DNA from: Limimaricola cinnabarinus
GTDB lineage: Bacteria > Pseudomonadota > Alphaproteobacteria > Rhodobacterales > Rhodobacteraceae
Assembly: GCF_002723615.1 (NCBI RefSeq)
Contig: NZ_KZ304951.1
Coordinates: 517,344 to 581,343 of the forward strand
Reading direction: 5' to 3'
Length of the DNA: 64,000 bases
Below, in pieces: positions 1-64,000 of the stretch; the first letter of the stretch is position 1; each line of letters opens with the position of its first letter. Below the pieces are notes generated by a model that ran no database searches, was not told where the DNA came from, and worked only from the letters and a program-made list of their open reading frames with translations. Position numbers and translations under genes: made by a program.

Positions 1-180
1 CGCCTCGATCGCGGCGATCAGGCGCTCGGCGGGGGGACGCGGCGCGGCGGCGGGCGCGGAGGCGCTGGCGACCGAGCCGACGCGCCCCTGTGCCCCGAGA
101 TTGCCGATCTGCGCGCCGGCCGTGCAGGCCCCGAGCGCCCCGAGCCCCAAAAGGGCCACCGTCATCCGCATCGCCGTCAT
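1..180 (-). CDS. putative lipoprotein in nuo operon (5' part only)
   Basis: The first 60 codons of a gene on the minus strand that runs off the left edge of the window. The N-terminus is a short, weakly basic start (MTAMRM), a hydrophobic stretch and a lipobox ending in Leu-Gly-Ala-Cys with the Cys at residue 19, so it should be an exported lipoprotein. An Ala/Pro-rich linker follows. It begins 63 nt after the nuoD stop, in the position where nuoE or a small unidentified gene usually sits in Rhodobacteraceae nuo operons, and is probably co-transcribed with nuo. The function is unknown; a role in complex I is not shown by anything seen here. The coding call relies on the clean signal sequence and the operon position. 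Confidence 0.7.
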   Translation of the reverse strand, partial: MTAMRMTVALLGLGALGACTAGAQIGNLGAQGRVGSVASASAPAAAPRPPAERLIAAIEA

Positions 181-243
181 CCTGGAACGTCCCCGTCCTG
201 TCTCGGGCCGGTGCTTCACCGGCCGGTTGCCTCGTCCGCGCCC

Positions 244-1470
244 TTAGCGGTCGACCTCGCCGAACACGATGTCCATCGTGCCGATGATCGCCGCCACGTC
301 GGCCAGCTGGTGGCCCGAGGCCACGTGGTCCATCGCCTGCAGGTGCAGATAGCCCGGCGCGCGCAACTTGGCGCGGTAGGGCTTGTTGGAGCCATCGGCC
401 ACGAGATAGACGCCGAACTCGCCCTTGGGCGCCTCGACGGCGGCATAGACCTCGCCCGCGGGCACGTGAAAGCCCTCGGTGTAGAGCTTGAAGTGATGGA
501 TCAGCGCTTCCATCGAGGTCTTCATGTCCGTCCGCGTCGGCGGCGTGACCTTGCCACGGGCGAGGATGTCGCCCGGCTCGGCCCGCAGCTTCTCGATCGC
601 CTGCCGGATGATCTTGATGCTCTCACGCATCTCGGCCATCCGCACGAGGTAACGGTCGTAGCAATCGCCGTTCTTGCCGACCGGGATCTGGAAGTCGAAC
701 TCGTCGTAGCACTCATAGGGCTGCGCGCGGCGCAGATCCCAGGCAAGGCCCGAGCCGCGCACCATGACGCCGGAAAAGCCCCAATCCTGGATCTCCTGCT
801 CGCTCACCACGCCGATATCGGCGTTGCGCTGCTTGAAGATGCGGTTCTCGGTCAGGAGCCCGTCGATGTCGTCGAGCACGTTCGGGAAGGCGTGCGACCA
901 GGTCTCGATGTCGTCGAGCAGCTCGGGCGGCAGGTCCTGATGCACGCCGCCGGGCCGGAAATAGGCCGCGTGCAGGCGCGCGCCACAGGCCCGCTCGTAG
1001 AACACCATCAGCTTCTCGCGCTCCTCGAAGCCCCAAAGCGGCGGGGTGAGCGCGCCGACGTCCATCGCCTGCGTGGTGACGTTCAGGAGATGCGACAGGA
1101 TGCGGCCGATCTCGGAATAGAGCACGCGAATGAGCGAGGCGCGGCGCGGCACCGGCGTGCCGGTCAGCCGCTCGATGGCAAGGCACCAGGCATGCTCCTG
1201 GTTCATCGGCGCCACATAGTCGAGCCGGTCGAAATAGGGCAGGTTCTGCAGGTAGGTGCGGCTTTCCATCAGCTTCTCGGTGCCGCGGTGCAGCAGGCCG
1301 ATATGCGGATCGCAGCGCTCGACGATCTCGCCGTCGAGCTCCAGCACGAGCCGCAGCACGCCATGCGCCGCCGGGTGCTGCGGCCCGAAGTTGATGTTGA
1401 AGTTGCGGATCTTCTGCTCGCCGGTCTTCGTGTCCTCGAAGCCCTTGGCGTTGATGGTCGTGCCGTCCAT
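244..1470 (-). CDS. nuoD: NADH-quinone oxidoreductase subunit D
   Basis: The 49-kDa subunit of complex I. It sits in the peripheral arm at the membrane interface and helps form the quinone-binding site. The protein has 408 residues, the expected length for an unfused NuoD. The family signature GPQHPAAHG is at residues 29-37, and the remainder aligns by eye over its whole length with hydrogenase-large-subunit-type NuoD (for example the Gly-rich SGVMVRGSG segment and the conserved [12 protein letters not shown] near the C-terminus). It starts 3 nt after the nuoC stop, so the two genes are translated together. In E. coli NuoC and NuoD are fused; here they are separate, as is usual in alphaproteobacteria. 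Confidence 0.98.
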
Positions 1471-1473
1471 GGC

Positions 1474-2091
1474 TTACCCCTTCGCGCCCGCGTCGCCGGC
1501 CTTGTCGTCGCCGGGAAGCACGTATTGCGCCCCTTCCCAGGGGCTCATGAAATCGAACTGCCGGTATTCCTGCACGAGCTTCACGGGCTCGTAGACCACC
1601 CGCTTTTGCACCTCGTCGAAGCGGACCTCGGTGTAGCCCGTGGTCGGGAAGTCCTTGCGCAGCGGAAAGCCGCGGAAGCCGTAATCGGTCAGGATGCGGC
1701 GCAGGTCCGGATGGCCGGTGAAGATGATGCCGAACATGTCGAACACCTCGCGCTCGAACCAGTTGGACGAGGGGTGGATCTCGATGATCGAGGGCACCAT
1801 CTCGTCCTCGCGCAGCTCGGCACGGATGCGGATGCGCTGGTTCTGGTACATCGACAGGAAGTGATAGACCACGTCGAAGCGCTTCTCGCGCCCCGGATAG
1901 TCCACCGCCGTGATGTCGATCAGCGTCGAGAAGCGGCAGGTCGGGTCGGTCTTGAGAAGCTCGACGAAACCGGGGATCGCCTCGGGCGTGATGGTGACGG
2001 TGAGCTCGCCGAAGGCGACCTCCCAGCCGGTCACGCAGTCGGGGCGCTTGGATTCGAGATGCGCGCCCAGGTCGTTCAGTGCCTCGCTCAT
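1474..2091 (-). CDS. nuoC: NADH-quinone oxidoreductase subunit C
   Basis: The 30-kDa subunit of complex I, a structural component of the hydrophilic connecting module. It has 205 residues from the start MSEALND. A longer open frame extends upstream to 2310, but that part overlaps nuoB and is low-complexity Ala/Thr/Ser sequence, so it was excluded. Conserved NuoC features include the segment around residues 125-165 ([31 protein letters not shown]) and the RKDFP motif after it. The gene lies between nuoB (52-nt gap) and nuoD (3-nt gap), in the standard A-B-C-D order. Confidence 0.97.
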
Positions 2092-2143
2092 GGCGATTCC
2101 CCCGAAAAATATGGTCTTGGCGGGCGCGAAGGCCCGCGGGGTG

Positions 2144-3033
<890 letters not shown>

Positions 3034-3066
3034 GTCGGGTCCTTTCGCGCGGGAGCTGTCGGTCGT

Positions 3067-3102
3067 TGCGCGATCCATAAACCCCGGTCGGGGAAGGGTC
3101 AA
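3067..3102 (-). promoter_or_regulatory. predicted sigma70-type promoter of the nuo operon
   Basis: On the minus strand the -35 hexamer TTGACC (3102-3097) and the -10 hexamer TATGGA (3079-3074) are separated by exactly 17 nt. Transcription would start near 3067, giving a leader of about 34 nt before the nuoA GTG. The spacer holds the inverted repeat CCCCG-AC-CGGGG, which could be a regulator site or chance in GC-rich DNA. The call is by inspection only. Confidence 0.6.
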
Positions 3103-3150
3103 CCGAGCCTTGGCACCCGGCGCGGGCGTCCGATGCGCGCGAAAAGGGGC

Positions 3151-3564
3151 TCAACCCGCCCCCCCCTGCTCGTGCAGCTCGTGCTTGAGCTGCTCCAGCT
3201 CGCGGTCGAGAAAATAGGAGATGAGCGAGCGGATGACCACCAGCAGGCCGAGAAACAGCAGATCCGCCATGGCGAGGCTGAGCGCGGTGTGGATGATGTC
3301 GGAGACGATGAACAGCTCCAGCCCGGCAAGGATGTAGCGCCCCAGCTCGATCCGCTCGCGGTTCATGCCCTGCACCCGCGTGGCGTTGTCGCGCCGGGTC
3401 TCGGCCCAGGCAACGCCCGCGATGAAGCGCAGCGCGCCGATCAGCAAGAGCGCGATGGCGCCGAGATCGATGATCGCCGCCGTCCAATCGAGCCCCTCGA
3501 CCAGCCAGGCGAAGTGGTGATGCAGCACCCCGTCCTCTGCCCCGAAATTCCAGACGGACTCCAT
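3151..3564 (-). CDS. DUF1622 family membrane protein
   Basis: A 137-residue inner-membrane protein resembling the DUF1622 family. It has three hydrophobic segments (about residues 30-52, 75-95 and 96-115) separated by a basic loop containing RRDNATRVQGMNRERIELGRYILAGLELFI, which is the recognisable family core, and a charged C-terminal tail. The start at 3564 has AAAGGAG 7 nt upstream. Longer upstream frames overlap the divergent creA-like gene and were rejected. It is transcribed in the same direction as nuo, 117 nt upstream, but nuo has its own promoter in that gap. The function of the family is not established. Confidence 0.85.
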   Translation of the reverse strand: MESVWNFGAEDGVLHHHFAWLVEGLDWTAAIIDLGAIALLLIGALRFIAGVAWAETRRDNATRVQGMNRERIELGRYILAGLELFIVSDIIHTALSLAMADLLFLGLLVVIRSLISYFLDRELEQLKHELHEQGGAG

Positions 3565-3658
3565 GCGCAGGCTCCTTTCCCTCCGGTCCCGGATACTGGC
3601 TCGCCCGCCCGGGCGGTCAAGCGCGGGAACCCCGGCGCGGGACCGGCGTTGGCCGCGC

Positions 3659-4126
3659 ATGAGACATCTTCTTCGCCTGACGGCGCTCGCCCTCGCCCTT
3701 TTCCCCGCAACCTCGAAGGCCGAGGTGGTCGGCAAGGTCGGCGTCGACTGGGTCGGCAACGACGTGATCGTCGAAGCGATTCCCGATCCCAAGGTCGAGG
3801 GCGTGACCTGCCATATCGCCTATTTCGAACGCTCGATGATCGACCGGCTGAGCCAGGGCAACTGGTTCGAGGACCCGTCCAACGCCTCGATCGACTGCCG
3901 CCAGACCGGGCCGATCACGCTGGGCGACATAGACCGCTCGCGCGATGGCGAATCCGTGTTCCGCGAAAGCCGGTCGATCATCCTCAAGACGATCCGCATC
4001 AGCCGCATCTACGACGAGACCAATCAGGTGCTGATCTATCTCGCCCATGGCAGCGAGCTGACGCAGGGCTCGGCCAAGATGTCGCTCTCGACCATCCCGC
4101 TCTACGACACCGACGCGGCGCAATGA
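3659..4126 (+). CDS. creA: CreA family exported protein
   Basis: A 155-residue protein with a signal peptide (MRHLLRLTALALALFPATSKA, cleavage expected after residue 21). The mature part matches the CreA family: EVVGKVGVDWVGND.I.VEAIPDP.V.GVTCHI...., a central pair of Cys residues and the SR.IILKT.RI.R..D residues near the C-terminus. CreA is named from a catabolite-regulation locus in E. coli, but its biochemical function is unknown; it is presumably periplasmic. The start ATG at 3659 is placed immediately before the signal sequence. It is divergent from the DUF1622 gene and convergent with gph, only 15 nt away. Confidence 0.85.
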   Translation: MRHLLRLTALALALFPATSKAEVVGKVGVDWVGNDVIVEAIPDPKVEGVTCHIAYFERSMIDRLSQGNWFEDPSNASIDCRQTGPITLGDIDRSRDGESVFRESRSIILKTIRISRIYDETNQVLIYLAHGSELTQGSAKMSLSTIPLYDTDAAQ

Positions 4127-4141
4127 CGCCCCGCGGGATCG

Positions 4142-4801
4142 TCAGCCCAGCGCCCGCACCGCCTCGACCAGCTCGTCGTAATGCCCGATCAGCGCCTCGG
4201 GGTGCAGGTCGGCGGTGCGGTGGCCATTGGGGCCGAACCGCACGAGGATCGACGGCACCCCCGCCGCCCGCGCGGTGATGCGGTCGGTCTCGGTGTCGCC
4301 CACCAGCACGCAATGCGCCGGATCGCCGCCGGCGCGGCGCACCGTCTCGCGCAGGCATTCGGGGTCGGGCTTGCGCATCTTCAGCGTGTCGGCCCCGACG
4401 AGGCAGACGAAATGCTCGCGCACGCCGAGCCGGGCCAGAAGCTTTTCGGCCAGCGCCTCGGGCTTGTTGGTGCAGATTGCCACCGGGTGGCCGAGCGCCT
4501 TCAATTCCGCGATCGCCTCCATCGCGCCGGGAAACAGCGTCGAATGCCGGTCGATCTCTTCCTCGTAATAGGCGAGCAGCCGCGGATATTGCCGGTCGAC
4601 CTCGGCCTCCTCGACCTCCCCCACCCGGCTCAGCCCCAGCCGCAGCATGGCCCGCGCGCCATGCATCGCGGTCGCCGCATCCTCGCGCGGGTCGAGCAGC
4701 GGGCCGAGGCCGAGATCGTCGAAGCAGCGGTTGGCGGCGGCGATCAGGTCGCCGCTGGTCTCGGCGAGGGTGCCGTCGAGGTCGAAGATCACGGCGCGCA
4801 T
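4142..4801 (-). CDS. gph: phosphoglycolate phosphatase-type HAD hydrolase
   Basis: A 219-residue HAD-superfamily phosphatase. The N-terminal motif I FDLDGTL has the nucleophile Asp at residue 7 and general acid Asp at residue 9. Motif II is in VAICTNK, the conserved Lys in KPDPE, and the acidic metal-binding motif in LVGDTETDR. The cap domain lies between motifs I and II. These features and the length match phosphoglycolate phosphatases, which remove 2-phosphoglycolate formed by Rubisco or DNA repair. Related HAD enzymes differ in substrate, so the specificity is inferred. It is divergent from glmU, with a 105-nt shared upstream region. Confidence 0.88.
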   Translation of the reverse strand: MRAVIFDLDGTLAETSGDLIAAANRCFDDLGLGPLLDPREDAATAMHGARAMLRLGLSRVGEVEEAEVDRQYPRLLAYYEEEIDRHSTLFPGAMEAIAELKALGHPVAICTNKPEALAEKLLARLGVREHFVCLVGADTLKMRKPDPECLRETVRRAGGDPAHCVLVGDTETDRITARAAGVPSILVRFGPNGHRTADLHPEALIGHYDELVEAVRALG

Positions 4802-4906
4802 GGGCGGCTCCCTTGTAATAATGCGTAGCGGTAATTGATGGGCCCATAGGCTTGTGCCCCATGATGCGGCTAGTAGAAGGCGGATCAAGCAACAAGAGGG
4901 GCAGTG

Positions 4907-6259
4907 ATGAACACGGCACTGATCGTCCTGGCCGCGGGCCGGGGCACGCGGATGAACTCGGACCTGCCGAAGGTCCTGCACGAGATCGGCCAGTCGCCGC
5001 TTCTGCACCACGCTATGGCGGCGGGCATGGCGCTCGAGCCCGAGCGGATGATCGTCGTTGCCGGGCACGGGGCCGAGGCGGTCGAGCGCGCCGCGAGCCG
5101 CTTCGACGAAGGCATCGTCACCGTGCGCCAGGAGAGCCAGGACGGCACCGGCCATGCCGTGCAACAGGCCCGCGCGGCCTTGGAGGGCTTTTCGGGCGAC
5201 GTGATCGTGCTTTATGGCGACACGCCCTTCATCCGGCCCGACACGCTGGAGGCGATGCTCGCGGCCCGCGCCCGCGCCGACGTGGTCGTGCTCGGCTTCG
5301 AGGCCGCCGATCCAGGCCGCTACGGTCGTCTCGTGACGACGGGCGACGCGCTCGATCGGATCGTCGAGTTCAAGGATGCCAATGAGGCCATCCGCGCCAT
5401 CACCCTGTGCAATTCCGGCGTCATCGCCGCCGACCGCGACACGCTGTTCTCCCTGCTCGACCGGGTGTGCAACGACAACGCCTCCGGTGAATACTACCTC
5501 ACTGACGTCGTCGGCCTCGCCCGCGAGGCGGGGCTTTCGGCCGAGGTGGTGCGCTGCGACGAGGCCGAGACGCTGGGCATCAACACCCGCGCCGAGCTGG
5601 CCGCCGCCGAAGCCGCCTTCCAGACGCGCATCCGCCGCGAGGTCATGGAGGACGGCGTCACCCTGCCCGCGCCCGAAACCGTCACCTTCGCGCGCGACAC
5701 GGCGGTGGGCCGCGACACGGTGATCGAGCCCAACGTCGTGTTCGGCCCCGGCGTGACGATCGAGAGCGGCGCGAAGATCCGCGCCTTTTCGCATCTCGAA
5801 GGCTGCCACGTCTCGCGCGGGGCCACCGTCGGCCCCTTCGCCCGGCTGCGCCCCGGTGCCGAGCTGGCCGAGGAGGTACATGTCGGCAATTTCGTCGAGA
5901 TCAAGAACGCGCAGATCGGCACCGGCGCCAAGGTCAATCACCTGACCTATCTGGGCGACGCCGATATCGGCGCGGGCAGCAATGTCGGCGCGGGCACCAT
6001 CACCTGCAACTATGACGGCGTGTTCAAGCACCGCACCACCGTGGGCCGCGACGCCTTCATCGGCTCCAACACCATGCTGGTGGCGCCGGTGACTCTGGGC
6101 GACGGCGCGATGACGGCCACGGGCACGGTGGTGACCCACAACGTGCCCGCGGGCGACATGGCCGTGGGCCGGACGAAACAGACCAACAAGCCGGGCTTCG
6201 CGACCCGCTTCTTCGACAAGCTGCGCGCCGCCAAGGCCGCCAAGAGCAAGGACAACTGA
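4907..6259 (+). CDS. glmU: bifunctional UDP-GlcNAc pyrophosphorylase / glucosamine-1-phosphate acetyltransferase
   Basis: A cytoplasmic enzyme for the last two steps of UDP-N-acetylglucosamine synthesis, the precursor of peptidoglycan and lipid A. The N-terminal uridylyltransferase domain (about 1-230) shows LAAGRGTRM close to the start; the C-terminal left-handed beta-helix (about 250-440) shows hexapeptide repeats and the VGAGTITCNYDG motif of the acetyltransferase site. Length (450) is normal. ATG at 4907 is preferred, with GAGGGG 5 nt upstream; the codon before it is GTG at 4904, also usable. It overlaps nothing but ends 1 nt before glmS, forming a two-gene amino-sugar operon. Confidence 0.98.
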   Translation: MNTALIVLAAGRGTRMNSDLPKVLHEIGQSPLLHHAMAAGMALEPERMIVVAGHGAEAVERAASRFDEGIVTVRQESQDGTGHAVQQARAALEGFSGDVIVLYGDTPFIRPDTLEAMLAARARADVVVLGFEAADPGRYGRLVTTGDALDRIVEFKDANEAIRAITLCNSGVIAADRDTLFSLLDRVCNDNASGEYYLTDVVGLAREAGLSAEVVRCDEAETLGINTRAELAAAEAAFQTRIRREVMEDGVTLPAPETVTFARDTAVGRDTVIEPNVVFGPGVTIESGAKIRAFSHLEGCHVSRGATVGPFARLRPGAELAEEVHVGNFVEIKNAQIGTGAKVNHLTYLGDADIGAGSNVGAGTITCNYDGVFKHRTTVGRDAFIGSNTMLVAPVTLGDGAMTATGTVVTHNVPAGDMAVGRTKQTNKPGFATRFFDKLRAAKAAKSKDN

Positions 6260-6260
6260 G

Positions 6261-8081
6261 ATGTGCGGAATCGTAGGCGTCCTGGGCACGCATGAAGCGG
6301 CCCCCCTGCTGGTCGAAGCACTCGGTCGGCTCGAATATCGCGGCTATGACAGCGCCGGCATCGCCACGCTGGACGAGGGCCGCTTGGGCCGCCGCCGCGC
6401 GGTGGGCAAGCTGGTGAACCTGTCGGACAGGCTGGTGCACGAGCCGCTGCGCGGTCTCGCGGGCATCGGCCACACCCGCTGGGCCACCCATGGCGCGCCG
6501 ACCGAGGCCAACGCGCATCCGCATGCGGGCGCGCGGGTCGCCGTCGTCCATAACGGCATCATCGAGAACTACCGCGAGCTGCGCGAGGAACTGGCCGCCC
6601 GCGGCATCGGCACCAGCACCGACACCGACACCGAGACGGTGGCGCTCATCTGCCAGCTCCACCTCGACCAGCGGATGCCCCCGCGCGAGGCCGCCGCCGC
6701 GACCATCGCCAAGCTGGAAGGCGCCTACGCGCTGTGCTTCTTGTTCGAGGACGAGCCCGACCTGCTGATCGCCGCGCGCAAGGGCAGCCCGCTGGCCATC
6801 GGCCATGGCGAGGGCGAGATGTTCGTAGGCTCCGACGCCATCGCGCTCGGCAACCTGACCGACCGGATCACCTATCTCGAAGAGGGCGACCGCGCCGAGA
6901 TCACCCGCGCGGGCGCCGTGATCTTCGACGCGCAGGGCCACGAGGTCTCGCGCCCCGAGAAGCGCATCGCCCAGGCGAGCGCGCAGGTCGACAAGGCCGG
7001 GCACAAGCACTTCATGGCCAAGGAGATCGCCGAACAGCCGCGCGTTCTGGCCGCCGCATTGGGGCACTACCTGACGCCCGAGGGCACGATCGCCCTGCCC
7101 GAGCCGGGCATCGACTTCACCGCCATCGACCGGCTGACGCTGGTGGCCTGCGGCACCGCCTTCTACGCCTGCAACGTCGCGAAATACTGGTTCGAGCAGG
7201 TCGCGCGCCTGCCGGTCGAGATCGACGTGGCCTCCGAGTTCCGCTACCGCGAGCCGCCCGTCCCGGCCCGCTCCGCCGCGCTCTTCGTCAGCCAGTCGGG
7301 CGAGACCGCCGACACGCTGGCGGCGCTGCGCTACGCCAAGGGACAGGGCGCGCAGATCCTCTCGGTGGTCAACGTCACCGAGAGCTCGATCGCGCGCGAC
7401 AGCGACATCGCCCTGCCGATCCTCGCGGGCGCCGAGATCGGCGTCGCCTCGACCAAGGCCTTCACCTGCCAGCTTCTCGTGCTCGGCGCGCTGGCGCTCG
7501 AGGCCGCCCGCCAGCGTGGCACGATCGACGAGGCGGAGCTGGCCGCGCATCTTCAGGGCCTGCGCGAACTCCCCGGGCTGATCGACCAGGGGCTGAGCAT
7601 CGAGGCCGAGTGCCAGCGCGTCTCGCGCGGTCTCGCCGAGGCGCGCGACATCCTGTTCCTCGGCCGGGGCCGGATGTACCCCCTCGCGCTCGAAGGCGCG
7701 CTGAAGCTCAAGGAAATCAGCTACATCCACGCCGAAGCTTACGCGTCGGGCGAGCTCAAGCACGGCCCCATCGCGCTGGTCGACGAGCATGTGCCGGTGA
7801 TCGTCATGGCGCCGCATGACGAGCTGTTCGACAAGACCGTGTCGAACATGCAGGAGGTGATGGCGCGCGGCGGAAAGGTGCTGCTGATCACCGATGCCAA
7901 GGGCGCGCGCATCGCGGGCGAGGGCACATGGGAGGTGATCACCCTGCCCGAGATCGACCCGCTCTGGGCGCCGATCCTCTACGCGGTCCCCGCTCAGCTG
8001 CTCGCCTATCACACGGCGGTGGCCAAAGGCACCGACGTGGATCAGCCGAGGAACCTCGCCAAATCCGTCACCGTCGAGTGA
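6261..8081 (+). CDS. glmS: glutamine-fructose-6-phosphate aminotransferase (isomerizing)
   Basis: The first committed step of hexosamine synthesis: fructose-6-phosphate plus glutamine to glucosamine-6-phosphate. The protein (606 residues) starts MCGIVGV, exposing the catalytic Cys after Met removal. The class-II glutamine amidotransferase domain covers about 1-220 and is followed by two SIS sugar-isomerase domains (SQSGETADTLAAL in the first; GRGRMYPLALEGALKLKEISYIHAEA in the second). The C-terminus KSVTVE is typical. No glmS ribozyme is visible, since the gene starts 1 nt after glmU. The operon ends with a strong hairpin 6 nt after the stop. Confidence 0.98.
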   Translation: MCGIVGVLGTHEAAPLLVEALGRLEYRGYDSAGIATLDEGRLGRRRAVGKLVNLSDRLVHEPLRGLAGIGHTRWATHGAPTEANAHPHAGARVAVVHNGIIENYRELREELAARGIGTSTDTDTETVALICQLHLDQRMPPREAAAATIAKLEGAYALCFLFEDEPDLLIAARKGSPLAIGHGEGEMFVGSDAIALGNLTDRITYLEEGDRAEITRAGAVIFDAQGHEVSRPEKRIAQASAQVDKAGHKHFMAKEIAEQPRVLAAALGHYLTPEGTIALPEPGIDFTAIDRLTLVACGTAFYACNVAKYWFEQVARLPVEIDVASEFRYREPPVPARSAALFVSQSGETADTLAALRYAKGQGAQILSVVNVTESSIARDSDIALPILAGAEIGVASTKAFTCQLLVLGALALEAARQRGTIDEAELAAHLQGLRELPGLIDQGLSIEAECQRVSRGLAEARDILFLGRGRMYPLALEGALKLKEISYIHAEAYASGELKHGPIALVDEHVPVIVMAPHDELFDKTVSNMQEVMARGGKVLLITDAKGARIAGEGTWEVITLPEIDPLWAPILYAVPAQLLAYHTAVAKGTDVDQPRNLAKSVTVE

Positions 8082-8086
8082 CATGA

Positions 8087-8113
8087 GAAAGGGGGGCGCC
8101 ATGCCCCCCTTTC
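8087..8113 (+). terminator. terminator after glmUS (also serves the convergent lipoprotein gene)
   Basis: An 11-bp perfect stem, GAAAGGGGGGC (8087-8097) with GCCCCCCTTTC (8103-8113), around a 5-nt loop. It starts 6 nt after the glmS stop and lies 24 nt beyond the stop of the convergent lipoprotein gene. The A-run on one side and T-run on the other suit termination in both directions. Confidence 0.75.
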
Positions 8114-8136
8114 ACCCTTTGCGACATGCGGATCGC

Positions 8137-8634
8137 TCAGCCGCGATAGACCGTCAGCTCCGGCAGGTCGGTCAGCGGCACTTCGAGAAGCCGCATCGCC
8201 GGCAGGCTGATCTCGCTGCCCGACCCGGCCGCCCCGCCCGAGGGGCGCAGCTCCAGCTTGACCGACTTGCCATTCGCCGCCTCGACCCGGCCCTGGCTCA
8301 CGCTGCTGACCAGCGGCGTCTCGATCCACAGCCCCGGATCGGCGGGAGAGCCCAGCGAGGCCACCGTGGTGCCCAGCGCCTGCTCGCCCGCGGGCTCCGG
8401 CGCGGCGGTGGCGGCGGCGCGCTGCTCGGGCGTCGTGGTGTCGAGCGCCTCGGCGCTGGCGGCGGCGGGCGGCGGCGGCGGCGCAGCCTGCACCGCGGGT
8501 TGCGGCGCGGTCGATGCGCTCGGCGCGGCGCTCGGAGCCGGGGCGTCGACGGGGGCGCTGGCCTGCTGCACTTCGGCACAAGCCGAGAGAAGCGCAAGCG
8601 CGGTGAGGGCGGAGGGGAGAATGAGGCGTGTCAT
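8137..8634 (-). CDS. hypothetical lipoprotein
   Basis: A 165-residue predicted lipoprotein: basic start, hydrophobic core and lipobox Leu-Leu-Ser-Ala-Cys with Cys at residue 19. Residues 20-75 are rich in Ala, Pro and Ser (a flexible linker), followed by a compact C-terminal part (about 90-165) with alternating hydrophobic residues that looks folded. No family was recognised. The start ATG at 8634 is preferred; an in-frame ATG at 8646 (MLRR) would lengthen the basic region only. It is divergent from moaA. Confidence 0.7.
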   Translation of the reverse strand: MTRLILPSALTALALLSACAEVQQASAPVDAPAPSAAPSASTAPQPAVQAAPPPPPAAASAEALDTTTPEQRAAATAAPEPAGEQALGTTVASLGSPADPGLWIETPLVSSVSQGRVEAANGKSVKLELRPSGGAAGSGSEISLPAMRLLEVPLTDLPELTVYRG

Positions 8635-8777
8635 GCGCCGGAGCATAGCGGTGCGACCTCCTCCGGCAAGAGCGCCGATCCAGCCTTGCGGACAATGATG
8701 GCCCCGGCGATGGCCCCGGCGCCGGGATCGCGGGCAGGTCGCTTGCCAACATACCGCCCCGCCCCTACCTTGCGGCC

Positions 8778-9806
8778 ATGACAGTCGCACCCGTTCCCCC
8801 CCCCGCAGCGCCCCTGATCGATCCCTTCGCGAGGGCGATCCGTTACCTGCGGGTTTCGGTCACCGATCGCTGCGATTTTCGCTGCGTCTACTGCATGTCC
8901 GAAAAGATGCAGTTCCTGCCCAAGAAGGAGCTGCTGACGCTCGAAGAGCTCGACCGGCTCTGCTCCTCCTTCATCCGGCTCGGTGTGGAAAAGCTGCGCA
9001 TCACCGGCGGCGAGCCGTTGGTGCGGCGCAACATCATGGAATTCTTCCGCGCCATGACGCGGCATCTCGACAGCGGCGCGCTGAAAGAGCTGACGCTGAC
9101 CACCAATGGCAGCCAGCTCGGCAAATACGCCGAAGAGCTCTACGCCGCCGGCGTGCGCCGGGTGAACGTCTCGCTCGACACGCTCGACGAGGAGAAATTC
9201 GCCCGCGTCACCCGCTGGGGCCGCCTGCCGCAGGTCCTCGACGGCATCGACGCCGCCCGCGCCGCAGGGCTCAAGGTCAAGATCAACACCGTCGCGCTCA
9301 AGGGCTTCAACGAGGACGAGCTGTTCACGCTCACCGAGTTCTGCGCCGCGCGCGACATGGACCTGACCTTCATCGAGGTCATGCCGATGGGCGATATCGG
9401 CAACGAGGACCGGATCGGCCAGTACTGGAACCTGATGGAGCTGCGCCACAGCCTCGGGGAACGCTACAGCCTGCACGACCTGCCCGACCGCACCGGCGGG
9501 CCCGCGCGCTACGTCCGCCTCGGCGAAACGCGCCAGCGCGTCGGCTTCATCACCCCGATGAGCCATAATTTCTGCGAAAGCTGCAACCGCGTGCGCGTCA
9601 CCTGCACCGGCGAGATCTACACATGCCTCGGGCAGGAGGGGCATTCCGACCTGCGCGGCCCCTTGCGCGAAAGCGAGAGCGATGCCGGGCTGGAGCGCGC
9701 GATCCGCGCCGCCATCGCGCTCAAGCCCGAGGGGCATGATTTCGATTACGACCGGCAGGAGGTTTCGGGCCGGGTCAGCCGTCACATGAGCCACACCGGG
9801 GGATGA
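8778..9806 (+). CDS. moaA: GTP 3',8-cyclase (molybdenum cofactor biosynthesis protein A)
   Basis: A radical-SAM enzyme catalysing the first step of molybdopterin synthesis from GTP. The N-terminal cluster motif is Cys32-X3-Cys36-X2-Cys39 (CDFRCVYC). The SAM-binding TGGEPL motif is at about residue 76. The C-terminal second 4Fe-4S cluster is marked by [11 protein letters not shown] and the third Cys in IYTC. Length (342) is normal. The C-terminus ends in SHTGG, the conserved double Gly tail needed for activity. Its stop overlaps the waaA start (ATGA), so it is translationally coupled to a lipopolysaccharide gene with no obvious metabolic link. Confidence 0.97.
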
Positions 9807-11089
9807 GCGCCGCGCCATGGCCGCTGCGGCTCTGGTTCGGCGGGTCGCGGGCGCTGCCGCGCATGGCCGAGATCGCGCTGGCGCGGCGGGTGCATCGCGG
9901 CCAGAACTCAGCTCCAGCCCGCCTGAGCGAGCGGCTGGGCCGCGCCACGCTCGACCGCCCCCAAGGCCCGCTCGTCTGGATCAACGCCGCCTCGGTGGGC
10001 GAGGTCGCCTCCATTGCCGATCTCGCGCGCGACCTGATGGCCGAGGGTTTTACCGTTCTCGTGACTACCACCACCACGACGGGCGGCGCCCGCGCCCGGC
10101 GGATCGAAGGCGCGCTGCACCAGTACCAGCCGCTCGACACCGCCCGCGCGACGCGGGCCTTCCTCGATCACTGGCGGCCCGACCTCGCCTGCTTCGTCGA
10201 GGGCGATCTCTGGCCCCGGCTGCTGGCGGAGACCGGCGCGCGGGATGTGCCGCTGGCGCTGCTCAACGCCCGGCCCTCGAAATCGCGCGCCCGCGCGCCC
10301 CGGCTCAATGCCGCGCTTCTGTCGCGCTTCGATCTCGTCACCGCGCAGTCGGAGGCGGTGCGCGCGGAAATCCTGTCGCTCGGGCTCGATCCCGCGCGCG
10401 TTCTGGCGCCCGGCGATCTCAAATCCGCGGCCAGCCCCCTGCCCGCCGATCCGGCGCGCCTCGCCCTGCTCGAAGCGGATCTCGCGGGCGCGCCGCTCTG
10501 GGCCGCCGTCTCGACCCATGCCGAGGACGAGCGCGAGGTGATCGCGGCGCATCTCGCCGCGCGCGCGGCGCAGCCGGGGCTGCGGCTGATCCTCGCCCCG
10601 CGCCACCCCGACCGCGCCCCGATGGTGGAGCATGCGCTGCGCGAGGCCGGGTTCGGCGTGGCGCGCGGCGAAAGGCCCGGCGATGCCGAGGTCTGGCTCG
10701 TCGACCGCATGGGCGAGACGGGGGCGATCTTTCGCCTCGCGCCGCTCGTCTTTCTCGGCGGCTCATTCGGCCCGCAGGGCGGGCACAACCCATGGGAGGC
10801 CGCCACGCTTGGCGCGGCGCTGCTGCACGGCCCGCGCGTCAGCAACGCCGCCGGGGCCTATGCCACGCTCGACGAAACGGGCGCCGCGCGCGAGGTCGCG
10901 GATGGGGCGGCGCTGGGCCATGCCATAGCCGCGCTGATCGGCACGCCAGAGATCGACGCGATGCGCGCGGCGGCGCGAAAGATCATGGCGGATCGCGGGC
11001 AGGCACGCCCCGCCACGCTGGAGGCGCTGCGCGCGCTCATGACCGCGCGGCTTGCACCCGGCCATACATCCTCTAAGGCGGCCCCATGA
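9803..11089 (+). CDS. waaA: 3-deoxy-D-manno-octulosonic acid (Kdo) transferase
   Basis: Adds Kdo from CMP-Kdo to lipid A precursors at the cytoplasmic face of the inner membrane. The 428-residue protein has the GT30 N-terminal domain: INAASVGEV with the catalytic Glu, the Thr-rich [10 protein letters not shown] segment, and a FVEGDLWP block matching FIE.ELWP of homologues, then [10 protein letters not shown]. The C-terminal GT-B half carries [10 protein letters not shown] and [17 protein letters not shown], the conserved nucleotide-binding region. The usual long hydrophobic N-terminal anchor is weak here. It overlaps moaA and the following gene by ATGA junctions. Confidence 0.95.
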
Positions 11090-12075
11090 CATTGCGCGCC
11101 GTGATCCTGAACGACACCTCCACCCGCTACCACCATGGCTGCGCCCGGGTGATGCGGCTTCTGGCCGAGGGGCTGGAGCGGCACGGGCTGAGCGTCACCG
11201 CCCGCAGCCCCGCCCGGCACGACTGGGCCGCCGATGAGGGGTTTCTCGACGCGATGCGCGCGGCGCAGGTCATCGTCGTCAATGGCGAGGGGACGCTGCA
11301 TCACGGCCGTCCGGCGGGGGCGCGGCTGCTGGAGGTGGCCGGTCATCCCGCGCGCGGCGCCACGCCGCTCGCGCTCGTCAACGCGCTTTGGCAGGACAAC
11401 CCCGAAAGCTGGTCCGCGCCGCTCTCGCGCTTCGATCTCATCGCCGCGCGTGACAGTGAAAGCGCGCGCGCCATGGCCGGGGCGGCAGGCAGGGACGCGC
11501 GCTGGCTGCCCGATCTTTCGCTCTCGGCCCCGGCGCATGTCGCGCCCCTGCCCCGTCACGGCGTGATCGTCGGCGACAGCGTGAAGCCCGGCCCGCGCCG
11601 GGTGCTGGGCCGCGCCGCCACCCGGCTCGACGCGGCCACGCTCGTCCCGACCAAGACCCTGAATGGCGGGCCGTGGCGCTTTGCCCCCGCCCGCGCGGCG
11701 CTGGCGGCGGCGTGGTATGGCGGGCTGGGCCTGCCTGCGCTCGAAATGCCCGCGACCGAGGCCGCCTATCTCGACCGCATCGCCCGCGCGCGGCTGCACC
11801 TCACTGGGCGGTTTCACGCGGTCTGCCTGTCGATGCTGACCGAAACGCCCTTTCTGGCGCTCGGCTCCAACGCCTCCAAGATCGAGCGGCTGCTGGCGGA
11901 TGCGGGTCTCGGCCCGTCGCGGCTGCTGCCACCCGAGGCGCTGGCAGAGCCGCCGGGCGAAGCGCCCTTTACCGAGGACGAAGTGCAGGCGATCCGGCGG
12001 TTTCGCGAAATGGCGCAGGACCGCGCCGAGGCGCTCTTCGCCGATATCGCGGCATTGGCGCGGAGGAACGCATGA
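11086..12075 (+). CDS. polysaccharide pyruvyl transferase family protein
   Basis: A 329-residue GT-B-like protein of the polysaccharide pyruvyl transferase type. Supporting features are the N-terminal VNGEGTLHHG block, which resembles the glycine-rich NGEGTIH segment of the family, and the C-terminal LTGRFHAVCLSMLTETPFLALGSNASKIE block, which matches the family motif (GxRFHAxxxxxxxxxPxxxxxxxxK). Such enzymes usually add pyruvate ketals to sugars of exopolysaccharide or cell-wall glycans; some members act on other substrates. It sits between waaA and a GT29-like gene, with ATGA overlaps on both sides, so a role in decorating lipopolysaccharide or a Kdo-linked glycan is inferred. Confidence 0.75.
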   Translation: MTLRAVILNDTSTRYHHGCARVMRLLAEGLERHGLSVTARSPARHDWAADEGFLDAMRAAQVIVVNGEGTLHHGRPAGARLLEVAGHPARGATPLALVNALWQDNPESWSAPLSRFDLIAARDSESARAMAGAAGRDARWLPDLSLSAPAHVAPLPRHGVIVGDSVKPGPRRVLGRAATRLDAATLVPTKTLNGGPWRFAPARAALAAAWYGGLGLPALEMPATEAAYLDRIARARLHLTGRFHAVCLSMLTETPFLALGSNASKIERLLADAGLGPSRLLPPEALAEPPGEAPFTEDEVQAIRRFREMAQDRAEALFADIAALARRNA

Positions 12076-12686
12076 ACCGGATTCTCTTCGAGATCGCCAA
12101 GCGCCGCGGCGACGAGGCACGGCTGGCGCGGCTCGGCCTTCCCGAAAAGGCGCTTTCGGACCGCCTTCGGGGGCGAAGCGTCGCGCTTGTCGGCAATGCA
12201 CGCTCGCTGTCGGAAAAGGCGCAGGGGGCAGAGATCGACGCCGCCGATATCGTGATCCGGCTCAACGCCGCGCCGATGCCCTCGTCGGCCTCGCATGGCA
12301 CGCGCACCGACTGGCTCGCCATCTCGACGCCCGTGCCCGCCGAGACGATCGCGGAGCGGGCGCCGGAGCTGATCCTGTGGATGACGCCCAAGCGCCGCCG
12401 CCTGTCCTGGCGCATCGCGCGCGCGCCCGGCTTCGTGCTCTGGCCCGCCGCGCGCAACGCGGCGCTGGCCGAGCGGCTGGGCTCACGGCCCACCACCGGG
12501 GCGATGGCGATCGACCTGCTGGCGCGGTCGGACGCCGCGCGGATCCGGCTGCACGGCTTCGATTTCTTCCATTCGCTGTCGTTGTCGGGCGGGCGCGGTG
12601 CGGCGGATGTGCCGCATGACTTCGCCGCCGAGCGCGACTGGGTCGCCGGCCTCGTCGCCGCCGACCCGCGCCTCACCCTCGCCTGA
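12072..12686 (+). CDS. GT29 (sialyltransferase)-like protein
   Basis: A 204-residue protein with the pattern of glycosyltransferase family 29. An L-motif-like block lies at about residues 36-80 (SVALVGNARSL, then IDAADIVIRLN, then HGTRTDWLAIS). An S-motif-like block follows at about 140-165 (RPTTGAMAIDLLA, then IRLHGFDFF). Classical GT29 enzymes are eukaryotic sialyltransferases; bacterial and plant relatives exist, and some plant members are linked to Kdo-containing pectin. The start ATG at 12072 overlaps the previous stop and has GGAGG 7 nt upstream. The place after waaA suggests a Kdo-like donor or acceptor, which is inference. It has no membrane anchor. Confidence 0.65.
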   Translation: MNRILFEIAKRRGDEARLARLGLPEKALSDRLRGRSVALVGNARSLSEKAQGAEIDAADIVIRLNAAPMPSSASHGTRTDWLAISTPVPAETIAERAPELILWMTPKRRRLSWRIARAPGFVLWPAARNAALAERLGSRPTTGAMAIDLLARSDAARIRLHGFDFFHSLSLSGGRGAADVPHDFAAERDWVAGLVAADPRLTLA

Positions 12687-12688
12687 GA

Positions 12689-13852
12689 TCAGGCCGCCGG
12701 CATCCGCCGCTCGACGATGCCCGCCCACCACGAGCAGCCCGTCGGGATCGCCTCGTCGGAAAAGTCGTATTCGGGGTGATGCACCGAGGCCGTGTCGCCA
12801 TTGCCCACGAGGATATAGGCGCCGGGCCGCTCTTCGAGCATGTAGGCGAAATCCTCGCCGCCCATGATCAGCGGCGCCTCGGCGCAATCGCCCGAGATCT
12901 CACGCGCCACCTCGGCCGCGAACTCGGTCTCGGCCCCGTGGTTGATCATCACCGGGTAGCCCTTGATGTAGTTGACCTTCGCCTCGGCCCCGTAGGCTTG
13001 CGCCGTCGTCTCGGCGATCGCGGTGAGCCGCTCCTGACCGAGCTTGCGCAGCTCGGGCGACATGGTGCGCACCGTGCCCTTCATGTGGACCCGCTGGGCG
13101 ATCACGTTGAACGCCTTGGACGAGGTCTCGAAGGAGGTGACGGAGACCACGATCTGCTCGGTCGGGTCGGCGTTGCGGCTGGCGATGCTCTGCAGCGCCA
13201 GCACGACATGGCTCGCGACAAGCGTCGAATCGACCGTCTCATGCGGCTTGGCGGCATGGCCGCCGCGGCCCTCGATGGTGATCTCGAACTGGTCGGTCGA
13301 GGCGAAGAAGGCACCGGGCCGGATCGCGAACTGTCCCAGCGGGATGCCGGGCCAGTTGTGCATGCCATAGACCTCCTGGATGCCGAAGCGCTCCATCAGC
13401 CCGTCCTCGCACATCTCGCACCCGCCGCCGCCGCCCTCCTCGGCGGGCTGGAAGATGACGACCACCGTGCCGTCGAAATTGCGCGTCTCGGAGAGGTATT
13501 TCGCCGCCCCCAGGAGCATCGCGGTATGGCCGTCATGGCCGCAGGCATGCATCGCGCCGCTCGTCCTGGAGGCATAGGGCTTGCCGGTCTGCTCGTGGAT
13601 CGGCAGCGCGTCCATGTCGGCCCTGAGCCCGATCACCTTGCCCGAACCGGTCTCCTTGCCGCGGATCACGCCGACCACGCCGGTCCGGCCCAGCCCCTCG
13701 ACCACCTCGTCGCAGCCGAAGGCGCGCAGCTTCTCGGCCACCAGCGCCGAGGTGCGATGCGTCTCGTAGAGGATTTCGGGGTTCTCGTGCAGGTCGCGCC
13801 GCCACTCGGTGATCTCGGGGAGAAGCTCGGCGAAGCGGTTCTTGATCGGCAT
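12689..13852 (-). CDS. M20 family amidohydrolase (hippurate hydrolase/IAA-amino acid hydrolase type)
   Basis: A 387-residue metallo-amidohydrolase. The metal-binding motif HACGHDGH is at residues 102-109, preceded by RADMDALPI; the PAEEGGGGG block carries the catalytic Glu, and HETVDSTLVASHVVLALQSI and the GGEDFAYML block near the C-terminus complete the M20D family set. Such enzymes cleave N-acyl amino acids or amide-linked conjugates; the substrate cannot be read from sequence. The start ATG at 13852 (MPIKNRF) was chosen because upstream residues are Pro/Arg-rich and not conserved. It converges with the GT29-like gene, only 2 nt apart. Confidence 0.93.
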   Translation of the reverse strand: MPIKNRFAELLPEITEWRRDLHENPEILYETHRTSALVAEKLRAFGCDEVVEGLGRTGVVGVIRGKETGSGKVIGLRADMDALPIHEQTGKPYASRTSGAMHACGHDGHTAMLLGAAKYLSETRNFDGTVVVIFQPAEEGGGGGCEMCEDGLMERFGIQEVYGMHNWPGIPLGQFAIRPGAFFASTDQFEITIEGRGGHAAKPHETVDSTLVASHVVLALQSIASRNADPTEQIVVSVTSFETSSKAFNVIAQRVHMKGTVRTMSPELRKLGQERLTAIAETTAQAYGAEAKVNYIKGYPVMINHGAETEFAAEVAREISGDCAEAPLIMGGEDFAYMLEERPGAYILVGNGDTASVHHPEYDFSDEAIPTGCSWWAGIVERRMPAA

Positions 13853-13946
13853 GACGGGTCCTTCGAAAGGCAGAATGTCGGGTGCGGGCGGGAGAGTGCG
13901 CCCAAGCGGGCGCGGGTGCAAGCCGGCAGGGCGGCTTGCCGCGTCG

Positions 13947-14750
13947 TCAGGGACGCCAGTGTTCGGCCACCCAAGGGGTCGGCTTGATGTAGTGGCGCAG
14001 GTAGCGCAGGGGCCGGTCCTGCCGGGTTTTCGACATCAGCCCGCGCAGATGCGCCCCCGCGCTTTCGGGCGCATAGGGCGGATAATGCCCCTCGATGGCA
14101 TGGGTGGGATGCAGCCCGCCGGGAAAGATCACGATGCGCGCCTCCGAAGGCAGCTTGGGCGCGGCGAGGTAATTGAGCGGGAACGGCCTGCGGCAATGCA
14201 TGCGGAAATGCCGGACCCATGCCTTGGGAAACAGCTTCGCCCCGCCCGGCGCGTTGCGCGTCACGAAGCGCTGCTCGAAGCGGAACTCGTCGGCGATGCC
14301 CTGCGGGTCGGCGCGGAACCGCTCCTGCAGCGGCACCAGCTTGCCCACCGGAAAGCGGAACACGGAGGTCTGGCCGAGCTTTTCCAGGGGCGTGTTGGGG
14401 TTGCGCGACAGGATCACGTCTTCGGGGTCGCCATGGGTGAAGAAATCGTCGAGCGATCCGGTCACGACGAGATCGAGATCCATGAACAGGACCGGCCCGG
14501 TGAGGGAGCCGAGCTTCGGCCCCCAGAGCCGCGACTTGGGCCAGATGCCCTTGGAGTTCTTCGGCATCTCCACGTCGATCGGCGGCAGATCCTCGCACTG
14601 GACCTCTGGCCGGATGCCCTCGCGGGTGTCGGTGAAGCAGGTGAAGCTGAAGGGCGGCGTGATGTTGCGCGCGACCATGCCATAGAGCCGGTTGATGAAG
14701 GGCGCGCCGTATTTCGTGCCCCAATTGATGCAGATCACCTGCTTGATCAT
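13947..14750 (-). CDS. putative GT-A type glycosyltransferase
   Basis: A 267-residue protein with a likely GT-A fold. The N-terminal strand VICINWGTKYG and the FSFTCFTD block resemble donor-binding regions. A DxD-like motif (FMDLDLVVTGSLDDFF, Asp residues near 95-97) would hold the metal and nucleotide sugar. Residues after it (SRNPNT, FRFPVGK) fit a small-sugar transferase similar to family 8-type proteins common in Rhodobacteraceae. The start ATG at 14750 has GAGGAGG 6 nt upstream; the codon before is GTG. The sugar and acceptor are unknown; proximity to waaA and the GT29-like gene suggests cell-surface glycan synthesis. Confidence 0.65.
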   Translation of the reverse strand: MIKQVICINWGTKYGAPFINRLYGMVARNITPPFSFTCFTDTREGIRPEVQCEDLPPIDVEMPKNSKGIWPKSRLWGPKLGSLTGPVLFMDLDLVVTGSLDDFFTHGDPEDVILSRNPNTPLEKLGQTSVFRFPVGKLVPLQERFRADPQGIADEFRFEQRFVTRNAPGGAKLFPKAWVRHFRMHCRRPFPLNYLAAPKLPSEARIVIFPGGLHPTHAIEGHYPPYAPESAGAHLRGLMSKTRQDRPLRYLRHYIKPTPWVAEHWRP

Positions 14751-14820
14751 CACGCGCCTCCTCGGTTGCGGCCCCTTTCCCTAACGCGCCATGCGCGGCG
14801 CGGCCAGACAGCAGGGCCGG

Positions 14821-14844
14821 ACGGCAGGGTAGACGGCAGGGTAG
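14821..14844. repeat. 12-bp tandem duplication
   Basis: ACGGCAGGGTAG occurs twice head to tail, followed by a partial third unit (ACGGTGCGG), and a related ACAGCAGGGCCGG lies just before. It fills the gap between the glycosyltransferase gene start and the DUF3422 gene stop. It could be a replication-slippage product; no function is apparent. Confidence 0.7.
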
Positions 14845-14859
14845 ACGGTGCGGGGGAGC

Positions 14860-16131
14860 TCAGTGCAGCCGCTTGCGGATGCGCCGCAGCATCAGCCAGA
14901 CCAGCGCCACCACCGGCAGCACCAGCGCCGCCGTCAGCGCCGTCTTGTCGAGCCCCAAGGGATAGGCGGCGGGGCCGAGCAGATAGGCCGCGAGGCTCAC
15001 GGCATAATAGCTGATCGCCACGACGCTGAGCCCCTCGACCGTGTGCTGCAGCCGAAGCTGCGCATCGGCGCGGCGGTCCATCGAGGCGAGCAGCTCCTGA
15101 TTCTGGGCCGAGCGTTCCACATCGACCCGCGTGCGCAGAAGATCGCCCGCCCGCGCCGCGCGCTCGGACATGGCGGCAAGGCGGCGATCGGTCGATTCGA
15201 CCGTGCGCATCGCCGGATCGAAGCGGCGCATCATGAATTCGGCAAAGCTCTGACGTCCGCCGAAGCGGGTTTCGCGCAGCACGCCGATGCGCTGGTGGAC
15301 CAGCGTCTCGTAGGCCCGTGTCGCGCCCGAGCGAAAGCCCGATTGCGCGCGCAGCTTCTCAAGCTCGGCCGAGACCTCCAGGAGCACCGCCAGCGTCGCC
15401 GCCGGATCGCCGGGGCCCGCCGCCATTTCCGCCACGAGATCCGACAGCCGCTCCTCCAGCACGCCGATGCGCGGCCCCATGGCGCGCGCCTGCGCCAGCC
15501 CCAGCATCGCCATGGTCTTGTAGGTCTCGATCTCGCACAGCCGCTGCACCACCCGGCCGATCCGCCGCTCGCCCGTGCCGGGCCGCGCAAAGACGGCAAA
15601 GCGCATGTGTCCCGCCGGATCGATGCGGAAATCCCCCGCCACGATCAGCTGGTCGTCGAGCACACGGCTCACCGCCATGCTCTCGGCCACGAACCACGCC
15701 TCCGCCCGCCGCGCGATCTCCTCCTCGCCCGCCGCCAGCTCCACCCGGATGAGCGCCGATGTGAGCCTGCGGCCCGGGGCCGCGTCGAGCCAGTCGGCCG
15801 GAAACCCCGCGAGCCCTTCGCGAAAGGGCGGCTCGGAAGCGCCGTCGCTCAGGATCATGTAGGTCGAGAACTCGGTGTGGCTTTCCCATTTCAACCGGTG
15901 CCGCCCGATCTGCCCCGACCAATGCGTGGCACCGGGCTGCGGATGCGCCGCGCCGAACCAGTCGAGCAGCGCCAGAAGATGCGCCCGCTCGGCCTCCATG
16001 TCGCGCGGGCTGCCCTCCGCCGGGCCGATGGCGAGGAACGCCGCCTGCCCCGGCGCGCCGAGGCTCGGAAAGGGGCGCGCATGCAGCTCGTTGGCCAGCT
16101 CTTGGCGCAGGGGATGATCGGTAAGGGTCAT
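14860..16131 (-). CDS. DUF3422 family membrane-anchored protein
   Basis: A 423-residue protein of the DUF3422 family, annotated in places as egg-lysin-like without functional support. It starts with the family-typical [17 protein letters not shown] long soluble, helix-rich middle follows, and two hydrophobic segments near the C-terminus (about residues 365-385 and 390-412) should anchor it in the inner membrane, with a final basic tail RRIRKRLH. The start at 16131 directly precedes the conserved N-terminus; the frame is open upstream, but that part is not conserved. It is divergent from the monooxygenase gene with a 186-nt intergenic region. Function unknown. Confidence 0.85.
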
Positions 16132-16317
16132 GGCGGCTCCGAAGGGCTGACGTGGCGTGAGGATGACCGCCGCGCGCACCGCTGTAAACCGCCGAAAACT
16201 GCGCATGCTCAGCATGTTGGCGCATGCGTTCGCATACCGCGTCGGGGCTGTGCGGCTCTTGAGGTTTCGCTCAGACCGCCCCGGCCCCATATCGGGGGTC
16301 GAACGCCAGGAGCCGAC

Positions 16318-17322
16318 ATGCAGAAGTTTTCCCTACTCGATCTCGCCCCCGTCACCGAAGACGAAACCCCGGCGCAGGCGCTGGCCCATGCCGCCGATCT
16401 CGCCCGCCACGCCGAGGCCCTGGGCTATCACCGCTATTGGCTGGCCGAGCATCACAACATGCCCGGCATCGCCTCCGCCGCCACGGCGGTGGCGATCGGC
16501 CATGTCGCGCAGGCGACATCGACCATCCGCGTCGGCGCGGGCGGCATCATGCTGCCCAACCACGCGCCGCTGATCGTGGCCGAGCAGTTCGGCACGCTCG
16601 ACGCGCTGCACCCCGGCCGGGTCGATCTCGGGCTGGGGCGCGCGCCCGGCACCGACGGCGCCACCGCGCAGGCGCTGCGCCGCTACAACCAGTCCGCCGA
16701 CGCCTTCCCGCAGGACGTGGTCGAGCTGATCTCCTATCTCGACGATGACGAGGGCCGCGGCCCGGTGCGGGCGATGCCGGGCATGGGCTCGCATCTGCCG
16801 GTCTGGATCCTCGGCTCATCGACCTTCGGCGCGCAGCTCGCCGCCTATCTCGGCCTGCCCTACGCCTTTGCCAGCCATTTCGCGCCGCAGATGCTCGAGC
16901 CCGCGATCAAGGCCTACCGCGAGGGGTTCCGCCCCTCCGAGCGGCTGTCGGAGCCCTATTTCATGATGGCCGCCGGGCTGCACGCCGCCGACACGGACGA
17001 GGAGGCGCGCTATCACCGCTCCTCGCAGATCCTGTCCTTCGCGCGGCTGCGCACCGGCACGCCGGGCCGCCTGTCGCGCCCGGTCGAAAACGTGGCCGAT
17101 CACGTGCCCGCCAGCGCCATCGCGGGCGCCGAGGCGGCGCTGTCGGTCTCGGCCACGGGCGGCCCCGACACGGTGCGCCGCCAGCTCGGCGCGCTGATCG
17201 AGCGCTACCGGCCCGACGAGTTGATGCTGACCGGCATGATGTTCGACCCAGAGGCGCGCAAGCGCAGCTTCGAGATCGGCGCAGAGGCCCTGTCGGACAT
17301 GAAAACGCCCGCCATGACCTGA
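16318..17322 (+). CDS. luciferase-like flavin-dependent monooxygenase (MsnO8-type)
   Basis: A 334-residue LLM-class oxidoreductase, expected to use reduced FMN or F420-like flavin and oxygen. Family features are the N-terminal FSLLDLAPV, the block [66 protein letters not shown], and [21 protein letters not shown] lies 6 nt before the ATG at 16318. It is a single gene followed by a strong hairpin. The substrate is unknown; members of this subgroup are common in bacteria as orphan monooxygenases. Confidence 0.9.
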
Positions 17323-17348
17323 GCCGGGGCGGGCGCGAAATCGCGATG

Positions 17349-17368
17349 CGGGCGGCGCGAGCCGCCCG
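17349..17368 (+). terminator. terminator between the monooxygenase and decarboxylase genes
   Basis: An 8-bp perfect stem, CGGGCGGC (17349-17356) with GCCGCCCG (17361-17368), closed by a GCGA tetraloop and followed by TTTCCGTTC. It lies 27 nt after the monooxygenase stop and 8 nt from the stop of the convergent decarboxylase gene, so it can serve both. Confidence 0.7.
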
Positions 17369-17375
17369 TTTCCGT

Positions 17376-18545
17376 TCAGATCACCACCACGTCCAGCGGC
17401 GGAAAGCCGTTGAAGCAGACCGAGGAATAGGTCGAGGTATAGGCCCCGGTGTTGCGGATGAGTACCCGGTCGCCCGATTTGAGGCTCAAGGGCAGGTTCA
17501 TGGGCCGCTTTTCGTAAAGCACGTCGGCGCTGTCGCAGGACGGACCGGCAAGGATGCAAGGCCCCGTCGTCTCGCCGTCATGCGGGGTGACGAACTGGTA
17601 GCGGATCGCCTCGCCCTCGGTCTCGGCCAGCCCCGAGAAACGGCCGATCGAGAGATAGACCCAGCGATGCATGTCGCGCTCGGACTTGCGCGAGGTGAGC
17701 ATCACCTCGCAGGCGATCACGCCGGCTTCGGCGACCATGCCGCGGCCCGGCTCGGCCATGATGCGGCGCGCGCCCGGGAAACGGTCCTCGACAAGCGCCA
17801 TCACGGCGGCGGCGTAATCGGTCGGCGCCTGGATCTCCTCGCCGTAGAAGGCCGGGAAACCGCCGCCGATGTTGAGAAGCTCCAGATCGTGGCCCGCCTC
17901 GCGCGCCGCCGCCCAGATGGTCGACAGCTCGTCGAGCACCGGCGCCCACATCTCGGCATGGCGCGTCTGCGAGCCCACGTGGAACGAGAAGCCCAGCGGC
18001 TCCAGCCCCAGCTCGATCGCGCGGTCCAGAAGCTTCAGCGCGGTGTCGCGGTCGCAGCCGAACTTGCGGGTGAGCGGCCAGTCGGCGGTCGAGGTCTCGA
18101 CGATCAGGCGCACATAGACCTGCGCGCCCGGCGCGTGCTCGGCGATCTTCTCAAGCTCCTCCTCGGCATCGACGGCGAACATGCGGATGCCCGCGTGATG
18201 CGCGAAGGCGATGTCGGAGACGCGCTTGATGGTATTGCCGAAGGAGACATGCTCGGGCCGCGCGCCCTGGGACAGGCACAGCTCGATCTCGGCGCGCGAG
18301 GCGGCGTCGAAATGCGAGCCGAGGGCCACGAGCCGCTCGATGATCGCGGGATGCGGGTTGGCCTTCACCGCGTAATGGATGTCGGCGCGGCCCAGACCGG
18401 CGCGCAGCGCCTCGAACTGGGTCTCCACCCGGTCCACGTCGATGACCAGCGTCGGCCGGTCGAACTCGGTGGTGGCCGCATAGGCCTCCAGGCGGGAATC
18501 GACGGCGAAAGAGGGGGCGCTGGCGCCCGCGTAATATGCAGTCAT
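17376..18545 (-). CDS. ornithine/lysine decarboxylase, PLP fold type III
   Basis: A 389-residue enzyme of the eukaryotic-like (alanine-racemase fold) ornithine decarboxylase family, giving putrescine or cadaverine for polyamine synthesis. The PLP Lys is residue 61 in IHYAVKANPHP. The glycine loop is LNIGGGFPAFYG, the phosphate-binding block is AEPGRGMVAEAG, and the C-terminal Cys lies in CDSADVLYE. ATG at 18545 has GGAG 6 nt upstream; another ATG two codons earlier (18551) sits directly against that site. A leader of roughly 150 nt with an 18-codon ORF and hairpins precedes it, which suggests control by ornithine or polyamines. Confidence 0.93.
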   Translation of the reverse strand: MTAYYAGASAPSFAVDSRLEAYAATTEFDRPTLVIDVDRVETQFEALRAGLGRADIHYAVKANPHPAIIERLVALGSHFDAASRAEIELCLSQGARPEHVSFGNTIKRVSDIAFAHHAGIRMFAVDAEEELEKIAEHAPGAQVYVRLIVETSTADWPLTRKFGCDRDTALKLLDRAIELGLEPLGFSFHVGSQTRHAEMWAPVLDELSTIWAAAREAGHDLELLNIGGGFPAFYGEEIQAPTDYAAAVMALVEDRFPGARRIMAEPGRGMVAEAGVIACEVMLTSRKSERDMHRWVYLSIGRFSGLAETEGEAIRYQFVTPHDGETTGPCILAGPSCDSADVLYEKRPMNLPLSLKSGDRVLIRNTGAYTSTYSSVCFNGFPPLDVVVI

Positions 18546-18551
18546 GTGCAT

Positions 18552-18660
18552 CTCCGATAGACAGACGGGGGCCCGGAGGGGGCCGGCGGTTCCAAGGGAG
18601 ACGTTACCGTCGCTGCATAAACGCGTGCTGGTCTGTGCGTAGGCCCCCCGAGGGAGACAT
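18552..18660 (-). promoter_or_regulatory. structured leader of the decarboxylase gene (speF-leader-like)
   Basis: The 5' leader of the decarboxylase mRNA. From the upstream end it holds an 18-codon ORF, a small hairpin GACG-GUAA-CGUC (18611-18600) with the ORF's stop in its tetraloop, a CCCUUGGAACC stretch, and a hairpin GGCCC-CCUCC-GGGCC (18584-18570) ending 15 nt before the ribosome site. A conserved RNA called the speF leader is known upstream of alphaproteobacterial ornithine decarboxylase genes; this layout fits that family, though the match was judged by eye. It may act by attenuation or by controlling ribosome access. Confidence 0.55.
18604..18660 (-). CDS. putative leader peptide upstream of the decarboxylase gene
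   Basis: An 18-residue ORF, MSPSGGLRTDQHAFMQRR, stop TAA, lying 58 nt upstream of the decarboxylase start. The last codons give two Arg just before the stop, and the stop sits in the loop of a small hairpin. In gammaproteobacteria the unrelated-looking SpeFL leader peptide senses ornithine inside the ribosome and induces speF; a similar role here is inference. No strong ribosome site is visible (TGGACGC precedes the ATG), so translation is uncertain. Confidence 0.4.
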   Translation of the reverse strand: MSPSGGLRTDQHAFMQRR

Positions 18661-18706
18661 GCGTCCAGGCGTGGCCAGAGGCGCGTGCGTTGGCGTCTTG
18701 AGCGGG

Positions 18707-18735
18707 CATTTGGGGCAAACACCGAGTCGGATCAA
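18707..18735 (-). promoter_or_regulatory. possible promoter of the decarboxylase leader
   Basis: On the minus strand TTGATC (18735-18730) and CAAATG (18712-18707) are 17 nt apart. The -10 match is poor, but the placement would start the transcript near 18700, about 40 nt before the leader ORF. It is a weak call. Confidence 0.3.
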
Positions 18736-18777
18736 GGGGAAATCCCGGGAAAAACGAGATTTTTTTTCACGGCGGTT

Positions 18778-18813
18778 TTGCACCCCGATCCCCCTTGCCC
18801 TATAGGGGTTCAC
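18778..18813 (+). promoter_or_regulatory. predicted sigma70-type promoter of the rluE-like gene
   Basis: TTGCAC (18778-18783) and TATAGG (18801-18806) are separated by exactly 17 nt, with an eight-T tract (18760-18767) about 10 nt upstream of the -35 box that could act as an UP-like element. The start would be near 18813, 20 nt before the ATG. Confidence 0.55.
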
Positions 18814-18832
18814 CGCAGTCCCGGAGGGCCCC

Positions 18833-19381
18833 ATGCCGCGCCTTGTCCTGTTCAACAAGCCGATGAACGTGCTGTCGCAGTTCACCGATGCGCGTAGCCC
18901 CTCGCCGCGTGCCACCCTGTCGGATTTCATCGACCGCCCCGGCGTCTACCCCGCGGGCCGGCTCGATCGCGACAGCGAGGGGCTGATGCTGCTGACCAAT
19001 GACGGGCGGCTGCAGGCGCGCATCTCCGACCCGAAGCACAAGATGGAAAAGACCTATCTCGCGCAGGTCGAGGGCGCGCCGGACGAGGCCGATCTGGAGC
19101 CGCTGCGCCGGGGGCTGACGCTCAAGGACGGGCCGACGAAGCCCGCCCGCGCCCGGCTGATCGAGCCGCCGGATCTGTGGGAGCGCGACCCGCCGGTGCG
19201 GTTTCGCAAATCGGTGCCCGACGCCTGGATCGAGATCGCGATCCGCGAGGGGCGCAACCGGCAGGTCCGCCGCATGACCGCCGCCATTGGCCTTCCGACG
19301 CTGCGGCTGGTGCGCTGGCGCATCGGTGACTGGACGCTCGACGGGCTGGCCCCGGGGGACTGGCGCGAAATCGACGCCTGA
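18833..19381 (+). CDS. rluE: 23S rRNA pseudouridine synthase, RluE type
   Basis: A 182-residue RsuA/RluB/E/F-family pseudouridine synthase. The catalytic Asp45 lies in AGRLDRDSEGLMLLTNDG; the family's KTYLAQVEG strand and the C-terminal EGRNRQVRRMTAAIGLPTLRLVR block are present. It lacks an N-terminal S4 domain and begins directly with LVLFNKPMNVLSQF, like RluE, which modifies a single uridine in 23S rRNA. GGAGGG lies 5 nt upstream of the ATG at 18833. Monocistronic, followed after 24 nt by a copy of the 23-bp repeat. Confidence 0.93.
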   Translation: MPRLVLFNKPMNVLSQFTDARSPSPRATLSDFIDRPGVYPAGRLDRDSEGLMLLTNDGRLQARISDPKHKMEKTYLAQVEGAPDEADLEPLRRGLTLKDGPTKPARARLIEPPDLWERDPPVRFRKSVPDAWIEIAIREGRNRQVRRMTAAIGLPTLRLVRWRIGDWTLDGLAPGDWREIDA

Positions 19382-19405
19382 GCCGAGGGGCGGCCATGTC
19401 GGATT

Positions 19406-19428
19406 TGCGTATTTGAAGAAAGATGAAG
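19406..19428 (+). repeat. 23-bp interspersed 3'-end element, copy 1
   Basis: TGCGTATTTG, then AA, then GAAAGATGAA and a final G. It follows the rluE-like stop by 24 nt and reads in the same direction as that gene. It matches four other copies in the window, which differ only in the two central purines and the last base. Confidence 0.9.
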
Positions 19429-19432
19429 GGGA

Positions 19433-19582
19433 TCAGCGCACCGCCAGGCCCGGCTGCCATGCGGCAAACGTCGCCAGAAGCGCGGCCCCACCTCGCGCGT
19501 GACTGCCGTCGACATCGCGGTGATGAGACAGGCAACCAAGAGCCGCGGGCCGGTGCCGCCCCGGGAAAGAAATCTCCGTCAT
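19433..19582 (-). CDS. small ORF downstream of pntB
   Basis: A 49-codon ORF starting MTEISFPGRHRPAALGCL and ending GLAVR. AGGAG lies 7 nt before the ATG at 19582, an ideal ribosome site, which is the main support. It has mixed polar and Ala-rich sequence, two His pairs and one Cys, no signal peptide and no recognised family. It begins 39 nt beyond the pntB terminator, and no promoter is apparent, so expression would need read-through. It may be spurious. Confidence 0.35.
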   Translation of the reverse strand: MTEISFPGRHRPAALGCLSHHRDVDGSHARGGAALLATFAAWQPGLAVR

Positions 19583-19620
19583 GGCGCAACTCCTGCCCAT
19601 GGGGACATGCCCCACAACGC

Positions 19621-19649
19621 GAAAGGCCCCGCGCATGGCGGGGCCTTTC
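19621..19649 (-). terminator. terminator of the pntAB operon
   Basis: A 12-bp perfect stem, GAAAGGCCCCGC (19621-19632) with GCGGGGCCTTTC (19638-19649), around a 5-nt loop, 15 nt beyond the pntB stop on the minus strand. The stem ends in an A/T run on the exit side. It is the clearest intrinsic terminator in this region. Confidence 0.8.
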
Positions 19650-19664
19650 CGTGACCAGCGCCGA

Positions 19665-21164
19665 TCAGGCGATCTTGGTCAGCAGCTCGTCGAGCGACTT
19701 CTTGGCGTCGCCATAGAACATGCGGGTGTTGTCCTTGAAGAAGAGCGGGTTCTCGATGCCGGAGTATCCGGTGCCCTGGCCGCGCTTGGACACGAAGACC
19801 TGTTTCGCCTTCCAGACCTCGAGCACCGGCATCCCGGCGATGGGCGAATTCGGATCGTCCTGCGCGGCCGGGTTCACGATGTCGTTCGAGCCGATGACGA
19901 TGGCGACATCCGTCTCGGGGAAGTCGTCGTTGATCTCGTCCATCTCCATGACGATGTCGTAGGGCACACGCGCCTCGGCCAGAAGCACGTTCATGTGGCC
20001 GGGCAGACGGCCCGCGACCGGGTGGATCGCGAAGCGGACCTCCTTGCCCTGCGCCCGCAGGCGGCGGGTCAGCTCGGAGACCGATTGCTGCGCCTGCGCC
20101 ACCGCCATGCCGTAGCCCGGCACGATCACCACGCTCTCGGCCTCGTCGAGCGCCTGCGCCACGCCGTCGGCATCGATCGCCACCTGCTCGCCCTCGACCT
20201 CCATCGCGGGCCCCGCCGAGCCGCCGAAGCCGCCGAGGATCACCGAGACGAACTTGCGGTTCATCGCCTTGCACATGATGTAGGACAGGATCGCGCCCGA
20301 GGAGCCGACCAGGGCGCCGGTGACGATCAACAGGTCGTTGCCCAGCGTGAAGCCGATCGCCGCGGCGGCCCAGCCCGAGTAGCTGTTCAGCATCGAGACG
20401 ACGACAGGCATGTCGGCGCCGCCGATGCCCATGATCAGGTGCCAGCCGATGAAGCCCGCGATCAGCGTCACCAGAACCATGGTCCAGATGCCCGATCCGG
20501 TGAGGTAGAGCAGACCAAGCGCGAGGCACAGCGCCAGCGCCGCGGCGTTCAGCATGTGGCCGCCGGGCAGCTTTTTGGGCTTGCCGTCGACCTTTCCGGC
20601 AAGCTTGCCGAAGGCCACCACCGAGCCGGTGAAGGTCACCGCGCCGATGAAGATGCCCAAGAACACCTCCGTCTTCAGGATGCCGATCTCGGTCGCGTCC
20701 TTCAGCGCCAGCTTCTTGCCGAAGCCGGTGAGATCACCGAAGAAGCCGCCGCCCGCTTCCAGAAGCTCGGTCGGATCGAGCAGCGCCAGCGCCGCGCGGT
20801 CGAGCCCGTGGGTGGCCAGCAGCGCGTTGATGTCGTGCAGCATGATGTCGGCGTTGAGCCCGATGAACACCGCCGCGAGGCCGACGAAGCTGTGCAGCGC
20901 CGCGACCAGCTGCGGCATTTCGGTCATCTGCACCCGGCCCGCGACGATCCAGCCCGCAAAGCCGCCCGCCGCGATGGCGACGAGGATGAGAAAGAGGTTG
21001 TGCACGCCGGGGCCGAACACGGTGACGAAGACCGCCACCGCCATGCCGGCAATGCCGTACCAGACCGCGCGCTTGGCGCTCTCCTGGTTCGACAGGCCGC
21101 CCAGCGACAGGATGAAGAGAATGGCCGCGACGATATAGGCGGCGGAAACGATGCCGATGCTCAT
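19665..21164 (-). CDS. pntB: NAD(P) transhydrogenase subunit beta
   Basis: The membrane and NADP(H)-binding subunit of proton-translocating transhydrogenase, which uses the proton gradient to make NADPH from NADH. It has 499 residues: an N-terminal membrane domain with about nine helices (residues 1-265, containing the [17 protein letters not shown] segment), then the cytoplasmic NADP domain III with the [14 protein letters not shown] nucleotide fold, [23 protein letters not shown] and [12 protein letters not shown], and the terminal [17 protein letters not shown]. It starts 12 nt after pntA and ends at a strong terminator. Confidence 0.98.
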
Positions 21165-21176
21165 GATCCGGCCCCC

Positions 21177-22748
21177 TTACGACTTGCGGAACATGGCGAG
21201 CATCCGGCGCGTGACCAGAAAGCCGCCGACGATGTTGATCGAGGCGATCAGCACCGAGACGAAGGACAAGATCACCACCAGCCAGTTGCCCGAACCGATC
21301 TGCAACAGCGCGCCGAGAATGACGATGCCCGAAATCGCGTTGGTCACCGCCATCAGGGGCGTGTGCAGGCTGTGGCTGACGCCCCAGATCACCTGGAAGC
21401 CGACGAAGCAGGCCAGCGCAAAGACGATGAAATGGCTCATGAAGCTCTCGGGCGCGACCGCGCCGATCAGCAGCATCACCAGAGCGCCGGCAGCCAGAAG
21501 ACCGACCTGGTCGCGGGTCTGCTTGCGGAAGGCCGCGACCTCCTGCCCGCGCTTTTCCTCCGCGGTCAGCTCGCGCGGCTTGTCCTTCTTGGGCACCGCG
21601 GCGATGGCGGCGGTCTTGGGCTTGGGCGGCGGATAGGTGATCTCGCCTTCATGCGTCGCGGTGGCGCCGCGGATCACGTCGTCCTCCATGTCGTGCACCA
21701 CCACGCCGTCCTTGGCCGGCGTGAGATCCGTCAGCATGTGGCGGATGTTGGTGGCGTAGAGCGTCGAGGATTGCGTCGCCATGCGGCTCGGAAAATCGGT
21801 GTAGCCGATGATGGTGACGCCGTTGTCGCTCACCACCTTCTCGTCGGCCACCGTCAGCTCGCAATTGCCGCCGCGCTCGGCGGCGAGATCGACGATCACC
21901 GAGCCGGGCTTCATCGCCTCGACCATGTCGGCGGTCCACAGGACCGGCGCGTCGCGGCCCGGGATGAGCGCGGTCGAGATGACGATGTCGATGTCGGGCG
22001 CAAGCTCGCGGAACTTCGCCAGCTGCTTTTCGCGGAACTCAGGGGATGAGGGCGCGGCATAGCCGCCGGTGGCGGAGCTGTCCTGGCTGTCCTCGAAATC
22101 GAGATAGACGAACTCCGCGCCCATGCTCTCGATCTGCTCGGCCACCTCGGGGCGCACGTCGAAGGCCAGCGTCACCGCACCGAGCGAGGTGGCGGTGCCG
22201 ATCGCGGCGAGCCCGGCCACGCCCGCGCCGATCACCAGCACGCGGGCGGGCGGCACCTTGCCCGCGGCGGTCACCTGGCCGGTGAAGAAGCGGCCGAAGC
22301 TGCCCCCCGCCTCGATCACCGCGCGGTAGCCCGCGATATTGGCCATCGAGCTGAGCGCGTCCATCTTCTGCGCGCGGGAAATGCGCGGCACCATGTCCAT
22401 CGCGATGACGGTGGCGCCCGCATCCTTCGCGCGGCCCAGGCTTTCGGCGTTCTGGCCGGGATAGAAGAAGGAGATCAGCGTCTGCCCCTCGCGCAACCGC
22501 CCGAGCTCTTCGTCCAGCGGCGGACGCACCTTGGTGACGATCTCGGCTTCGGCCCACAGCGTCTCGGCATCCGGCACGATTGTGACACCGGCGGCCTCGT
22601 AGGCCGCATCGGTGAAGCCCGCGGCCACACCGGCCCCCGTCTCGATCAGGCAGTCATGCCCCAGCTTCTGCAGATCCCTGGCCGAGGCAGGGGTCATCGC
22701 CACCCGCGCCTCGCCATCATGGATTTCCTTCGGTGCCCCGATCCTCAC
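21177..22748 (-). CDS. pntA: NAD(P) transhydrogenase subunit alpha
   Basis: The NAD(H)-binding subunit of proton-translocating transhydrogenase. The 523-residue protein starts with the alanine-dehydrogenase-like domain I ([18 protein letters not shown]). The Rossmann loop [22 protein letters not shown] and the mobile-loop region [21 protein letters not shown] follow. A charged linker near 390 joins a C-terminal membrane segment set of about four helices. Here alpha is one polypeptide; some alphaproteobacteria split it into PntAA and PntAB. It forms an operon with pntB. The only feature seen in the short upstream region is a weak hairpin at 22819-22836 (CGGCAG-ACTTTG-CTGCCG). Confidence 0.98.
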
Positions 22749-22850
22749 GCGTCTTCCCCTCCGGTCATTCTGCGGTTGCGGGAGGAGTAGCGGGGGAAAG
22801 AATGTTGCACAAGGGCAGCGGCAGACTTTGCTGCCGTGGCGTCATAGCCC

Positions 22851-23297
22851 CTAAAACCAGCGCCGCGTGCGCCCGGCCCAGCCCTCGAACGCCGCGCCGA
22901 AGCGCGCGCGCAGCATTGCCTCCTCGGGCCGGATGAAGCGGGCCCGCAGGATCGCGGCCAGCAGCGGCACCAGCCCGAGCGCCAGCGGCGCGTCGAAGAC
23001 GAGCGCCGCCCCCGCAAGCAGCAGGAGGTCGCCCAGATAGATCGGGTTGCGGGAAAGGCGGAACGGCCCCTCGGTGACCAGCGCCGCCGCTTCGCGGCCC
23101 GGCAGGACTTCGGTTTTCCGGCGCAGCATCGTGACGCTCGCCCAGAGCATCAGCCCCAGCCCGAGCGCGATGACGGCCCCGCCCAGCGCCGCGTGATATG
23201 GCCCGAAGCCGAGCCAGCCCGGCTCGATGCGCGACAGGCCCCATGCGGCGAGCGCGCCATAGGCGGTCCAGGCGGGCGGAAAATCGATCCAGTACAC
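22851..23297 (-). CDS. isoprenylcysteine carboxyl methyltransferase-like membrane protein
   Basis: A 148-residue integral membrane protein of the ICMT/PEMT type, a SAM-dependent methyltransferase fold. Three to four hydrophobic segments are present. The diagnostic region is TEGPFRLSRNPIYLGDLLLLAGAALVF and a C-terminal E.MLRARFGAAFEGWAGRTRRWF, as in family members with SAM-binding C-terminal residues. The start is GTG at 23297, with AAGGA 7 nt upstream; longer frames run antisense into kynU and were rejected. Bacterial homologues have no prenylated-protein substrate defined, and some act on phospholipids. It is divergent from kynU. Confidence 0.75.
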   Translation of the reverse strand: MYWIDFPPAWTAYGALAAWGLSRIEPGWLGFGPYHAALGGAVIALGLGLMLWASVTMLRRKTEVLPGREAAALVTEGPFRLSRNPIYLGDLLLLAGAALVFDAPLALGLVPLLAAILRARFIRPEEAMLRARFGAAFEGWAGRTRRWF

Positions 23298-23399
23298 GCC
23301 CCCATCCTTGCCCTGCCGTCGGGGCGCTGTCACGCGCAGTTGCGCAAGAGCGGCCCTGCTGCCACAACTTCGCGGGCTGACGCGAGGAGGAGCGCCGAG

Positions 23400-24593
23400 A
23401 TGACCGATTTCCAAGCCACCAAGGCAATGTTCGACCTGCCGGATGGCGTCACCTATCTCGACGGCAATTCGCTCGGCCCCCTGCCCAAGGCGGCCCCGGG
23501 CCGCATGGCGCGCGCGATGACGGGCGAATGGGGCGAGATGCTGATCACCGGCTGGAACAAGGCGGGATGGATGGATCAGCCCGCCAGCCTCGGCGACCGG
23601 ATCGGGCGGCTGATCGGCGCGCCCCAGGGGTCCACCGTGCTCGGCGACACGCTGTCGATCAAGGTGCATCAGGCGCTCGCCGCCGCTCTCGCGCTGCGCC
23701 CCGAGCGCCGCGTGATCCTGAGCGACAGCGGCAATTTCCCCTCCGATCTCTACATGGCGCAGGGGCTGATCGAACAGCTCGGCCGCGGCCATGAGCTGCG
23801 CGTCATGGCGCCCGAGGAGGTCGAGGCGGCGATCGACGAGGATGTCGCGGTGATGATGATCACCGAGGTCGATTACCGCACCGGGCGCCGCCACGACATG
23901 CCCGCGCTCATCGCCCGCGCCCATGCGGCGGGCGCGCTGGCGATCTGGGATCTCGCCCATTCGGCGGGGGCCGTGGATGTCGACGTGGCGGGCGCGGATA
24001 CCGATTTCGCGGTGGGCTGCACCTACAAGTTCCTCAATGGCGGCCCCGGCGCGCCGGCCTTCATCCATGTCGCCCCGCGGCTGATCGATCAGGTGCAGCC
24101 CGCGCTGTCGGGCTGGCTCGGCCATGCCGAGCCCTTCGCCTTCGAGCCGGGCTACCGCCCCGGTGCCGCGATCGCGCGGATGCGCGTCGGCACGCCCCCC
24201 GTGCTCGCCATGGCGGCGCTGGAGAGCGCGCTCGACATCTGGGACGGGGTCGACATGACCGATCTGCGCGCCGCCTCGCTGCGGCTGGGCGATCGTTTCA
24301 TCGCGGGCGTCGAGGCAGCCTGCCCCGAGCTGGAACTCGCCACCCCGCGCGAGCATGCGCTGCGCGGCAGCCAGGTCTCGTTCCGCCATCCGCAGGGCTA
24401 CGCGGTGATGCAGGCGCTGATCGCCGATGGCGTGATCGGCGATTTCCGCGCGCCCGACATCCTGCGCTTCGGCATCACGCCGCTCTATCTCGACGAGGGC
24501 GACATCGACCGCGCGGTCGAGGTGCTGGCGCGGATCCTGCGCGACGGCACGTGGGACCGCCCCGAATTCCACGCCCGCGCCGCCGTGACCTGA
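23400..24593 (+). CDS. kynU: kynureninase
   Basis: A PLP enzyme splitting kynurenine to anthranilate and alanine in tryptophan breakdown. The 397-residue protein shows YLDGNSLGPLPK at residues 19-30, SDSGNFPSDLYMAQGL at about 108-123, IWDLAHSAGA (PLP Asp about 184), and the PLP Lys210 in GCTYKFLNGGPGAPAF. The substrate-binding GWLGH follows. The ATG at 23400 has AGGAGGAG 8 nt upstream. No kynA or kynB is adjacent, so the remainder of the pathway would be encoded elsewhere. Monocistronic by appearance. Confidence 0.97.
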   Translation: MTDFQATKAMFDLPDGVTYLDGNSLGPLPKAAPGRMARAMTGEWGEMLITGWNKAGWMDQPASLGDRIGRLIGAPQGSTVLGDTLSIKVHQALAAALALRPERRVILSDSGNFPSDLYMAQGLIEQLGRGHELRVMAPEEVEAAIDEDVAVMMITEVDYRTGRRHDMPALIARAHAAGALAIWDLAHSAGAVDVDVAGADTDFAVGCTYKFLNGGPGAPAFIHVAPRLIDQVQPALSGWLGHAEPFAFEPGYRPGAAIARMRVGTPPVLAMAALESALDIWDGVDMTDLRAASLRLGDRFIAGVEAACPELELATPREHALRGSQVSFRHPQGYAVMQALIADGVIGDFRAPDILRFGITPLYLDEGDIDRAVEVLARILRDGTWDRPEFHARAAVT

Positions 24594-24742
24594 CGTCGCC
24601 CTCCGCGACGCCGCGTCGGCCATGCCACGGCCATGTTTTTGGCACCCCGCCGCCCGGATGCGCGCCCAGCGCTGAAGGCTACACCCGATCTTGACGGATT
24701 GTCCCCAAGCTCGGGCGGAACACGGGGGGGGAGTGGCCGGGC

Positions 24743-25501
24743 ATGATCGGGAACAGCAGGAAAACGAGCGCGCATGCCGAGACCGGCAGGACCGGGCTCT
24801 TGGCGGGCACCCGCATCGCCACCCCTTCGGGCGCGCGCGCGGTCGAGACGCTGCGCCCCGGTGACCTCGTGCTGACGCGCGATCACGGCCTTCAGCCGGT
24901 GCTGCGGCTGGAAGCCGGGCCTTCGGACGCGGCCGATGCGCCGCTGCGGCTCCTGCCCGCCGCGCTGCCCGGGCTGGAGCGCGCGCTGCGCCTGCCGCCG
25001 CGCCAGCGCGTGCTGCTGCGCGGGGCGCGGATCGCGCGGCTTTTCGGGGAAAGCGAGGTGCTGGTCGAGGCCGCGCATCTCGCCCCGCAAGACGACATCC
25101 GGCGCGGGGGCCCGACCCGGATCGTGGGCTTCGGGCTGGTGCTGCCGCGCGCCGAGCTGATCTGGGCCGAGGGGGCGGCCTTGGAAAGCCATGCGCCGCA
25201 GGACAGCGCCCCGGCACGGCGCTGTCTCGGCTGGCACGAGGCGGCGCGGCTGCGCGCCGATCAGGGGTTCGGGACGGTCAGGCCGCTGGGCACCGCATCC
25301 GGCACGCCCAGCCGCCCGGCCGCCGCCACCGGGTCGCTCAGCGCCTCCAGAAACGCCACCAGCGCGTCGATCTCGCCTTCCCTCAGCACCACCGGCGGCG
25401 CGGTCACCGAAGCGCCGATCGCGCCTGCCTCCTCCGCATCGTCGAGAATGCGCCAATCCGCCGCCTCCATGCGCGGCAGGACCGCCTGCGCCCGGTCGTA
25501 G
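24743..25501 (+). CDS. Hint-domain protein with antisense 3' overlap
   Basis: A protein with an N-terminal Hint (Hedgehog/intein) module of the type common in Rhodobacteraceae: TGLLAGTRIATPSGARAVETLRPGDLVLTRDHGLQPV at residues about 16-52, and later VLVEAAHLAP. The usual catalytic Cys of CFxxGT is Leu here, so self-splicing is not expected. The recognisable domain ends near LGWHEAARL (about residue 170). The frame then continues without a stop for 80 codons inside the oppositely directed peroxidase gene, where the sequence is Ser/Ala-rich and unlike the family. Either the 3' end is frameshifted or the genes truly overlap. Function unknown. Confidence 0.6.
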   Translation: MIGNSRKTSAHAETGRTGLLAGTRIATPSGARAVETLRPGDLVLTRDHGLQPVLRLEAGPSDAADAPLRLLPAALPGLERALRLPPRQRVLLRGARIARLFGESEVLVEAAHLAPQDDIRRGGPTRIVGFGLVLPRAELIWAEGAALESHAPQDSAPARRCLGWHEAARLRADQGFGTVRPLGTASGTPSRPAAATGSLSASRNATSASISPSLSTTGGAVTEAPIAPASSASSRMRQSAASMRGRTACARS

Positions 25502-26586
25502 CGGGCCAAGGCCGCCACCGGATCGAGATGATCCGCGACGAAGCCGCGCAGCGTGGCATGGCTGCCCGCATGGCCATAGGGCGCGGTCAGGGCGACGTTG
25601 CGCAGCGACGGCGTGCGAAAGGCATGCCGGTCCTCCGCCCGCCCGGTGACGCGAAACCGCCCCTCGTCGCGCGCATGGCTTTCGAAGCGCGCGGCCTTGC
25701 CCGGCCCGATCTGCGGCGCGCCCATGGCGTGAAAGCCGTGATCGGTCAGGAACGGGCCGGAATGGCAGTCCGAACACCCCGCCGGGCCGTAGAACAGCCC
25801 GAGCCCCGCCTCGGCCTCGGGCGGCAGCGGCGTGCCCTCGCGCAGCCGCGCGTCGAAGGGGCTGGTGTCGGAGCGGAATTCGAAGGTGATGAAGGCGGCG
25901 ATGGCGTTGGAGATGTCGGTAAAGCCGATCCCGTCGGGCGCGAGGCCATAGACCGCCTCGAACCGCCGGGCGTAACCGGGAAGCGCGGCGACGCGCCGCG
26001 CGATCAGCTCCCACGCCCCGCCCGGCCCGGTGAGCCGCCCCTGCCGCACCGCCTGCGCCACCTCGTTCTCGCTGTAATGCCCGGCCATCTCGTCGGGGCT
26101 GAGCACCGGGAACATGGTCTGCGCCGACAGCATCGAGGCAAAGCCCGCCACCATGTCGGCATCGAGCGGCGTGCGCAGGCCCCCGGGCGCCTCCGGGTCG
26201 CGCTCCACCCGCCCGTCATGGAACATCGACACATATTCATGCGCGCCGACATTCCACAGCGCCTGGCTGTTGCGCGGCACGCGCTGCTCGGGCGGGTTCT
26301 CGGGGTCGACCGCGCGGGCGGGGCCGAGGCCCCGGCCCCCGTCGCCCAGGGGCAATGACAGCCCGTCCGAGGTGCCGAAGGCGGGGTGATGGCAGGTGGC
26401 GCAGGCGACCTCGCGGTTGCCCGACAGGATCGGGTCGTAGAACAGCAGCCGACCCAGCGCCGCCTCCGCTGCGTCCACGGCGGGCCATGCCGCGTCGTCG
26501 AGCGGCGCGGGCAGGCTTTCGGCAAGGGCCGCGCCCGGCCAGCACAGCACCACCCATGCGGCGATGCGGATCGTCACCTGTCTCAT
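25261..26586 (-). CDS. di-haem cytochrome c peroxidase / MauG-family protein
   Basis: A 441-residue periplasmic protein. A signal peptide (cleavage after ALA22) precedes a first haem site CATCH at residues 62-66 and a second CSDCH near residue 265, both CXXCH. The surrounding motifs (GRLLFYDPILSGNREVACATCHHPAFG, PRNSQALWNVG, DLGLFYGPAGCSDCHSGP and TPSLRNVALTAPYGHAG) mark the bacterial peroxidase/MauG superfamily. It would reduce hydrogen peroxide or oxidise a protein partner; the partner is not evident. GAGGGAGG lies 4 nt before the ATG at 26586. It overlaps the Hint-protein frame at its 3' end. Confidence 0.9.
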   Translation of the reverse strand: MRQVTIRIAAWVVLCWPGAALAESLPAPLDDAAWPAVDAAEAALGRLLFYDPILSGNREVACATCHHPAFGTSDGLSLPLGDGGRGLGPARAVDPENPPEQRVPRNSQALWNVGAHEYVSMFHDGRVERDPEAPGGLRTPLDADMVAGFASMLSAQTMFPVLSPDEMAGHYSENEVAQAVRQGRLTGPGGAWELIARRVAALPGYARRFEAVYGLAPDGIGFTDISNAIAAFITFEFRSDTSPFDARLREGTPLPPEAEAGLGLFYGPAGCSDCHSGPFLTDHGFHAMGAPQIGPGKAARFESHARDEGRFRVTGRAEDRHAFRTPSLRNVALTAPYGHAGSHATLRGFVADHLDPVAALARYDRAQAVLPRMEAADWRILDDAEEAGAIGASVTAPPVVLREGEIDALVAFLEALSDPVAAAGRLGVPDAVPSGLTVPNP

Positions 26587-26709
26587 CCGGCCTCCCTCTC
26601 CCGTAAAGGAAGGTGCCGCAGCTTGGAGGGCGGCGCAATGAGGGCCATGCGCCATGCGTGGCGTAACGAAGCCCATGCGCCCTGCGCGGCGCAATGCCGC
26701 AGACAGCAT

Positions 26710-26738
26710 TTGACGCAGCCCGGGCTCCGCACTAGAAC
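26710..26738 (+). promoter_or_regulatory. SOS promoter of the imuA-imuB-dnaE2 operon
   Basis: TTGACG (26710-26715) and TAGAAC (26733-26738) are separated by exactly 17 nt. The LexA site begins inside the -10 hexamer, so repressor binding would block polymerase directly. The transcript would start near 26745, inside the LexA site. Confidence 0.7.
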
Positions 26739-26749
26739 AAAGCAAGAAC
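26735..26749 (+). promoter_or_regulatory. LexA box (alphaproteobacterial SOS box)
   Basis: GAAC-AAAGCAA-GAAC, the complement of the alphaproteobacterial GTTC-N7-GTTC direct repeat, with a perfect 7-nt spacer. It overlaps the -10 box of the imuA promoter and ends 21 nt before the preferred imuA start. The site and the downstream translesion genes support each other. Confidence 0.9.
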
Positions 26750-26770
26750 ATTGATTTGCAGAGAGAACCC

Positions 26771-27436
26771 GTGACGTGGCCGCCCCCCGCTTCATGCCCC
26801 GCCCCACCGAACACGCCGCGCCGTTTCGCCGCGCTGCGTCAGCCCACCCTGTCGGAGATCTTTCCCGAGACGGCCCCCGATGCCGCCGCCCCCGCCTTTG
26901 CGCTGGCACATCTCGATGCCGCCAAGGGGCCGGTGCTGTGGATACAGGACCGGCTGTCGCTGCGCGAGACGGGGCACCCTTTTCCCCCGGGGCTGGGGGG
27001 GCGCGAGGTGCTGCATCTTCAGGTCTCGCGCGCCATCGACGTGCTCTGGGCCATGGAACAGGGGCTGGGCTGCCCCGCCCTGGGCGGGGTGATCGGCGAG
27101 GTCTGGGGCACGGCCCCCGCGCTCGACTTCACCGCGACCAAGCGCCTGGCGTTGCGCTCGGAGGCGCATGGCGTGCCCGCATGGCTCATCCGCCGCGCCG
27201 CCCCGCCGGAGCTGAGCGCCGCGCGCGAAAGATGGCGGCTGGGCGCCCTGCCCGCCCGGCCCGTGCCGGACGACCCGCGCGCGCCCGGCGCGCCGCTGTG
27301 GAACGCCGAGCTGTTTCGCGCCCGCTGGCGCGCGCCGGGGCGCTGGGTGGCCGGGCATGAGCCCCAAAGCGGAGAACTCCACTTCGATCACGCGGTCGGA
27401 ATGGAGGCGGCGGAGGCGGCGCGCGCCATGGCCTGA
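26771..27436 (+). CDS. imuA: ImuA, SOS mutagenesis protein
   Basis: First gene of the translesion cassette. ImuA is a RecA-like accessory protein needed with ImuB and DnaE2 for damage-induced mutagenesis; it lacks clear recombinase activity. The 221-residue protein fits the alphaproteobacterial family (LSEIFPE near the start, GPVLWIQDRLSLRETGHPF, then AIDVLWAMEQGLGCPALGGVIGEV and TATKRLALRSEAHGVPAWLIRR). Start codon: GTG at 26771 follows GAGAGAA. A TTG at 26756 in the same frame is possible but lies only 7 nt beyond the LexA box. A 23-bp repeat copy and a hairpin lie between it and imuB. Confidence 0.85.
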   Translation: MTWPPPASCPAPPNTPRRFAALRQPTLSEIFPETAPDAAAPAFALAHLDAAKGPVLWIQDRLSLRETGHPFPPGLGGREVLHLQVSRAIDVLWAMEQGLGCPALGGVIGEVWGTAPALDFTATKRLALRSEAHGVPAWLIRRAAPPELSAARERWRLGALPARPVPDDPRAPGAPLWNAELFRARWRAPGRWVAGHEPQSGELHFDHAVGMEAAEAARAMA

Positions 27437-27466
27437 GCCGCGCGCATGGCGGCCAATGCCGGACCA

Positions 27467-27489
27467 TGCGTATTTGAAGAAAGATGAAC
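27467..27489 (+). repeat. 23-bp interspersed 3'-end element, copy 2
   Basis: TGCGTATTTG, then AA, then GAAAGATGAA and a final C, 30 nt after the imuA stop and in the same direction. It is followed by CAGGGGGCGCGC, a tail shared in part with copies 3 and 4. Confidence 0.9.
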
Positions 27490-27505
27490 CAGGGGGCGCG
27501 CGCAT

Positions 27506-27542
27506 GGCCCCGGCGGTTCCCTGGGGGGAACCAGGCGGGGCC
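27506..27542 (+). terminator. large hairpin between imuA and imuB
   Basis: A two-part stem: the outer GGCCCCG (27506-27512) with CGGGGCC (27536-27542), the inner GGTTCCC (27515-27521) with GGGAACC (27526-27532), separated by a small internal loop and closed by TGGG. There is no T-run, so it may be an attenuator, an RNA-stability element or a partial terminator, and it would set the ratio of imuA to imuB-dnaE2. Confidence 0.5.
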
Positions 27543-27583
27543 GGATGGGGCATGGCCACGCCCGAACAGGGCGGGCGACGACG

Positions 27584-29398
27584 ATGAGCGGCGGGGACAA
27601 GCTGCCCGTCCTCGCCTTTCCCGCGCCTTCTCCCTCCCGGCCCCGCGCCGCCGATCCGCGCCAGCTTGCGCGGGCGGCCGAGGCGTTGCGGCGGGCCACC
27701 GAAGGCAAGGCGACGCTCGGGCGGCCCGATGAAGGGCCACCCGCGCCCGGCGCGCCCATGCCCGAAGACAGCTTCACCCCCGTGGGCATTCCCCGGGGGC
27801 GGGCAGGACCGCGCGAGAGCGGGCGGGAGGGCCTGTCCGAGATCTCGCGCATCGCCGCACCCAAGGACGCCGCCGCGCGGCGCATCCTGTCGCTGCACCT
27901 GCCGCATTTCGCCATCGAGCGCTGGCAGCGGCAGGCCGCGCGCGGCGGCGAAGCGCCGCCCGAGGGCACGCCGCTGGCACTGGCGCTCGAAGGGCCGCAC
28001 GGGCCGGTGATCCACGCGGTGAACGGCGCCGCGCGCGCCATGGGCCTCGGCCCCGGCGCGCGGGTGGTCGACATGCGCGCGATCTGTCCCGAGCTGCGGA
28101 CCGCCTTCGCCGATCCGCGCGCCGACGCCGCCGCCCTGCAGCGGCTCATGCTCTGGGCCCGGCGCTGGTGCCCGTGGACGGCGGTGGACGGGGTGGATGC
28201 GCTGGTCATGGACATCACCGGCGCGGATCATCTGTGGGGCGGCGAAGCGATGATGCTCGAAGAGATCGGGACGCGCCTTGCCGGTCTTGGCCTCACCGCC
28301 CGCGCCGCCATCGCGCCGACGCGCGGCGCGGCCTGGGCGCTGGCGCGGTTCGGCGCGGCGCGCGCGATCTGCGGCGCGGAGGATCTCGTGATGCGCACCG
28401 ATCCCCTGCCCGCCACGGCCCTCAGGCTCGATGCCGCGACGGTGCAGCTGCTCGACCGTCTGGGCCTTTCGACCATCGGCGCGCTGCGCGCCGTGCCGCG
28501 CCCGTCGCTGGCGCGGCGGTTTCGCGCGGGCCCGCCGGAGGCCGACCCGCTCCTGCGTCTCGACCAGCTCTCGGGCCGCACGGCCGAGCCGGTCGACAGC
28601 CCCGACGATCCGCCGCGCTTCGCCGTGCAGGCGCGCCTGCCCGAGCCGGTGATCGATCCGGTGCCGCATCTGCCCGCGCTGGCCGACGAGCTTTGCGCCG
28701 CTCTGGTGGCGGCAGGCTTCGGCGCGCGCCGCCTCGCGCTGGCGCTCTACCGCACCGATGGCGAAGTGGCGCAGGCGCAGGCCGCGACCTCGCGGCCCTC
28801 GCATGACGCGGCCCATATGGTGCGGCTGTTCGAGGGGCGGCTGGACGGGCTCGATCCGGGCTTCGGCTTCGACCTGATCACGCTGGCCGCGCTGGTGGCC
28901 GAGGCGCTGCCCCCCCGCCAGCGCCGCCTCGACGGCGAAGCGGAGAGCGCGGAGGATCTCGCCCGGCTGATCGACCGGCTCTCGGCCCGTTTCGGGGCGC
29001 GCGCGCTGACCCGGCCCCGCCCCGCGCCGAGCCACATCCCCGAACGCCAGACGCTCTGGCTTCCGGCGCTGCACCTGCCGCCGCAGCGCTTCGCGCCGCG
29101 CGCCGACCGGCCCTTGCGGCTGTTCGAGCCGCCGGAGGAGCTGCGCGTGCTCTACGCCGTGCCCGAAGGCCCGCCCGCGCAATTCGTCTGGCGCAGGCAG
29201 CGGCTGCGCGTGGCGCGCTTCGCGGGGCCCGAGCGGATCGCGCCCGAATGGTGGCGCGACAGGCCCGGCACCCGCCTGCGCGACTATTTCCGCATCGAGG
29301 ATCATACCGGGCGGCGCTTCTGGCTCTACCGCGAGGGGCTGTTGGGCGACGGGCGCGGGGCCGAGCCGCGCTGGTTCCTGCATGGCGCCTTTGCCTGA
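27584..29398 (+). CDS. imuB: ImuB, Y-family polymerase-like protein
   Basis: A DinB/Y-family fold protein without polymerase activity that links DnaE2 to the sliding clamp during SOS mutagenesis. Conserved core motifs begin at RRILSLHLPHFAIERW, where the catalytic Asp of true Y-family enzymes is missing, and go on to WCPWTAVDGVDALVMDITGADHLWGGE and a RLGLSTIGALRAVPR fingers/helix-hairpin segment, ending in YFRIEDHTGRRFWLYREGL. Start: ATG at 27584 (MSGGDKLPVL) gives 604 residues with an 80-residue Pro/Arg-rich N-terminal extension; the ribosome site is weak and the true start could be later. It ends 3 nt before dnaE2. Confidence 0.9.
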   Translation: MSGGDKLPVLAFPAPSPSRPRAADPRQLARAAEALRRATEGKATLGRPDEGPPAPGAPMPEDSFTPVGIPRGRAGPRESGREGLSEISRIAAPKDAAARRILSLHLPHFAIERWQRQAARGGEAPPEGTPLALALEGPHGPVIHAVNGAARAMGLGPGARVVDMRAICPELRTAFADPRADAAALQRLMLWARRWCPWTAVDGVDALVMDITGADHLWGGEAMMLEEIGTRLAGLGLTARAAIAPTRGAAWALARFGAARAICGAEDLVMRTDPLPATALRLDAATVQLLDRLGLSTIGALRAVPRPSLARRFRAGPPEADPLLRLDQLSGRTAEPVDSPDDPPRFAVQARLPEPVIDPVPHLPALADELCAALVAAGFGARRLALALYRTDGEVAQAQAATSRPSHDAAHMVRLFEGRLDGLDPGFGFDLITLAALVAEALPPRQRRLDGEAESAEDLARLIDRLSARFGARALTRPRPAPSHIPERQTLWLPALHLPPQRFAPRADRPLRLFEPPEELRVLYAVPEGPPAQFVWRRQRLRVARFAGPERIAPEWWRDRPGTRLRDYFRIEDHTGRRFWLYREGLLGDGRGAEPRWFLHGAFA

Positions 29399-29401
29399 GC
29401 C

Positions 29402-32400
29402 ATGCCCGAGAGCGAAGCCCATCCGCGCCGCGACGTGCCAAGGGAGGCGGAGTTTCCGCCGAACCCGCCCGGCGCCTATGTCGAGCTGGGCCTCGCCTCG
29501 TGCTTTTCCTTTCTGCGCGGCGCTTCCGACGCGGTGGAGCTTGCGGTGCAGGGCTGGAGCCAGGGTTACGACGCGCTGGGCATCGCCGATCTCAACACGC
29601 TGGCGGGCGTGGTGCGGATGCATGTCGCGGCGAAACGCGTGAATGTCAGGCCGGTGATCGGCGCGCGGCTCGCGCTGGTCACGGGCGAGACCTTTCTCGC
29701 CTATCCCGAAACCCGCGCCGCCTATGGCCGGCTGTCGGTGCTGCTCTCCAAAGGCAAGATGCGCGATCCCGAGGGGCGCTGGCAGAAGAAGGGCGTCTGC
29801 GACATCACGCTGGAGGATCTGGCCGATCACGCCGGGGGGCTGCGGCTGATCCTCGTGCCGCCCAAGGATCCGGCCGCGCTCGAACCCGCCCTGCCGCGCC
29901 TGCAACGCCGGCTGCCCGGCCTCACCCATATCGCCGCCGCGCATCTTTATCGCGGCGACGACCGCGCCCGGATCAACGCGCTCGACCGGATCGCCCGCGC
30001 CGCAGGGCTGGGGCTGATGGCCACCAACGACGTGCTCTACCACGCGCCCGAACGCCGCCCGCTGCAGGACGTGATGGCCTGCATCCGCGAAGGCGTGACG
30101 CTGGCCGAGGCCGGGGCGCGGCTTTTGCCCAATGCCGAGCGGCATTTGAAATCGCCCGAAACGATGGCGCGCCTCTTCGCCGAATGGCCGCATGCGATCC
30201 GCGCCACGCGAGAGGTCGCCGATGCCTGCCGCTTCGATCTCGAAGAGCTGGCCTATGAATATCCGCGCGAGGTCGTGCCCGAGGGGCGCAGCCCGCAGGC
30301 GCAGCTCGAAGGACTGACATGGGCGGGGGCGCGGGCGCGCTGGCCCGAGGGCATCCCGCCCGCCACTTGCGCGGTGCTGAAAAAGGAGCTGGCGATGATC
30401 GCCAAGCTCGACATCGCGCGCTACTTCCTCACCATCCACGACATCATCCGTTTCGCGCGCGAAACGGCACAGCCGCCGATCCTGTGCCAGGGGCGCGGCT
30501 CGGCGGCGAACTCGGCCGTGTGCTTCGTGCTGGGCATCACCGCCGTGGATCCCTCCCAGCACCAGCTCCTGTTCGAGCGCTTCGTCTCCGAGGAGCGAAA
30601 GGAGCCGCCCGACATAGACGTCGATTTCGAGCATGAGCGGCGCGAGGAGGTGATCCAGCACATCTATGCCAAGTATGGCCGCGAGCGCGCCGGGCTCTGC
30701 GCCACGGTGATCCATTACCGCCCGCGAAGCGCTATCCGCGAGGTGGGCAAGGTGATGGGGCTGTCGGAGGACGTGACCGGCGCGCTGGCCAGGACGGTCT
30801 GGGGCCAATGGGGCAGCGGCATCGCCGAAGAGAACGTCCGCGAGGCCGGGCTCGACCCGAACGACCCGCTGTTGCGAAAGGCGCTGCTGATCGCGGGCCA
30901 GATGGTCGGCATGCCGCGCCATCTGAGCCAGCATGTCGGCGGCTTCATCCTGACCGAGAAGCCGCTGACCGAGACCGTGCCGATCGGCAACGGCGCCATG
31001 GCCGACCGCAGCTTCATCGAATGGGACAAGGACGACATCGACGCGCTGGGCATCCTCAAGGTCGACATCCTCGCGCTGGGCATGCTGACCTGCATCCGCA
31101 AATGCCTCGACCTCGTGGCCGCGCATTGGGGGCGGCGCGAGGATCTCGCCTCGATCCCACGCGAGGATCCGCGCGTCTTCGACATGCTGTGCCGCGCCGA
31201 CAGCCTCGGCGTGTTCCAGGTGGAGAGCCGGGCGCAGATGAACATGCTGCCGCGGCTGCGCCCGCGCAGCTTCTACGATCTGGTGATCCAGGTCGCCATC
31301 GTCCGCCCCGGCCCGATCCAGGGCGACATGGTGCATCCCTATCTGCGCCGCCGGGCGGGCGAGGAGGCGGTGGAATATCCCAGCCCCGGCGCGCCGCATG
31401 ATCCTTCGGAGCTGAAATCCATCCTTGGCCGGACGCTGGGCGTGCCGATCTTTCAGGAGCAGGCGATGAAGATCGCCATCGACGCCGCGCGCTTCTCTCC
31501 CGCCGAGGCGAACGAGCTGCGCAAAGCCATGGCCACCTTCCGCTCGCGCGGCACGATCGCGCTCTTGCAGGAGAAGATGGTGGGCCGGATGGTGGCGCGC
31601 GGCTATGAGGAGGCGTTCGCGGCGCGCTGTTTCGAGCAGATCAAGGGCTTTGGCGAATACGGCTTTCCCGAGAGCCACGCCGCGAGCTTCGCGCATCTGG
31701 TCTATGTCTCGTCATGGCTGAAATGCCATTTCCCCGGCGCCTTCGGCGCGGCGCTGCTGAACTCCCAGCCGATGGGCTTCTACGCGCCTGCGCAGATCCT
31801 GCGCGACATGCGTGAGCATGGCGTCGAGGCGCGGCCCGTCGACGTGAACCTGTCGGAGTGGGACTGCACGCTGGAGCCGGTCTCGACCGGCGGCTTCGCG
31901 GTGCGGCTGGGGCTGCGCATGGTGGGCGGGCTGGCGGCAGAGGCGGCGGCGCGGATCGTGGCGGCGCGCGACGCGCCCTTCGAGACGCCCGAGGACCTGA
32001 AAACCCGCGCCGGGATCGGCGCGGCGGTGGTGCGGCGGCTGGCGGCGGCGGATGCGATGCGCTCGATGTTCCTCGACCGGCGGCAGGCGCTGTGGGAGGC
32101 GCGCGGCCTGCGCGACGCGCCCGACCTGCCGCTGTTTCGCGAGCACCGCGACGAGGGCGCGGAGGTGCCGGTGCCGCTTCCGGCCATGCCGGTCTGCGAG
32201 CAGGTGGTGGCCGATTACCAGACGCTGCGCCTGTCGCTCAAGGCGCATCCCATGGCCTTCATGCGCCGCAGCCTGACCGCGCAGGGCTATGCCAGCGCCG
32301 CCGATCTGGCCCGCGCCGGTCAGGGCCAGCGGCTCAAGCTCGCCGGTCTGGTGCTGATCCGCCAGAAGCCCGGCAGCGCCAGGGGGGTGTGCTTCGTCAC

Positions 32401-32725
32401 GCTGGAGGACGAGACCGGGGTGATGAACCTCGTGGTCTGGCCCAGGGTGATGGCGCAATTCCGCCGCACGGTGATGCAGGCGCGGCTTCTGGTGGCCGAG
32501 GGTTACGTGCAGCGCGACGTGGAGATCGTGCATTTCGTGGCGCAGCGGCTGGAGGACCGCTCGGATGCGCTCACCCGGCTCGCGCCGGGCGGCTTCACCC
32601 CGCCGCTGAGCCATGCGGATGCGGTCAAGTCTCCGGTGCAGGGCTCGGCCCGCGGCACCGGCGCCCCCGCGAACGGCCATCCCCGCAACGCCCGCATCCT
32701 GCCGAAAAGCCGCGATTTCCACTGA
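29402..32725 (+). CDS. dnaE2: error-prone DNA polymerase DnaE2
   Basis: The catalytic C-family polymerase of the ImuA-ImuB-DnaE2 mutasome, which copies past DNA lesions after SOS induction. The 1107-residue protein starts with a PHP domain (ASCFSFLRGASDAVELAVQGWSQGYDALGIADLNTLAGVV), then the catalytic palm with GRGSAANSAVCFVLGIT and the acidic PPDIDVDFEHERREEV that carries two catalytic Asp. It continues with the FQEQAMKIAIDAA and FGEYGFPESHAASFAHLVYVSSWLK blocks, and an OB-fold near the C-terminus (AGLVLIRQKPGSARGVCFVTLEDETG). Last gene of the SOS operon; a convergent hairpin made of two repeat copies follows its stop by 12 nt. Confidence 0.97.
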   Translation: MPESEAHPRRDVPREAEFPPNPPGAYVELGLASCFSFLRGASDAVELAVQGWSQGYDALGIADLNTLAGVVRMHVAAKRVNVRPVIGARLALVTGETFLAYPETRAAYGRLSVLLSKGKMRDPEGRWQKKGVCDITLEDLADHAGGLRLILVPPKDPAALEPALPRLQRRLPGLTHIAAAHLYRGDDRARINALDRIARAAGLGLMATNDVLYHAPERRPLQDVMACIREGVTLAEAGARLLPNAERHLKSPETMARLFAEWPHAIRATREVADACRFDLEELAYEYPREVVPEGRSPQAQLEGLTWAGARARWPEGIPPATCAVLKKELAMIAKLDIARYFLTIHDIIRFARETAQPPILCQGRGSAANSAVCFVLGITAVDPSQHQLLFERFVSEERKEPPDIDVDFEHERREEVIQHIYAKYGRERAGLCATVIHYRPRSAIREVGKVMGLSEDVTGALARTVWGQWGSGIAEENVREAGLDPNDPLLRKALLIAGQMVGMPRHLSQHVGGFILTEKPLTETVPIGNGAMADRSFIEWDKDDIDALGILKVDILALGMLTCIRKCLDLVAAHWGRREDLASIPREDPRVFDMLCRADSLGVFQVESRAQMNMLPRLRPRSFYDLVIQVAIVRPGPIQGDMVHPYLRRRAGEEAVEYPSPGAPHDPSELKSILGRTLGVPIFQEQAMKIAIDAARFSPAEANELRKAMATFRSRGTIALLQEKMVGRMVARGYEEAFAARCFEQIKGFGEYGFPESHAASFAHLVYVSSWLKCHFPGAFGAALLNSQPMGFYAPAQILRDMREHGVEARPVDVNLSEWDCTLEPVSTGGFAVRLGLRMVGGLAAEAAARIVAARDAPFETPEDLKTRAGIGAAVVRRLAAADAMRSMFLDRRQALWEARGLRDAPDLPLFREHRDEGAEVPVPLPAMPVCEQVVADYQTLRLSLKAHPMAFMRRSLTAQGYASAADLARAGQGQRLKLAGLVLIRQKPGSARGVCFVTLEDETGVMNLVVWPRVMAQFRRTVMQARLLVAEGYVQRDVEIVHFVAQRLEDRSDALTRLAPGGFTPPLSHADAVKSPVQGSARGTGAPANGHPRNARILPKSRDFH

Positions 32726-32737
32726 GATGCCGCGCCA

Positions 32738-32760
32738 TGCGTATTTGAGGAAAGATGAAC
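32738..32760 (+). repeat. 23-bp interspersed 3'-end element, copy 3
   Basis: TGCGTATTTG, then AG, then GAAAGATGAA and a final C, 12 nt after the dnaE2 stop, in the same direction as dnaE2. Confidence 0.9.
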
Positions 32761-32779
32761 CAGGAGGGCGCGCCCCTTC

Positions 32780-32802
32780 GTTCATCTTTCTCCAAATACG
32801 CA
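32780..32802 (-). repeat. 23-bp interspersed 3'-end element, copy 4 (inverted)
   Basis: On the minus strand TGCGTATTTG, then GA, then GAAAGATGAA and a final C. It follows the stop of the minus-strand amidotransferase gene by 31 nt and so is again in sense orientation to the gene it follows. Confidence 0.9.
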
Positions 32803-32833
32803 AATCCCCCGGCCCTTGCCGGGCGGCACCGCT

Positions 32834-33616
32834 TCAGGCGCTGCGCCGCGTCTCCGCCAGGGGCTGCTTGCGCGCGGCCCAGTCGCGCGCGGCCGCGCCG
32901 AAGGCTTCGAACAGCGGACGCGAGACCGGGTCGGCCCCGGCGTTCCATTCGGGATGCCATTGCACCGACAGGGTGAAACCCGGCGCGCCCTCGACATAGA
33001 GCGCCTCGGGCGTGCCGTCGGGCGCGTGGCCGTCGATGACGATGCGGCGGCCCGGCGTCTTGACCCCCTGCCCGTGCAGCGTGTTGGTCATCACCTCGCG
33101 CGCGCCGAACAGGCGGTGAAACGGGCCGCCCTCCGTGAGCGTCACGACATGGCGCAGCGCGAATTTCTCCTCCAGCGTGCCCTCGGGCGGCATGCGGTGG
33201 TTGCTCCGGCCCGGCAGGTCGCGGATCTCCGGGTAGAGCGCGCCGCCCATCGCGACATTGACCTCCTGAAAGCCGCGGCAGATGCCCATGAAGGGTTGGC
33301 CGCGCTCGACGCAGGCGCGCACCAGAGGCAGGGTGATCGCATCGCGCGAGCGGTCGAAGCTGCCATGGGCGGGGGTCTCTTCCTCGCCGTATTCGTCGGG
33401 ATGCACGTTGGGTCGCCCGCCGGTGAGCAGGAAGCCGTCGCAGGTTTCCAAAAGCTCCTCGACCGAGACGAGCTTGGGGTCGGCGGGGATCACCAGGGGC
33501 AGGCCCCGGGCGACCTGCGCCACGGCGGACGAGTTCATCGCGCCGCCGCCATGGGTGACGTAATGGCCGTCGATGACGTGGTTGTTGCCGATGATGCCGA
33601 TGACAGGACGGGTCAT
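32834..33616 (-). CDS. gamma-glutamyl-gamma-aminobutyrate hydrolase (PuuD-type class I amidotransferase)
   Basis: A 260-residue class-I glutamine amidotransferase-like hydrolase. The catalytic Cys is residue 113 in MGICRGFQEVNVAMGG, and the His and Glu are in SVQWHPEW near residue 220. An N-terminal IGIIGNN and the LLTGGRPNVHP strand fit the peptidase C26 family, whose PuuD members free GABA in putrescine breakdown. The start ATG at 33616 has GGAG 5 nt upstream. A TATATC hexamer on the minus strand at 33648-33643 could be its -10 box. No other puu genes are adjacent, so the substrate is uncertain. Confidence 0.85.
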   Translation of the reverse strand: MTRPVIGIIGNNHVIDGHYVTHGGGAMNSSAVAQVARGLPLVIPADPKLVSVEELLETCDGFLLTGGRPNVHPDEYGEEETPAHGSFDRSRDAITLPLVRACVERGQPFMGICRGFQEVNVAMGGALYPEIRDLPGRSNHRMPPEGTLEEKFALRHVVTLTEGGPFHRLFGAREVMTNTLHGQGVKTPGRRIVIDGHAPDGTPEALYVEGAPGFTLSVQWHPEWNAGADPVSRPLFEAFGAAARDWAARKQPLAETRRSA

Positions 33617-33766
33617 GATCGCTCCGGTTGCTGCCCCTTACAGATATACAGGCGCGTCCCGTCTGAAAAGCGTCGCGCGGCCCGGAAGACCCGGACCGCG
33701 CGCACATCTGCCCTCAATCGAGGCACATCCCCGAAGGCCGCGAGCGGCCCCCGGGCGCAAGAAGGA

Positions 33767-34198
33767 TCAGGCTTCGCCCTTGAGCCCCGCCGCCGCGATC
33801 CCGGCGAGCGCCGCCTCGGCGTCGTTGTCGGAGGTGTCGCCGGTGACGCCGACGCCGCCGATGATCTCGCCTTCGTCACCGCGCAGGATGACCCCGCCCG
33901 GCACCGGCACGACCTTGCCGCCGAAGGCGCCGTTGGCCGCCGTCATGAAGTAGTGCTGCGCCTCGGCGCGGGCCATCTGCGCCGAGCCGGGCATGCCCAG
34001 CATCACCGCGCCGTAAGCCTTGCCCTCGGCGATGACGTAGCGGCCCGGCGCCGCGCCGTCCTCGCGCTCGAAGGCGAGCGGGTGGCCGCCCGCGTCGAGC
34101 ACGATCACCGAGAGGGGCTTGAGCCCCATCTCGTGCCCCTTGGCGAGGGTTTCGCGGATGATGGTGCGGGCGGCGTCGATGGTGAGCTTGGGCATCAT
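33767..34198 (-). CDS. glcG: GlcG/HbpS family haem-binding-like protein
   Basis: A 143-residue protein of the GlcG/HbpS (DUF336) family: [41 protein letters not shown] in the first half, [31 protein letters not shown] in the second. Some members bind haem or act as sensor partners; GlcG itself is part of the glycolate locus in E. coli with no defined activity. It overlaps the malate synthase G stop (ATGA), which supports a joint role in glycolate/glyoxylate metabolism. Two adjacent ATGs (34198 and 34195) are both possible starts. Confidence 0.88.
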
Positions 34199-36357
34199 GC
34201 GGTCTCCATGTTCTTGAGTTCGAGGCGGCGGCGGTGCAGCACCGGCTCGGTGTAGCCCGAGGGCTGCTTGCGGCCTTCGAAGACGAGGTCGCAGGCGGCC
34301 TGGAAGGCGAGGCTGTCGAAATCGGGCGCCATCGGCTTGTAGGAGGGATCGTTCTCGTTCTGACGATCCACCACCTCGGCCATCTTCTTCATCGCCGCCA
34401 TCACCTGGTCCTGCGTGACGACGCCGTGATGCAGCCAGTTGGCCAGCGCCTGGCTGGAGATCCGGCAGGTCGCGCGGTCCTCCATCAGGCCGACATCATT
34501 GATGTCGGGCACCTTGGAGCACCCCACCCCCTGGTCGATCCAGCGCACGACATAGCCGAGGATGCCCTGCGCGTTGTTCTCGACCTCGCGCTGTACTTCG
34601 GCATCGTCGAAGTTGCGGCCCGTCGCCAGCGGGATGGTCAGCAGGTCGTCGAGCGTGCCGCGCGCGCCGCCCCTGGCGATCTCGTCCTGCCGCGCCATCA
34701 CGTCGACATGGTGGTAATGCGTCGCGTGCAGCGTCGCGGCGGTCGGCGACGGGACCCAGGCGCAGGTGGCGCCGGCCTTGGGGTGGCCGATCTTCTGGTC
34801 GAGCATGTCGGCCATGCGGTCGGGCATGGCCCACATGCCCTTGCCGATCTGGGCCTTGCCCTTGAGACCGCAGGCAAGGCCGATATCGACGTTGCGATCC
34901 TCGTAGGACTGGATCCAGGCCGAGGATTTCATCTCGCCCTTGGGGATCATCGGCCCGGCTTCCATCGAGGTGTGGATCTCGTCGCCGGTGCGGTCGAGGA
35001 AGCCGGTATTGATGAAGGCCACCCGGTTCCTGGCGGCGCGGATGCATTCCTTGAGGTTGGCCGAGGTGCGGCGCTCCTCGTCCATGATGCCGAGCTTGAC
35101 GGTGTATTGCGGCAGGCCGAGCATCTTCTCGACGGCCGAGAACATCTCGTCGGAGAGCTTCACCTCCTCGGGGCCGTGCATCTTGGGCTTCACGACATAG
35201 ACCGAACCGGTGGTCGAGTTGCGCGGGCCTTCGTCCTTTTGCAGGTCGTGCATGGCGATCAGCACGGTGATCGCCGCATCCATCAGCCCTTCGGAGATCT
35301 CCTCCTCGCCGTCGAGGATCGCCGGGTTGGTCATCAGGTGGCCGACATTGCGCACCAGCATCAGCGAGCGGCCCTTGACGATCTTCTCCGAGCCGTCGGG
35401 CGCGGTGAAGACGCGGTCGCCCTCCATGCGGCGGGTCATCTCCTCGCCGCCCTTCTGGAAGCTCGCCTGCAGCGAGCCCTGCATCAGGCCGAGCCAGTTG
35501 CGATAGGCCAGCACCTTGTCCTCGGCATCGACGGCAGCGACCGAATCCTCGCAGTCCATGATGGTCGAGACGGCGCTTTCGAGCCGGATGTCGGAGATGC
35601 CGGCGCGGTCGGAGCCGCCGATCTGGCTCGACGGATCGACCACGATCTCGATCAGCAGGCCGTTCTTTTCCAGGAGCACCTGCAGGTCGGCGCGGCCGTC
35701 GGTCTTGGAGCCGGCGAACTGTTCGGGCGCCTTCAGCCCATGCTCTGCATCGCCCTTGCAGCCCACCAGCGTGCCGCCCTTGACCTCGATCCGGTCGATA
35801 TCGGCCCAGGAGATGCCGTCGAGCGGCGCGACCTCGTCGAGATGCTTGCGGCCCCAGGCGATCACCTCGGCGCCGCGCGCCTTATCATAGCCCTGGCCCT
35901 GCGGCAGGCTGCCCAGCGCGTCGGTGCCGTAGAGCGCGTCGTAAAGGCTGCCCCAGCGGGCATTGGCGGCGTTGAGCGCGAAGCGGGCATTGGTGATCGG
36001 CACGACGAGCTGCGGGCCGGGCGTGGTGGCGATCTCGGGGTCGGTGTTCTCGGTGCCGATCTCGAAATCGTCGCCTTCGGGCACGAGATAGCCGATGCCC
36101 TCCAGCATCTCCCGATACGCCTCGGCGTCGATCTGCTGGCCCTTGCGGCTCAGATGCCACGCGTCGATCTTGGCCTGCATGTCCGAGCGGGTGCCCAGCG
36201 CGTCGCGGATGCGCGGGCCGAATTCCTGCACCAGACCGGCAAAGCCCGTCCAGAAGGCATCGGCCTCGATCCCCGTGCCCGAAAGCGCTTCCTTCTCGAT
36301 GAAGGCGGCCAGTTCCGGCGCCACCTTCAGCCCATGCTTGTCGATCCTCTCGGCCAT
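34195..36357 (-). CDS. glcB: malate synthase G
   Basis: Condenses glyoxylate with acetyl-CoA to give malate, in the glyoxylate and glycolate pathways. The 720-residue protein has the length of the G isoform (about 723). Recognisable blocks are [89 protein letters not shown] and [22 protein letters not shown] at 36357 with GGAGGAG 7 nt upstream was chosen; the upstream frame is not conserved. It leads an operon with the glcG-like gene. Confidence 0.97.
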
Positions 36358-36441
36358 CTGCCGTCTCCTCCACATATGTCTCGTGCGACTGGCTAATCCA
36401 TCCCGGAGAAAGCGGCAACTCGTTCCGCTTTGACACGGGAA

Positions 36442-36471
36442 AGGGGCGCGGACAACGCGGCCCGCGCCCCT
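36442..36471 (-). terminator. terminator of the small membrane-protein gene
   Basis: A 10-bp stem, AGGGGCGCGG (36442-36451) with CCGCGCCCCT (36462-36471), around a 10-nt loop. It lies 26 nt beyond the stop of the small membrane-protein gene and upstream of malate synthase G on the same strand, followed on the minus strand by TTCCCG. Confidence 0.6.
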
Positions 36472-36496
36472 CGGATGCATGTCCTATGGCGTCGGC

Positions 36497-36754
36497 TTAT
36501 TGTTGCTCGGCGGTGCCGACGCTGTCGTTGATCTGCTCGGGCGCGCCGACGAGCTCGTCATCCTCGGTCACGACCTCGTCGCTGCCGACGGCCTCGATGG
36601 TGCTTTCGGCCTCGGGCTCGTTGCCCATGCCGAAGCCCATGAAGACGAGGAGCAATATGAGGAGCACGCCGAAAACGGCGACGATGGCCATGCCGGTCAA
36701 CGGACCCTTGTGGCGTTTTTCCTGTTTCTCGACATCGGTATGGGGGGCTGACAT
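36497..36754 (-). CDS. small single-span membrane protein
   Basis: An 85-residue protein: a charged N-terminus (MSAPHTDVEKQEKRHKGPLTG), one strong transmembrane segment (about residues 22-42, AIVAVFGVLLILLLVFMGFG) and an acidic, Glu/Asp-rich C-terminal tail. GAGGAG lies 6 nt upstream of the ATG at 36754. No family was recognised. It is divergent from pepN and ends with its own hairpin, so it is probably transcribed alone. Confidence 0.7.
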   Translation of the reverse strand: MSAPHTDVEKQEKRHKGPLTGMAIVAVFGVLLILLLVFMGFGMGNEPEAESTIEAVGSDEVVTEDDELVGAPEQINDSVGTAEQQ

Positions 36755-36877
36755 GGTCTTCTCCTCGCAAGCTTGCCGCGCCGGCAATCGGTTCGCGGCC
36801 GGGGGCGCGCTTGAAGGCCCCCTCTTGCCGCCCTAACGTTCGGCGCGCCCCGAAGGTTCAGCGAAAGGTCCTCCGAC

Positions 36878-39430
36878 ATGTCACAGCACGACCCCCGCAC
36901 CGTCTATCTGAAGGACTACACGCCCCCCGCCTATCTCGTGGACGAGGTGCGGCTGACCTTCCGCCTTGCCCCCCATGCGACCCGCGTGCTGTCCGAGATC
37001 CGGTTTCGGCCCAACCCCGAAGCCACGAACCGCGACTTCTTCTTGCATGGCGAAGGGCTCAAGCTGATCTCGGCGCAGCTCGATGGCGCGCAGGTGGAGC
37101 CGGAGCTGGTCGAGGGCGGGCTGAGGCTCGATGCGCCCGACGCGCCCTTCACCTTCGCCGCCGAAGTCGAGATCGACCCCGAGAACAACACCGCGCTCGA
37201 AGGGCTCTACCGCTCGAGCGGCATGTATTGCACGCAATGCGAGGCCGAGGGCTTTCGCAAGATCACCTACTACCCCGACCGGCCCGACGTGATGGCGCCG
37301 TTTCACGTGCGCATCGAGAGCGACCAGCCGGTGCTCCTGTCGAACGGCAATCCGGTCGCCTCGGGCGAGGGTTTCGCCGAATGGCACGACCCCTGGCCCA
37401 AACCGGCCTATCTCTTTGCCCTCGTCGCGGGCGATCTGGTCGCGCACAGCGACAGCTTCACCACCATGTCGGGCCGCGAGGTCGCGCTGAAGCTGTGGGT
37501 GCGCGAGGCCGATATCGGCAAATGCGCCTTCGGCATGGAGGCGCTGAAGAAGTCGATGACATGGGACGAGGAGACCTATGGCCGCGAATACGATCTCGAC
37601 GTGTTCAACATCGTCGCGGTCGATGATTTCAACATGGGCGCGATGGAGAACAAGGGGCTGAACATCTTCAACTCCTCCGCCGTGCTCGCCTCGCCCGAGA
37701 CGGCGACCGATGCCGATTTCGAGCGGATCGAGGCGATCATCGCGCATGAATACTTCCACAACTGGACCGGCAACCGCGTCACCTGCCGCGACTGGTTCCA
37801 GCTGTGCCTGAAGGAAGGCCTCACGGTGTTCCGCGACCAGCAGTTCACCGGCGACATGCGCTCTCACGCGGTCAAGCGGATCGATGACGCGATGCTGCTG
37901 CGTGCGGCGCAGTTCCGCGAGGATAACGGCCCGCTGGCGCACCCGGTGCGGCCCGAAAGCTTCGTCGAGATCAACAACTTCTATACCGTCACCGTCTATG
38001 AGAAGGGCGCCGAGATCGTCGGCATGCTGAAACGGCTGGTGGGCGACGAGGGCTACCGGAAGGCGCTCGACCTCTATTTCGAGCGGCATGACGGTCAGGC
38101 CGTGACGATCGAGGATTGGCTCAAGGTGTTCGAGGAGGCGACCGGGCGCGACCTGTCGCAGTTCGCCCGCTGGTACCACCAGGCCGGCACGCCGCGCGTC
38201 CACGTGGCCGAGGACTGGTCGGAGGGGCGCTATACGCTGACGCTCCGGCAGGAGACGCCGCCGACGCCGGGCCAGTCGGACAAGCAGCCCATGGTGATCC
38301 CGGTGGCCGTGGGGCTCTTGAACCCCAATGGCGACGAGGTGGTGCCGACACGGGTGCTGGAGCTGACCGAGGAAGAGCAGAGCTTCGCCTTCGAGGGGCT
38401 CGCCGCGCGGCCCGTGCCGTCGATCCTGCGCGGCTTTTCCGCGCCGGTGATCCTGCGGCAGGTGCAGACCGACGAGACCCGCGCCTTCCTGCTCGCCCAT
38501 GACACCGACCCGTTCAACAAATGGGAGGCGGGGCGCGATCTCGCCCGGGCCGGGCTTCTGGCGATGATCGAGGAGGGCGACGGGCCGGATGCGGGCTATA
38601 TCGACGCGCTGGACCGCGCCGTGGCCGATGAAAGCCTCGACCCCGCCTTCCGCGCGCGGCTTCTGGCGCTGCCGGGCGAGGACGAGCTGGCGCAGGCGAT
38701 CTTCGAGGCGGGCCAGACCCCCGACCCGACCGCGATCTTCGAGGCGCGCGAGGCGCTGCGCCATGCCATCGCCGACCGTCTGGGCGACGTGCTGGCGCGG
38801 CTTTACGACACGCATCAGGTCACCGGCCCCTACAGCCCCGAAGCCGGGGATGCGGGCCGCCGGGCGCTCACCAACGCAGCTCTGTCGCTCCTGTCGCTCA
38901 CCCAGGGCGGCGACCGGGCGCGGGCGCAGTACCGCGAGGCCGACAACATGACCCAGCAGATCGCCGCGCTGGGCGTGCTGGTGAAGCTCGGCGAGGGCGC
39001 GGCCGAGCTGAAGGCCTTCGAGGATCAATGGCGCCACGAGCGGCTGGTGATGAACAAGTGGTTCGGCCTGCAGGTCGGCGCGGCCAAACCGGAAGCCGCC
39101 GCCGGCATCGCCGAAGAGCTGACCCGGCACCCCGATTTCGACTGGAAGAACCCCAACCGCTTCCGCGCCGTCTTCGGCGCGCTGGCGGGCAACACGGCGG
39201 GCTTCCACGATCCTTCGGGCGCGGGCTACCGGCTGCTCGCCAACTGGCTGCTGAAGCTCGACCCGCTCAACCCGCAGACCACCGCGCGGATGACGCAGGC
39301 CTTCTCGACCTGGAAGCGCTATGACGAGGGCCGCAAGCGCCTGATCCGGGCCGAGCTGGAGCGGATCTTCGAAACCGATGGGCTGAGCCGCGACACCTCC
39401 GAGATGGTCGGGCGGATGCTGGCCGACTGA
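36878..39430 (+). CDS. pepN: aminopeptidase N
   Basis: A cytoplasmic M1-family zinc aminopeptidase that removes N-terminal residues from peptides. The 850-residue protein has the exopeptidase motif GAMEN (in NMGAMENKGLN) and the zinc site HEYFHNWTGNRV at residues 290-301, followed by LKEGLTVFRDQQF with the third zinc ligand Glu. The N-terminal domain begins with YLKDYTPPAYLVDEV, typical of gram-negative PepN. C-terminal domains extend to the end. AAAGGTCC lies upstream of the ATG at 36878. A hairpin follows the stop by 9 nt. Confidence 0.97.
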   Translation: MSQHDPRTVYLKDYTPPAYLVDEVRLTFRLAPHATRVLSEIRFRPNPEATNRDFFLHGEGLKLISAQLDGAQVEPELVEGGLRLDAPDAPFTFAAEVEIDPENNTALEGLYRSSGMYCTQCEAEGFRKITYYPDRPDVMAPFHVRIESDQPVLLSNGNPVASGEGFAEWHDPWPKPAYLFALVAGDLVAHSDSFTTMSGREVALKLWVREADIGKCAFGMEALKKSMTWDEETYGREYDLDVFNIVAVDDFNMGAMENKGLNIFNSSAVLASPETATDADFERIEAIIAHEYFHNWTGNRVTCRDWFQLCLKEGLTVFRDQQFTGDMRSHAVKRIDDAMLLRAAQFREDNGPLAHPVRPESFVEINNFYTVTVYEKGAEIVGMLKRLVGDEGYRKALDLYFERHDGQAVTIEDWLKVFEEATGRDLSQFARWYHQAGTPRVHVAEDWSEGRYTLTLRQETPPTPGQSDKQPMVIPVAVGLLNPNGDEVVPTRVLELTEEEQSFAFEGLAARPVPSILRGFSAPVILRQVQTDETRAFLLAHDTDPFNKWEAGRDLARAGLLAMIEEGDGPDAGYIDALDRAVADESLDPAFRARLLALPGEDELAQAIFEAGQTPDPTAIFEAREALRHAIADRLGDVLARLYDTHQVTGPYSPEAGDAGRRALTNAALSLLSLTQGGDRARAQYREADNMTQQIAALGVLVKLGEGAAELKAFEDQWRHERLVMNKWFGLQVGAAKPEAAAGIAEELTRHPDFDWKNPNRFRAVFGALAGNTAGFHDPSGAGYRLLANWLLKLDPLNPQTTARMTQAFSTWKRYDEGRKRLIRAELERIFETDGLSRDTSEMVGRMLAD

Positions 39431-39439
39431 CGGCCCTGT

Positions 39440-39465
39440 GAGGGGGCGGCACGGAACGCCCCCTC
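39440..39465 (+). terminator. terminator after pepN
   Basis: A 9-bp stem, GAGGGGGCG (39440-39448) with CGCCCCCTC (39457-39465), around an 8-nt loop and followed by CCCCCTTTC, starting 9 nt after the stop. Confidence 0.65.
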
Positions 39466-39521
39466 CCCCCTTTCGGTTCGGGCCATGAGAGATCCGAGCA
39501 CAGAACCGCAAGGAGACGAAC

Positions 39522-40082
39522 ATGACCGACATCACCGACGCCAAGATTCTCATCATCTCCGCCGACGGCTTCGAGAAGGTCGAACTGGAAGTGCCGCGCG
39601 ACAAGCTGCGCGAGGCGGGCGCCACCGTCCACGTGGCCAGCCCCGACGGTGCGGCGATCACCAGCTGGGACCAGACCGACTGGGGCCCCAAGGCCGATGC
39701 CGATCTCGGCATCTCGGACGCCAGGGTCGAGGATTACCACGCCATCGTGGTGCCCGGCGGCCAGATCAACCCCGACATCCTGCGCACCAAGCCCGAGGCG
39801 GTGCAGCTGGTGAAGGACTTCACCGCCGCCGGAAAGATCGTCGCCGCGATCTGCCACGGGCCGTGGGTGCTCATCGAGGCGGGCGTGGTCGAGGGCCGCG
39901 AGATGACCTCCTACCCCTCGCTGCGCACCGATCTGAAGAACGCGGGCGCCCATGTCGTCGACAAGGAGGTGGCGACCGATCAGGGCATCGTCACCAGCCG
40001 CAACCCCGACGATCTCGACGCCTTCGTGAAGAAGATCATCGAGGAGGTGCGCGAGGGCAAGCACGACCGTCAGGCGGCCTGA
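39522..40082 (+). CDS. DJ-1/PfpI family protein (YhbO-like)
   Basis: A 186-residue protein of the DJ-1/PfpI superfamily. The nucleophile elbow is AAICHGPW with Cys111-His112, preceded by the conserved Glu in the region GFEKVELEVPRDKLREAG (Glu about 21-23). The pattern YHAIVVPGGQINPD.LR fits the YhbO/PfpI branch, whose members have been described as proteases, chaperones or protein deglycases; which activity applies here is unknown. AAGGAG lies 7 nt before the ATG at 39522. It is probably a stress-related cytoplasmic protein, transcribed alone between two hairpins. Confidence 0.88.
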   Translation: MTDITDAKILIISADGFEKVELEVPRDKLREAGATVHVASPDGAAITSWDQTDWGPKADADLGISDARVEDYHAIVVPGGQINPDILRTKPEAVQLVKDFTAAGKIVAAICHGPWVLIEAGVVEGREMTSYPSLRTDLKNAGAHVVDKEVATDQGIVTSRNPDDLDAFVKKIIEEVREGKHDRQAA

Positions 40083-40095
40083 TCCGCCTGCCAAA

Positions 40096-40119
40096 GGTGC
40101 GGCGGGACACCGCCGCACC
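40096..40119 (+). terminator. hairpin after the DJ-1/PfpI gene
   Basis: A 9-bp stem, GGTGCGGCG (40096-40104) with CGCCGCACC (40111-40119), loop GGACAC, 13 nt after the stop. There is no T-run after it, so termination strength is doubtful. Confidence 0.5.
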
Positions 40120-40208
40120 GCCCCATCTGGGGCTCCGGCCATTGCCAAATGCGCGCCGATCCCGCAAATGTCACGGAACTGCCGCGTGGGAATGGTTATT
40201 AAAGCTTC

Positions 40209-41072
40209 ATGAAAGACCGCATTGACCCGCTGATTGCCGAACGTGCCCCGTGGATGTTCCGGCAATCGCCCCTGATCAAGCCGTTGCGCGGTCTTTTGCA
40301 CCTTGCCCTGTCCTATGATCGCACCGTCTCCATCGGCACGCGGCTGCGCGACGAGCCGACGGCGCGGATCATGGGCGAGATGGGCGACATGCTCGCCCGG
40401 CATCTCACCGTCACCGGGCTCGACAACGTGCCGCGCCACGGCCCGGCGATGATCGTGGCCAACCATCCCACCGGCATCGCCGACGGGATCATGCTCTACC
40501 ACGTGCTCAAGACGGTGCGGCCCGATCTCTTCATCTACGCCAATGGCGACATCCTGCGCGTGCTGCCACAGATGGAGGACCTGATCCTGCCGGTCGAATG
40601 GCGCAAGGACAAGCGCAGCCACGCCAAGACCAAGGTGACGATGGATCTCACCCGGCAGGCGGTGAAGGACGGGCGGCTCGGGGTGATCTTTCCCTCCGGG
40701 CGGCTGGCCAAGCGGCGCGGGTTGCAGCTGCATGAGCGGCCATGGATGCCTTCGGCGGCAATGCTGGCGCGCAAGTTCGACCTGCCGGTGATCCCGGTCA
40801 ACATCCGGGCGCGCAACTCGGCGCTGTTCTACCTCTTCGACATGCTGCACCCGACCTTGCGCGACATCACCCTGTTCCACGAGATGCTCAACAAGGACCG
40901 CCAGCCCTATGTCATCACCGTGGGCGAGGAGATCTCGCCCGCCTCGCTGCCGGTCAAGGCCGAGGGCGGGATCGAGATGCTGCGCCGGGCGACGCTGGAT
41001 CTCGGCGGGCGCGACGCGCCGACGGTGAGCCTCGTGCGGGCGACCCGCTCCCTTCTGCGCACCAGGGCCTGA
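40209..41072 (+). CDS. PlsC-like acyltransferase with atypical motifs
   Basis: A 287-residue protein with the fold signature of 1-acylglycerol-3-phosphate acyltransferases. The expected motif I HX4D is present as NHPTGIAD (His86, Asp92), one residue longer than usual. The expected FPEG motif III is FPSG (161-164), with Ser in place of Glu. VIPVNI in the later part matches motif IV. These changes suggest an acceptor other than lysophosphatidic acid, for example an amino-lipid, which is inference. Hydrophobic segments are weak, so it may be peripheral. The upstream region lacks a strong ribosome site. Confidence 0.75.
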   Translation: MKDRIDPLIAERAPWMFRQSPLIKPLRGLLHLALSYDRTVSIGTRLRDEPTARIMGEMGDMLARHLTVTGLDNVPRHGPAMIVANHPTGIADGIMLYHVLKTVRPDLFIYANGDILRVLPQMEDLILPVEWRKDKRSHAKTKVTMDLTRQAVKDGRLGVIFPSGRLAKRRGLQLHERPWMPSAAMLARKFDLPVIPVNIRARNSALFYLFDMLHPTLRDITLFHEMLNKDRQPYVITVGEEISPASLPVKAEGGIEMLRRATLDLGGRDAPTVSLVRATRSLLRTRA

Positions 41073-41360
41073 CCAAAGACCCCGCTGCGCATTGGCCCTC
41101 GGGGCGCGGCGCGCCGGTTCGGGCAGTCGGCGCATGGGACGTTTTCGTATAGAGACGTGTTTCTGCCGGGTCCAACGGCTCGGCATGGACCGTCGAACCC
41201 GGCGCCACGGCCATCGATCCCCCCAGGAACGTCAGAGCCACGAGCATGGGGGATGATTGCACCGCCCACGCGACACGATGCAACGCGAAATCGCCCGAAT
41301 ACCGCGAGCTTGGCCCTCGTGGCACTGCCGCTGTGTCGCCATGGCGACAGCCACCGAAGC
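41073..41360. other. intergenic gap without a convincing gene
   Basis: This 288-bp stretch lies between the acyltransferase stop and the convergent lytic-transglycosylase stop. It holds a minus-strand ORF beginning at 41247 (MLVALTFLGGSMAVAPGSTVHA, signal-peptide-like). That ORF has no ribosome site and runs into the acyltransferase gene, so it is not called. No repeat or clear terminator was seen. Confidence 0.5.
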
Positions 41361-42017
41361 TCAGCCCGCCGAGCGGGCCGAGGCGACGCGCACCGTCTGG
41401 CTGGGCTGGCAATAGCTCTGGCTGCGGGTCCAGTTCACCATCTCCGCCCGCTTGCGCGCGGAATGGAACGGCCCCCAATCGGCTGCGAGGCCGCGCATCC
41501 CGGCAGAGACGACGCCATCGCGCCGCACCGTGCGGGCCGCGATCCGCACCGCGCAGGACAGGTTCGAGACACCGTCCTTCAGCGCCGAGCCGCTGCCCGC
41601 CGCGCAGCCATAGCCGCGCGCGGTGGCGGGCGCGATCTGCACGAGGCCGAACCATTTGCCGCCACCGCCGACGGCGGCCGGGTTCCAGGTGCTTTCATGC
41701 TTGGCCAAGGCCGACAGCATCCCGGCCCAGAAGGCGGCGCGGCCATCCGCATCGGCCGTGACATAGCCCGGGCACCAGGTGTCGATGTCGGCGGGCACCT
41801 GGCTCAGCAGCGGCGCGCCATGCGATTTCAGCGCCGCCAGCGTGGCATCGGTCCATTGCGCGCTTTCGGGCCGATGATCCCAGGCCATGGCCGGCAGCGC
41901 GGGCGGCGCGGCGACGGGAGGTTCGGGCTCGGGCAGCGGCGCGCAGGCGACACCGAGACCGAGCAGAGCGACCGATGCGAGGCGGCGCAGGGGCGCGCCG
42001 GGAAGGCTTGGGAACAT
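41361..42017 (-). CDS. lytic transglycosylase-like lipoprotein
   Basis: A 218-residue exported protein. The N-terminus has two Arg, a hydrophobic core and a lipobox-like Gly-Val-Ala-Cys with Cys25. A Pro-rich spacer precedes an SLT-type lysozyme domain: SALAKHESTWNPAAVG contains the catalytic Glu108, and GLVQIAPATARGYGC matches the conserved GLxQIxPxTA motif. It would cleave peptidoglycan glycan strands in the periplasm with anhydro-muramyl products. Several Cys may form disulphides. The start ATG at 42017 was chosen because it directly precedes the signal sequence. Confidence 0.82.
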   Translation of the reverse strand: MFPSLPGAPLRRLASVALLGLGVACAPLPEPEPPVAAPPALPAMAWDHRPESAQWTDATLAALKSHGAPLLSQVPADIDTWCPGYVTADADGRAAFWAGMLSALAKHESTWNPAAVGGGGKWFGLVQIAPATARGYGCAAGSGSALKDGVSNLSCAVRIAARTVRRDGVVSAGMRGLAADWGPFHSARKRAEMVNWTRSQSYCQPSQTVRVASARSAG

Positions 42018-42242
42018 GTCGGGTCTTGATCCGTTGTGGCAGCAACTGTGCCCCAATTGCCCCCCATAGGGGCCGCCTGTCGAGCCTGCCCTTCGCCGGG
42101 CGCGCATTTGGGCGGGTTGCCGCGCAGTCAGCCCGTGCGGGCCACCATCGCCCCACCCCACCCTCACCCTTGAAGAGCGGCCCGTTCGCGCCTAATCAGG
42201 CCCGCGATGATCGTGCCGACAAACCTGCAAGGAGAGGCTCCC

Positions 42243-43766
42243 ATGCTGGACCTGACATACGAGGCCCCCGCCCCCAAGGTGATCGCGGGTGCCAGGGGCG
42301 ACTGGGAGCTGGTGATCGGCCTCGAGGTGCACGCGCAGGTCGCCACCCGCGCCAAGCTGTTTTCCGGCGCCTCGACCGAATTCGGCGCCGAGCCCAATTC
42401 CAACGTCTCCTTCATCGATGCGGGCATGCCCGGCATGCTGCCGGTGATCAACGAGGGCTGCGTGGCGCAGGCGGTGCGCACCGGTCTGGGGCTCAAGGCC
42501 GAGATCAACCTGCGCTCGGCCTTCGACCGCAAGAACTACTTCTATCCCGACCTGCCGCAGGGCTACCAGATCAGCCAGCTCTACCACCCGATCGTCGGCG
42601 AGGGCGAGGTGCTGGTGGAGATGGGCAACGGTCAGGCCCGGCTGGTGCGGATCGAGCGCATCCATCTCGAACAGGACGCGGGCAAGTCGATCCACGACAT
42701 GGACCCCAACATGTCCTTCGTGGACCTGAACCGCACCGGCGTGGCGCTGATGGAGATCGTCAGCCGCCCCGACATCCGCGGGCCCGAGGAAGCGGCGGCT
42801 TACGTGGGCAAGCTGCGCCAGATCCTGCGCTATCTCGGGACCTGCGATGGCAACATGCAGAACGGCAATCTGCGCGCCGACGTCAACGTCTCGGTCTGCC
42901 GTCCGGGCGATTACGAGAAATATCAGGAAAGCCAGGATTTCTCGCATCTCGGCACGCGCTGCGAGATCAAGAACATGAACTCCATGCGCTTCATCCAGGC
43001 CGCGATCGACTTCGAGGCGCGCCGCCAGATCGCCATTCTCGAAGATGGCGGCGAGGTGGTGCAGGAGACCCGGCTCTACGATCCCGACCGCAACGAGACC
43101 CGCTCCATGCGTTCCAAGGAAGAGGCGCATGACTACCGCTACTTCCCCGATCCCGACCTGCTGCCGCTCGAGATCGAGCAGGCCTGGGTCGACGACATCA
43201 AGGCGCATCTGCCCGAGCTGCCCGACGCCAAGAAGGCCCGCTTCATGGGCGATTTCGGCCTGTCGGATTACGACGCGGGCGTGCTGACGGCCGAGCTGGC
43301 CAACGCCGTCTATTTCGAGGCGGTTGTGAACCATCTCGACAGCGCCAAGGATGGCAAGCTTGCCGCGAACTGGGTGATCAACGAGCTGTTCGGACGGCTC
43401 AAGAAGGCCGATCTGGGCATCGAGCAGAGCCCGGTCAGCCCCGCCCAGCTCGGCGACATCGTCGCGCTGATCGCCAAGGGCGACATTTCGGGCAAGATCG
43501 CCAAGGATCTGTTCGAGATCGTCTATACCGAGGGCGGGGAGCCGGCGCAGATCGTCGAGGAGCGCGGCATGAAGCAGGTCACCGACACCGGCGCCATCGA
43601 GGCGGCAGTCGACGAGATCATCGCCGCCAATCCCGCGCAGGTCGAGAAGGCCAAGCAGAACCCCAAGCTCGCGGGCTGGTTCGTCGGCCAGGTGATGAAA
43701 TCCACCGGCGGCAAGGCCAACCCCGCCGCCGTCAACCAGATCGTCACCGCCAAGCTCGGGCTCTGA
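42243..43766 (+). CDS. gatB: aspartyl/glutamyl-tRNA(Asn/Gln) amidotransferase subunit B
   Basis: Part of the GatCAB complex that turns Glu-tRNA(Gln) or Asp-tRNA(Asn) into the correct charged tRNA. The 507-residue protein shows VIGLEVHAQ near residue 22, [30 protein letters not shown], the [20 protein letters not shown] block, the [27 protein letters not shown] metal/ATP region and the [12 protein letters not shown] motif, then the C-terminal YqeY-like tail. AAGGAG lies 8 nt before ATG 42243. gatA and gatC are not adjacent. Confidence 0.98.
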
Positions 43767-43788
43767 GCCCGGCCCACAGGAGAGCGCC

Positions 43789-44199
43789 ATGACCGCCTTC
43801 GAATACCGCGTCGTTCCCGCCCCGAGACGGGGCCAGAAGGAACGCGGCCTCAAGACCGCCGAGGACCGCTACGCCCGCGCGCTGCAAGGCACGATCAACG
43901 AGCTTGGTGCCAAGGGCTGGGAATACCTGCGCGCCGAGACCCTGCCTTGCGAGGAGCGCCAGGGCTTGGGCGGTCGCAAGACGGTCTATCATTCGGTGCT
44001 GGTGTTCCGCCGCGCTGCCGCGCAGGCCGCTCCTGCGACCCCCGTGGCCGCCGAGCCGATGGCGCAGCCGGCCCAGCCCGGGCTGAGCGCCAGCCGCGGC
44101 GAGGCGCCCGCCGCGCCGCGCGCCATGCCCAGCGCCCGCGAGGCGCAGGACATCCCCGACCGTCCCGCCCCCGAGGTCACCACCAAGAGCGGCGACTGA
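43789..44199 (+). CDS. DUF4177 domain protein
   Basis: A 136-residue protein whose first 75 residues match the small DUF4177 fold: FEYRVVPAP at the start, LNELGAKGWEYLRAETLP-like NELGAKGWEYLRAETLP in the middle and a YHSVLVFRR strand. Residues 78-136 are an Ala/Pro/Glu-rich low-complexity tail, common in Rhodobacteraceae homologues. It follows gatB by 22 nt and is probably in the same transcript. The function of the domain is not known. Confidence 0.8.
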   Translation: MTAFEYRVVPAPRRGQKERGLKTAEDRYARALQGTINELGAKGWEYLRAETLPCEERQGLGGRKTVYHSVLVFRRAAAQAAPATPVAAEPMAQPAQPGLSASRGEAPAAPRAMPSAREAQDIPDRPAPEVTTKSGD

Positions 44200-44218
44200 T
44201 CCCGGCGGACCCGCGCCG

Positions 44219-44250
44219 AAGGGCGGGAGGGAAAATGCCCCCCGCCCCTT
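44219..44250 (+). terminator. hairpin after the gatB-DUF4177 pair
   Basis: AAGGGCGGG (44219-44227) pairs with CCCGCCCCTT (44241-44250) with one bulged base, 20 nt after the DUF4177 stop. It separates this pair from the J-domain gene. Confidence 0.5.
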
Positions 44251-44308
44251 CAATCTCCGGCGCTTTGGACTAAACTGCCGCGTCCGACTCGAAAGGATGA
44301 GGCAGAGC

Positions 44309-44959
44309 ATGGCAAAGAACGACCCCTTCGGTTTCGATATGTCGGTATCGGCATCGAAGAAGAAAAACCCGCGCGGCAGACGCGGGATGTCCGGCGCCTT
44401 CGAGACCTCGACACGGGTCTGCGACCACGCGGGGTGCGAAGAGGCAGGCAAGTATCGCGCCCCGAAATCGCCCGATATTCTCGATGACTACTTCTGGTTC
44501 TGCAAGGAACACGTGCGCGAGTACAACCTTAAGTGGAACTTCTTCGACGGCTCGACCGAGGCGGAATTTTCCGAGCAGGTCGACAATGACCGGGTCTGGG
44601 GCCGCTCGACCAAGCCCTTCGGCAAGCGCAGCGAGGAGCAGCGCGCCTGGGCCCGGCTCGGCGTCGACGACCCGCACCAGGTGCTGGGCGAAAACGCCAC
44701 CCGCAACCCCGGCCGCAACGCCGCCCAGCAGGGCGGCCACACCCGCCGCCTGCCCGCGACCGAACGCCGCGCGCTCGAGGTGCTCGACGCCAAGGACAGC
44801 TGGTCCAAGGCGCAGATCCGCAAATCCTACAAGGCGCTGATCAAGGTGCTGCACCCGGACATGAACGGCGGCGACCGCAGCCAGGAGGAGCAGCTCTCCG
44901 AAGTGGTCTGGGCCTGGGACCAGATCAAGGACAGCAAGTCCTTCCGCGACAAGGACTGA
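44309..44959 (+). CDS. J-domain protein with Cys/His N-terminal motif
   Basis: A 216-residue protein with a C-terminal DnaJ-type J domain: helices around KAQIRKSYKALIKVLHPDMNGGDRSQEEQLSEV, with the HPD motif at residues 182-184 that stimulates DnaK ATPase. The N-terminal half has Cys38-X4-Cys43 and Cys65-X2-His68, which could bind a metal. There is no Gly/Phe region, so it is a specialised class-C co-chaperone of unknown client. ATG 44309 has GAGG 6 nt upstream; an in-frame ATG at 44297 sits directly on the AAAGG site. Confidence 0.85.
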   Translation: MAKNDPFGFDMSVSASKKKNPRGRRGMSGAFETSTRVCDHAGCEEAGKYRAPKSPDILDDYFWFCKEHVREYNLKWNFFDGSTEAEFSEQVDNDRVWGRSTKPFGKRSEEQRAWARLGVDDPHQVLGENATRNPGRNAAQQGGHTRRLPATERRALEVLDAKDSWSKAQIRKSYKALIKVLHPDMNGGDRSQEEQLSEVVWAWDQIKDSKSFRDKD

Positions 44960-45009
44960 AGGGGCGCGAGATTTCCCGGGGGCCGCGCGTGGTGGGAATC
45001 GGGGGATTT

Positions 45010-45032
45010 TGCGTATTTGGGGAAAGATGAAC
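45010..45032 (+). repeat. 23-bp interspersed 3'-end element, copy 5
   Basis: TGCGTATTTG, then GG, then GAAAGATGAA and a final C, 50 nt after the J-domain stop, in the same direction. It lies in the convergent gap before the anti-sigma gene and is followed by a GGGGGTGGCGCGC tail like that of the other copies. Confidence 0.9.
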
Positions 45033-45059
45033 GGGGGTGGCGCGCTCCGAACGGGCCGG

Positions 45060-45752
45060 TCAGAGGGTCGTGACCGGTCCTGCCGCCACCACCGGGCCGG
45101 TCGGCCCCGCGGCGGGCGAGCCGCCCTCGGGCTCGTCGGAGACGGCGAGCACCGCCTGCGGCAGCAGCGGGCGCAGATCCTCGGGCAACGTCACGCGGCC
45201 CTCCCGGTCCTCGGGCAGCAGGCCGAGCGAGACGGGCGCCGCCTCTCCCGCGATGAGCCACAGCTCCAGCGAGCGGCCCGGCATGGCCTCGCCGCTCGGG
45301 CGCAGGATGCGCAAGGCCTCCGGCTCGGCGGGGTCATAGGCCACCTGCACCACGAGGCTGCGATCCTCGGCCGCGATCTCGGCGCGCAGCCCCGGCCCCA
45401 CCGGTTCCGGGCGCAGAAGGTCGAGCCCGGTCACCATGGCATAGGTGCCCGCCGCCAGCGCCGCGGCGCCCAGCGCGGGCCAGAGGCCGAGACGGCGCAA
45501 CAGGCTCTTGCGCTCGGCGCCGAACAGCCGCGCCTCGACCGCGCGCCTGATCCGCGCGGGCGGCGCGACGGGGGTGATCTCGTCGGTAAGCCCGGCGAAA
45601 TCCTCGGCCCACATGGCATGGAGCGCGCGGTAATCGGCATCCGTTTCGAGCCGGCGCTCGGCCTGCGCCAGCTCCTCGCCCTCCAGAAGCCCCAGCACGT
45701 GCTCGGCGGCACGGGCGGTGTCGTCCTCGTGGTGATCTCCGGCCCCGGTCAT
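45060..45752 (-). CDS. anti-sigma factor (RskA/ECF-associated)
   Basis: A 230-residue membrane protein partner of the ECF sigma factor encoded just upstream. The N-terminal part (about 1-90) is acidic and helix-rich with [43 protein letters not shown], typical of anti-sigma cytoplasmic domains. A single membrane span lies near residues 101-122 ([20 protein letters not shown]). The periplasmic RskA-like C-terminal domain carries [19 protein letters not shown]. No HXXXCXXC zinc site is visible. Its ATG overlaps the sigma gene stop (ATGA), which supports coupled synthesis of the pair. Confidence 0.88.
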
Positions 45753-46303
45753 CGCGTCAGGCACTCCTTGAGCCGCATCAGGCTGCGCCGCAGCCATGTC
45801 CGCATCGTGTTGAGCGGCACGCCGTAGCGCTCGGCCAGTTCGGCATAGCTCTCCCCCGCGAGATAGGCGCCGCGCACCGCACCGGCCCTGTCGCTGTCGA
45901 GCTCGGTCAGGCAGCCCTCGATCCGCGCGCTTTCCGAGGCGGCGACGGCCTGCGCCTCGGGCCCCGGTGCGGCATCGGCCAGCCGCGCCACCGCCTCCAT
46001 GTCGCCGCCATGCTGGCTTTCGGTCCTGCGGCGGCTGCGCAGCCGGTCGATGGCATGGTTGCGCGAGATGGTGATGAGCCATGTCATCGGGCTCAGACCG
46101 TTCACCTCGTAGCGCCCCGCATTGTGCCACACCTTCACGTAGATTTCCTGCAGCGCGTCCTCGGCCTCGGCCCTGTTGTCCAACACACGCAGGCAGATCC
46201 CGAAGAGTTTCGCCGAGGTGGCGTCGTAGAGCGCGCCAAAGGCGGCGCGGTCGCCCAGCGCGCAGCGCGCGATCAGCCCCTCGATCTCGGTCAGGCGCGA
46301 CAT
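45749..46303 (-). CDS. ECF-family RNA polymerase sigma factor
   Basis: A 184-residue group-4 sigma factor. Region 2 covers about residues 20-92 ([20 protein letters not shown], then [20 protein letters not shown] and [22 protein letters not shown]), region 4 about 125-180 with [30 protein letters not shown] as the -35 recognition helix-turn-helix. Its anti-sigma factor is encoded directly downstream, and the inducing signal is unknown. The start ATG at 46303 is preferred; the frame upstream is antisense to cobS. The 174-nt divergent gap shared with cobS has no clear autoregulatory promoter. Confidence 0.93.
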
Positions 46304-46477
46304 GATGTTGCGGATCCCCCCACTGGTCCGGCTTCTGACAATGGCCTTGCGCCCCGAAAAGGCAAGCGGCGGCCGGCCGATGGTCGTGGCCCGCGGCCCT
46401 TGAACCCCGCCGCGCGATGCTCCATCACTTGCGCGACCGCAAATGAGGGCCCCTTGCCCGCACGCGAAAGGATCATC

Positions 46478-47464
46478 ATGGCCGACGCCCAGACCGACCC
46501 CAATGCCCGCCCGACCGAAGAGATCGACATCCGTGAGACCTTCGGCTTCGACAGCGCCATGAAGGTCAAGGGCTTCGCCGAGCGCTCGGACCGGGTGCCC
46601 GACATCGACCCGACCTACAAGTTCGACCCCGACACCACCCGCGCCATCCTTGCCGGTTTCTCGGCCAATCGCCGGGTCATGGTGCAGGGCTATCACGGCA
46701 CCGGCAAATCGACCCATATCGAGCAGGTCGCCGCCCGGCTCAACTGGCCCTGCGTGCGCGTCAACCTCGACAGCCACATCTCGCGCATCGACCTGATCGG
46801 CAAGGACGCGATCAAGCTCAAGGATGGCAAGCAGGTCACCGAGTTCGCCGAAGGCATCCTGCCCTGGGCGCTGCGCCACCCCTGCGCCATCGTGTTCGAC
46901 GAATACGATGCGGGCCGCGCCGACGTGATGTTCGTGATCCAGCGGGTGCTGGAGACCGACGGCAAGCTGACGCTGATGGACCAGAACCAGGTGCTGACGC
47001 CGAACCCCTATTTCCGGCTCTTCGCCACGGCCAACACCGTGGGCTTGGGCGACACGACCGGGCTCTATCACGGCACTCAGCAGATCAACCAGGCGCAGAT
47101 GGACCGCTGGTCCCTCGTGGCGACGCTGAACTATCTCAGCCACGACGCCGAGGCCGCGATCGTGCTGTCGAAGGCGCCGCATTACAACACCGCCGAGGGC
47201 CGCCAGCAGGTCAGCCAGATGGTGACCGTCGCCGATCTCACCCGCACCGCTTTCATGAACGGCGATCTGTCGACGGTGATGAGCCCGCGCACGGTGATCA
47301 ACTGGGCCCAGAACGCCGAGATCTTCCGCGATATCGGCTATGCCTTCCGGCTCTCCTTCCTCAACAAGTGCGACGAGCTGGAGCGCCAGACCGTGGCCGA
47401 GTTCTACCAGCGCTGCTTCGACGAGGAACTGCCCGAAAGCGCGGTGAGCACCGCCGGGCGCTGA
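46478..47464 (+). CDS. cobS: cobaltochelatase subunit CobS
   Basis: The AAA+ motor subunit of aerobic cobaltochelatase (CobNST), which inserts cobalt into hydrogenobyrinic acid a,c-diamide in vitamin B12 synthesis. The 328-residue protein has the Walker A GYHGTGKS at residues 71-78, Walker [12 protein letters not shown], and the conserved N-terminal [26 protein letters not shown] precedes ATG 46478. A terminator-like hairpin lies between it and cobT. cobN is not in the window. Confidence 0.97.
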
Positions 47465-47482
47465 GCCTTTCAACGAAACGCC

Positions 47483-47512
47483 AAGGGCCCGGATCGAAAG
47501 AGCCGGGCCTTT
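47483..47512 (+). terminator. terminator between cobS and cobT
   Basis: A 10-bp stem with one G-T wobble, AAGGGCCCGG (47483-47492) with CCGGGCCTTT (47503-47512), around a 10-nt loop, followed by CGTTA. It starts 18 nt after the cobS stop, so cobT would need read-through or its own start. Confidence 0.65.
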
Positions 47513-47566
47513 CGTTATCACCCGAGCGCCCTTGCCGCCCCCTGCCGCCAGTGGGATAGTTTCGCC

Positions 47567-49438
47567 ATGAGCCCCAACTCCGACAACCCCGCCGATCCGT
47601 TCAAGAAGGCCCTGACCGAGGCCACCAAGGTCATGGCCGACGATCGCGAGCTCAATGTCAGCTTCTCGGTCGATCCGCCGGGGCTGAGCCATGACAGCGT
47701 GCGCCTGCCGCAGGTCAGCCGCCGCATGACCCGCGACGAGGTGCTGCTCGCGCGCGGCACCGCCGATGCGCTGGCGCTGCGGCACCGCTACCACGATGCG
47801 GGCGTCAATTCGCGCTACCAGCCGCAATCGGGGATCGCGCGCGATCTCTACGACGCGATGGAGGGCGCGCGCGTCGAGGCGGTGGGCGCGAAACACATGC
47901 CCGGCACCGCCGGCAACATCGACGCGCGCATCGGCGCGGAGGCGCGGCGCAAGGGCTACGACCAGATCCGCGACAAGGCCGACGCGCCGCTCGCGGTGGC
48001 CGCGGGCTACCTGATCCGCCACCTCGCCACCGGGCGCGCCTTACCGCAGGGCGCGGACAACGTCATGGATCTGTGGCGCGGCTTCATCGAGGAGATGGGC
48101 GGCGAGCGGCTCGAAGGCCTGACGGAAGCGCTGCACGACCAGAAGAGCTTTGCCCGCTTCGCCCGCGAACTGATCCGCGATCTGGGCTATGGCGACCAGC
48201 TCGGCGACGACCCGGACATGGAAGACCCCGAGCAGGAGGACGAGGCCGCCGAGGAAGAGGACGACCAAGAGCCGGATTCGACCGGCGAGGACGAGGAGCG
48301 CGACGACGAGGACGACACCTCGCCCGAGCAGAGCCAGGACCAGCAGCAGGACCAGAGCGAGGCGCAGGTCTCGATGGACGAGCAGGCCGAGGCCGAGGAC
48401 GCCGAGGAACAGGAAATGCCCGAGGGCGAGGCGCCGCAGGACCCCCCGCCGCCCGCCGCCTCCGACGCCGACCCGAACTACCTCGTCTTCGAAACGAAGC
48501 ACGACGAGGAGATCGGCGCCGAGGACCTCGCCGAGGCGGCAGAGCTGGAGCGGCTGCGCGCCTATCTCGACCAGCAACTCGACCCGCTGAAGGGTGCGGT
48601 CTCGCGCCTCGCCAACAAGCTTCAGCGCCGGCTTCAGGCGCAGCAGAACCGGTCCTGGGAGTTCGACCGCGAGGAGGGCATCCTCGACGCAGGGAGACTG
48701 GCCCGCGTCGTCGCCAACCCGACCACGCCGCTCAGCTTCAAGGTCGAGAAGGACACCGAGTTCCGCGACACCGTGGTGACGCTGCTGATCGACAATTCCG
48801 GCTCGATGCGCGGGCGGCCCATTTCCATCGCCGCGATCTGCGCCGATGTGCTGGCGCGGACCCTGGAGCGTTGCTCGGTCAAGGTCGAGATTCTCGGCTT
48901 CACCACCCGCGCCTGGAAGGGCGGGCAGAGCCGCGAAGACTGGCTCGCCGCCGGGCGGCCCGCCTCCCCCGGCCGTCTCAACGATCTGCGCCACATCATC
49001 TACAAGCGCGCCGACGCGCCCTGGCGCCGCACGCGCGACAATCTCGGGCTGATGATGAAGGAAGGGCTGCTGAAGGAGAACATCGACGGCGAGGCGCTCG
49101 AATGGGCGCATCGCAGGCTTCTGGCGCGGCGCGAGGCGCGAAAGGTGCTGATGGTGATCTCGGACGGCGCGCCGGTCGATGACAGCACGCTGTCGGTGAA
49201 CCCGGCCAACTACCTTGAAAAGCACCTGCGCGACGTCATCGCCATGGTCGAGAAGCGCAAGGCTGTCGAGCTTGCCGCGATCGGCATCGGCCATGACGTG
49301 ACGCGCTATTACGACCGCGCGGTGACGATCACCGACGTGGACCAGCTCGCCGGGGCGATGACCGAACAGCTCGCCTCGCTCTTCGACGCCGACCCGCGCA
49401 AGCGGGCCCGCGTCCTCGGAATGAACAGGGTCGCCTGA
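47567..49438 (+). CDS. cobT: cobaltochelatase subunit CobT
   Basis: The second subunit of the CobS-CobT chaperone ring of cobaltochelatase. The 623-residue protein has an N-terminal helical domain, then a long acidic stretch (about residues 210-300, dominated by Asp, Glu and Gln) and a C-terminal von Willebrand A domain with the metal site [14 protein letters not shown] at about residues 403-416 and [14 protein letters not shown] later. The acidic region is a hallmark of the family. Its stop (TGATG) shares one base with the next gene's start. Confidence 0.97.
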
Positions 49439-51252
49439 TGTATCAGAACTTCGCCACCACCGCCCGCCCCGAACAGGGGCCGCCCCGGCTTGCCGCGCTG
49501 CGCGAGCGCATGAAGGCCGCGGGGCTCGACGGCTGGATCGTGCCGCGTGGCGACACGTGGCGCGGCGAGAACGTGCGCGCCCGCGACGAACGGCTCGCCT
49601 GGCTCACCGGCTTCACCGGATCGGCGGGCTTCGCCGCGATCCTGCACGACAAGGCGGGCGTCTTCATCGACGGGCGCTACAAGATCCAGATCAAGAGCCA
49701 GGTCGCGCCCGACTTCACCGCCGTGGACTGGCCCGCGACCAAGCTTGCCGACTGGCTCATCGCCGAGCTGCCCGAGGGCGGCACGGTGGGCTACGACGCC
49801 TGGCTGCACACGCCGCACGAGATCGGCGAGCTGCGCGAGAAGCTCCAGCCCAAGGGCATCGGCCTCGAGCCGCAGGACAACCTCGTCGACATGATCTGGG
49901 AGGACCGCCCCGCCGCCCCCGACGCGCCCTTCATCGCCTGGCCCGAGGAATATGCGGGCAAGAGCCATGCCGAGAAGCGGGCCGAGATCGCGGCGCTGTT
50001 GCGCGAGGCCGGGCAGAAATGCGCCGTCATCACCCTGCCCGATTCCATCGCATGGCTTCTGAACATCCGCGGCGACGATGTGCCCTCGACCCCGGTGCCG
50101 CTGAGCTTCGCGATCCTCGACGACACCGGGCGCTGCGAGCTGTTCTGCCCGAAGGGCAAGGCCGATGACCTGCGCGATCATCTGGGCGAGGATGTCGACG
50201 TGCTCGACATCGACGCCTTCCTCGGCGCGCTGGGCCAGCTTTCGGGCCCCGTGCGCGTCGATCCGAAATCCGCGCCCTCCATCGTCGAGACGACGCTCAA
50301 GGGCTGGGAGACGAAGATCAGCGAGGACGAAGACCCCTGCATCCTGCCCAAGGCCCGCAAGAACGCCGCCGAGATCGAGGGCGCGCGGGCCGCGCATCTG
50401 CGCGACGGCGCGGCGGTCTGCCGCTTCCTGCACTGGCTCGACGGCGAGGCGGAGAAGCTCGGGCAAGGCGATCACCGGCTCACCGAGATCGGCGTCGTCA
50501 CCGCGCTCGAAGGCTTCCGCCGCGAGACGGGCGAGCTGCGCGGCATCAGCTTCGAGACCATCGCCGGCGCGGGCGAGCATGGCGCGATCACCCATTACCG
50601 CGTCACCGAAGACACCGACCGCGAGGTCAGGCCGGGCGAGCTGCTGCTCGTCGATTCGGGCGGCCAGTATCTCGACGGCACGACCGACATCACCCGCACC
50701 ATCGCGATCGGCCAGCCGCCCGAGGACGCGGCCCAGTGCTACACCCGCGTGCTGCAGGGCATGATCGCGCTGAGCCGCGCGCGTTTCCCCAAGGGGCTCG
50801 CGGGCCGCGATCTCGACGCGCTGGCCCGTTTCCCGCTCTGGACCGCCGGGCTTGATTACGATCACGGCACCGGCCACGGCGTCGGGGCCTATCTCTCGGT
50901 GCATGAGGGGCCGCAGCGGATCTCCAAGGGGGCGATGACTGTGATCGAGCCGGGCATGATCCTGTCGAACGAGCCGGGCTATTACCGCGAGGGGCATTTC
51001 GGCATCAGGATCGAGAACCTGATCGTCACCCGCGAGGCGCCTCAGATCCCCGGCGCCGACGACCGCGAGATGTATGATTTCGAGACGCTGACCTACGTGC
51101 CGCTGGAGCGGCGGCTGATCGTCGCGGAGATGCTGTCGGCGGTGGAGCGGGACTGGATCGACGCCTATCACGCGACTACACTCGAAAAGATCGCCCCGCG
51201 TCTCGACGGCGCGGCGCGGGATTGGCTGACCGCCGCCTGCGCGCCGCTTTGA
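49438..51252 (+). CDS. pepP: Xaa-Pro aminopeptidase (M24 family)
   Basis: A 604-residue creatinase-fold metallopeptidase that releases an N-terminal residue next to proline. The two N-terminal domains (WLTGFTGSAGFAAIL at about 55-69) precede the catalytic pita-bread domain: metal ligands in LLVDSGGQYLDGTTDITRT, HGTGHGVGAYLSVHEGPQRI, and MILSNEPGYYREGHFGIRIENL. The length fits the eukaryotic-like long form of aminopeptidase P. Its ATG shares a base with the cobT stop, so it is translated from the same mRNA, with no clear metabolic link to B12. Confidence 0.95.
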   Translation: MYQNFATTARPEQGPPRLAALRERMKAAGLDGWIVPRGDTWRGENVRARDERLAWLTGFTGSAGFAAILHDKAGVFIDGRYKIQIKSQVAPDFTAVDWPATKLADWLIAELPEGGTVGYDAWLHTPHEIGELREKLQPKGIGLEPQDNLVDMIWEDRPAAPDAPFIAWPEEYAGKSHAEKRAEIAALLREAGQKCAVITLPDSIAWLLNIRGDDVPSTPVPLSFAILDDTGRCELFCPKGKADDLRDHLGEDVDVLDIDAFLGALGQLSGPVRVDPKSAPSIVETTLKGWETKISEDEDPCILPKARKNAAEIEGARAAHLRDGAAVCRFLHWLDGEAEKLGQGDHRLTEIGVVTALEGFRRETGELRGISFETIAGAGEHGAITHYRVTEDTDREVRPGELLLVDSGGQYLDGTTDITRTIAIGQPPEDAAQCYTRVLQGMIALSRARFPKGLAGRDLDALARFPLWTAGLDYDHGTGHGVGAYLSVHEGPQRISKGAMTVIEPGMILSNEPGYYREGHFGIRIENLIVTREAPQIPGADDREMYDFETLTYVPLERRLIVAEMLSAVERDWIDAYHATTLEKIAPRLDGAARDWLTAACAPL

Positions 51253-51284
51253 CGACGGGGCCCACTCACAGGGAGCAGAACTGA

Positions 51285-51626
51285 ATGAGCGATCACATCA
51301 CGATCCGCCCCGCCGAGGGCACCTGGGTGGTGCGCGCCGGCGGTGCGGTCCTTGGCGAAAGCAGCCGCGCGCTGGAGCTGGTCGAGGGCGATTACCCGCC
51401 CGTGATCTATTTCCCGCGCGAGGACATCGCCACGGCCTTCCTCGAACCATCGAAGACCCGCTCTCACTGCCCCTGGAAGGGCGACGCGCATTACTTCAAC
51501 ATCATCGCCAAGAGCGGCGCGATCGAGGATGCGGTCTGGTCCTACGAGGAGCCCAAGGAGGGCATGGAGCAGATCAAGGACTGCCTCGCCTTCTACAAGA
51601 ACAAGGTCGCGGTCGAGCAGGTCTGA
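51285..51626 (+). CDS. DUF427 domain protein
   Basis: A 113-residue protein covering the DUF427 fold. Conserved features are VRAGGAVLGESSRALELVEGDYPPVIYFPREDI and the CPWKGDAHYFNI block (His-Tyr-Phe motif), with AVWSYEEPKE in the last third. The fold is a small beta barrel of unknown function found as single proteins or nucleotidyltransferase partners. It starts 32 nt after pepP and is likely in its transcript. GGGAGCAG lies upstream of the ATG. Confidence 0.88.
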   Translation: MSDHITIRPAEGTWVVRAGGAVLGESSRALELVEGDYPPVIYFPREDIATAFLEPSKTRSHCPWKGDAHYFNIIAKSGAIEDAVWSYEEPKEGMEQIKDCLAFYKNKVAVEQV

Positions 51627-51648
51627 TCCGCCCCCCTTTCGTGGCGGC

Positions 51649-53346
51649 CTAGGAGTGCTCCTCGGCCGCCATACGCGTCAGCGCCCGGTTCACGGCCCGC
51701 AGCGCATCGACCTGGAACAACGCCCCCCACAATTCCGGCGCCTCGTCCTCGGGGCCGAAACGGACCACCGGCACGAAGGGGCGCTGCACCGTCTCGAACA
51801 AGGGCATCGCCTGTTCCAGCGTCGCGCCCGACTGCACGAAGACCCCTTCGGCGATCATCTCGTGGCAGGCCTCCTCGGGGGCCGCGCGCGGCGCGCCGGT
51901 GGCGCGCATCACCGTCTCGACCCGGATCGTGCCCAGCAGCCAGGCCTGCGGTCCGGCAGCGAGATGCACGCCGCGCCGCGCCAGCTGCGTCAGGAAGAAG
52001 GAGCGCTGCACCAGCCGCGACGCCACCGCCGAGGCGAGCGAAACCGAAACCATCACCGCAAGGCCGGTCTGCCAGTCCCCCGTCAGCTCGAACACGATCA
52101 GCGTGGTCGAGATCGGCGCGCCGAGCACGGCCGCGGCCACGGCGCCCATCCCCGCCAGCGCATAGAGCGTGCCCTCGCCCGAGAATTCGGGCGCGATGGC
52201 GGTCGCCACGGTGCCGAAGGCCAGCCCCGTCAGCGCGCCGATCATCAGCGAGGGCGAAAAGATGCCGCCGCCCATCCGGCCGGCCATGGTGATCGCCACC
52301 GCCGCCACCTTGACCACCACGAAGATCACCGCGAGATCGAGCGCGAGGCTGCCCTGCAGCGCCGCCGAGGTCGTCTCGTAGCCGACGCCGATGATATGCG
52401 GAAAGAAGATCGCGATCAGCCCGAGGATCAGCCCCGTCGTCATCGGGCGCATCCAGCGCGGCGGCGACAGCCGCGCCTGCACCGCATTGGCCAGATCGTC
52501 GGCCCAGAAGATCGCCCGCATCAGCACCACCGCGACGAGGCCGCACATCAGCCCCAGAAGCATGAAGGCGGGCAGCTCGACATAGAAGGCCAGCGCGTTC
52601 TTGTCGGGCAGGGTGAACTCGGTCACGTCGCCCCAGACGAGCCGGCCCAGCACCGTGCCCGCGACGCTGGCGATGGCGATGGGGGCAAAGGCATGCACCG
52701 CGAAATGCCGCAGCACCACCTCGAGCGCGAAGAGCGCGCCCGCAATGGGCGCGTTGAAGCTCGCCGAGACGGCGGCGGCGACGGCGCAGCCCAGTAGATC
52801 GCGCCCGGTGATGCCGTCGGCGCGGATCCAGCTCGACACATAGGTGGCGAAGACCGAAGCCAGATGCACCACCGGCCCCTCTCGGCCCGTGGAGCCGCCC
52901 GTCGACAGCGTGATCATCGAGGCCAGCGCCGAGACCAGCCCGCGCTTGCGCTCGACCCGCCCCTCGCGCAGCGCGGCACCCTCGATCACCTCGGCGACGG
53001 AGCGCACCCGCGCATCCTCGGTGAAGCGGTCGAGCAGCAGGCCGACGGCGAGCCCGCCCATGACCGGCAGGATCAGCAGCCAGTACCACGGCAGAGAGGC
53101 CGCGAAGCTGTGCAGCATCGCCACGTCGTCGGTGCCGTAGAGCCAGGCCTGCAGCACCTCGATCGCGGCGCGAAACCCGATCGCCGCCAGCCCCGCGACG
53201 CTGCCCAGTGCCAGCGCGATGAACCAGAACTGCACCTGGCTCGGCCCGTGGCTGCGGATCATCGACCAGACCTCGCGCCAGCTCGCGCCGACGCGGGTGA
53301 TCATGCGCTCCGGCCGTCCCGCCGCCTCGTTCGAACTCTTGCTCAT
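51649..53346 (-). CDS. CLC-family chloride transporter/channel with CBS domains
   Basis: A 565-residue membrane protein with about 10-12 membrane segments. CLC signatures are GSTGREGPVVH (151-161, with the gating Glu156) and GGGIFSPSLMIG. The inner proton Glu of coupled exchangers (second Glu of the IIEE motif in the E. coli protein) is Val210 here (LFALEVV), as in some channels and uncoupled family members. A C-terminal CBS region starts after RIETVMRA-like RVETVMRA (about 480). It likely moves chloride or another anion across the inner membrane. The stop is 22 nt from the convergent DUF427 gene. Confidence 0.93.
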   Translation of the reverse strand: MSKSSNEAAGRPERMITRVGASWREVWSMIRSHGPSQVQFWFIALALGSVAGLAAIGFRAAIEVLQAWLYGTDDVAMLHSFAASLPWYWLLILPVMGGLAVGLLLDRFTEDARVRSVAEVIEGAALREGRVERKRGLVSALASMITLSTGGSTGREGPVVHLASVFATYVSSWIRADGITGRDLLGCAVAAAVSASFNAPIAGALFALEVVLRHFAVHAFAPIAIASVAGTVLGRLVWGDVTEFTLPDKNALAFYVELPAFMLLGLMCGLVAVVLMRAIFWADDLANAVQARLSPPRWMRPMTTGLILGLIAIFFPHIIGVGYETTSAALQGSLALDLAVIFVVVKVAAVAITMAGRMGGGIFSPSLMIGALTGLAFGTVATAIAPEFSGEGTLYALAGMGAVAAAVLGAPISTTLIVFELTGDWQTGLAVMVSVSLASAVASRLVQRSFFLTQLARRGVHLAAGPQAWLLGTIRVETVMRATGAPRAAPEEACHEMIAEGVFVQSGATLEQAMPLFETVQRPFVPVVRFGPEDEAPELWGALFQVDALRAVNRALTRMAAEEHS

Positions 53347-53728
53347 CGCTGCGCGCCGCCTTTCCTCGCGCCGTTCTAGGATGGAACGCGAAGCGGTTGA
53401 AGGTGCAGCGGGGGCTTCGATGATGCCGCGATGCGCGGCGGCATCTCGTTTGCGCCGAACCTATGCCTAAGGATGGATAGCCTTCGGCGGCTTTATCGCG
53501 GATACTCGATATATTGCACAGAGATATTTGACCGCCTTTCGATCTTGTGAGGGTCGAGCAGCGGAGGTGAATGTTAAGCCGACGACGGAGGTGAGTGGCC
53601 GTTCGAGGTATGTGATTTTTTACCCTACGGCGGGGTCAGGCCGGACTATGCGGTGTGAGCATCGGGGCCAATTGGGCCCGGAAGTTCGCACCGCTTTTTT
53701 TTGGCGCGGAACGCAGCCGGTCGCGCCA
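53347..53728. other. low-GC intergenic region without a recognised gene
   Basis: These 382 bp between the CLC gene start and the recN stop have visibly more A+T than the surroundings (for example GATATATTGCACAGAGATAT around 53506 and an eight-T run near 53694). A plus-strand frame from 53528 is open but antisense to recN for most of its length and has no ribosome site. A short stem GGGCC-AATTG-GGCCC (53669-53683) lies 45 nt past the recN stop. No insertion sequence ends or repeats were recognised. It may be a remnant of transferred DNA or hold regulatory sites. Confidence 0.6.
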
Positions 53729-55402
53729 TCAGGCGGCGTCGGCATCCTCGAGCAGCACCCGCGCCGCGCCGCGCGCGGCCTCGGTCACCGTATCGCCCGC
53801 CAGCATCCGCGCGATCTCGTCGATCCGGTCGGGATGATCGAGCGGCACCACGCGCGAGGTGGTGATCTCGCCCGACGCGCCGAGGCTGACCGATTTCTCG
53901 ACCCGCCAGTGATGCGCGCCCAAGGCCGCGACCTGCGGCGAATGGGTGACGACCAGCACCTGCGCTCCATCGGCAAGCCGGGCCAGGCGGCGGCCGACGG
54001 CATTCGCCGTGGCGCCGCCGAGGCCGCGGTCGATCTCGTCGAAGATCAGCGTCTTGCCGGCATTGTCGCCGGTCAGGCAGACCTTGAGCGCCAGCAAAAA
54101 GCGCGACAGCTCGCCGCCCGAGGCGATGCGCGACAAGGGGCCCGAGGGCGCGCCGGGATTGGTGGCGACGCGGAAGGTCACCTCGTCGCGCCCGTCGGGG
54201 CCGGGATCGGCGGGCGCGAGATCGACCTCGAACACCGCGCGGTCGAGCTTGAGCGGTGCAAGCTCCGCCGCCATGGCGCGCGACAGCCGCGTCCCGGCCT
54301 CGCCGCGCCGCGCCGTGAGCGCCGCGGCGGCCGCGTCATAGGCGGCATCGGCCGCGCGCACCGCCGCTTCCAGATCGGCCATGTCGCCCTCGGAGGCGTC
54401 GAGCGCCTGCAAGCGCTTTCGCAGCCCCTCCGCGAACTCCGCCAGCTCGTCGACCATCACGTCGTGCTTGCGCGCGAGGCCGCGCAGCGCAAAGAGCCGC
54501 TCCTCGGCGGCTTCGAGCGCGCGCGGGTCGAATTCCAGCGCATCGAGCACGTCGCGCACGCCGGTCTCGGCCTCGCCCAGCGCGTCGAGCGCGCGGGCCA
54601 GCGCCTCCATCACCGGGTCGAGCCGCCCCTCGGCGGCCTCGACCGCGCCGTCGAGCCAGCGCATCGCATCCGAGACCAGACCCTCGGCCCCGTCGCCCGA
54701 GATCACCTGATGGGCGCGCGCCACGTCGCCGCGCACCCGTTCGGCGCCCTGCATCCGGCGGCGGACGGCGTCGAGCTCGGCCTCCTCGCCCGGCTGCGGG
54801 TCGAGCCCGTCGAGCTCGGCCACGGCGTGGCGCAGATATTCCTCTTCGGCCCGAAGCTCCGCCACCTGCTCATGCGCCACCGCGAGCGCGCGGCGCGCCT
54901 CGCGGCGCGCGGCCCATGCGGCGCGGGTCGCGGCGATGTCGGCGGCGGCATCGGCGAAATCGTCGAGCATCGCCCTATGGCCGCGCGGATCGAGCAGGCC
55001 GCGATCATCGTGCTGGCCATGCAGTTCGAGAAGCTCGTCGGAGAGCGCGCGCAGCACCTCTCCCGAAACGCGCCGGTCATTGACCCAGGCCGTCTTGCGG
55101 CCGCTTTCGGTGTTGACCCGGCGCAGGATCAGCTCGTCGCCCGCCTCGATGCCGGTCTCGGCCAGCACCCGGCGCGCCGGATGGTCGGGCGCGAGGTCGA
55201 ACACCGCCGTCACCTCGCCCTGCGCCGCGCCCTTGCGCACCAGCTCGGCGCGGCCGCGCCAGCCCAGCACGAAGCCCAGGCTGTCGAGCAGGATCGACTT
55301 GCCCGCCCCGGTCTCGCCGGTCAGGACGTTCAGGCCCGGCTGGAATTCCAGCTCGAGCCTGTCGATGATCAGCATGTCCCGGATGTCGAGCGCGCGCAGC
55401 AT
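53729..55402 (-). CDS. recN: DNA repair protein RecN
   Basis: An SMC-like ATPase acting early in double-strand break repair. The 557-residue protein has Walker A GETGAGKS at residues 29-36, a long coiled-coil middle (about 150-370, rich in Ala, Glu, Leu and Arg), and the C-terminal ABC signature SGGELSRFLLALK followed by Walker B LIFDEIDRGLGG. ATG 55402 has GGGGAG 9 nt upstream. It follows bamD by 40 nt and may be transcribed with it. No LexA box of the GTTC-N7-GTTC form was noticed near it. Confidence 0.97.
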   Translation of the reverse strand: MLRALDIRDMLIIDRLELEFQPGLNVLTGETGAGKSILLDSLGFVLGWRGRAELVRKGAAQGEVTAVFDLAPDHPARRVLAETGIEAGDELILRRVNTESGRKTAWVNDRRVSGEVLRALSDELLELHGQHDDRGLLDPRGHRAMLDDFADAAADIAATRAAWAARREARRALAVAHEQVAELRAEEEYLRHAVAELDGLDPQPGEEAELDAVRRRMQGAERVRGDVARAHQVISGDGAEGLVSDAMRWLDGAVEAAEGRLDPVMEALARALDALGEAETGVRDVLDALEFDPRALEAAEERLFALRGLARKHDVMVDELAEFAEGLRKRLQALDASEGDMADLEAAVRAADAAYDAAAAALTARRGEAGTRLSRAMAAELAPLKLDRAVFEVDLAPADPGPDGRDEVTFRVATNPGAPSGPLSRIASGGELSRFLLALKVCLTGDNAGKTLIFDEIDRGLGGATANAVGRRLARLADGAQVLVVTHSPQVAALGAHHWRVEKSVSLGASGEITTSRVVPLDHPDRIDEIARMLAGDTVTEAARGAARVLLEDADAA

Positions 55403-55442
55403 ATCGATTATCTCCCCGGGTCGGAACGTCGGTCCGACCCGA

Positions 55443-56312
55443 TCAGATCCATTCGCCCCGCACAAGCTGACGATAGATCGCCGAAAGCCAGTTGTCGCCG
55501 CTGGCCTCCATCGAGAGCCCCTGCCCGGTCAGCAGGCGGTAGCTGTCCTCGTACCAATCGGTGCCGCGGTAGTTGTAGCCCAGGATCGCGCCGGCGGTCT
55601 GCGCCTCCTCGACGAGGCCGAGCGAGAGGTAGGTCTCGACCAGGCGGTGCAGCGCCTCGGCGGTGTGGCTCGTGGTCTGGAATTCCTCGACCACGACGCG
55701 GAAGCGGCGCGCGGCGGCGGCGTAGTGATCGCGCTTGAGGTAGTAGCGCCCGATCTCCATCTCCTTGCCGGCGAGATGGTCGAAGGCGAGGTCGAACTTG
55801 AGCTTGGCCTCGGCGGCGTAGCTGCTGTCGGGATATTGCTCGATCACCGCGCGCAGCGCCTGCAGCGCCTGGAAGGTCAGCCCCTGGTCGCGGCCGATGT
55901 CGTCGATCTGATCGTAATAGCTCAGCGCCAGAAGATACTGCGCATAGGCCGCATCCTCGGAGGTCGGGTAGAAATCGAGATAGCGCTGGGCGCTGGCGCG
56001 GCTGTCGTCATAGGCGCCGTCCTTGTGCAGCGCGAAGGCCTGCATGATCAGGCCGCGCTTGGCCCATTCCGAATAGGGGTAGAGCCGCTCGATCTCGCCG
56101 AAATAGAAGGCCGCGTCCTCGGCCGCGCCGCTTTCGAGGCTGGCCTCGCCCTGCTGGTAGATCTGCACCGCGTCGAGCTGTTCGAGCGCCGCCGGATCGA
56201 GACGCTCGGACGGGCTGCCGCAACCGGCCAGAAGCCCCAAGGCCAATATCAGGCCCAAGCTGGCCCGTGTTCCGCTGCCTGCCATCCGCGCGTCCTGCAT
56301 CCTGTCGGTCAT
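55443..56312 (-). CDS. bamD: outer membrane protein assembly factor BamD
   Basis: A lipoprotein of the BAM complex, which folds outer-membrane beta-barrel proteins. The 289-residue precursor has a lipobox LLAGC with Cys31 and then about five tetratricopeptide-like helical pairs: YQQGEASLESGAAEDAAFYFGEIERLYPYSEWAKRGLIMQAFALHKDGAYDDS, and AEAKLKFDLAFDHLAGKEMEIGRYYLKRDHYAAAARRFRVVVEEFQTTSHTAEALHRLVETYLSLGL. It lies between lpxC and recN, the usual order in Rhodobacteraceae. Confidence 0.96.
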   Translation of the reverse strand: MTDRMQDARMAGSGTRASLGLILALGLLAGCGSPSERLDPAALEQLDAVQIYQQGEASLESGAAEDAAFYFGEIERLYPYSEWAKRGLIMQAFALHKDGAYDDSRASAQRYLDFYPTSEDAAYAQYLLALSYYDQIDDIGRDQGLTFQALQALRAVIEQYPDSSYAAEAKLKFDLAFDHLAGKEMEIGRYYLKRDHYAAAARRFRVVVEEFQTTSHTAEALHRLVETYLSLGLVEEAQTAGAILGYNYRGTDWYEDSYRLLTGQGLSMEASGDNWLSAIYRQLVRGEWI

Positions 56313-56431
56313 CTGCCCATCCCGGGGTCGACGCCCCGTTCACGCCCCGCCTCGGGGCCGCTCGACCCCGGGTCTAGCATGAAAAAATCGGGGGCAAAAT
56401 GGCTTTTCCCGCCACGACCGCCGCCACGCGA

Positions 56432-57367
56432 TCAGGCGACGGCGGCGAGGTCGGCGGGCTTCAGGCGGCTGCCCGGCAGGTGGTCTTCGAGGGCCGCGTC
56501 GCAGGTCACGAGGCGCCAGGATTCGGGCCGCTCGAAGAGCGCGCGCAGCAGCCGGTTGGTCATGGCATGACCGGCGCGCAGCCCCTCATAGACGCCGAGG
56601 ATCGGCAGGCCGGCGGTCGCCAGATCGCCCAAGGCGTCGAGCATCTTGTGGCGCACCGCCTCGTCGGGATGGCGCAGCCCGCCGGGGCTGAGCACCTTTG
56701 CGCCATCGACCACCACCGCGTTTTCGAAGGTGCCGCCGAGGGCGAGGCCCTGCGCCTGCATCGCCTCGACATCCGACAGGCGGCAGAAGGTCCGGCTGTC
56801 GCAAAGCTCGCGCAGGAAGGCGCCATTGGCCATGTCGAGCACGCGGCCCTGATGACCGATGGCCGGGTCGGCGAAGTCGATCTCGAAATCGATGACGAGG
56901 CCGCGCGGCGCGTCGCCCTGATGCGGCCGCAGCCGCGCCATCGCCGGTCCGTGCCGGACCTCGACCGTCCGAAGGATCTCGATCGCCTGCAGCGGCGCCT
57001 CCTGGCGGACCAGACCCGCGGCGAGGATCGCGCGCGCGAAGCCCGCGGCGCTGCCGTCGAGTATGGGAACCTCGGGGCCGTCGATCTCGACGAGCGCATT
57101 GTGCACGCCGCAGCCCGAGAGCGCCGCCATCAGATGCTCGATCGTCGAGACAGACACACCGGCGGCGTTGACGATGCGGGTGTTGAGCGGCGAGATCTCC
57201 ACCAGATCCCAGCGCGCCGGCACCAGCCGGTCGAGCCCGACCACGTCCATCCGCCGGAACACGATGCCATGCCCCGCCGGGGCGGGACGCAGGACGAGCC
57301 GGACCGGACGGCCCGAATGGAGCCCGGTGCCGGTGAATCCGACATGTCTGGTCAAGGTGGTCTGCAC
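56432..57367 (-). CDS. lpxC: UDP-3-O-acyl-N-acetylglucosamine deacetylase
   Basis: The committed zinc-dependent step of lipid A synthesis. The 311-residue protein starts at GTG 57367 (VQTTLTRHVGFTGTGLHSGRPV), which removes a non-conserved upstream stretch. The zinc His78 lies in STIEHLMAALSGCG, the other ligands in HKMLDALGDLATAG (His and Asp) and the catalytic His in GLRAGHAMTNRLL. DGSAAGFARAI marks the substrate tunnel region. It sits after ftsZ, linking division and outer-membrane synthesis, though an ftsZ terminator lies between them. Confidence 0.97.
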   Translation of the reverse strand: MQTTLTRHVGFTGTGLHSGRPVRLVLRPAPAGHGIVFRRMDVVGLDRLVPARWDLVEISPLNTRIVNAAGVSVSTIEHLMAALSGCGVHNALVEIDGPEVPILDGSAAGFARAILAAGLVRQEAPLQAIEILRTVEVRHGPAMARLRPHQGDAPRGLVIDFEIDFADPAIGHQGRVLDMANGAFLRELCDSRTFCRLSDVEAMQAQGLALGGTFENAVVVDGAKVLSPGGLRHPDEAVRHKMLDALGDLATAGLPILGVYEGLRAGHAMTNRLLRALFERPESWRLVTCDAALEDHLPGSRLKPADLAAVA

Positions 57368-57511
57368 GTGTTTTCGTCCGATTGAGTCTGGAACTTTTTT
57401 ACAGGGCTGACCTAAGCGCTTGCCCGGCAGGCCACAATTCACTCTTTGCGACAGCATGAAACATGTGGTCCTGAGCACGCAGTCGGGGCGCGAAGCACCT
57501 TGCAAAACAAC

Positions 57512-57535
57512 AAGGGCCGCCCGAAGGCGGCCCTT
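57512..57535 (-). terminator. terminator after ftsZ
   Basis: A 10-bp perfect stem AAGGGCCGCC (57512-57521) with GGCGGCCCTT (57526-57535), closed by CGAA (TTCG on the transcribed minus strand), and followed there by TTGTTTTG. It lies 27 nt beyond the ftsZ stop. Confidence 0.8.
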
Positions 57536-57562
57536 TATGCACAAGGTTTGTGCGGTTTTGCG

Positions 57563-59296
57563 TCAGTTCGCCTGGCGCCGCAAGAAGGCCGGGATCTCGA
57601 TCCGCTCCTGCTCGGGATCGGTCTCGCCGTCATCCTGCCAGTTCGGCGCCTGGCGCGGCTGGGCGGGCTGCTGCTGCTGTTGCGGCTGCGGCCGCTGCGC
57701 CTGCGGCTGCTGGCGCGCGGGCTGCGCGCTGCCGCCGGGCTGCTCGGCCTGGCCGGTCATGCGGTTGATCAGCGAATTGATACCGAAGCGCGGCTGACGG
57801 TCGGCCTCCCCGCCCCGGGCGGGGGCGGCGGGGCTGCGCGGCTCGGCGCGGGGCATCTCGGCCCGCTCGGGCTGCTGCTGCTGGCGCGGCTGGTTCTGCG
57901 AGGCGGCGCGCAGGCGGGCCATCGTGTCGGGCGAGGCGCTGCCACCGGCGCGCGGCGCGGGGGCGACGAAGCTCTCGGGCGCGGGCTCGGCCTGCTGCTG
58001 CGGCGCTTCGCGGCGCGGCTCGTAGGCCGGGGCGGGCAGATCATCCTCGACCTGCGGCTGGAAGCGCTGCTGCGGCTCTTCGCGCGGGGCCGGGCGCCGG
58101 GTGTCGAAGCCCTCGGCATATTCGTCGTCATAGCTCGGCTCGGGCTCGCGGCGGGCCTGCGGCTGGGCCTCGCGGCGCGGCGCGGGGGCCTGGGCGCGCG
58201 GGGCGGTCTGCGGCTGGGCGTCGCGGCGCGGCGGCACCGGGGCGGCGGGGACCTCTTCCTCGGCGGTGACGCGCTCGCGCAGCGGCTCGCTCATCTTGCG
58301 GCGCGGCACCGGCACGTCCTCGGGCTTGGCGAGCGCATCGATGCCGGTGGCGACGACCGAAACGCGCATCCGGCCTTCCATGCCGGTGTCGAGCGTCGAG
58401 CCGACGATGATGTTGGCCTCGGGATCGACCTTCTCGCGGATCTTGTTGGCCGCCTCGTCGAGCTCGAACAGGGTGAGATCGTAGCCGCCGGTGATGTTGA
58501 TGAGCACGCCGCGCGCGCCCTCGAGGCTGATCTCGTCCAGCAGCGGGTTCGCTATAGCCTTCTCGGCCGCCTGCACCGCGCGGTCCTCGCCATCGGCCTC
58601 GCCGGTGCCCATCATCGCCTTGCCCATCTCGTCCATCACCGCGCGCACGTCGGCGAAGTCGAGGTTGATCAGGCCCGGGCGCACCATCAGGTCGGTCACG
58701 CCCTTGACGCCCTGATAGAGCACGTCGTCGGCCAGCGCGAAGGCCTCGGTGAAGGTGGTGTTCTCGTTGGCCAGCCGGAACAGGTTCTGGTTGGGGATGA
58801 TGATCAGCGTGTCGACCACCTTCTGCAGCGCCTCGACGCCGGCCTCGGCCTGCTTCATGCGCTTGCCGCCCTCGAACTGGAACGGCTTGGTGACGACACC
58901 GACGGTCAGCACGCCGAGCTCGCGCGCGGCCTGGGCGATGATCGGCGCGGCGCCGGTGCCGGTGCCGCCGCCCATGCCGGCGGTGATGAAGCACATATGC
59001 GCGCCCGCGAGATGATCGACGATCTCCTCGATCGATTCCTCGGCCGCGGCGGCGCCGACGGTGGCGCGCGCGCCTGCGCCCAGACCTTCGGTGACCTTCA
59101 CGCCCATCTGGATCTTGGCTTCGGCGCGCGACTGCTGCAGCGCCTGCGCGTCGGTGTTGGCGACCACGAACTCGACACCGTCGAGTTCCTTCTCGATCAT
59201 GTTGTTGACCGCGTTGCCACCAGCGCCGCCCACGCCGAAGACGGTGATCCGGGGCTTGAGATCTTCCTGCCCCGGCAGAGAGAGGTTGAGTGCCAT
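57563..59296 (-). CDS. ftsZ: cell division protein FtsZ
   Basis: The tubulin-like GTPase that forms the division ring. The 577-residue protein has the N-terminal [14 protein letters not shown], the signature GGGTGTG at residues 109-115 and the T7 loop [12 protein letters not shown]. The folded part ends near residue 320. It is followed by an unusually long linker of about 235 residues rich in Pro, Gln, Arg and Ala, as in other Rhodobacteraceae, and by the C-terminal anchor peptide [12 protein letters not shown] that binds FtsA and other partners. ATG 59296 starts MALNLSL. Confidence 0.98.
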
Positions 59297-59474
59297 CGCT
59301 GTCTGCCTGTCCTGAATCTGGCCCGTCCCGCCGGGCGTATTTGCCATTATCTGGCCAAACTTACCCGCGCGCGCTCATATCGTCACGGGGAAACTCGGGC
59401 ATTCTTACTGATTTCTTGTGATTTCCGCAGCGGCGAATATCGCCCCGCCGGGGCGATAAGCGACATCTTGCGTA

Positions 59475-60803
59475 TCACCAGTTGTCCTTGAACCATTTGA
59501 AGGCCCGCTTGAAGGACCGCGCCGAATGGCGTTCGGCGGGCACTTCGAAGTCCCACCACTCGTCCTGCGGATGCGCGGCAAAGAGGCACAATCCAACCGA
59601 ACCGGCGAAGGCCGGGCCGGTCGCCGCCTGTGGCAGGCCCTGCACCCGCAAGGGGCGGCCCAGCCGGACCTGCTGGCCGAGGATGCGCGTCGCCAGACCG
59701 TCGAGGCCGGGGATCTGGCTGCCGCCGCCGGTGAGCACGATCTGTTGGGAGGGCAGATGCTCGAAGCCCGCCGCGTCGAGCCGCTGGCGCACCTCCTCGA
59801 GGATCTCCTCGACCCGCGGGCGCATGATGCCGATCAGCTCGGCCCGGCTGACGGTGCGGCGGTCATGCTCCCAATCGCCGGTATCGCCGCCGATCTCGAT
59901 CATCTCGCGGTCATCCATGCCGGTGGCGACCACGCCGCCATAGAAGGTCTTGATCCGCTCGGCGGTGGCCATCGGCACCTGCAGCCCCATCGAAATGTCG
60001 GAGGTGACGTGATCGCCGCCCATGCGCACCGAATCCGCGTAGATCATGTGCTTGCGGATGAAGACCGAGATGCCGGTCGAGCCGCCGCCCATGTCGATGC
60101 AGGCCGCGCCCAGCTCCTGCTCGTCCTCGACGAGGCTGGAGACGCCCGAGACATAGGCCGATGAGGCCAGCCCCGCGACCTCGAGATCGCAGCGCTTGAT
60201 GCAGTAGAGCAGGTTCTCGATCGCGGTGGCATCCACCGTGAGCAGGTGCATGTCGGTGGTCAGCCGCTGGCCGATCTGGCCGCGCGGGTCGGCGAGGCCC
60301 GAGCGGTGGTCGAGCGCGAAGTTCACGGGCTGGGCGTGCAGCACCTCGCGGCCATCGCCGTAATCGGGCATCTCGCAGGCGGCGAGCACGCGGCCGATAT
60401 CGCTGCCGGTGACCTGCCCGCCCTCGACCTCGACCTCGCCGTCGAGCCCGTAGCTGCGCGGGCGGGCGCCAGACAGCGTGGCGATGACGTGATCGACCCG
60501 GACCCCGGCCATCTTCTGCGCCGCCTGCACGGCGGTGCGGATCGCGCGCTCGGTCTCGGCCATGGCCGCGACCTCGCCGAAGGAGACCCCGCGCGAGCGG
60601 GTGGTGGCGGCGCCGATGATGCGGAAGTTGGACTGCCCGGCCATCGAGCCCACGCCGTCGAGCGCGGGCGCGTCACCGTCGAAGCGCAGCACCAGGCAGG
60701 CGATCTTGGAGGTGCCGACGTCGAGAATGGCGATCACGCCCCTCTGCATCGCCGCCTTGCGCATGTGCCGCATCGCCCGCTGCGTCTGGTAGAGCTGCCC
60801 CAT
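59475..60803 (-). CDS. ftsA: cell division protein FtsA
   Basis: The actin-like protein that ties FtsZ to the membrane. The 442-residue protein has VIAILDVGTSKIACLVLRF (phosphate-1 loop) at about residue 23, the 1C domain with SGARPRSYGLDGEVEVEGGQVT, CIDMGGGSTGISVFI (phosphate-2), VLTGGGSQIPGLDGLA, and an amphipathic C-terminal helix SARSFKRAFKWFKDNW that binds the membrane. It lies 21 nt after ftsQ and 178 nt before ftsZ. The extra distance before ftsZ leaves room for an ftsZ promoter, but none was resolved by eye. Confidence 0.98.
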   Translation of the reverse strand: MGQLYQTQRAMRHMRKAAMQRGVIAILDVGTSKIACLVLRFDGDAPALDGVGSMAGQSNFRIIGAATTRSRGVSFGEVAAMAETERAIRTAVQAAQKMAGVRVDHVIATLSGARPRSYGLDGEVEVEGGQVTGSDIGRVLAACEMPDYGDGREVLHAQPVNFALDHRSGLADPRGQIGQRLTTDMHLLTVDATAIENLLYCIKRCDLEVAGLASSAYVSGVSSLVEDEQELGAACIDMGGGSTGISVFIRKHMIYADSVRMGGDHVTSDISMGLQVPMATAERIKTFYGGVVATGMDDREMIEIGGDTGDWEHDRRTVSRAELIGIMRPRVEEILEEVRQRLDAAGFEHLPSQQIVLTGGGSQIPGLDGLATRILGQQVRLGRPLRVQGLPQAATGPAFAGSVGLCLFAAHPQDEWWDFEVPAERHSARSFKRAFKWFKDNW

Positions 60804-60824
60804 CGTTTCGTCCCTGCCCTATAG

Positions 60825-61712
60825 CTAATTGTTTTCGCTGACGCGCCGAAGCCGCACCAACGCCTGCTCGGTCAGCCTTATGGTCGGCCGATCCTCGTTT
60901 CTTATGTCCACCGCCGCGATGTCGCGCGCGAGCATGTCCGCGGCCTCGTCGAAGGCCATGACCCGCTCCAGCGCCGGCACCGCCCCGCGCGCCGGCAGAA
61001 GGATGCGCTGGCCGCGGTCGAGCACGAGATCCCAGCGCCGCTCGCCCATCCGCACCAGCCCGCGCACCCGCGGCGCCACGGGAGCCGCGGCGGCGAACAG
61101 CGCCAGCGCCTCGTCGATCTTCTCGATCGCGCCATCCCCCGCGATCAGCGGCAGGTCGGCGCGGTCCGAGCGCGCGGCGATCATGCCGGTCATCACGCCC
61201 TCGGCATCGACCAGCCGCAGCCCGTCGACATAGCGCCAGACGGCGACCGGCACGCGTTGCGTCACCTCGATCCGCAGTGTGCCACCCGGCTGCACCCGGA
61301 CGGTGGCGTCGGCCACCGCCGTCAGCTCGCGGATGCGGCCGCGGATCTCGGGCAGGTCGAGATCGAAGGAGGAGATCGGCATGGTCTTTGGCAGGAAGCT
61401 CTGGATCGCGGCGGCGAGTGCAGGTTCCGCCCCCTCGATCTCGACCGTGCCGACCATGAATTCGGGGCGCTGCTGCACCGTGGCCTTCAGCCGGTCGATC
61501 TGGGCGGCAAAGGCAGCGCGGTTGTCGGCCTGACCGAACCAGACGCCGCCAATGAGCGCGACGAGGAGCACAGGCAAACCGAAGCGCATGCCGATCCGGA
61601 AGGCGGGCGTCAGCATCAGCCGCTGGTAGCGGTAGCCCCAGCGCGTCGGCGCCGGATCGCGGCGCATGCCGTATTGCGGCTCGCGCCGCAAGAGCGCCTT
61701 CAGCGATCGCAC
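60825..61712 (-). CDS. ftsQ: cell division protein FtsQ
   Basis: A bitopic inner-membrane divisome protein. The 295-residue protein has a basic cytoplasmic N-terminus, a transmembrane segment at about residues 44-62 ([17 protein letters not shown]), a periplasmic POTRA domain ([22 protein letters not shown]) and the FtsQ beta domain with [21 protein letters not shown] and PLIAGDGA. Its start overlaps the ddl stop by 13 bp, the normal coupling in this cluster. Confidence 0.95.
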
Positions 61713-62614
61713 GAGGCATCCTCCACCAGAAAGCGGCAGAGATCGGCAAAGGAGATGCCGACCTTCTCGGCCTGCTCGGGCGTGAGCGAGGTCGGCGTCA
61801 TGCCGGGCTGGGTGTTGGTCTCGAGGATGGCGAGCCCGTCGAGGCCCCGCGTCTCGTCCCAGCGGAAATCGGTGCGCGACAGCCCGCGGCAGCCCAGCGC
61901 GCGGTGCGCGCGGCGGGCGTGATCGAGACAGGCCTCGAAGATCTCGCCGGGCAGATCGGCGGGCACCACGTGCCGCGAGCCGCCGGTCTTGTACTTGGCG
62001 TCGTAATCATACCAGCCATCGGTGACGATGTCGGTCACGGTGAGCGCCCGCTCGCCCAGCACCGTGACGGTCAGCTCGCGCCCCGGAAGGAAGGCCTCGA
62101 CCATCACCGTCTCGGGCATGTCGTCCGAGAGCTGCGGCGGGGCCGCGGCGTCCTCGGCCACGATGTAGACGCCGACGCTGGAGCCTTCGTTATAGGGCTT
62201 CACCACGTAAGGCGGCGGCAGGACGTGGCCCGCCATGACCTCGGCCTTGCCGGCGAGCCGGCTTTCGGCCACGGGCAGCCCCTCGGCCCGGAAGACGGCC
62301 TTGGTCGCTTCCTTGTCCATCGCCAGGGCCGAGGCCATCACGCCCGAATGGGTATAGGGGATGCGCTGCCATTCCAGCAGGCCCTGGACGCAGCCATCCT
62401 CGCCCCAGCGGCCATGCAAGGCGTTGAAGACGACATCGGGGGCGTGCTTGCGCAGTTGGTCGATCAGGTCGAGGCCCGCATCGACCTCGATCACCTCGTA
62501 ACCTGCCTGCCGCAAGGCCGCCGCGCATTCGCGCCCCGTGGAAAGAGAGACCTCGCGCTCGGCCGAGGGTCCGCCCATCACCACGGCAACCTTGGGATGT
62601 GTCCCGCTCGACAT
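61700..62614 (-). CDS. ddl: D-alanine-D-alanine ligase
   Basis: Makes the D-Ala-D-Ala dipeptide for peptidoglycan precursors. The 304-residue protein (from ATG 62614) starts [19 protein letters not shown], then [43 protein letters not shown], the ATP-grasp [15 protein letters not shown], and the metal ligands in [17 protein letters not shown]. An in-frame ATG at 62656 would add 14 residues; neither has a strong ribosome site. It follows murB by 97 nt and overlaps ftsQ. Confidence 0.97.
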
Positions 62615-62711
62615 TCCCGCACTGCCCCATTCGCGCACCGCTGAACGGCGCGTCATTGTTGTGGCCCGCCCCGGGCCCGCCCCGCTTTGCGGGGTTCGAA
62701 TTATGCGCTTG

Positions 62712-63647
62712 TCACGCGCCCGGCTCCCCGACCCGCATGATTTCCCATTCTAGCGTCAGGCCCGAATGTTCGTAAACCCTTTTCCGGACCTTCTCGCCAA
62801 GGGCTTCGAGCTCGGCCGCCGTGGCTTCGCCCGCATTGGTGAGAAAGTTCGGGTGCTTTTCGTTCATCACCGCGCCGCCGAGCCGCGCGCCGCGCAGCCC
62901 CGCCGCCTCGATCACCTTCCAGGCCTTCAACTCGTGGCTGTCATCGGCCCGTCCGGTGGAGGAGAACCCGGCGGGGTTGCGGAAGGTGGAGCCCGCGGTG
63001 CGGTCCTTGGTGGGCTGGCTGGCGTCGCGCTTCTCGATCTGCTCGGCCATGCGCGCCTCGAGCGTCTCGGGGTCGCCTTCGGGCGCGTCGAACACCGCCT
63101 CGACGATCACCGCGCCCTCGGGCAGGCGGCTGGAGCGATAGGCCAAGTCGAGCTCGGGGGCGGGCAGCACCTCGATCGCGCCGTCGCGGCGGATCACCGT
63201 CACCTCGCGCAGCGCGTCGGCGACATAAGCGCCGTAGCAGCCCGCATTCATCCGCACCGCGCCGCCGATGGCGCCGGGGATGGTGCGCAGGAAGGTCAGG
63301 TCGCGCCCCGCCTGCGCCGCCTTGCGCGCCACATGCGCATCGAGCGCCGCCGCCCCCGCCCGCACCGTGCCGTCATCGCCGATCTCGATACCATTGAAGC
63401 CGCGGCCGAGCCGGATCACCACGCCGCGCACGCCGCCGTCGCGCACGATCAGGTTCGAGCCGACCCCCATCGGGAAGACCGGGACCGAAGCGTCGAGGCT
63501 TCGCAGGAAATCCGAAAGATCCTCGCGGTCGGCGGGCTGGAACAGCCACTGCGCCGGGCCACCGACGCGCAGCCATGTCAGATCCGACAGCGGGCGATCC
63601 GGCGTCAGCCGCCCCCGCACGGCGGGAAGATCGGCCGCCGCGCTCAT
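62712..63647 (-). CDS. murB: UDP-N-acetylenolpyruvoylglucosamine reductase
   Basis: A flavoenzyme that completes UDP-MurNAc synthesis. The 311-residue protein has [13 protein letters not shown], the FAD-binding [47 protein letters not shown] with the substrate Tyr region, and a later [14 protein letters not shown] block with the catalytic Ser, and [14 protein letters not shown]. This is a type II MurB, without the extra Tyr loop. Its ATG overlaps the stop of the DUF2484 gene. Confidence 0.97.
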
Positions 63648-63901
63648 TGCGCCAACCGGCGCAGCCGCCCCAGCGCCGCCTTCAGCGGCCAGCGCAGCAT
63701 GGAGGCGCCCGCCGCCATCAGCACCACCCCCGCATTCGGCCCCAGCGCATAGGTCGCCCAGCCCAGAAGCGGCACGCCGACCAGCACGAGCGCCGCGGCA
63801 CAGCTGCGGTGATCGTCGCGCGAGGGCAGCATCGCGGCGAGATTCGCCGCGATCAGCCACAGGCAGGCGGCCAGGAGCGGCAGGGCCTGCGCCCCGCTCA
63901 C
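63644..63901 (-). CDS. DUF2484 family membrane protein
   Basis: An 85-residue protein with about three hydrophobic segments (residues 5-25, 33-50 and 53-70) and a basic C-terminal tail [16 protein letters not shown]. It begins with GTG at 63901 that overlaps the murC stop (GTGA), and its own stop overlaps the murB start. DUF2484 proteins occur in this place in Rhodobacteraceae division clusters; the function is unknown. The double overlap argues that it is made in step with MurC and MurB. Confidence 0.85.
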
Positions 63902-64000
63902 CTGCCCTGCTCCAGCCGCGCGGGCAGCGCCGCGGCCCAGCTGCTGATCGTGCCCGCGCCGAGACAGACCACGATATCGCCGGGCTTGGCCTCCTTGCGC
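63898..64000 (-). CDS. murC: UDP-N-acetylmuramate-L-alanine ligase (3' end only)
   Basis: The last 33 codons and one further base of a gene that enters from the right edge on the minus strand: [29 protein letters not shown] and a stop. GD.V.CLGAG.IS.WA..LP..L is the usual C-terminus of alphaproteobacterial MurC, which adds L-Ala to UDP-MurNAc. It is followed by DUF2484 and murB with overlapping codons. Confidence 0.9.

Follow-up and report, generated by a model that had tools for sequence, protein, structure and literature searches.

We found that the ornithine-decarboxylase-type gene on the minus strand of the window, the whole 64,000-nucleotide stretch of Limimaricola cinnabarinus DNA that was analysed, is preceded by what is, with a probability of about two in three, the 5' leader of its mRNA, a divergent member, in Rhodobacteraceae, of the alphar45/extended-speF lineage that would act at translation. 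The gene starts with an ATG at 18545 (minus strand). Its product matched Pfam Orn_Arg_deC_N in a profile search (E 5e-52), had 2plj, a lysine/ornithine decarboxylase, as its best solved relative, and was 98% identical to its L. litoreus counterpart. The placement of the leader upstream of a decarboxylase of the ornithine type is based on this profile and this structural relative; the COG0019 label for the ornithine decarboxylase of the speF leader is that given in PMC1273637. The features of the locus are listed in Table 1. An earlier note on this DNA had described the ORF MSPSGGLRTDQHAFMQRR, the letters GACG-GUAA-CGUC with the TAA in the loop, CCCUUGGAACC, a GC-rich hairpin and the ribosome site, and all of these were found on the minus strand as described. 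The note had also proposed a conserved decarboxylase leader related to the speF leader region of alphaproteobacteria, which the shared blocks described below bear out.

Table 1. Features of the leader and its decarboxylase gene, in window coordinates
Feature	Position	Strand	Remarks
Predicted promoter, just 5' of the leader	18707..18735	-	TTGATC 18735-18730, 17-nt spacer, CAAATG 18712-18707; by eye
Block A, predicted RNA 5' end	18673..18698	-	AGACGCCAACGCACGCGCCUCUGGCC; hardly varies along most of its length (79 aligned leaders)
AGACG, 5' strand of helix P1 within block A	18698-18694	-	P1 co-variation
Variable insert	18618..18672	-	Contains the start codon (ATG) proposed for the 18-codon ORF; length and sequence differ among aligned leaders
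Proposed leader ORF MSPSGGLRTDQHAFMQRR	18604..18660	-	Judged not functional; broken in 59/86 distinct leaders
Block B	18599..18617	-	UGCAGCGACGGUAACGUCU; family consensus YGYAGCGACGGUAACGUCU
GACG-GUAA-CGUC hairpin	18611-18600	-	TAA of the ORF in the loop; CCCUUGGAACC directly after
CGUCU, 3' strand of P1	18603-18599	-	Shared with the anti-Shine-Dalgarno tract and the GACG-GUAA-CGUC hairpin
Anti-Shine-Dalgarno CGUCUCC	18597..18603	-	Pairs with 18555-18549 in the predicted fold
GC-rich hairpin between anti-Shine-Dalgarno and Shine-Dalgarno	18558..18594	-	Predicted fold
Shine-Dalgarno GGAGAUG	18549..18555	-	GGAGA and the next U invariant in 79 aligned leaders
Ornithine-decarboxylase-type gene behind the leader	17379..18545	-	Stop codon at 17376-17378
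Start-proximal hairpin in the coding sequence	18515..18528	-	GGGCG-CCAG-CGCCC, about 17 nt past the A of ATG

Conserved blocks and predicted pairing of the Shine-Dalgarno sequence

We aligned 79 of 81 distinct leaders (alignment A1), omitting the divergent L019 and L002, which is nearly identical to L001. In all, block A comes first, followed by a variable insert, block B, a hairpin that also varies, and finally GGAGAUG; the two blocks themselves hardly change. Just upstream of block A lie promoter-like hexamers, from which we infer that block A is the 5' end of the transcript. The putative -10 element of the window, CAAATG, is a poor match to the consensus; in the other groups displayed, -35/-10-like pairs occupy a similar site before block A, with different hexamer sequences.

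For the pairing tests, 86 of 91 leaders were parsed, the exceptions being L065, L162, L164, L206 and L019. In single-sequence ensembles the Shine-Dalgarno sequence was paired in all 86, with the anti-Shine-Dalgarno tract as its partner in 79, and the mean pairing between the two was 0.87 over 46 family leaders. RNAalifold likewise paired CGUCUCC with the Shine-Dalgarno sequence and also proposed pairs between blocks A and B. The leader of the window was no more stable than its shuffles (z 0.73; 152/200 shuffles equally stable). When Shine-Dalgarno partners were swapped between groups, 556 of 5,040 permutations were as good; this was not significant, and for this reason we do not call the duplex co-variation. 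Any pyrimidine tract can pair with a Shine-Dalgarno sequence. Within the hairpin between the two tracts, three pairs had changed on both sides in some sequences (columns 133-135 with 167-169).

The inner pairs between blocks A and B showed almost no informative variation, and C14-G102 became C-A outside the family; the inner helices are possible only. Covariance models R1 and R2 were built with these helices imposed, and alignments A2-A5 lean towards them. As for the local GACG-GUAA-CGUC hairpin proposed earlier, its letters are present but the hairpin is absent from the predicted whole-leader fold (probability 0.00), in which its CGUC pairs with the Shine-Dalgarno sequence instead. The loop was GUAA in 42 and UACG in 8 of the 86 parsed leaders, which we take to be GNRA- or UNCG-like classes. 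Since the hairpin is impossible in members with GGGC, it would be at most an alternative in some lineages. In a natural variant, L162 (genome G299, about 290-422), most of GCGACGGUAAC is missing from block B and block A is altered; GUCUCC and GGAGAUG are still present.

Co-variation of helix P1

The bases before CGCACG are complementary to the bases after block B, with letters that differ by group. This helix, P1, reads AGACG:CGUCU in the family of the window, GCCC:GGGC in alphar45-type leaders and ACGC:GCGU before speD; other groups have GACGC:GCGUC, GACGU:ACGUC, and GACGC:GUGUU or GUGUC. We tested P1 over 16 family/gene groups (15 families), in which 227 loci were reduced to 108 distinct pairs, and alignments A2-A5 were not used. 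Counting only loci whose strands fitted the patterns of the test, the summed score was 200 against a permuted-partner mean of 143, and 10 of 20,000 permutations were as good. The test has limits: its groups are related to one another, recognition of the 3' strands relied on four strings drawn up once the sequences had been inspected, and for 5 of the 18 distinct pairs of family f66 the best score came from another register. We take the co-variation as a strong indication, not as a calibrated probability.

The P1 result bears on whether blocks A and B are read by a protein or a trans-acting RNA with no direct binding of a metabolite, which we consider rather unlikely. Such a reader would suit the fact that sequence is conserved more than structure, and the SmrC45 transcript of S. 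meliloti co-purifies with Hfq, as reported in PMC2848018. The co-variation, however, suggests that a helix has been kept and not sequence alone, and no candidate regulator was identified in the present analysis.

The proposed leader peptide

The earlier note had suggested a conserved peptide that would make part of the RNA conservation a coding signal, and hence a second, independent peptide sensing ornithine or polyamines. The ORF runs from an ATG at 18660-18658 to a TAA at 18606-18604 (minus strand). It is the tail of an open frame that reaches 108 codons when counted from an ATG, is no more than chance expectation, and has only a weak GGA upstream of its ATG. We collected 110 homologous loci from relatives and named genomes; 97 had the exact core motif and gave 86 distinct leaders, and the 13 without it included L016 and L018, in whose genomes R1 detects a diverged leader.

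The ORF codons were then compared across the homologous leaders. The codon preceding Arg-Arg was replaced by a stop in 58 of the 86 distinct leaders, one more had a stop inside the Arg-Arg codons, and the frame was open in 27. Stops therefore break the ORF in 59/86 while the RNA blocks are kept, indicating that coding does not account for the conservation. In 21 of the 27 open frames an ATG lies four codons ahead of the stop (MQRR), and in nine of these it is the only start. The 18-codon ATG start occurred in the window's leader only; the seven other congeneric leaders aligned have AAG or ACG in its place or have lost the triplet. In leaders of other families the TAA was mostly lost. With the frame closed in 59/86 and the long start unique to the window, we rejected a conserved sensing peptide.

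A leader peptide ending in Arg-Arg that senses arginine, ornithine or polyamines, like the enterobacterial ORF34/SpeFL, is thus highly improbable here, and by the above comparisons it is already refuted as a conserved peptide. The analogy is an attractive one: the frame is present in the window, its MQRR-type ATG recurs in 21/86 distinct leaders, and in Salmonella the speF leader described in PMC6386406 is likewise long, precedes a decarboxylase gene and keeps the ribosome site hidden, and the Arg-Arg codons of its ORF34 regulate speF. The leader of the window differs from it in having no conserved peptide, and a tempting but false reading is thereby removed.

Distribution and linkage to polyamine-synthesis genes

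With R1, the element was found in 108 of 345 genomes of the window's own family, Rhodobacteraceae. A decarboxylase at E<=1e-60 was present in 111 of these 345 genomes, and all 108 element-bearing genomes were among the 111. In G015 the decarboxylase was just 43% identical and no leader was seen; G363 lacked an element match because its contig ends before the leader; and the leader of G024 (L019) was missed by R1 and found with R2 at 36 bits. Over the class, R1 matched 10 of 385 genomes, three of them from the own family. R2 found the element in 68/75 genomes of family f66 and 29/40 of family f10. By tblastn, a decarboxylase was present at 58/58 loci in one set and at 53/63 in another; nine of the ten loci without it precede speD, and one is a 405-base contig end.

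A class-wide search with a two-motif pattern matched 50 of 385 genomes, a count that carries no weight since a reversed-pattern control matched at least as many. About 25 genomes were retained by eye for fitting context, and their loci add families f56, f114, f119, f145 and f156. A decarboxylase followed at >=48% identity in 16 of 35 pattern-search loci and at about 33% in 2; the nearest decarboxylase is 33-34% identical in f119 and f145, so the enzyme there may differ. Taken over all these sequences, the element looks like an old, widely conserved alphaproteobacterial regulatory leader tightly linked to polyamine-synthesis genes.

Two element matches were present in 18 of 40 genomes of family f10. 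We fetched nine weaker sites from this family (L198-L206; E 1e-5 to 9e-4), one of which is the sole match in its genome (G804). At all nine, the element precedes genes for an AdoMet decarboxylase and a spermidine synthase, as judged by sequence; profiles confirmed speD above cut-off in L200, L202 and L206 and speE in L202 and L206 (TIGR03330, TIGR00417). These second target genes, speD and speE, both belong to spermidine synthesis.

Relation to alphar45 and the speF element

Rfam release 15 gave no match in window positions 17000-21000 at E<=1 and nothing in the full window at gathering thresholds. The window did not reach the 40-bit gathering threshold of RF02347, for which the matches in its own genome at E<=10 lay on other contigs. 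Nor did it reach the 37-bit threshold of RF00518, and 14 control genomes were also without a match to that model. The alphaproteobacterial speF leader invoked in the earlier note is therefore not matched in the window as a covariance model; RF00518 covers the downstream half of the Rhizobiales-type leader, which is the part downstream of block B, and the half that corresponds to the window's element is the one covered by RF02347. In the other direction, RF00518 was found in 8 of 240 class genomes, and all eight loci contain CGCACGUGCC near a promoter-like sequence. Farther on, but still ahead of the RF00518 part, seven of them have GCAACGACGG exactly, with GCAACGACGU in L116. RF02347 scored above threshold over the part upstream of RF00518 in 11/11 loci tested, and R2 matched 4 of the 8 RF00518 loci (E 0.02-0.1).

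We also ran RF02347 on 17 genomes, and it matched the element's own site in four: above cut-off in G654 and G614, at E 0.0021 in G621, and in G200 at E 0.11, no better than off-site matches elsewhere. An Rfam scan of 16 loci at E up to 10 gave ar45 in L267 alone (26.5 bits, below cut-off) and one tRNA above cut-off in L153; its remaining matches look like chance. The proposed homology between the window and alphar45 is supported mainly by the blocks in common, the order in which they occur, the gene context and the families that bridge the two, rather than by any direct score. At the 5' end, before the decarboxylase, the window has the alphar45-type blocks CGCACGYGCC ... GYARCGACGG (motif identity, not a model score). 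In alphar45 (RF02347, S. meliloti SmrC45) the same two blocks occur in the same order, the predicted 5' end lies at block A, and a decarboxylase follows in the 11 RF02347-type loci examined, as in the window.

Both have a predicted closing helix in which the first bases would pair with the strand after block B, by complementarity and co-variation, but its letters are GCCC:GGGC in alphar45 and GACG:CGUC in the window. They differ also in what comes after P1, which is a U-run in alphar45, whereas the window has UCUCCC and ends in the ribosome site. The commonest continuation after P1 in the own family was UCCCUUGGAA (82 loci), and the family mostly has UCCCUU there; most loci of most other families have 5-6 U at this place.

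The extended speF element, part of which is RF00518, has the same type of enzyme downstream as the window. According to Corbino et al. (2005; PMC1273637), its conservation begins close to the transcription start and extends into a stem that carries a large insertion at its top, an arrangement that agrees with blocks A and B. Most likely, the 5' part of this element belongs to the same lineage. In four RF00518-type leaders (L112, L113, L239, L265), the CGCACGU of block A was seen by eye to be complementary to ACGUGCG in the RF00518 part; the two halves of such a leader may pair with each other.

That alphar45 is an independent small RNA gene merely located before the decarboxylase seems improbable to us. 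Separate transcripts have been reported: the speF element was earlier detected as the candidate sRNA smrC45 (PMC2573895), the S. meliloti SmrC45 transcript is reported to end at a U-run that follows a hairpin (PMC2780559), and in Bartonella alphar45 lies immediately upstream of the speF leader and was read as a separate transcript (PMC7717549). A terminated leader, however, would yield the same small transcript, the own-family element runs into the decarboxylase Shine-Dalgarno sequence without a U-run, and the decarboxylase follows in 58/58 loci.

Two other published leaders share general features with that of the window. The odc1 motif of alphaproteobacteria is also a decarboxylase leader with a sequestered ribosome site; as described in PMC8632094, it carries a pair of UUG starts 2 nt apart together with a uORF of 11 residues, whereas the window has an AUG and no such pair. 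We set odc1 aside on this published description, not on its sequence, there being no UUG pair before the AUG at 18545. The spermidine riboswitch, a SAM-I variant, also precedes speD, speE and decarboxylase genes; it is described in PMC10853860 as acting by transcription termination, whereas the leader of the window has a translational layout and no SAM riboswitch match in Rfam.

A model of translational control

The CGUC of block B cannot join P1 and the Shine-Dalgarno duplex together, which suggests an ON and an OFF form. CGUC(U) would pair with one partner at a time: in P1, in the local hairpin or with the Shine-Dalgarno sequence. In the ON form, P1 or the GACG-GUAA-CGUC hairpin would be formed and the ribosome site free; in the OFF form, CGUCUCC would be paired to GGAGAUG. 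A signal tied to polyamine status would shift the balance. The default predicted fold is OFF, so this signal would need to favour P1 or the hairpin, and P1 receives almost no weight in folding (mean 0.004), so the ON form would need outside help. A leader peptide would not be required. With a U-run in place of UCUCCC after P1, the same helix could act as an intrinsic terminator. alphar45 would then be the terminated leader in bacteria that have P1 and the U-run, and in Rhodobacteraceae the output would have become translational.

A wider reading is more tentative, at well short of even odds. One lineage would control polyamine synthesis in 15 alphaproteobacterial families, placed before ornithine decarboxylase and in one family also before speD-speE. 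The Hfq-binding alphar45 would be its prematurely terminated 5' product and not an independent gene. In Rhodobacteraceae the output would have moved from attenuation (P1 with a U-run) to occlusion of the ribosome site, with the sensing core almost unchanged, and what this core senses may be a ligand related to polyamines that has yet to be tried.

Rather unlikely, although it has several points in its favour, is that the leader is a true riboswitch in which blocks A and B form the aptamer for homospermidine, carboxyspermidine, decarboxylated SAM or a similar polyamine-related metabolite. The near-invariant nucleotides, the overlap of the P1 3' strand with the ribosome-site platform, and the linkage to both ODC and speDE would fit this. 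The inner helices of such an aptamer are candidates only, however, and the Agrobacterium leader is described in PMC1273637 as binding none of ornithine, lysine, diaminopimelate, putrescine, cadaverine and spermidine, which argues against the simplest riboswitch.

PMC2573895 and PMC7717549 already state that alphar45 is adjacent to the speF element or overlaps it. New here are the reading of alphar45 as the head of one decarboxylase leader, a far wider spread, and speD-speE as a second target. Among the papers and passages covered by a literature search, we found no report of the leader in Rhodobacteraceae or before speD and no reading of alphar45 as a terminated ODC leader; both may nevertheless be known. 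Because the targets are shared, polyamine status is where the signal should be sought, and the idea of a terminated leader becomes open to direct test.

Start-proximal hairpins and short ORFs behind the leader

Of 76 distinct family sequences, 67 had a strong stem just inside the coding sequence, compared with 197 of 623 control windows taken from farther downstream, in a test whose threshold was chosen after a first look and whose start codons were found by pattern. Besides the 76 family sequences, the test samples comprised 6 sequences from other families and 7 before speD. There were 44 distinct stems, mostly beginning 14-18 nt past the A of the start codon. The contrast in free energy was weaker, with a mean z of -0.63 (79 sequences) against -0.09 (184 windows). 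The hairpin at 18515-18528 in the window was maintained across the family through changing stems.

Together with short ORFs behind the leader, these start-proximal hairpins are candidates for a second control layer. In the f66 loci L155, L157, L158 and L159, a 38-42-codon ORF, distinct from the decarboxylase, starts at the AUG that follows the leader, and L235 has a separate ORF of ~16 codons at this place; several of these are MVA..AGR.PR-like. This arrangement suggests translational coupling or Rho-type attenuation at those loci. At the speD sites L198-L206, the corresponding AUG begins an ORF of ~8 codons (MSGSSLRG, MPDYSLRG, MLYLNGRG, MPDYYVRG and similar); its stop is located in the loop of a hairpin (GGGGC...GCCCC) some 200 nt upstream of speD.
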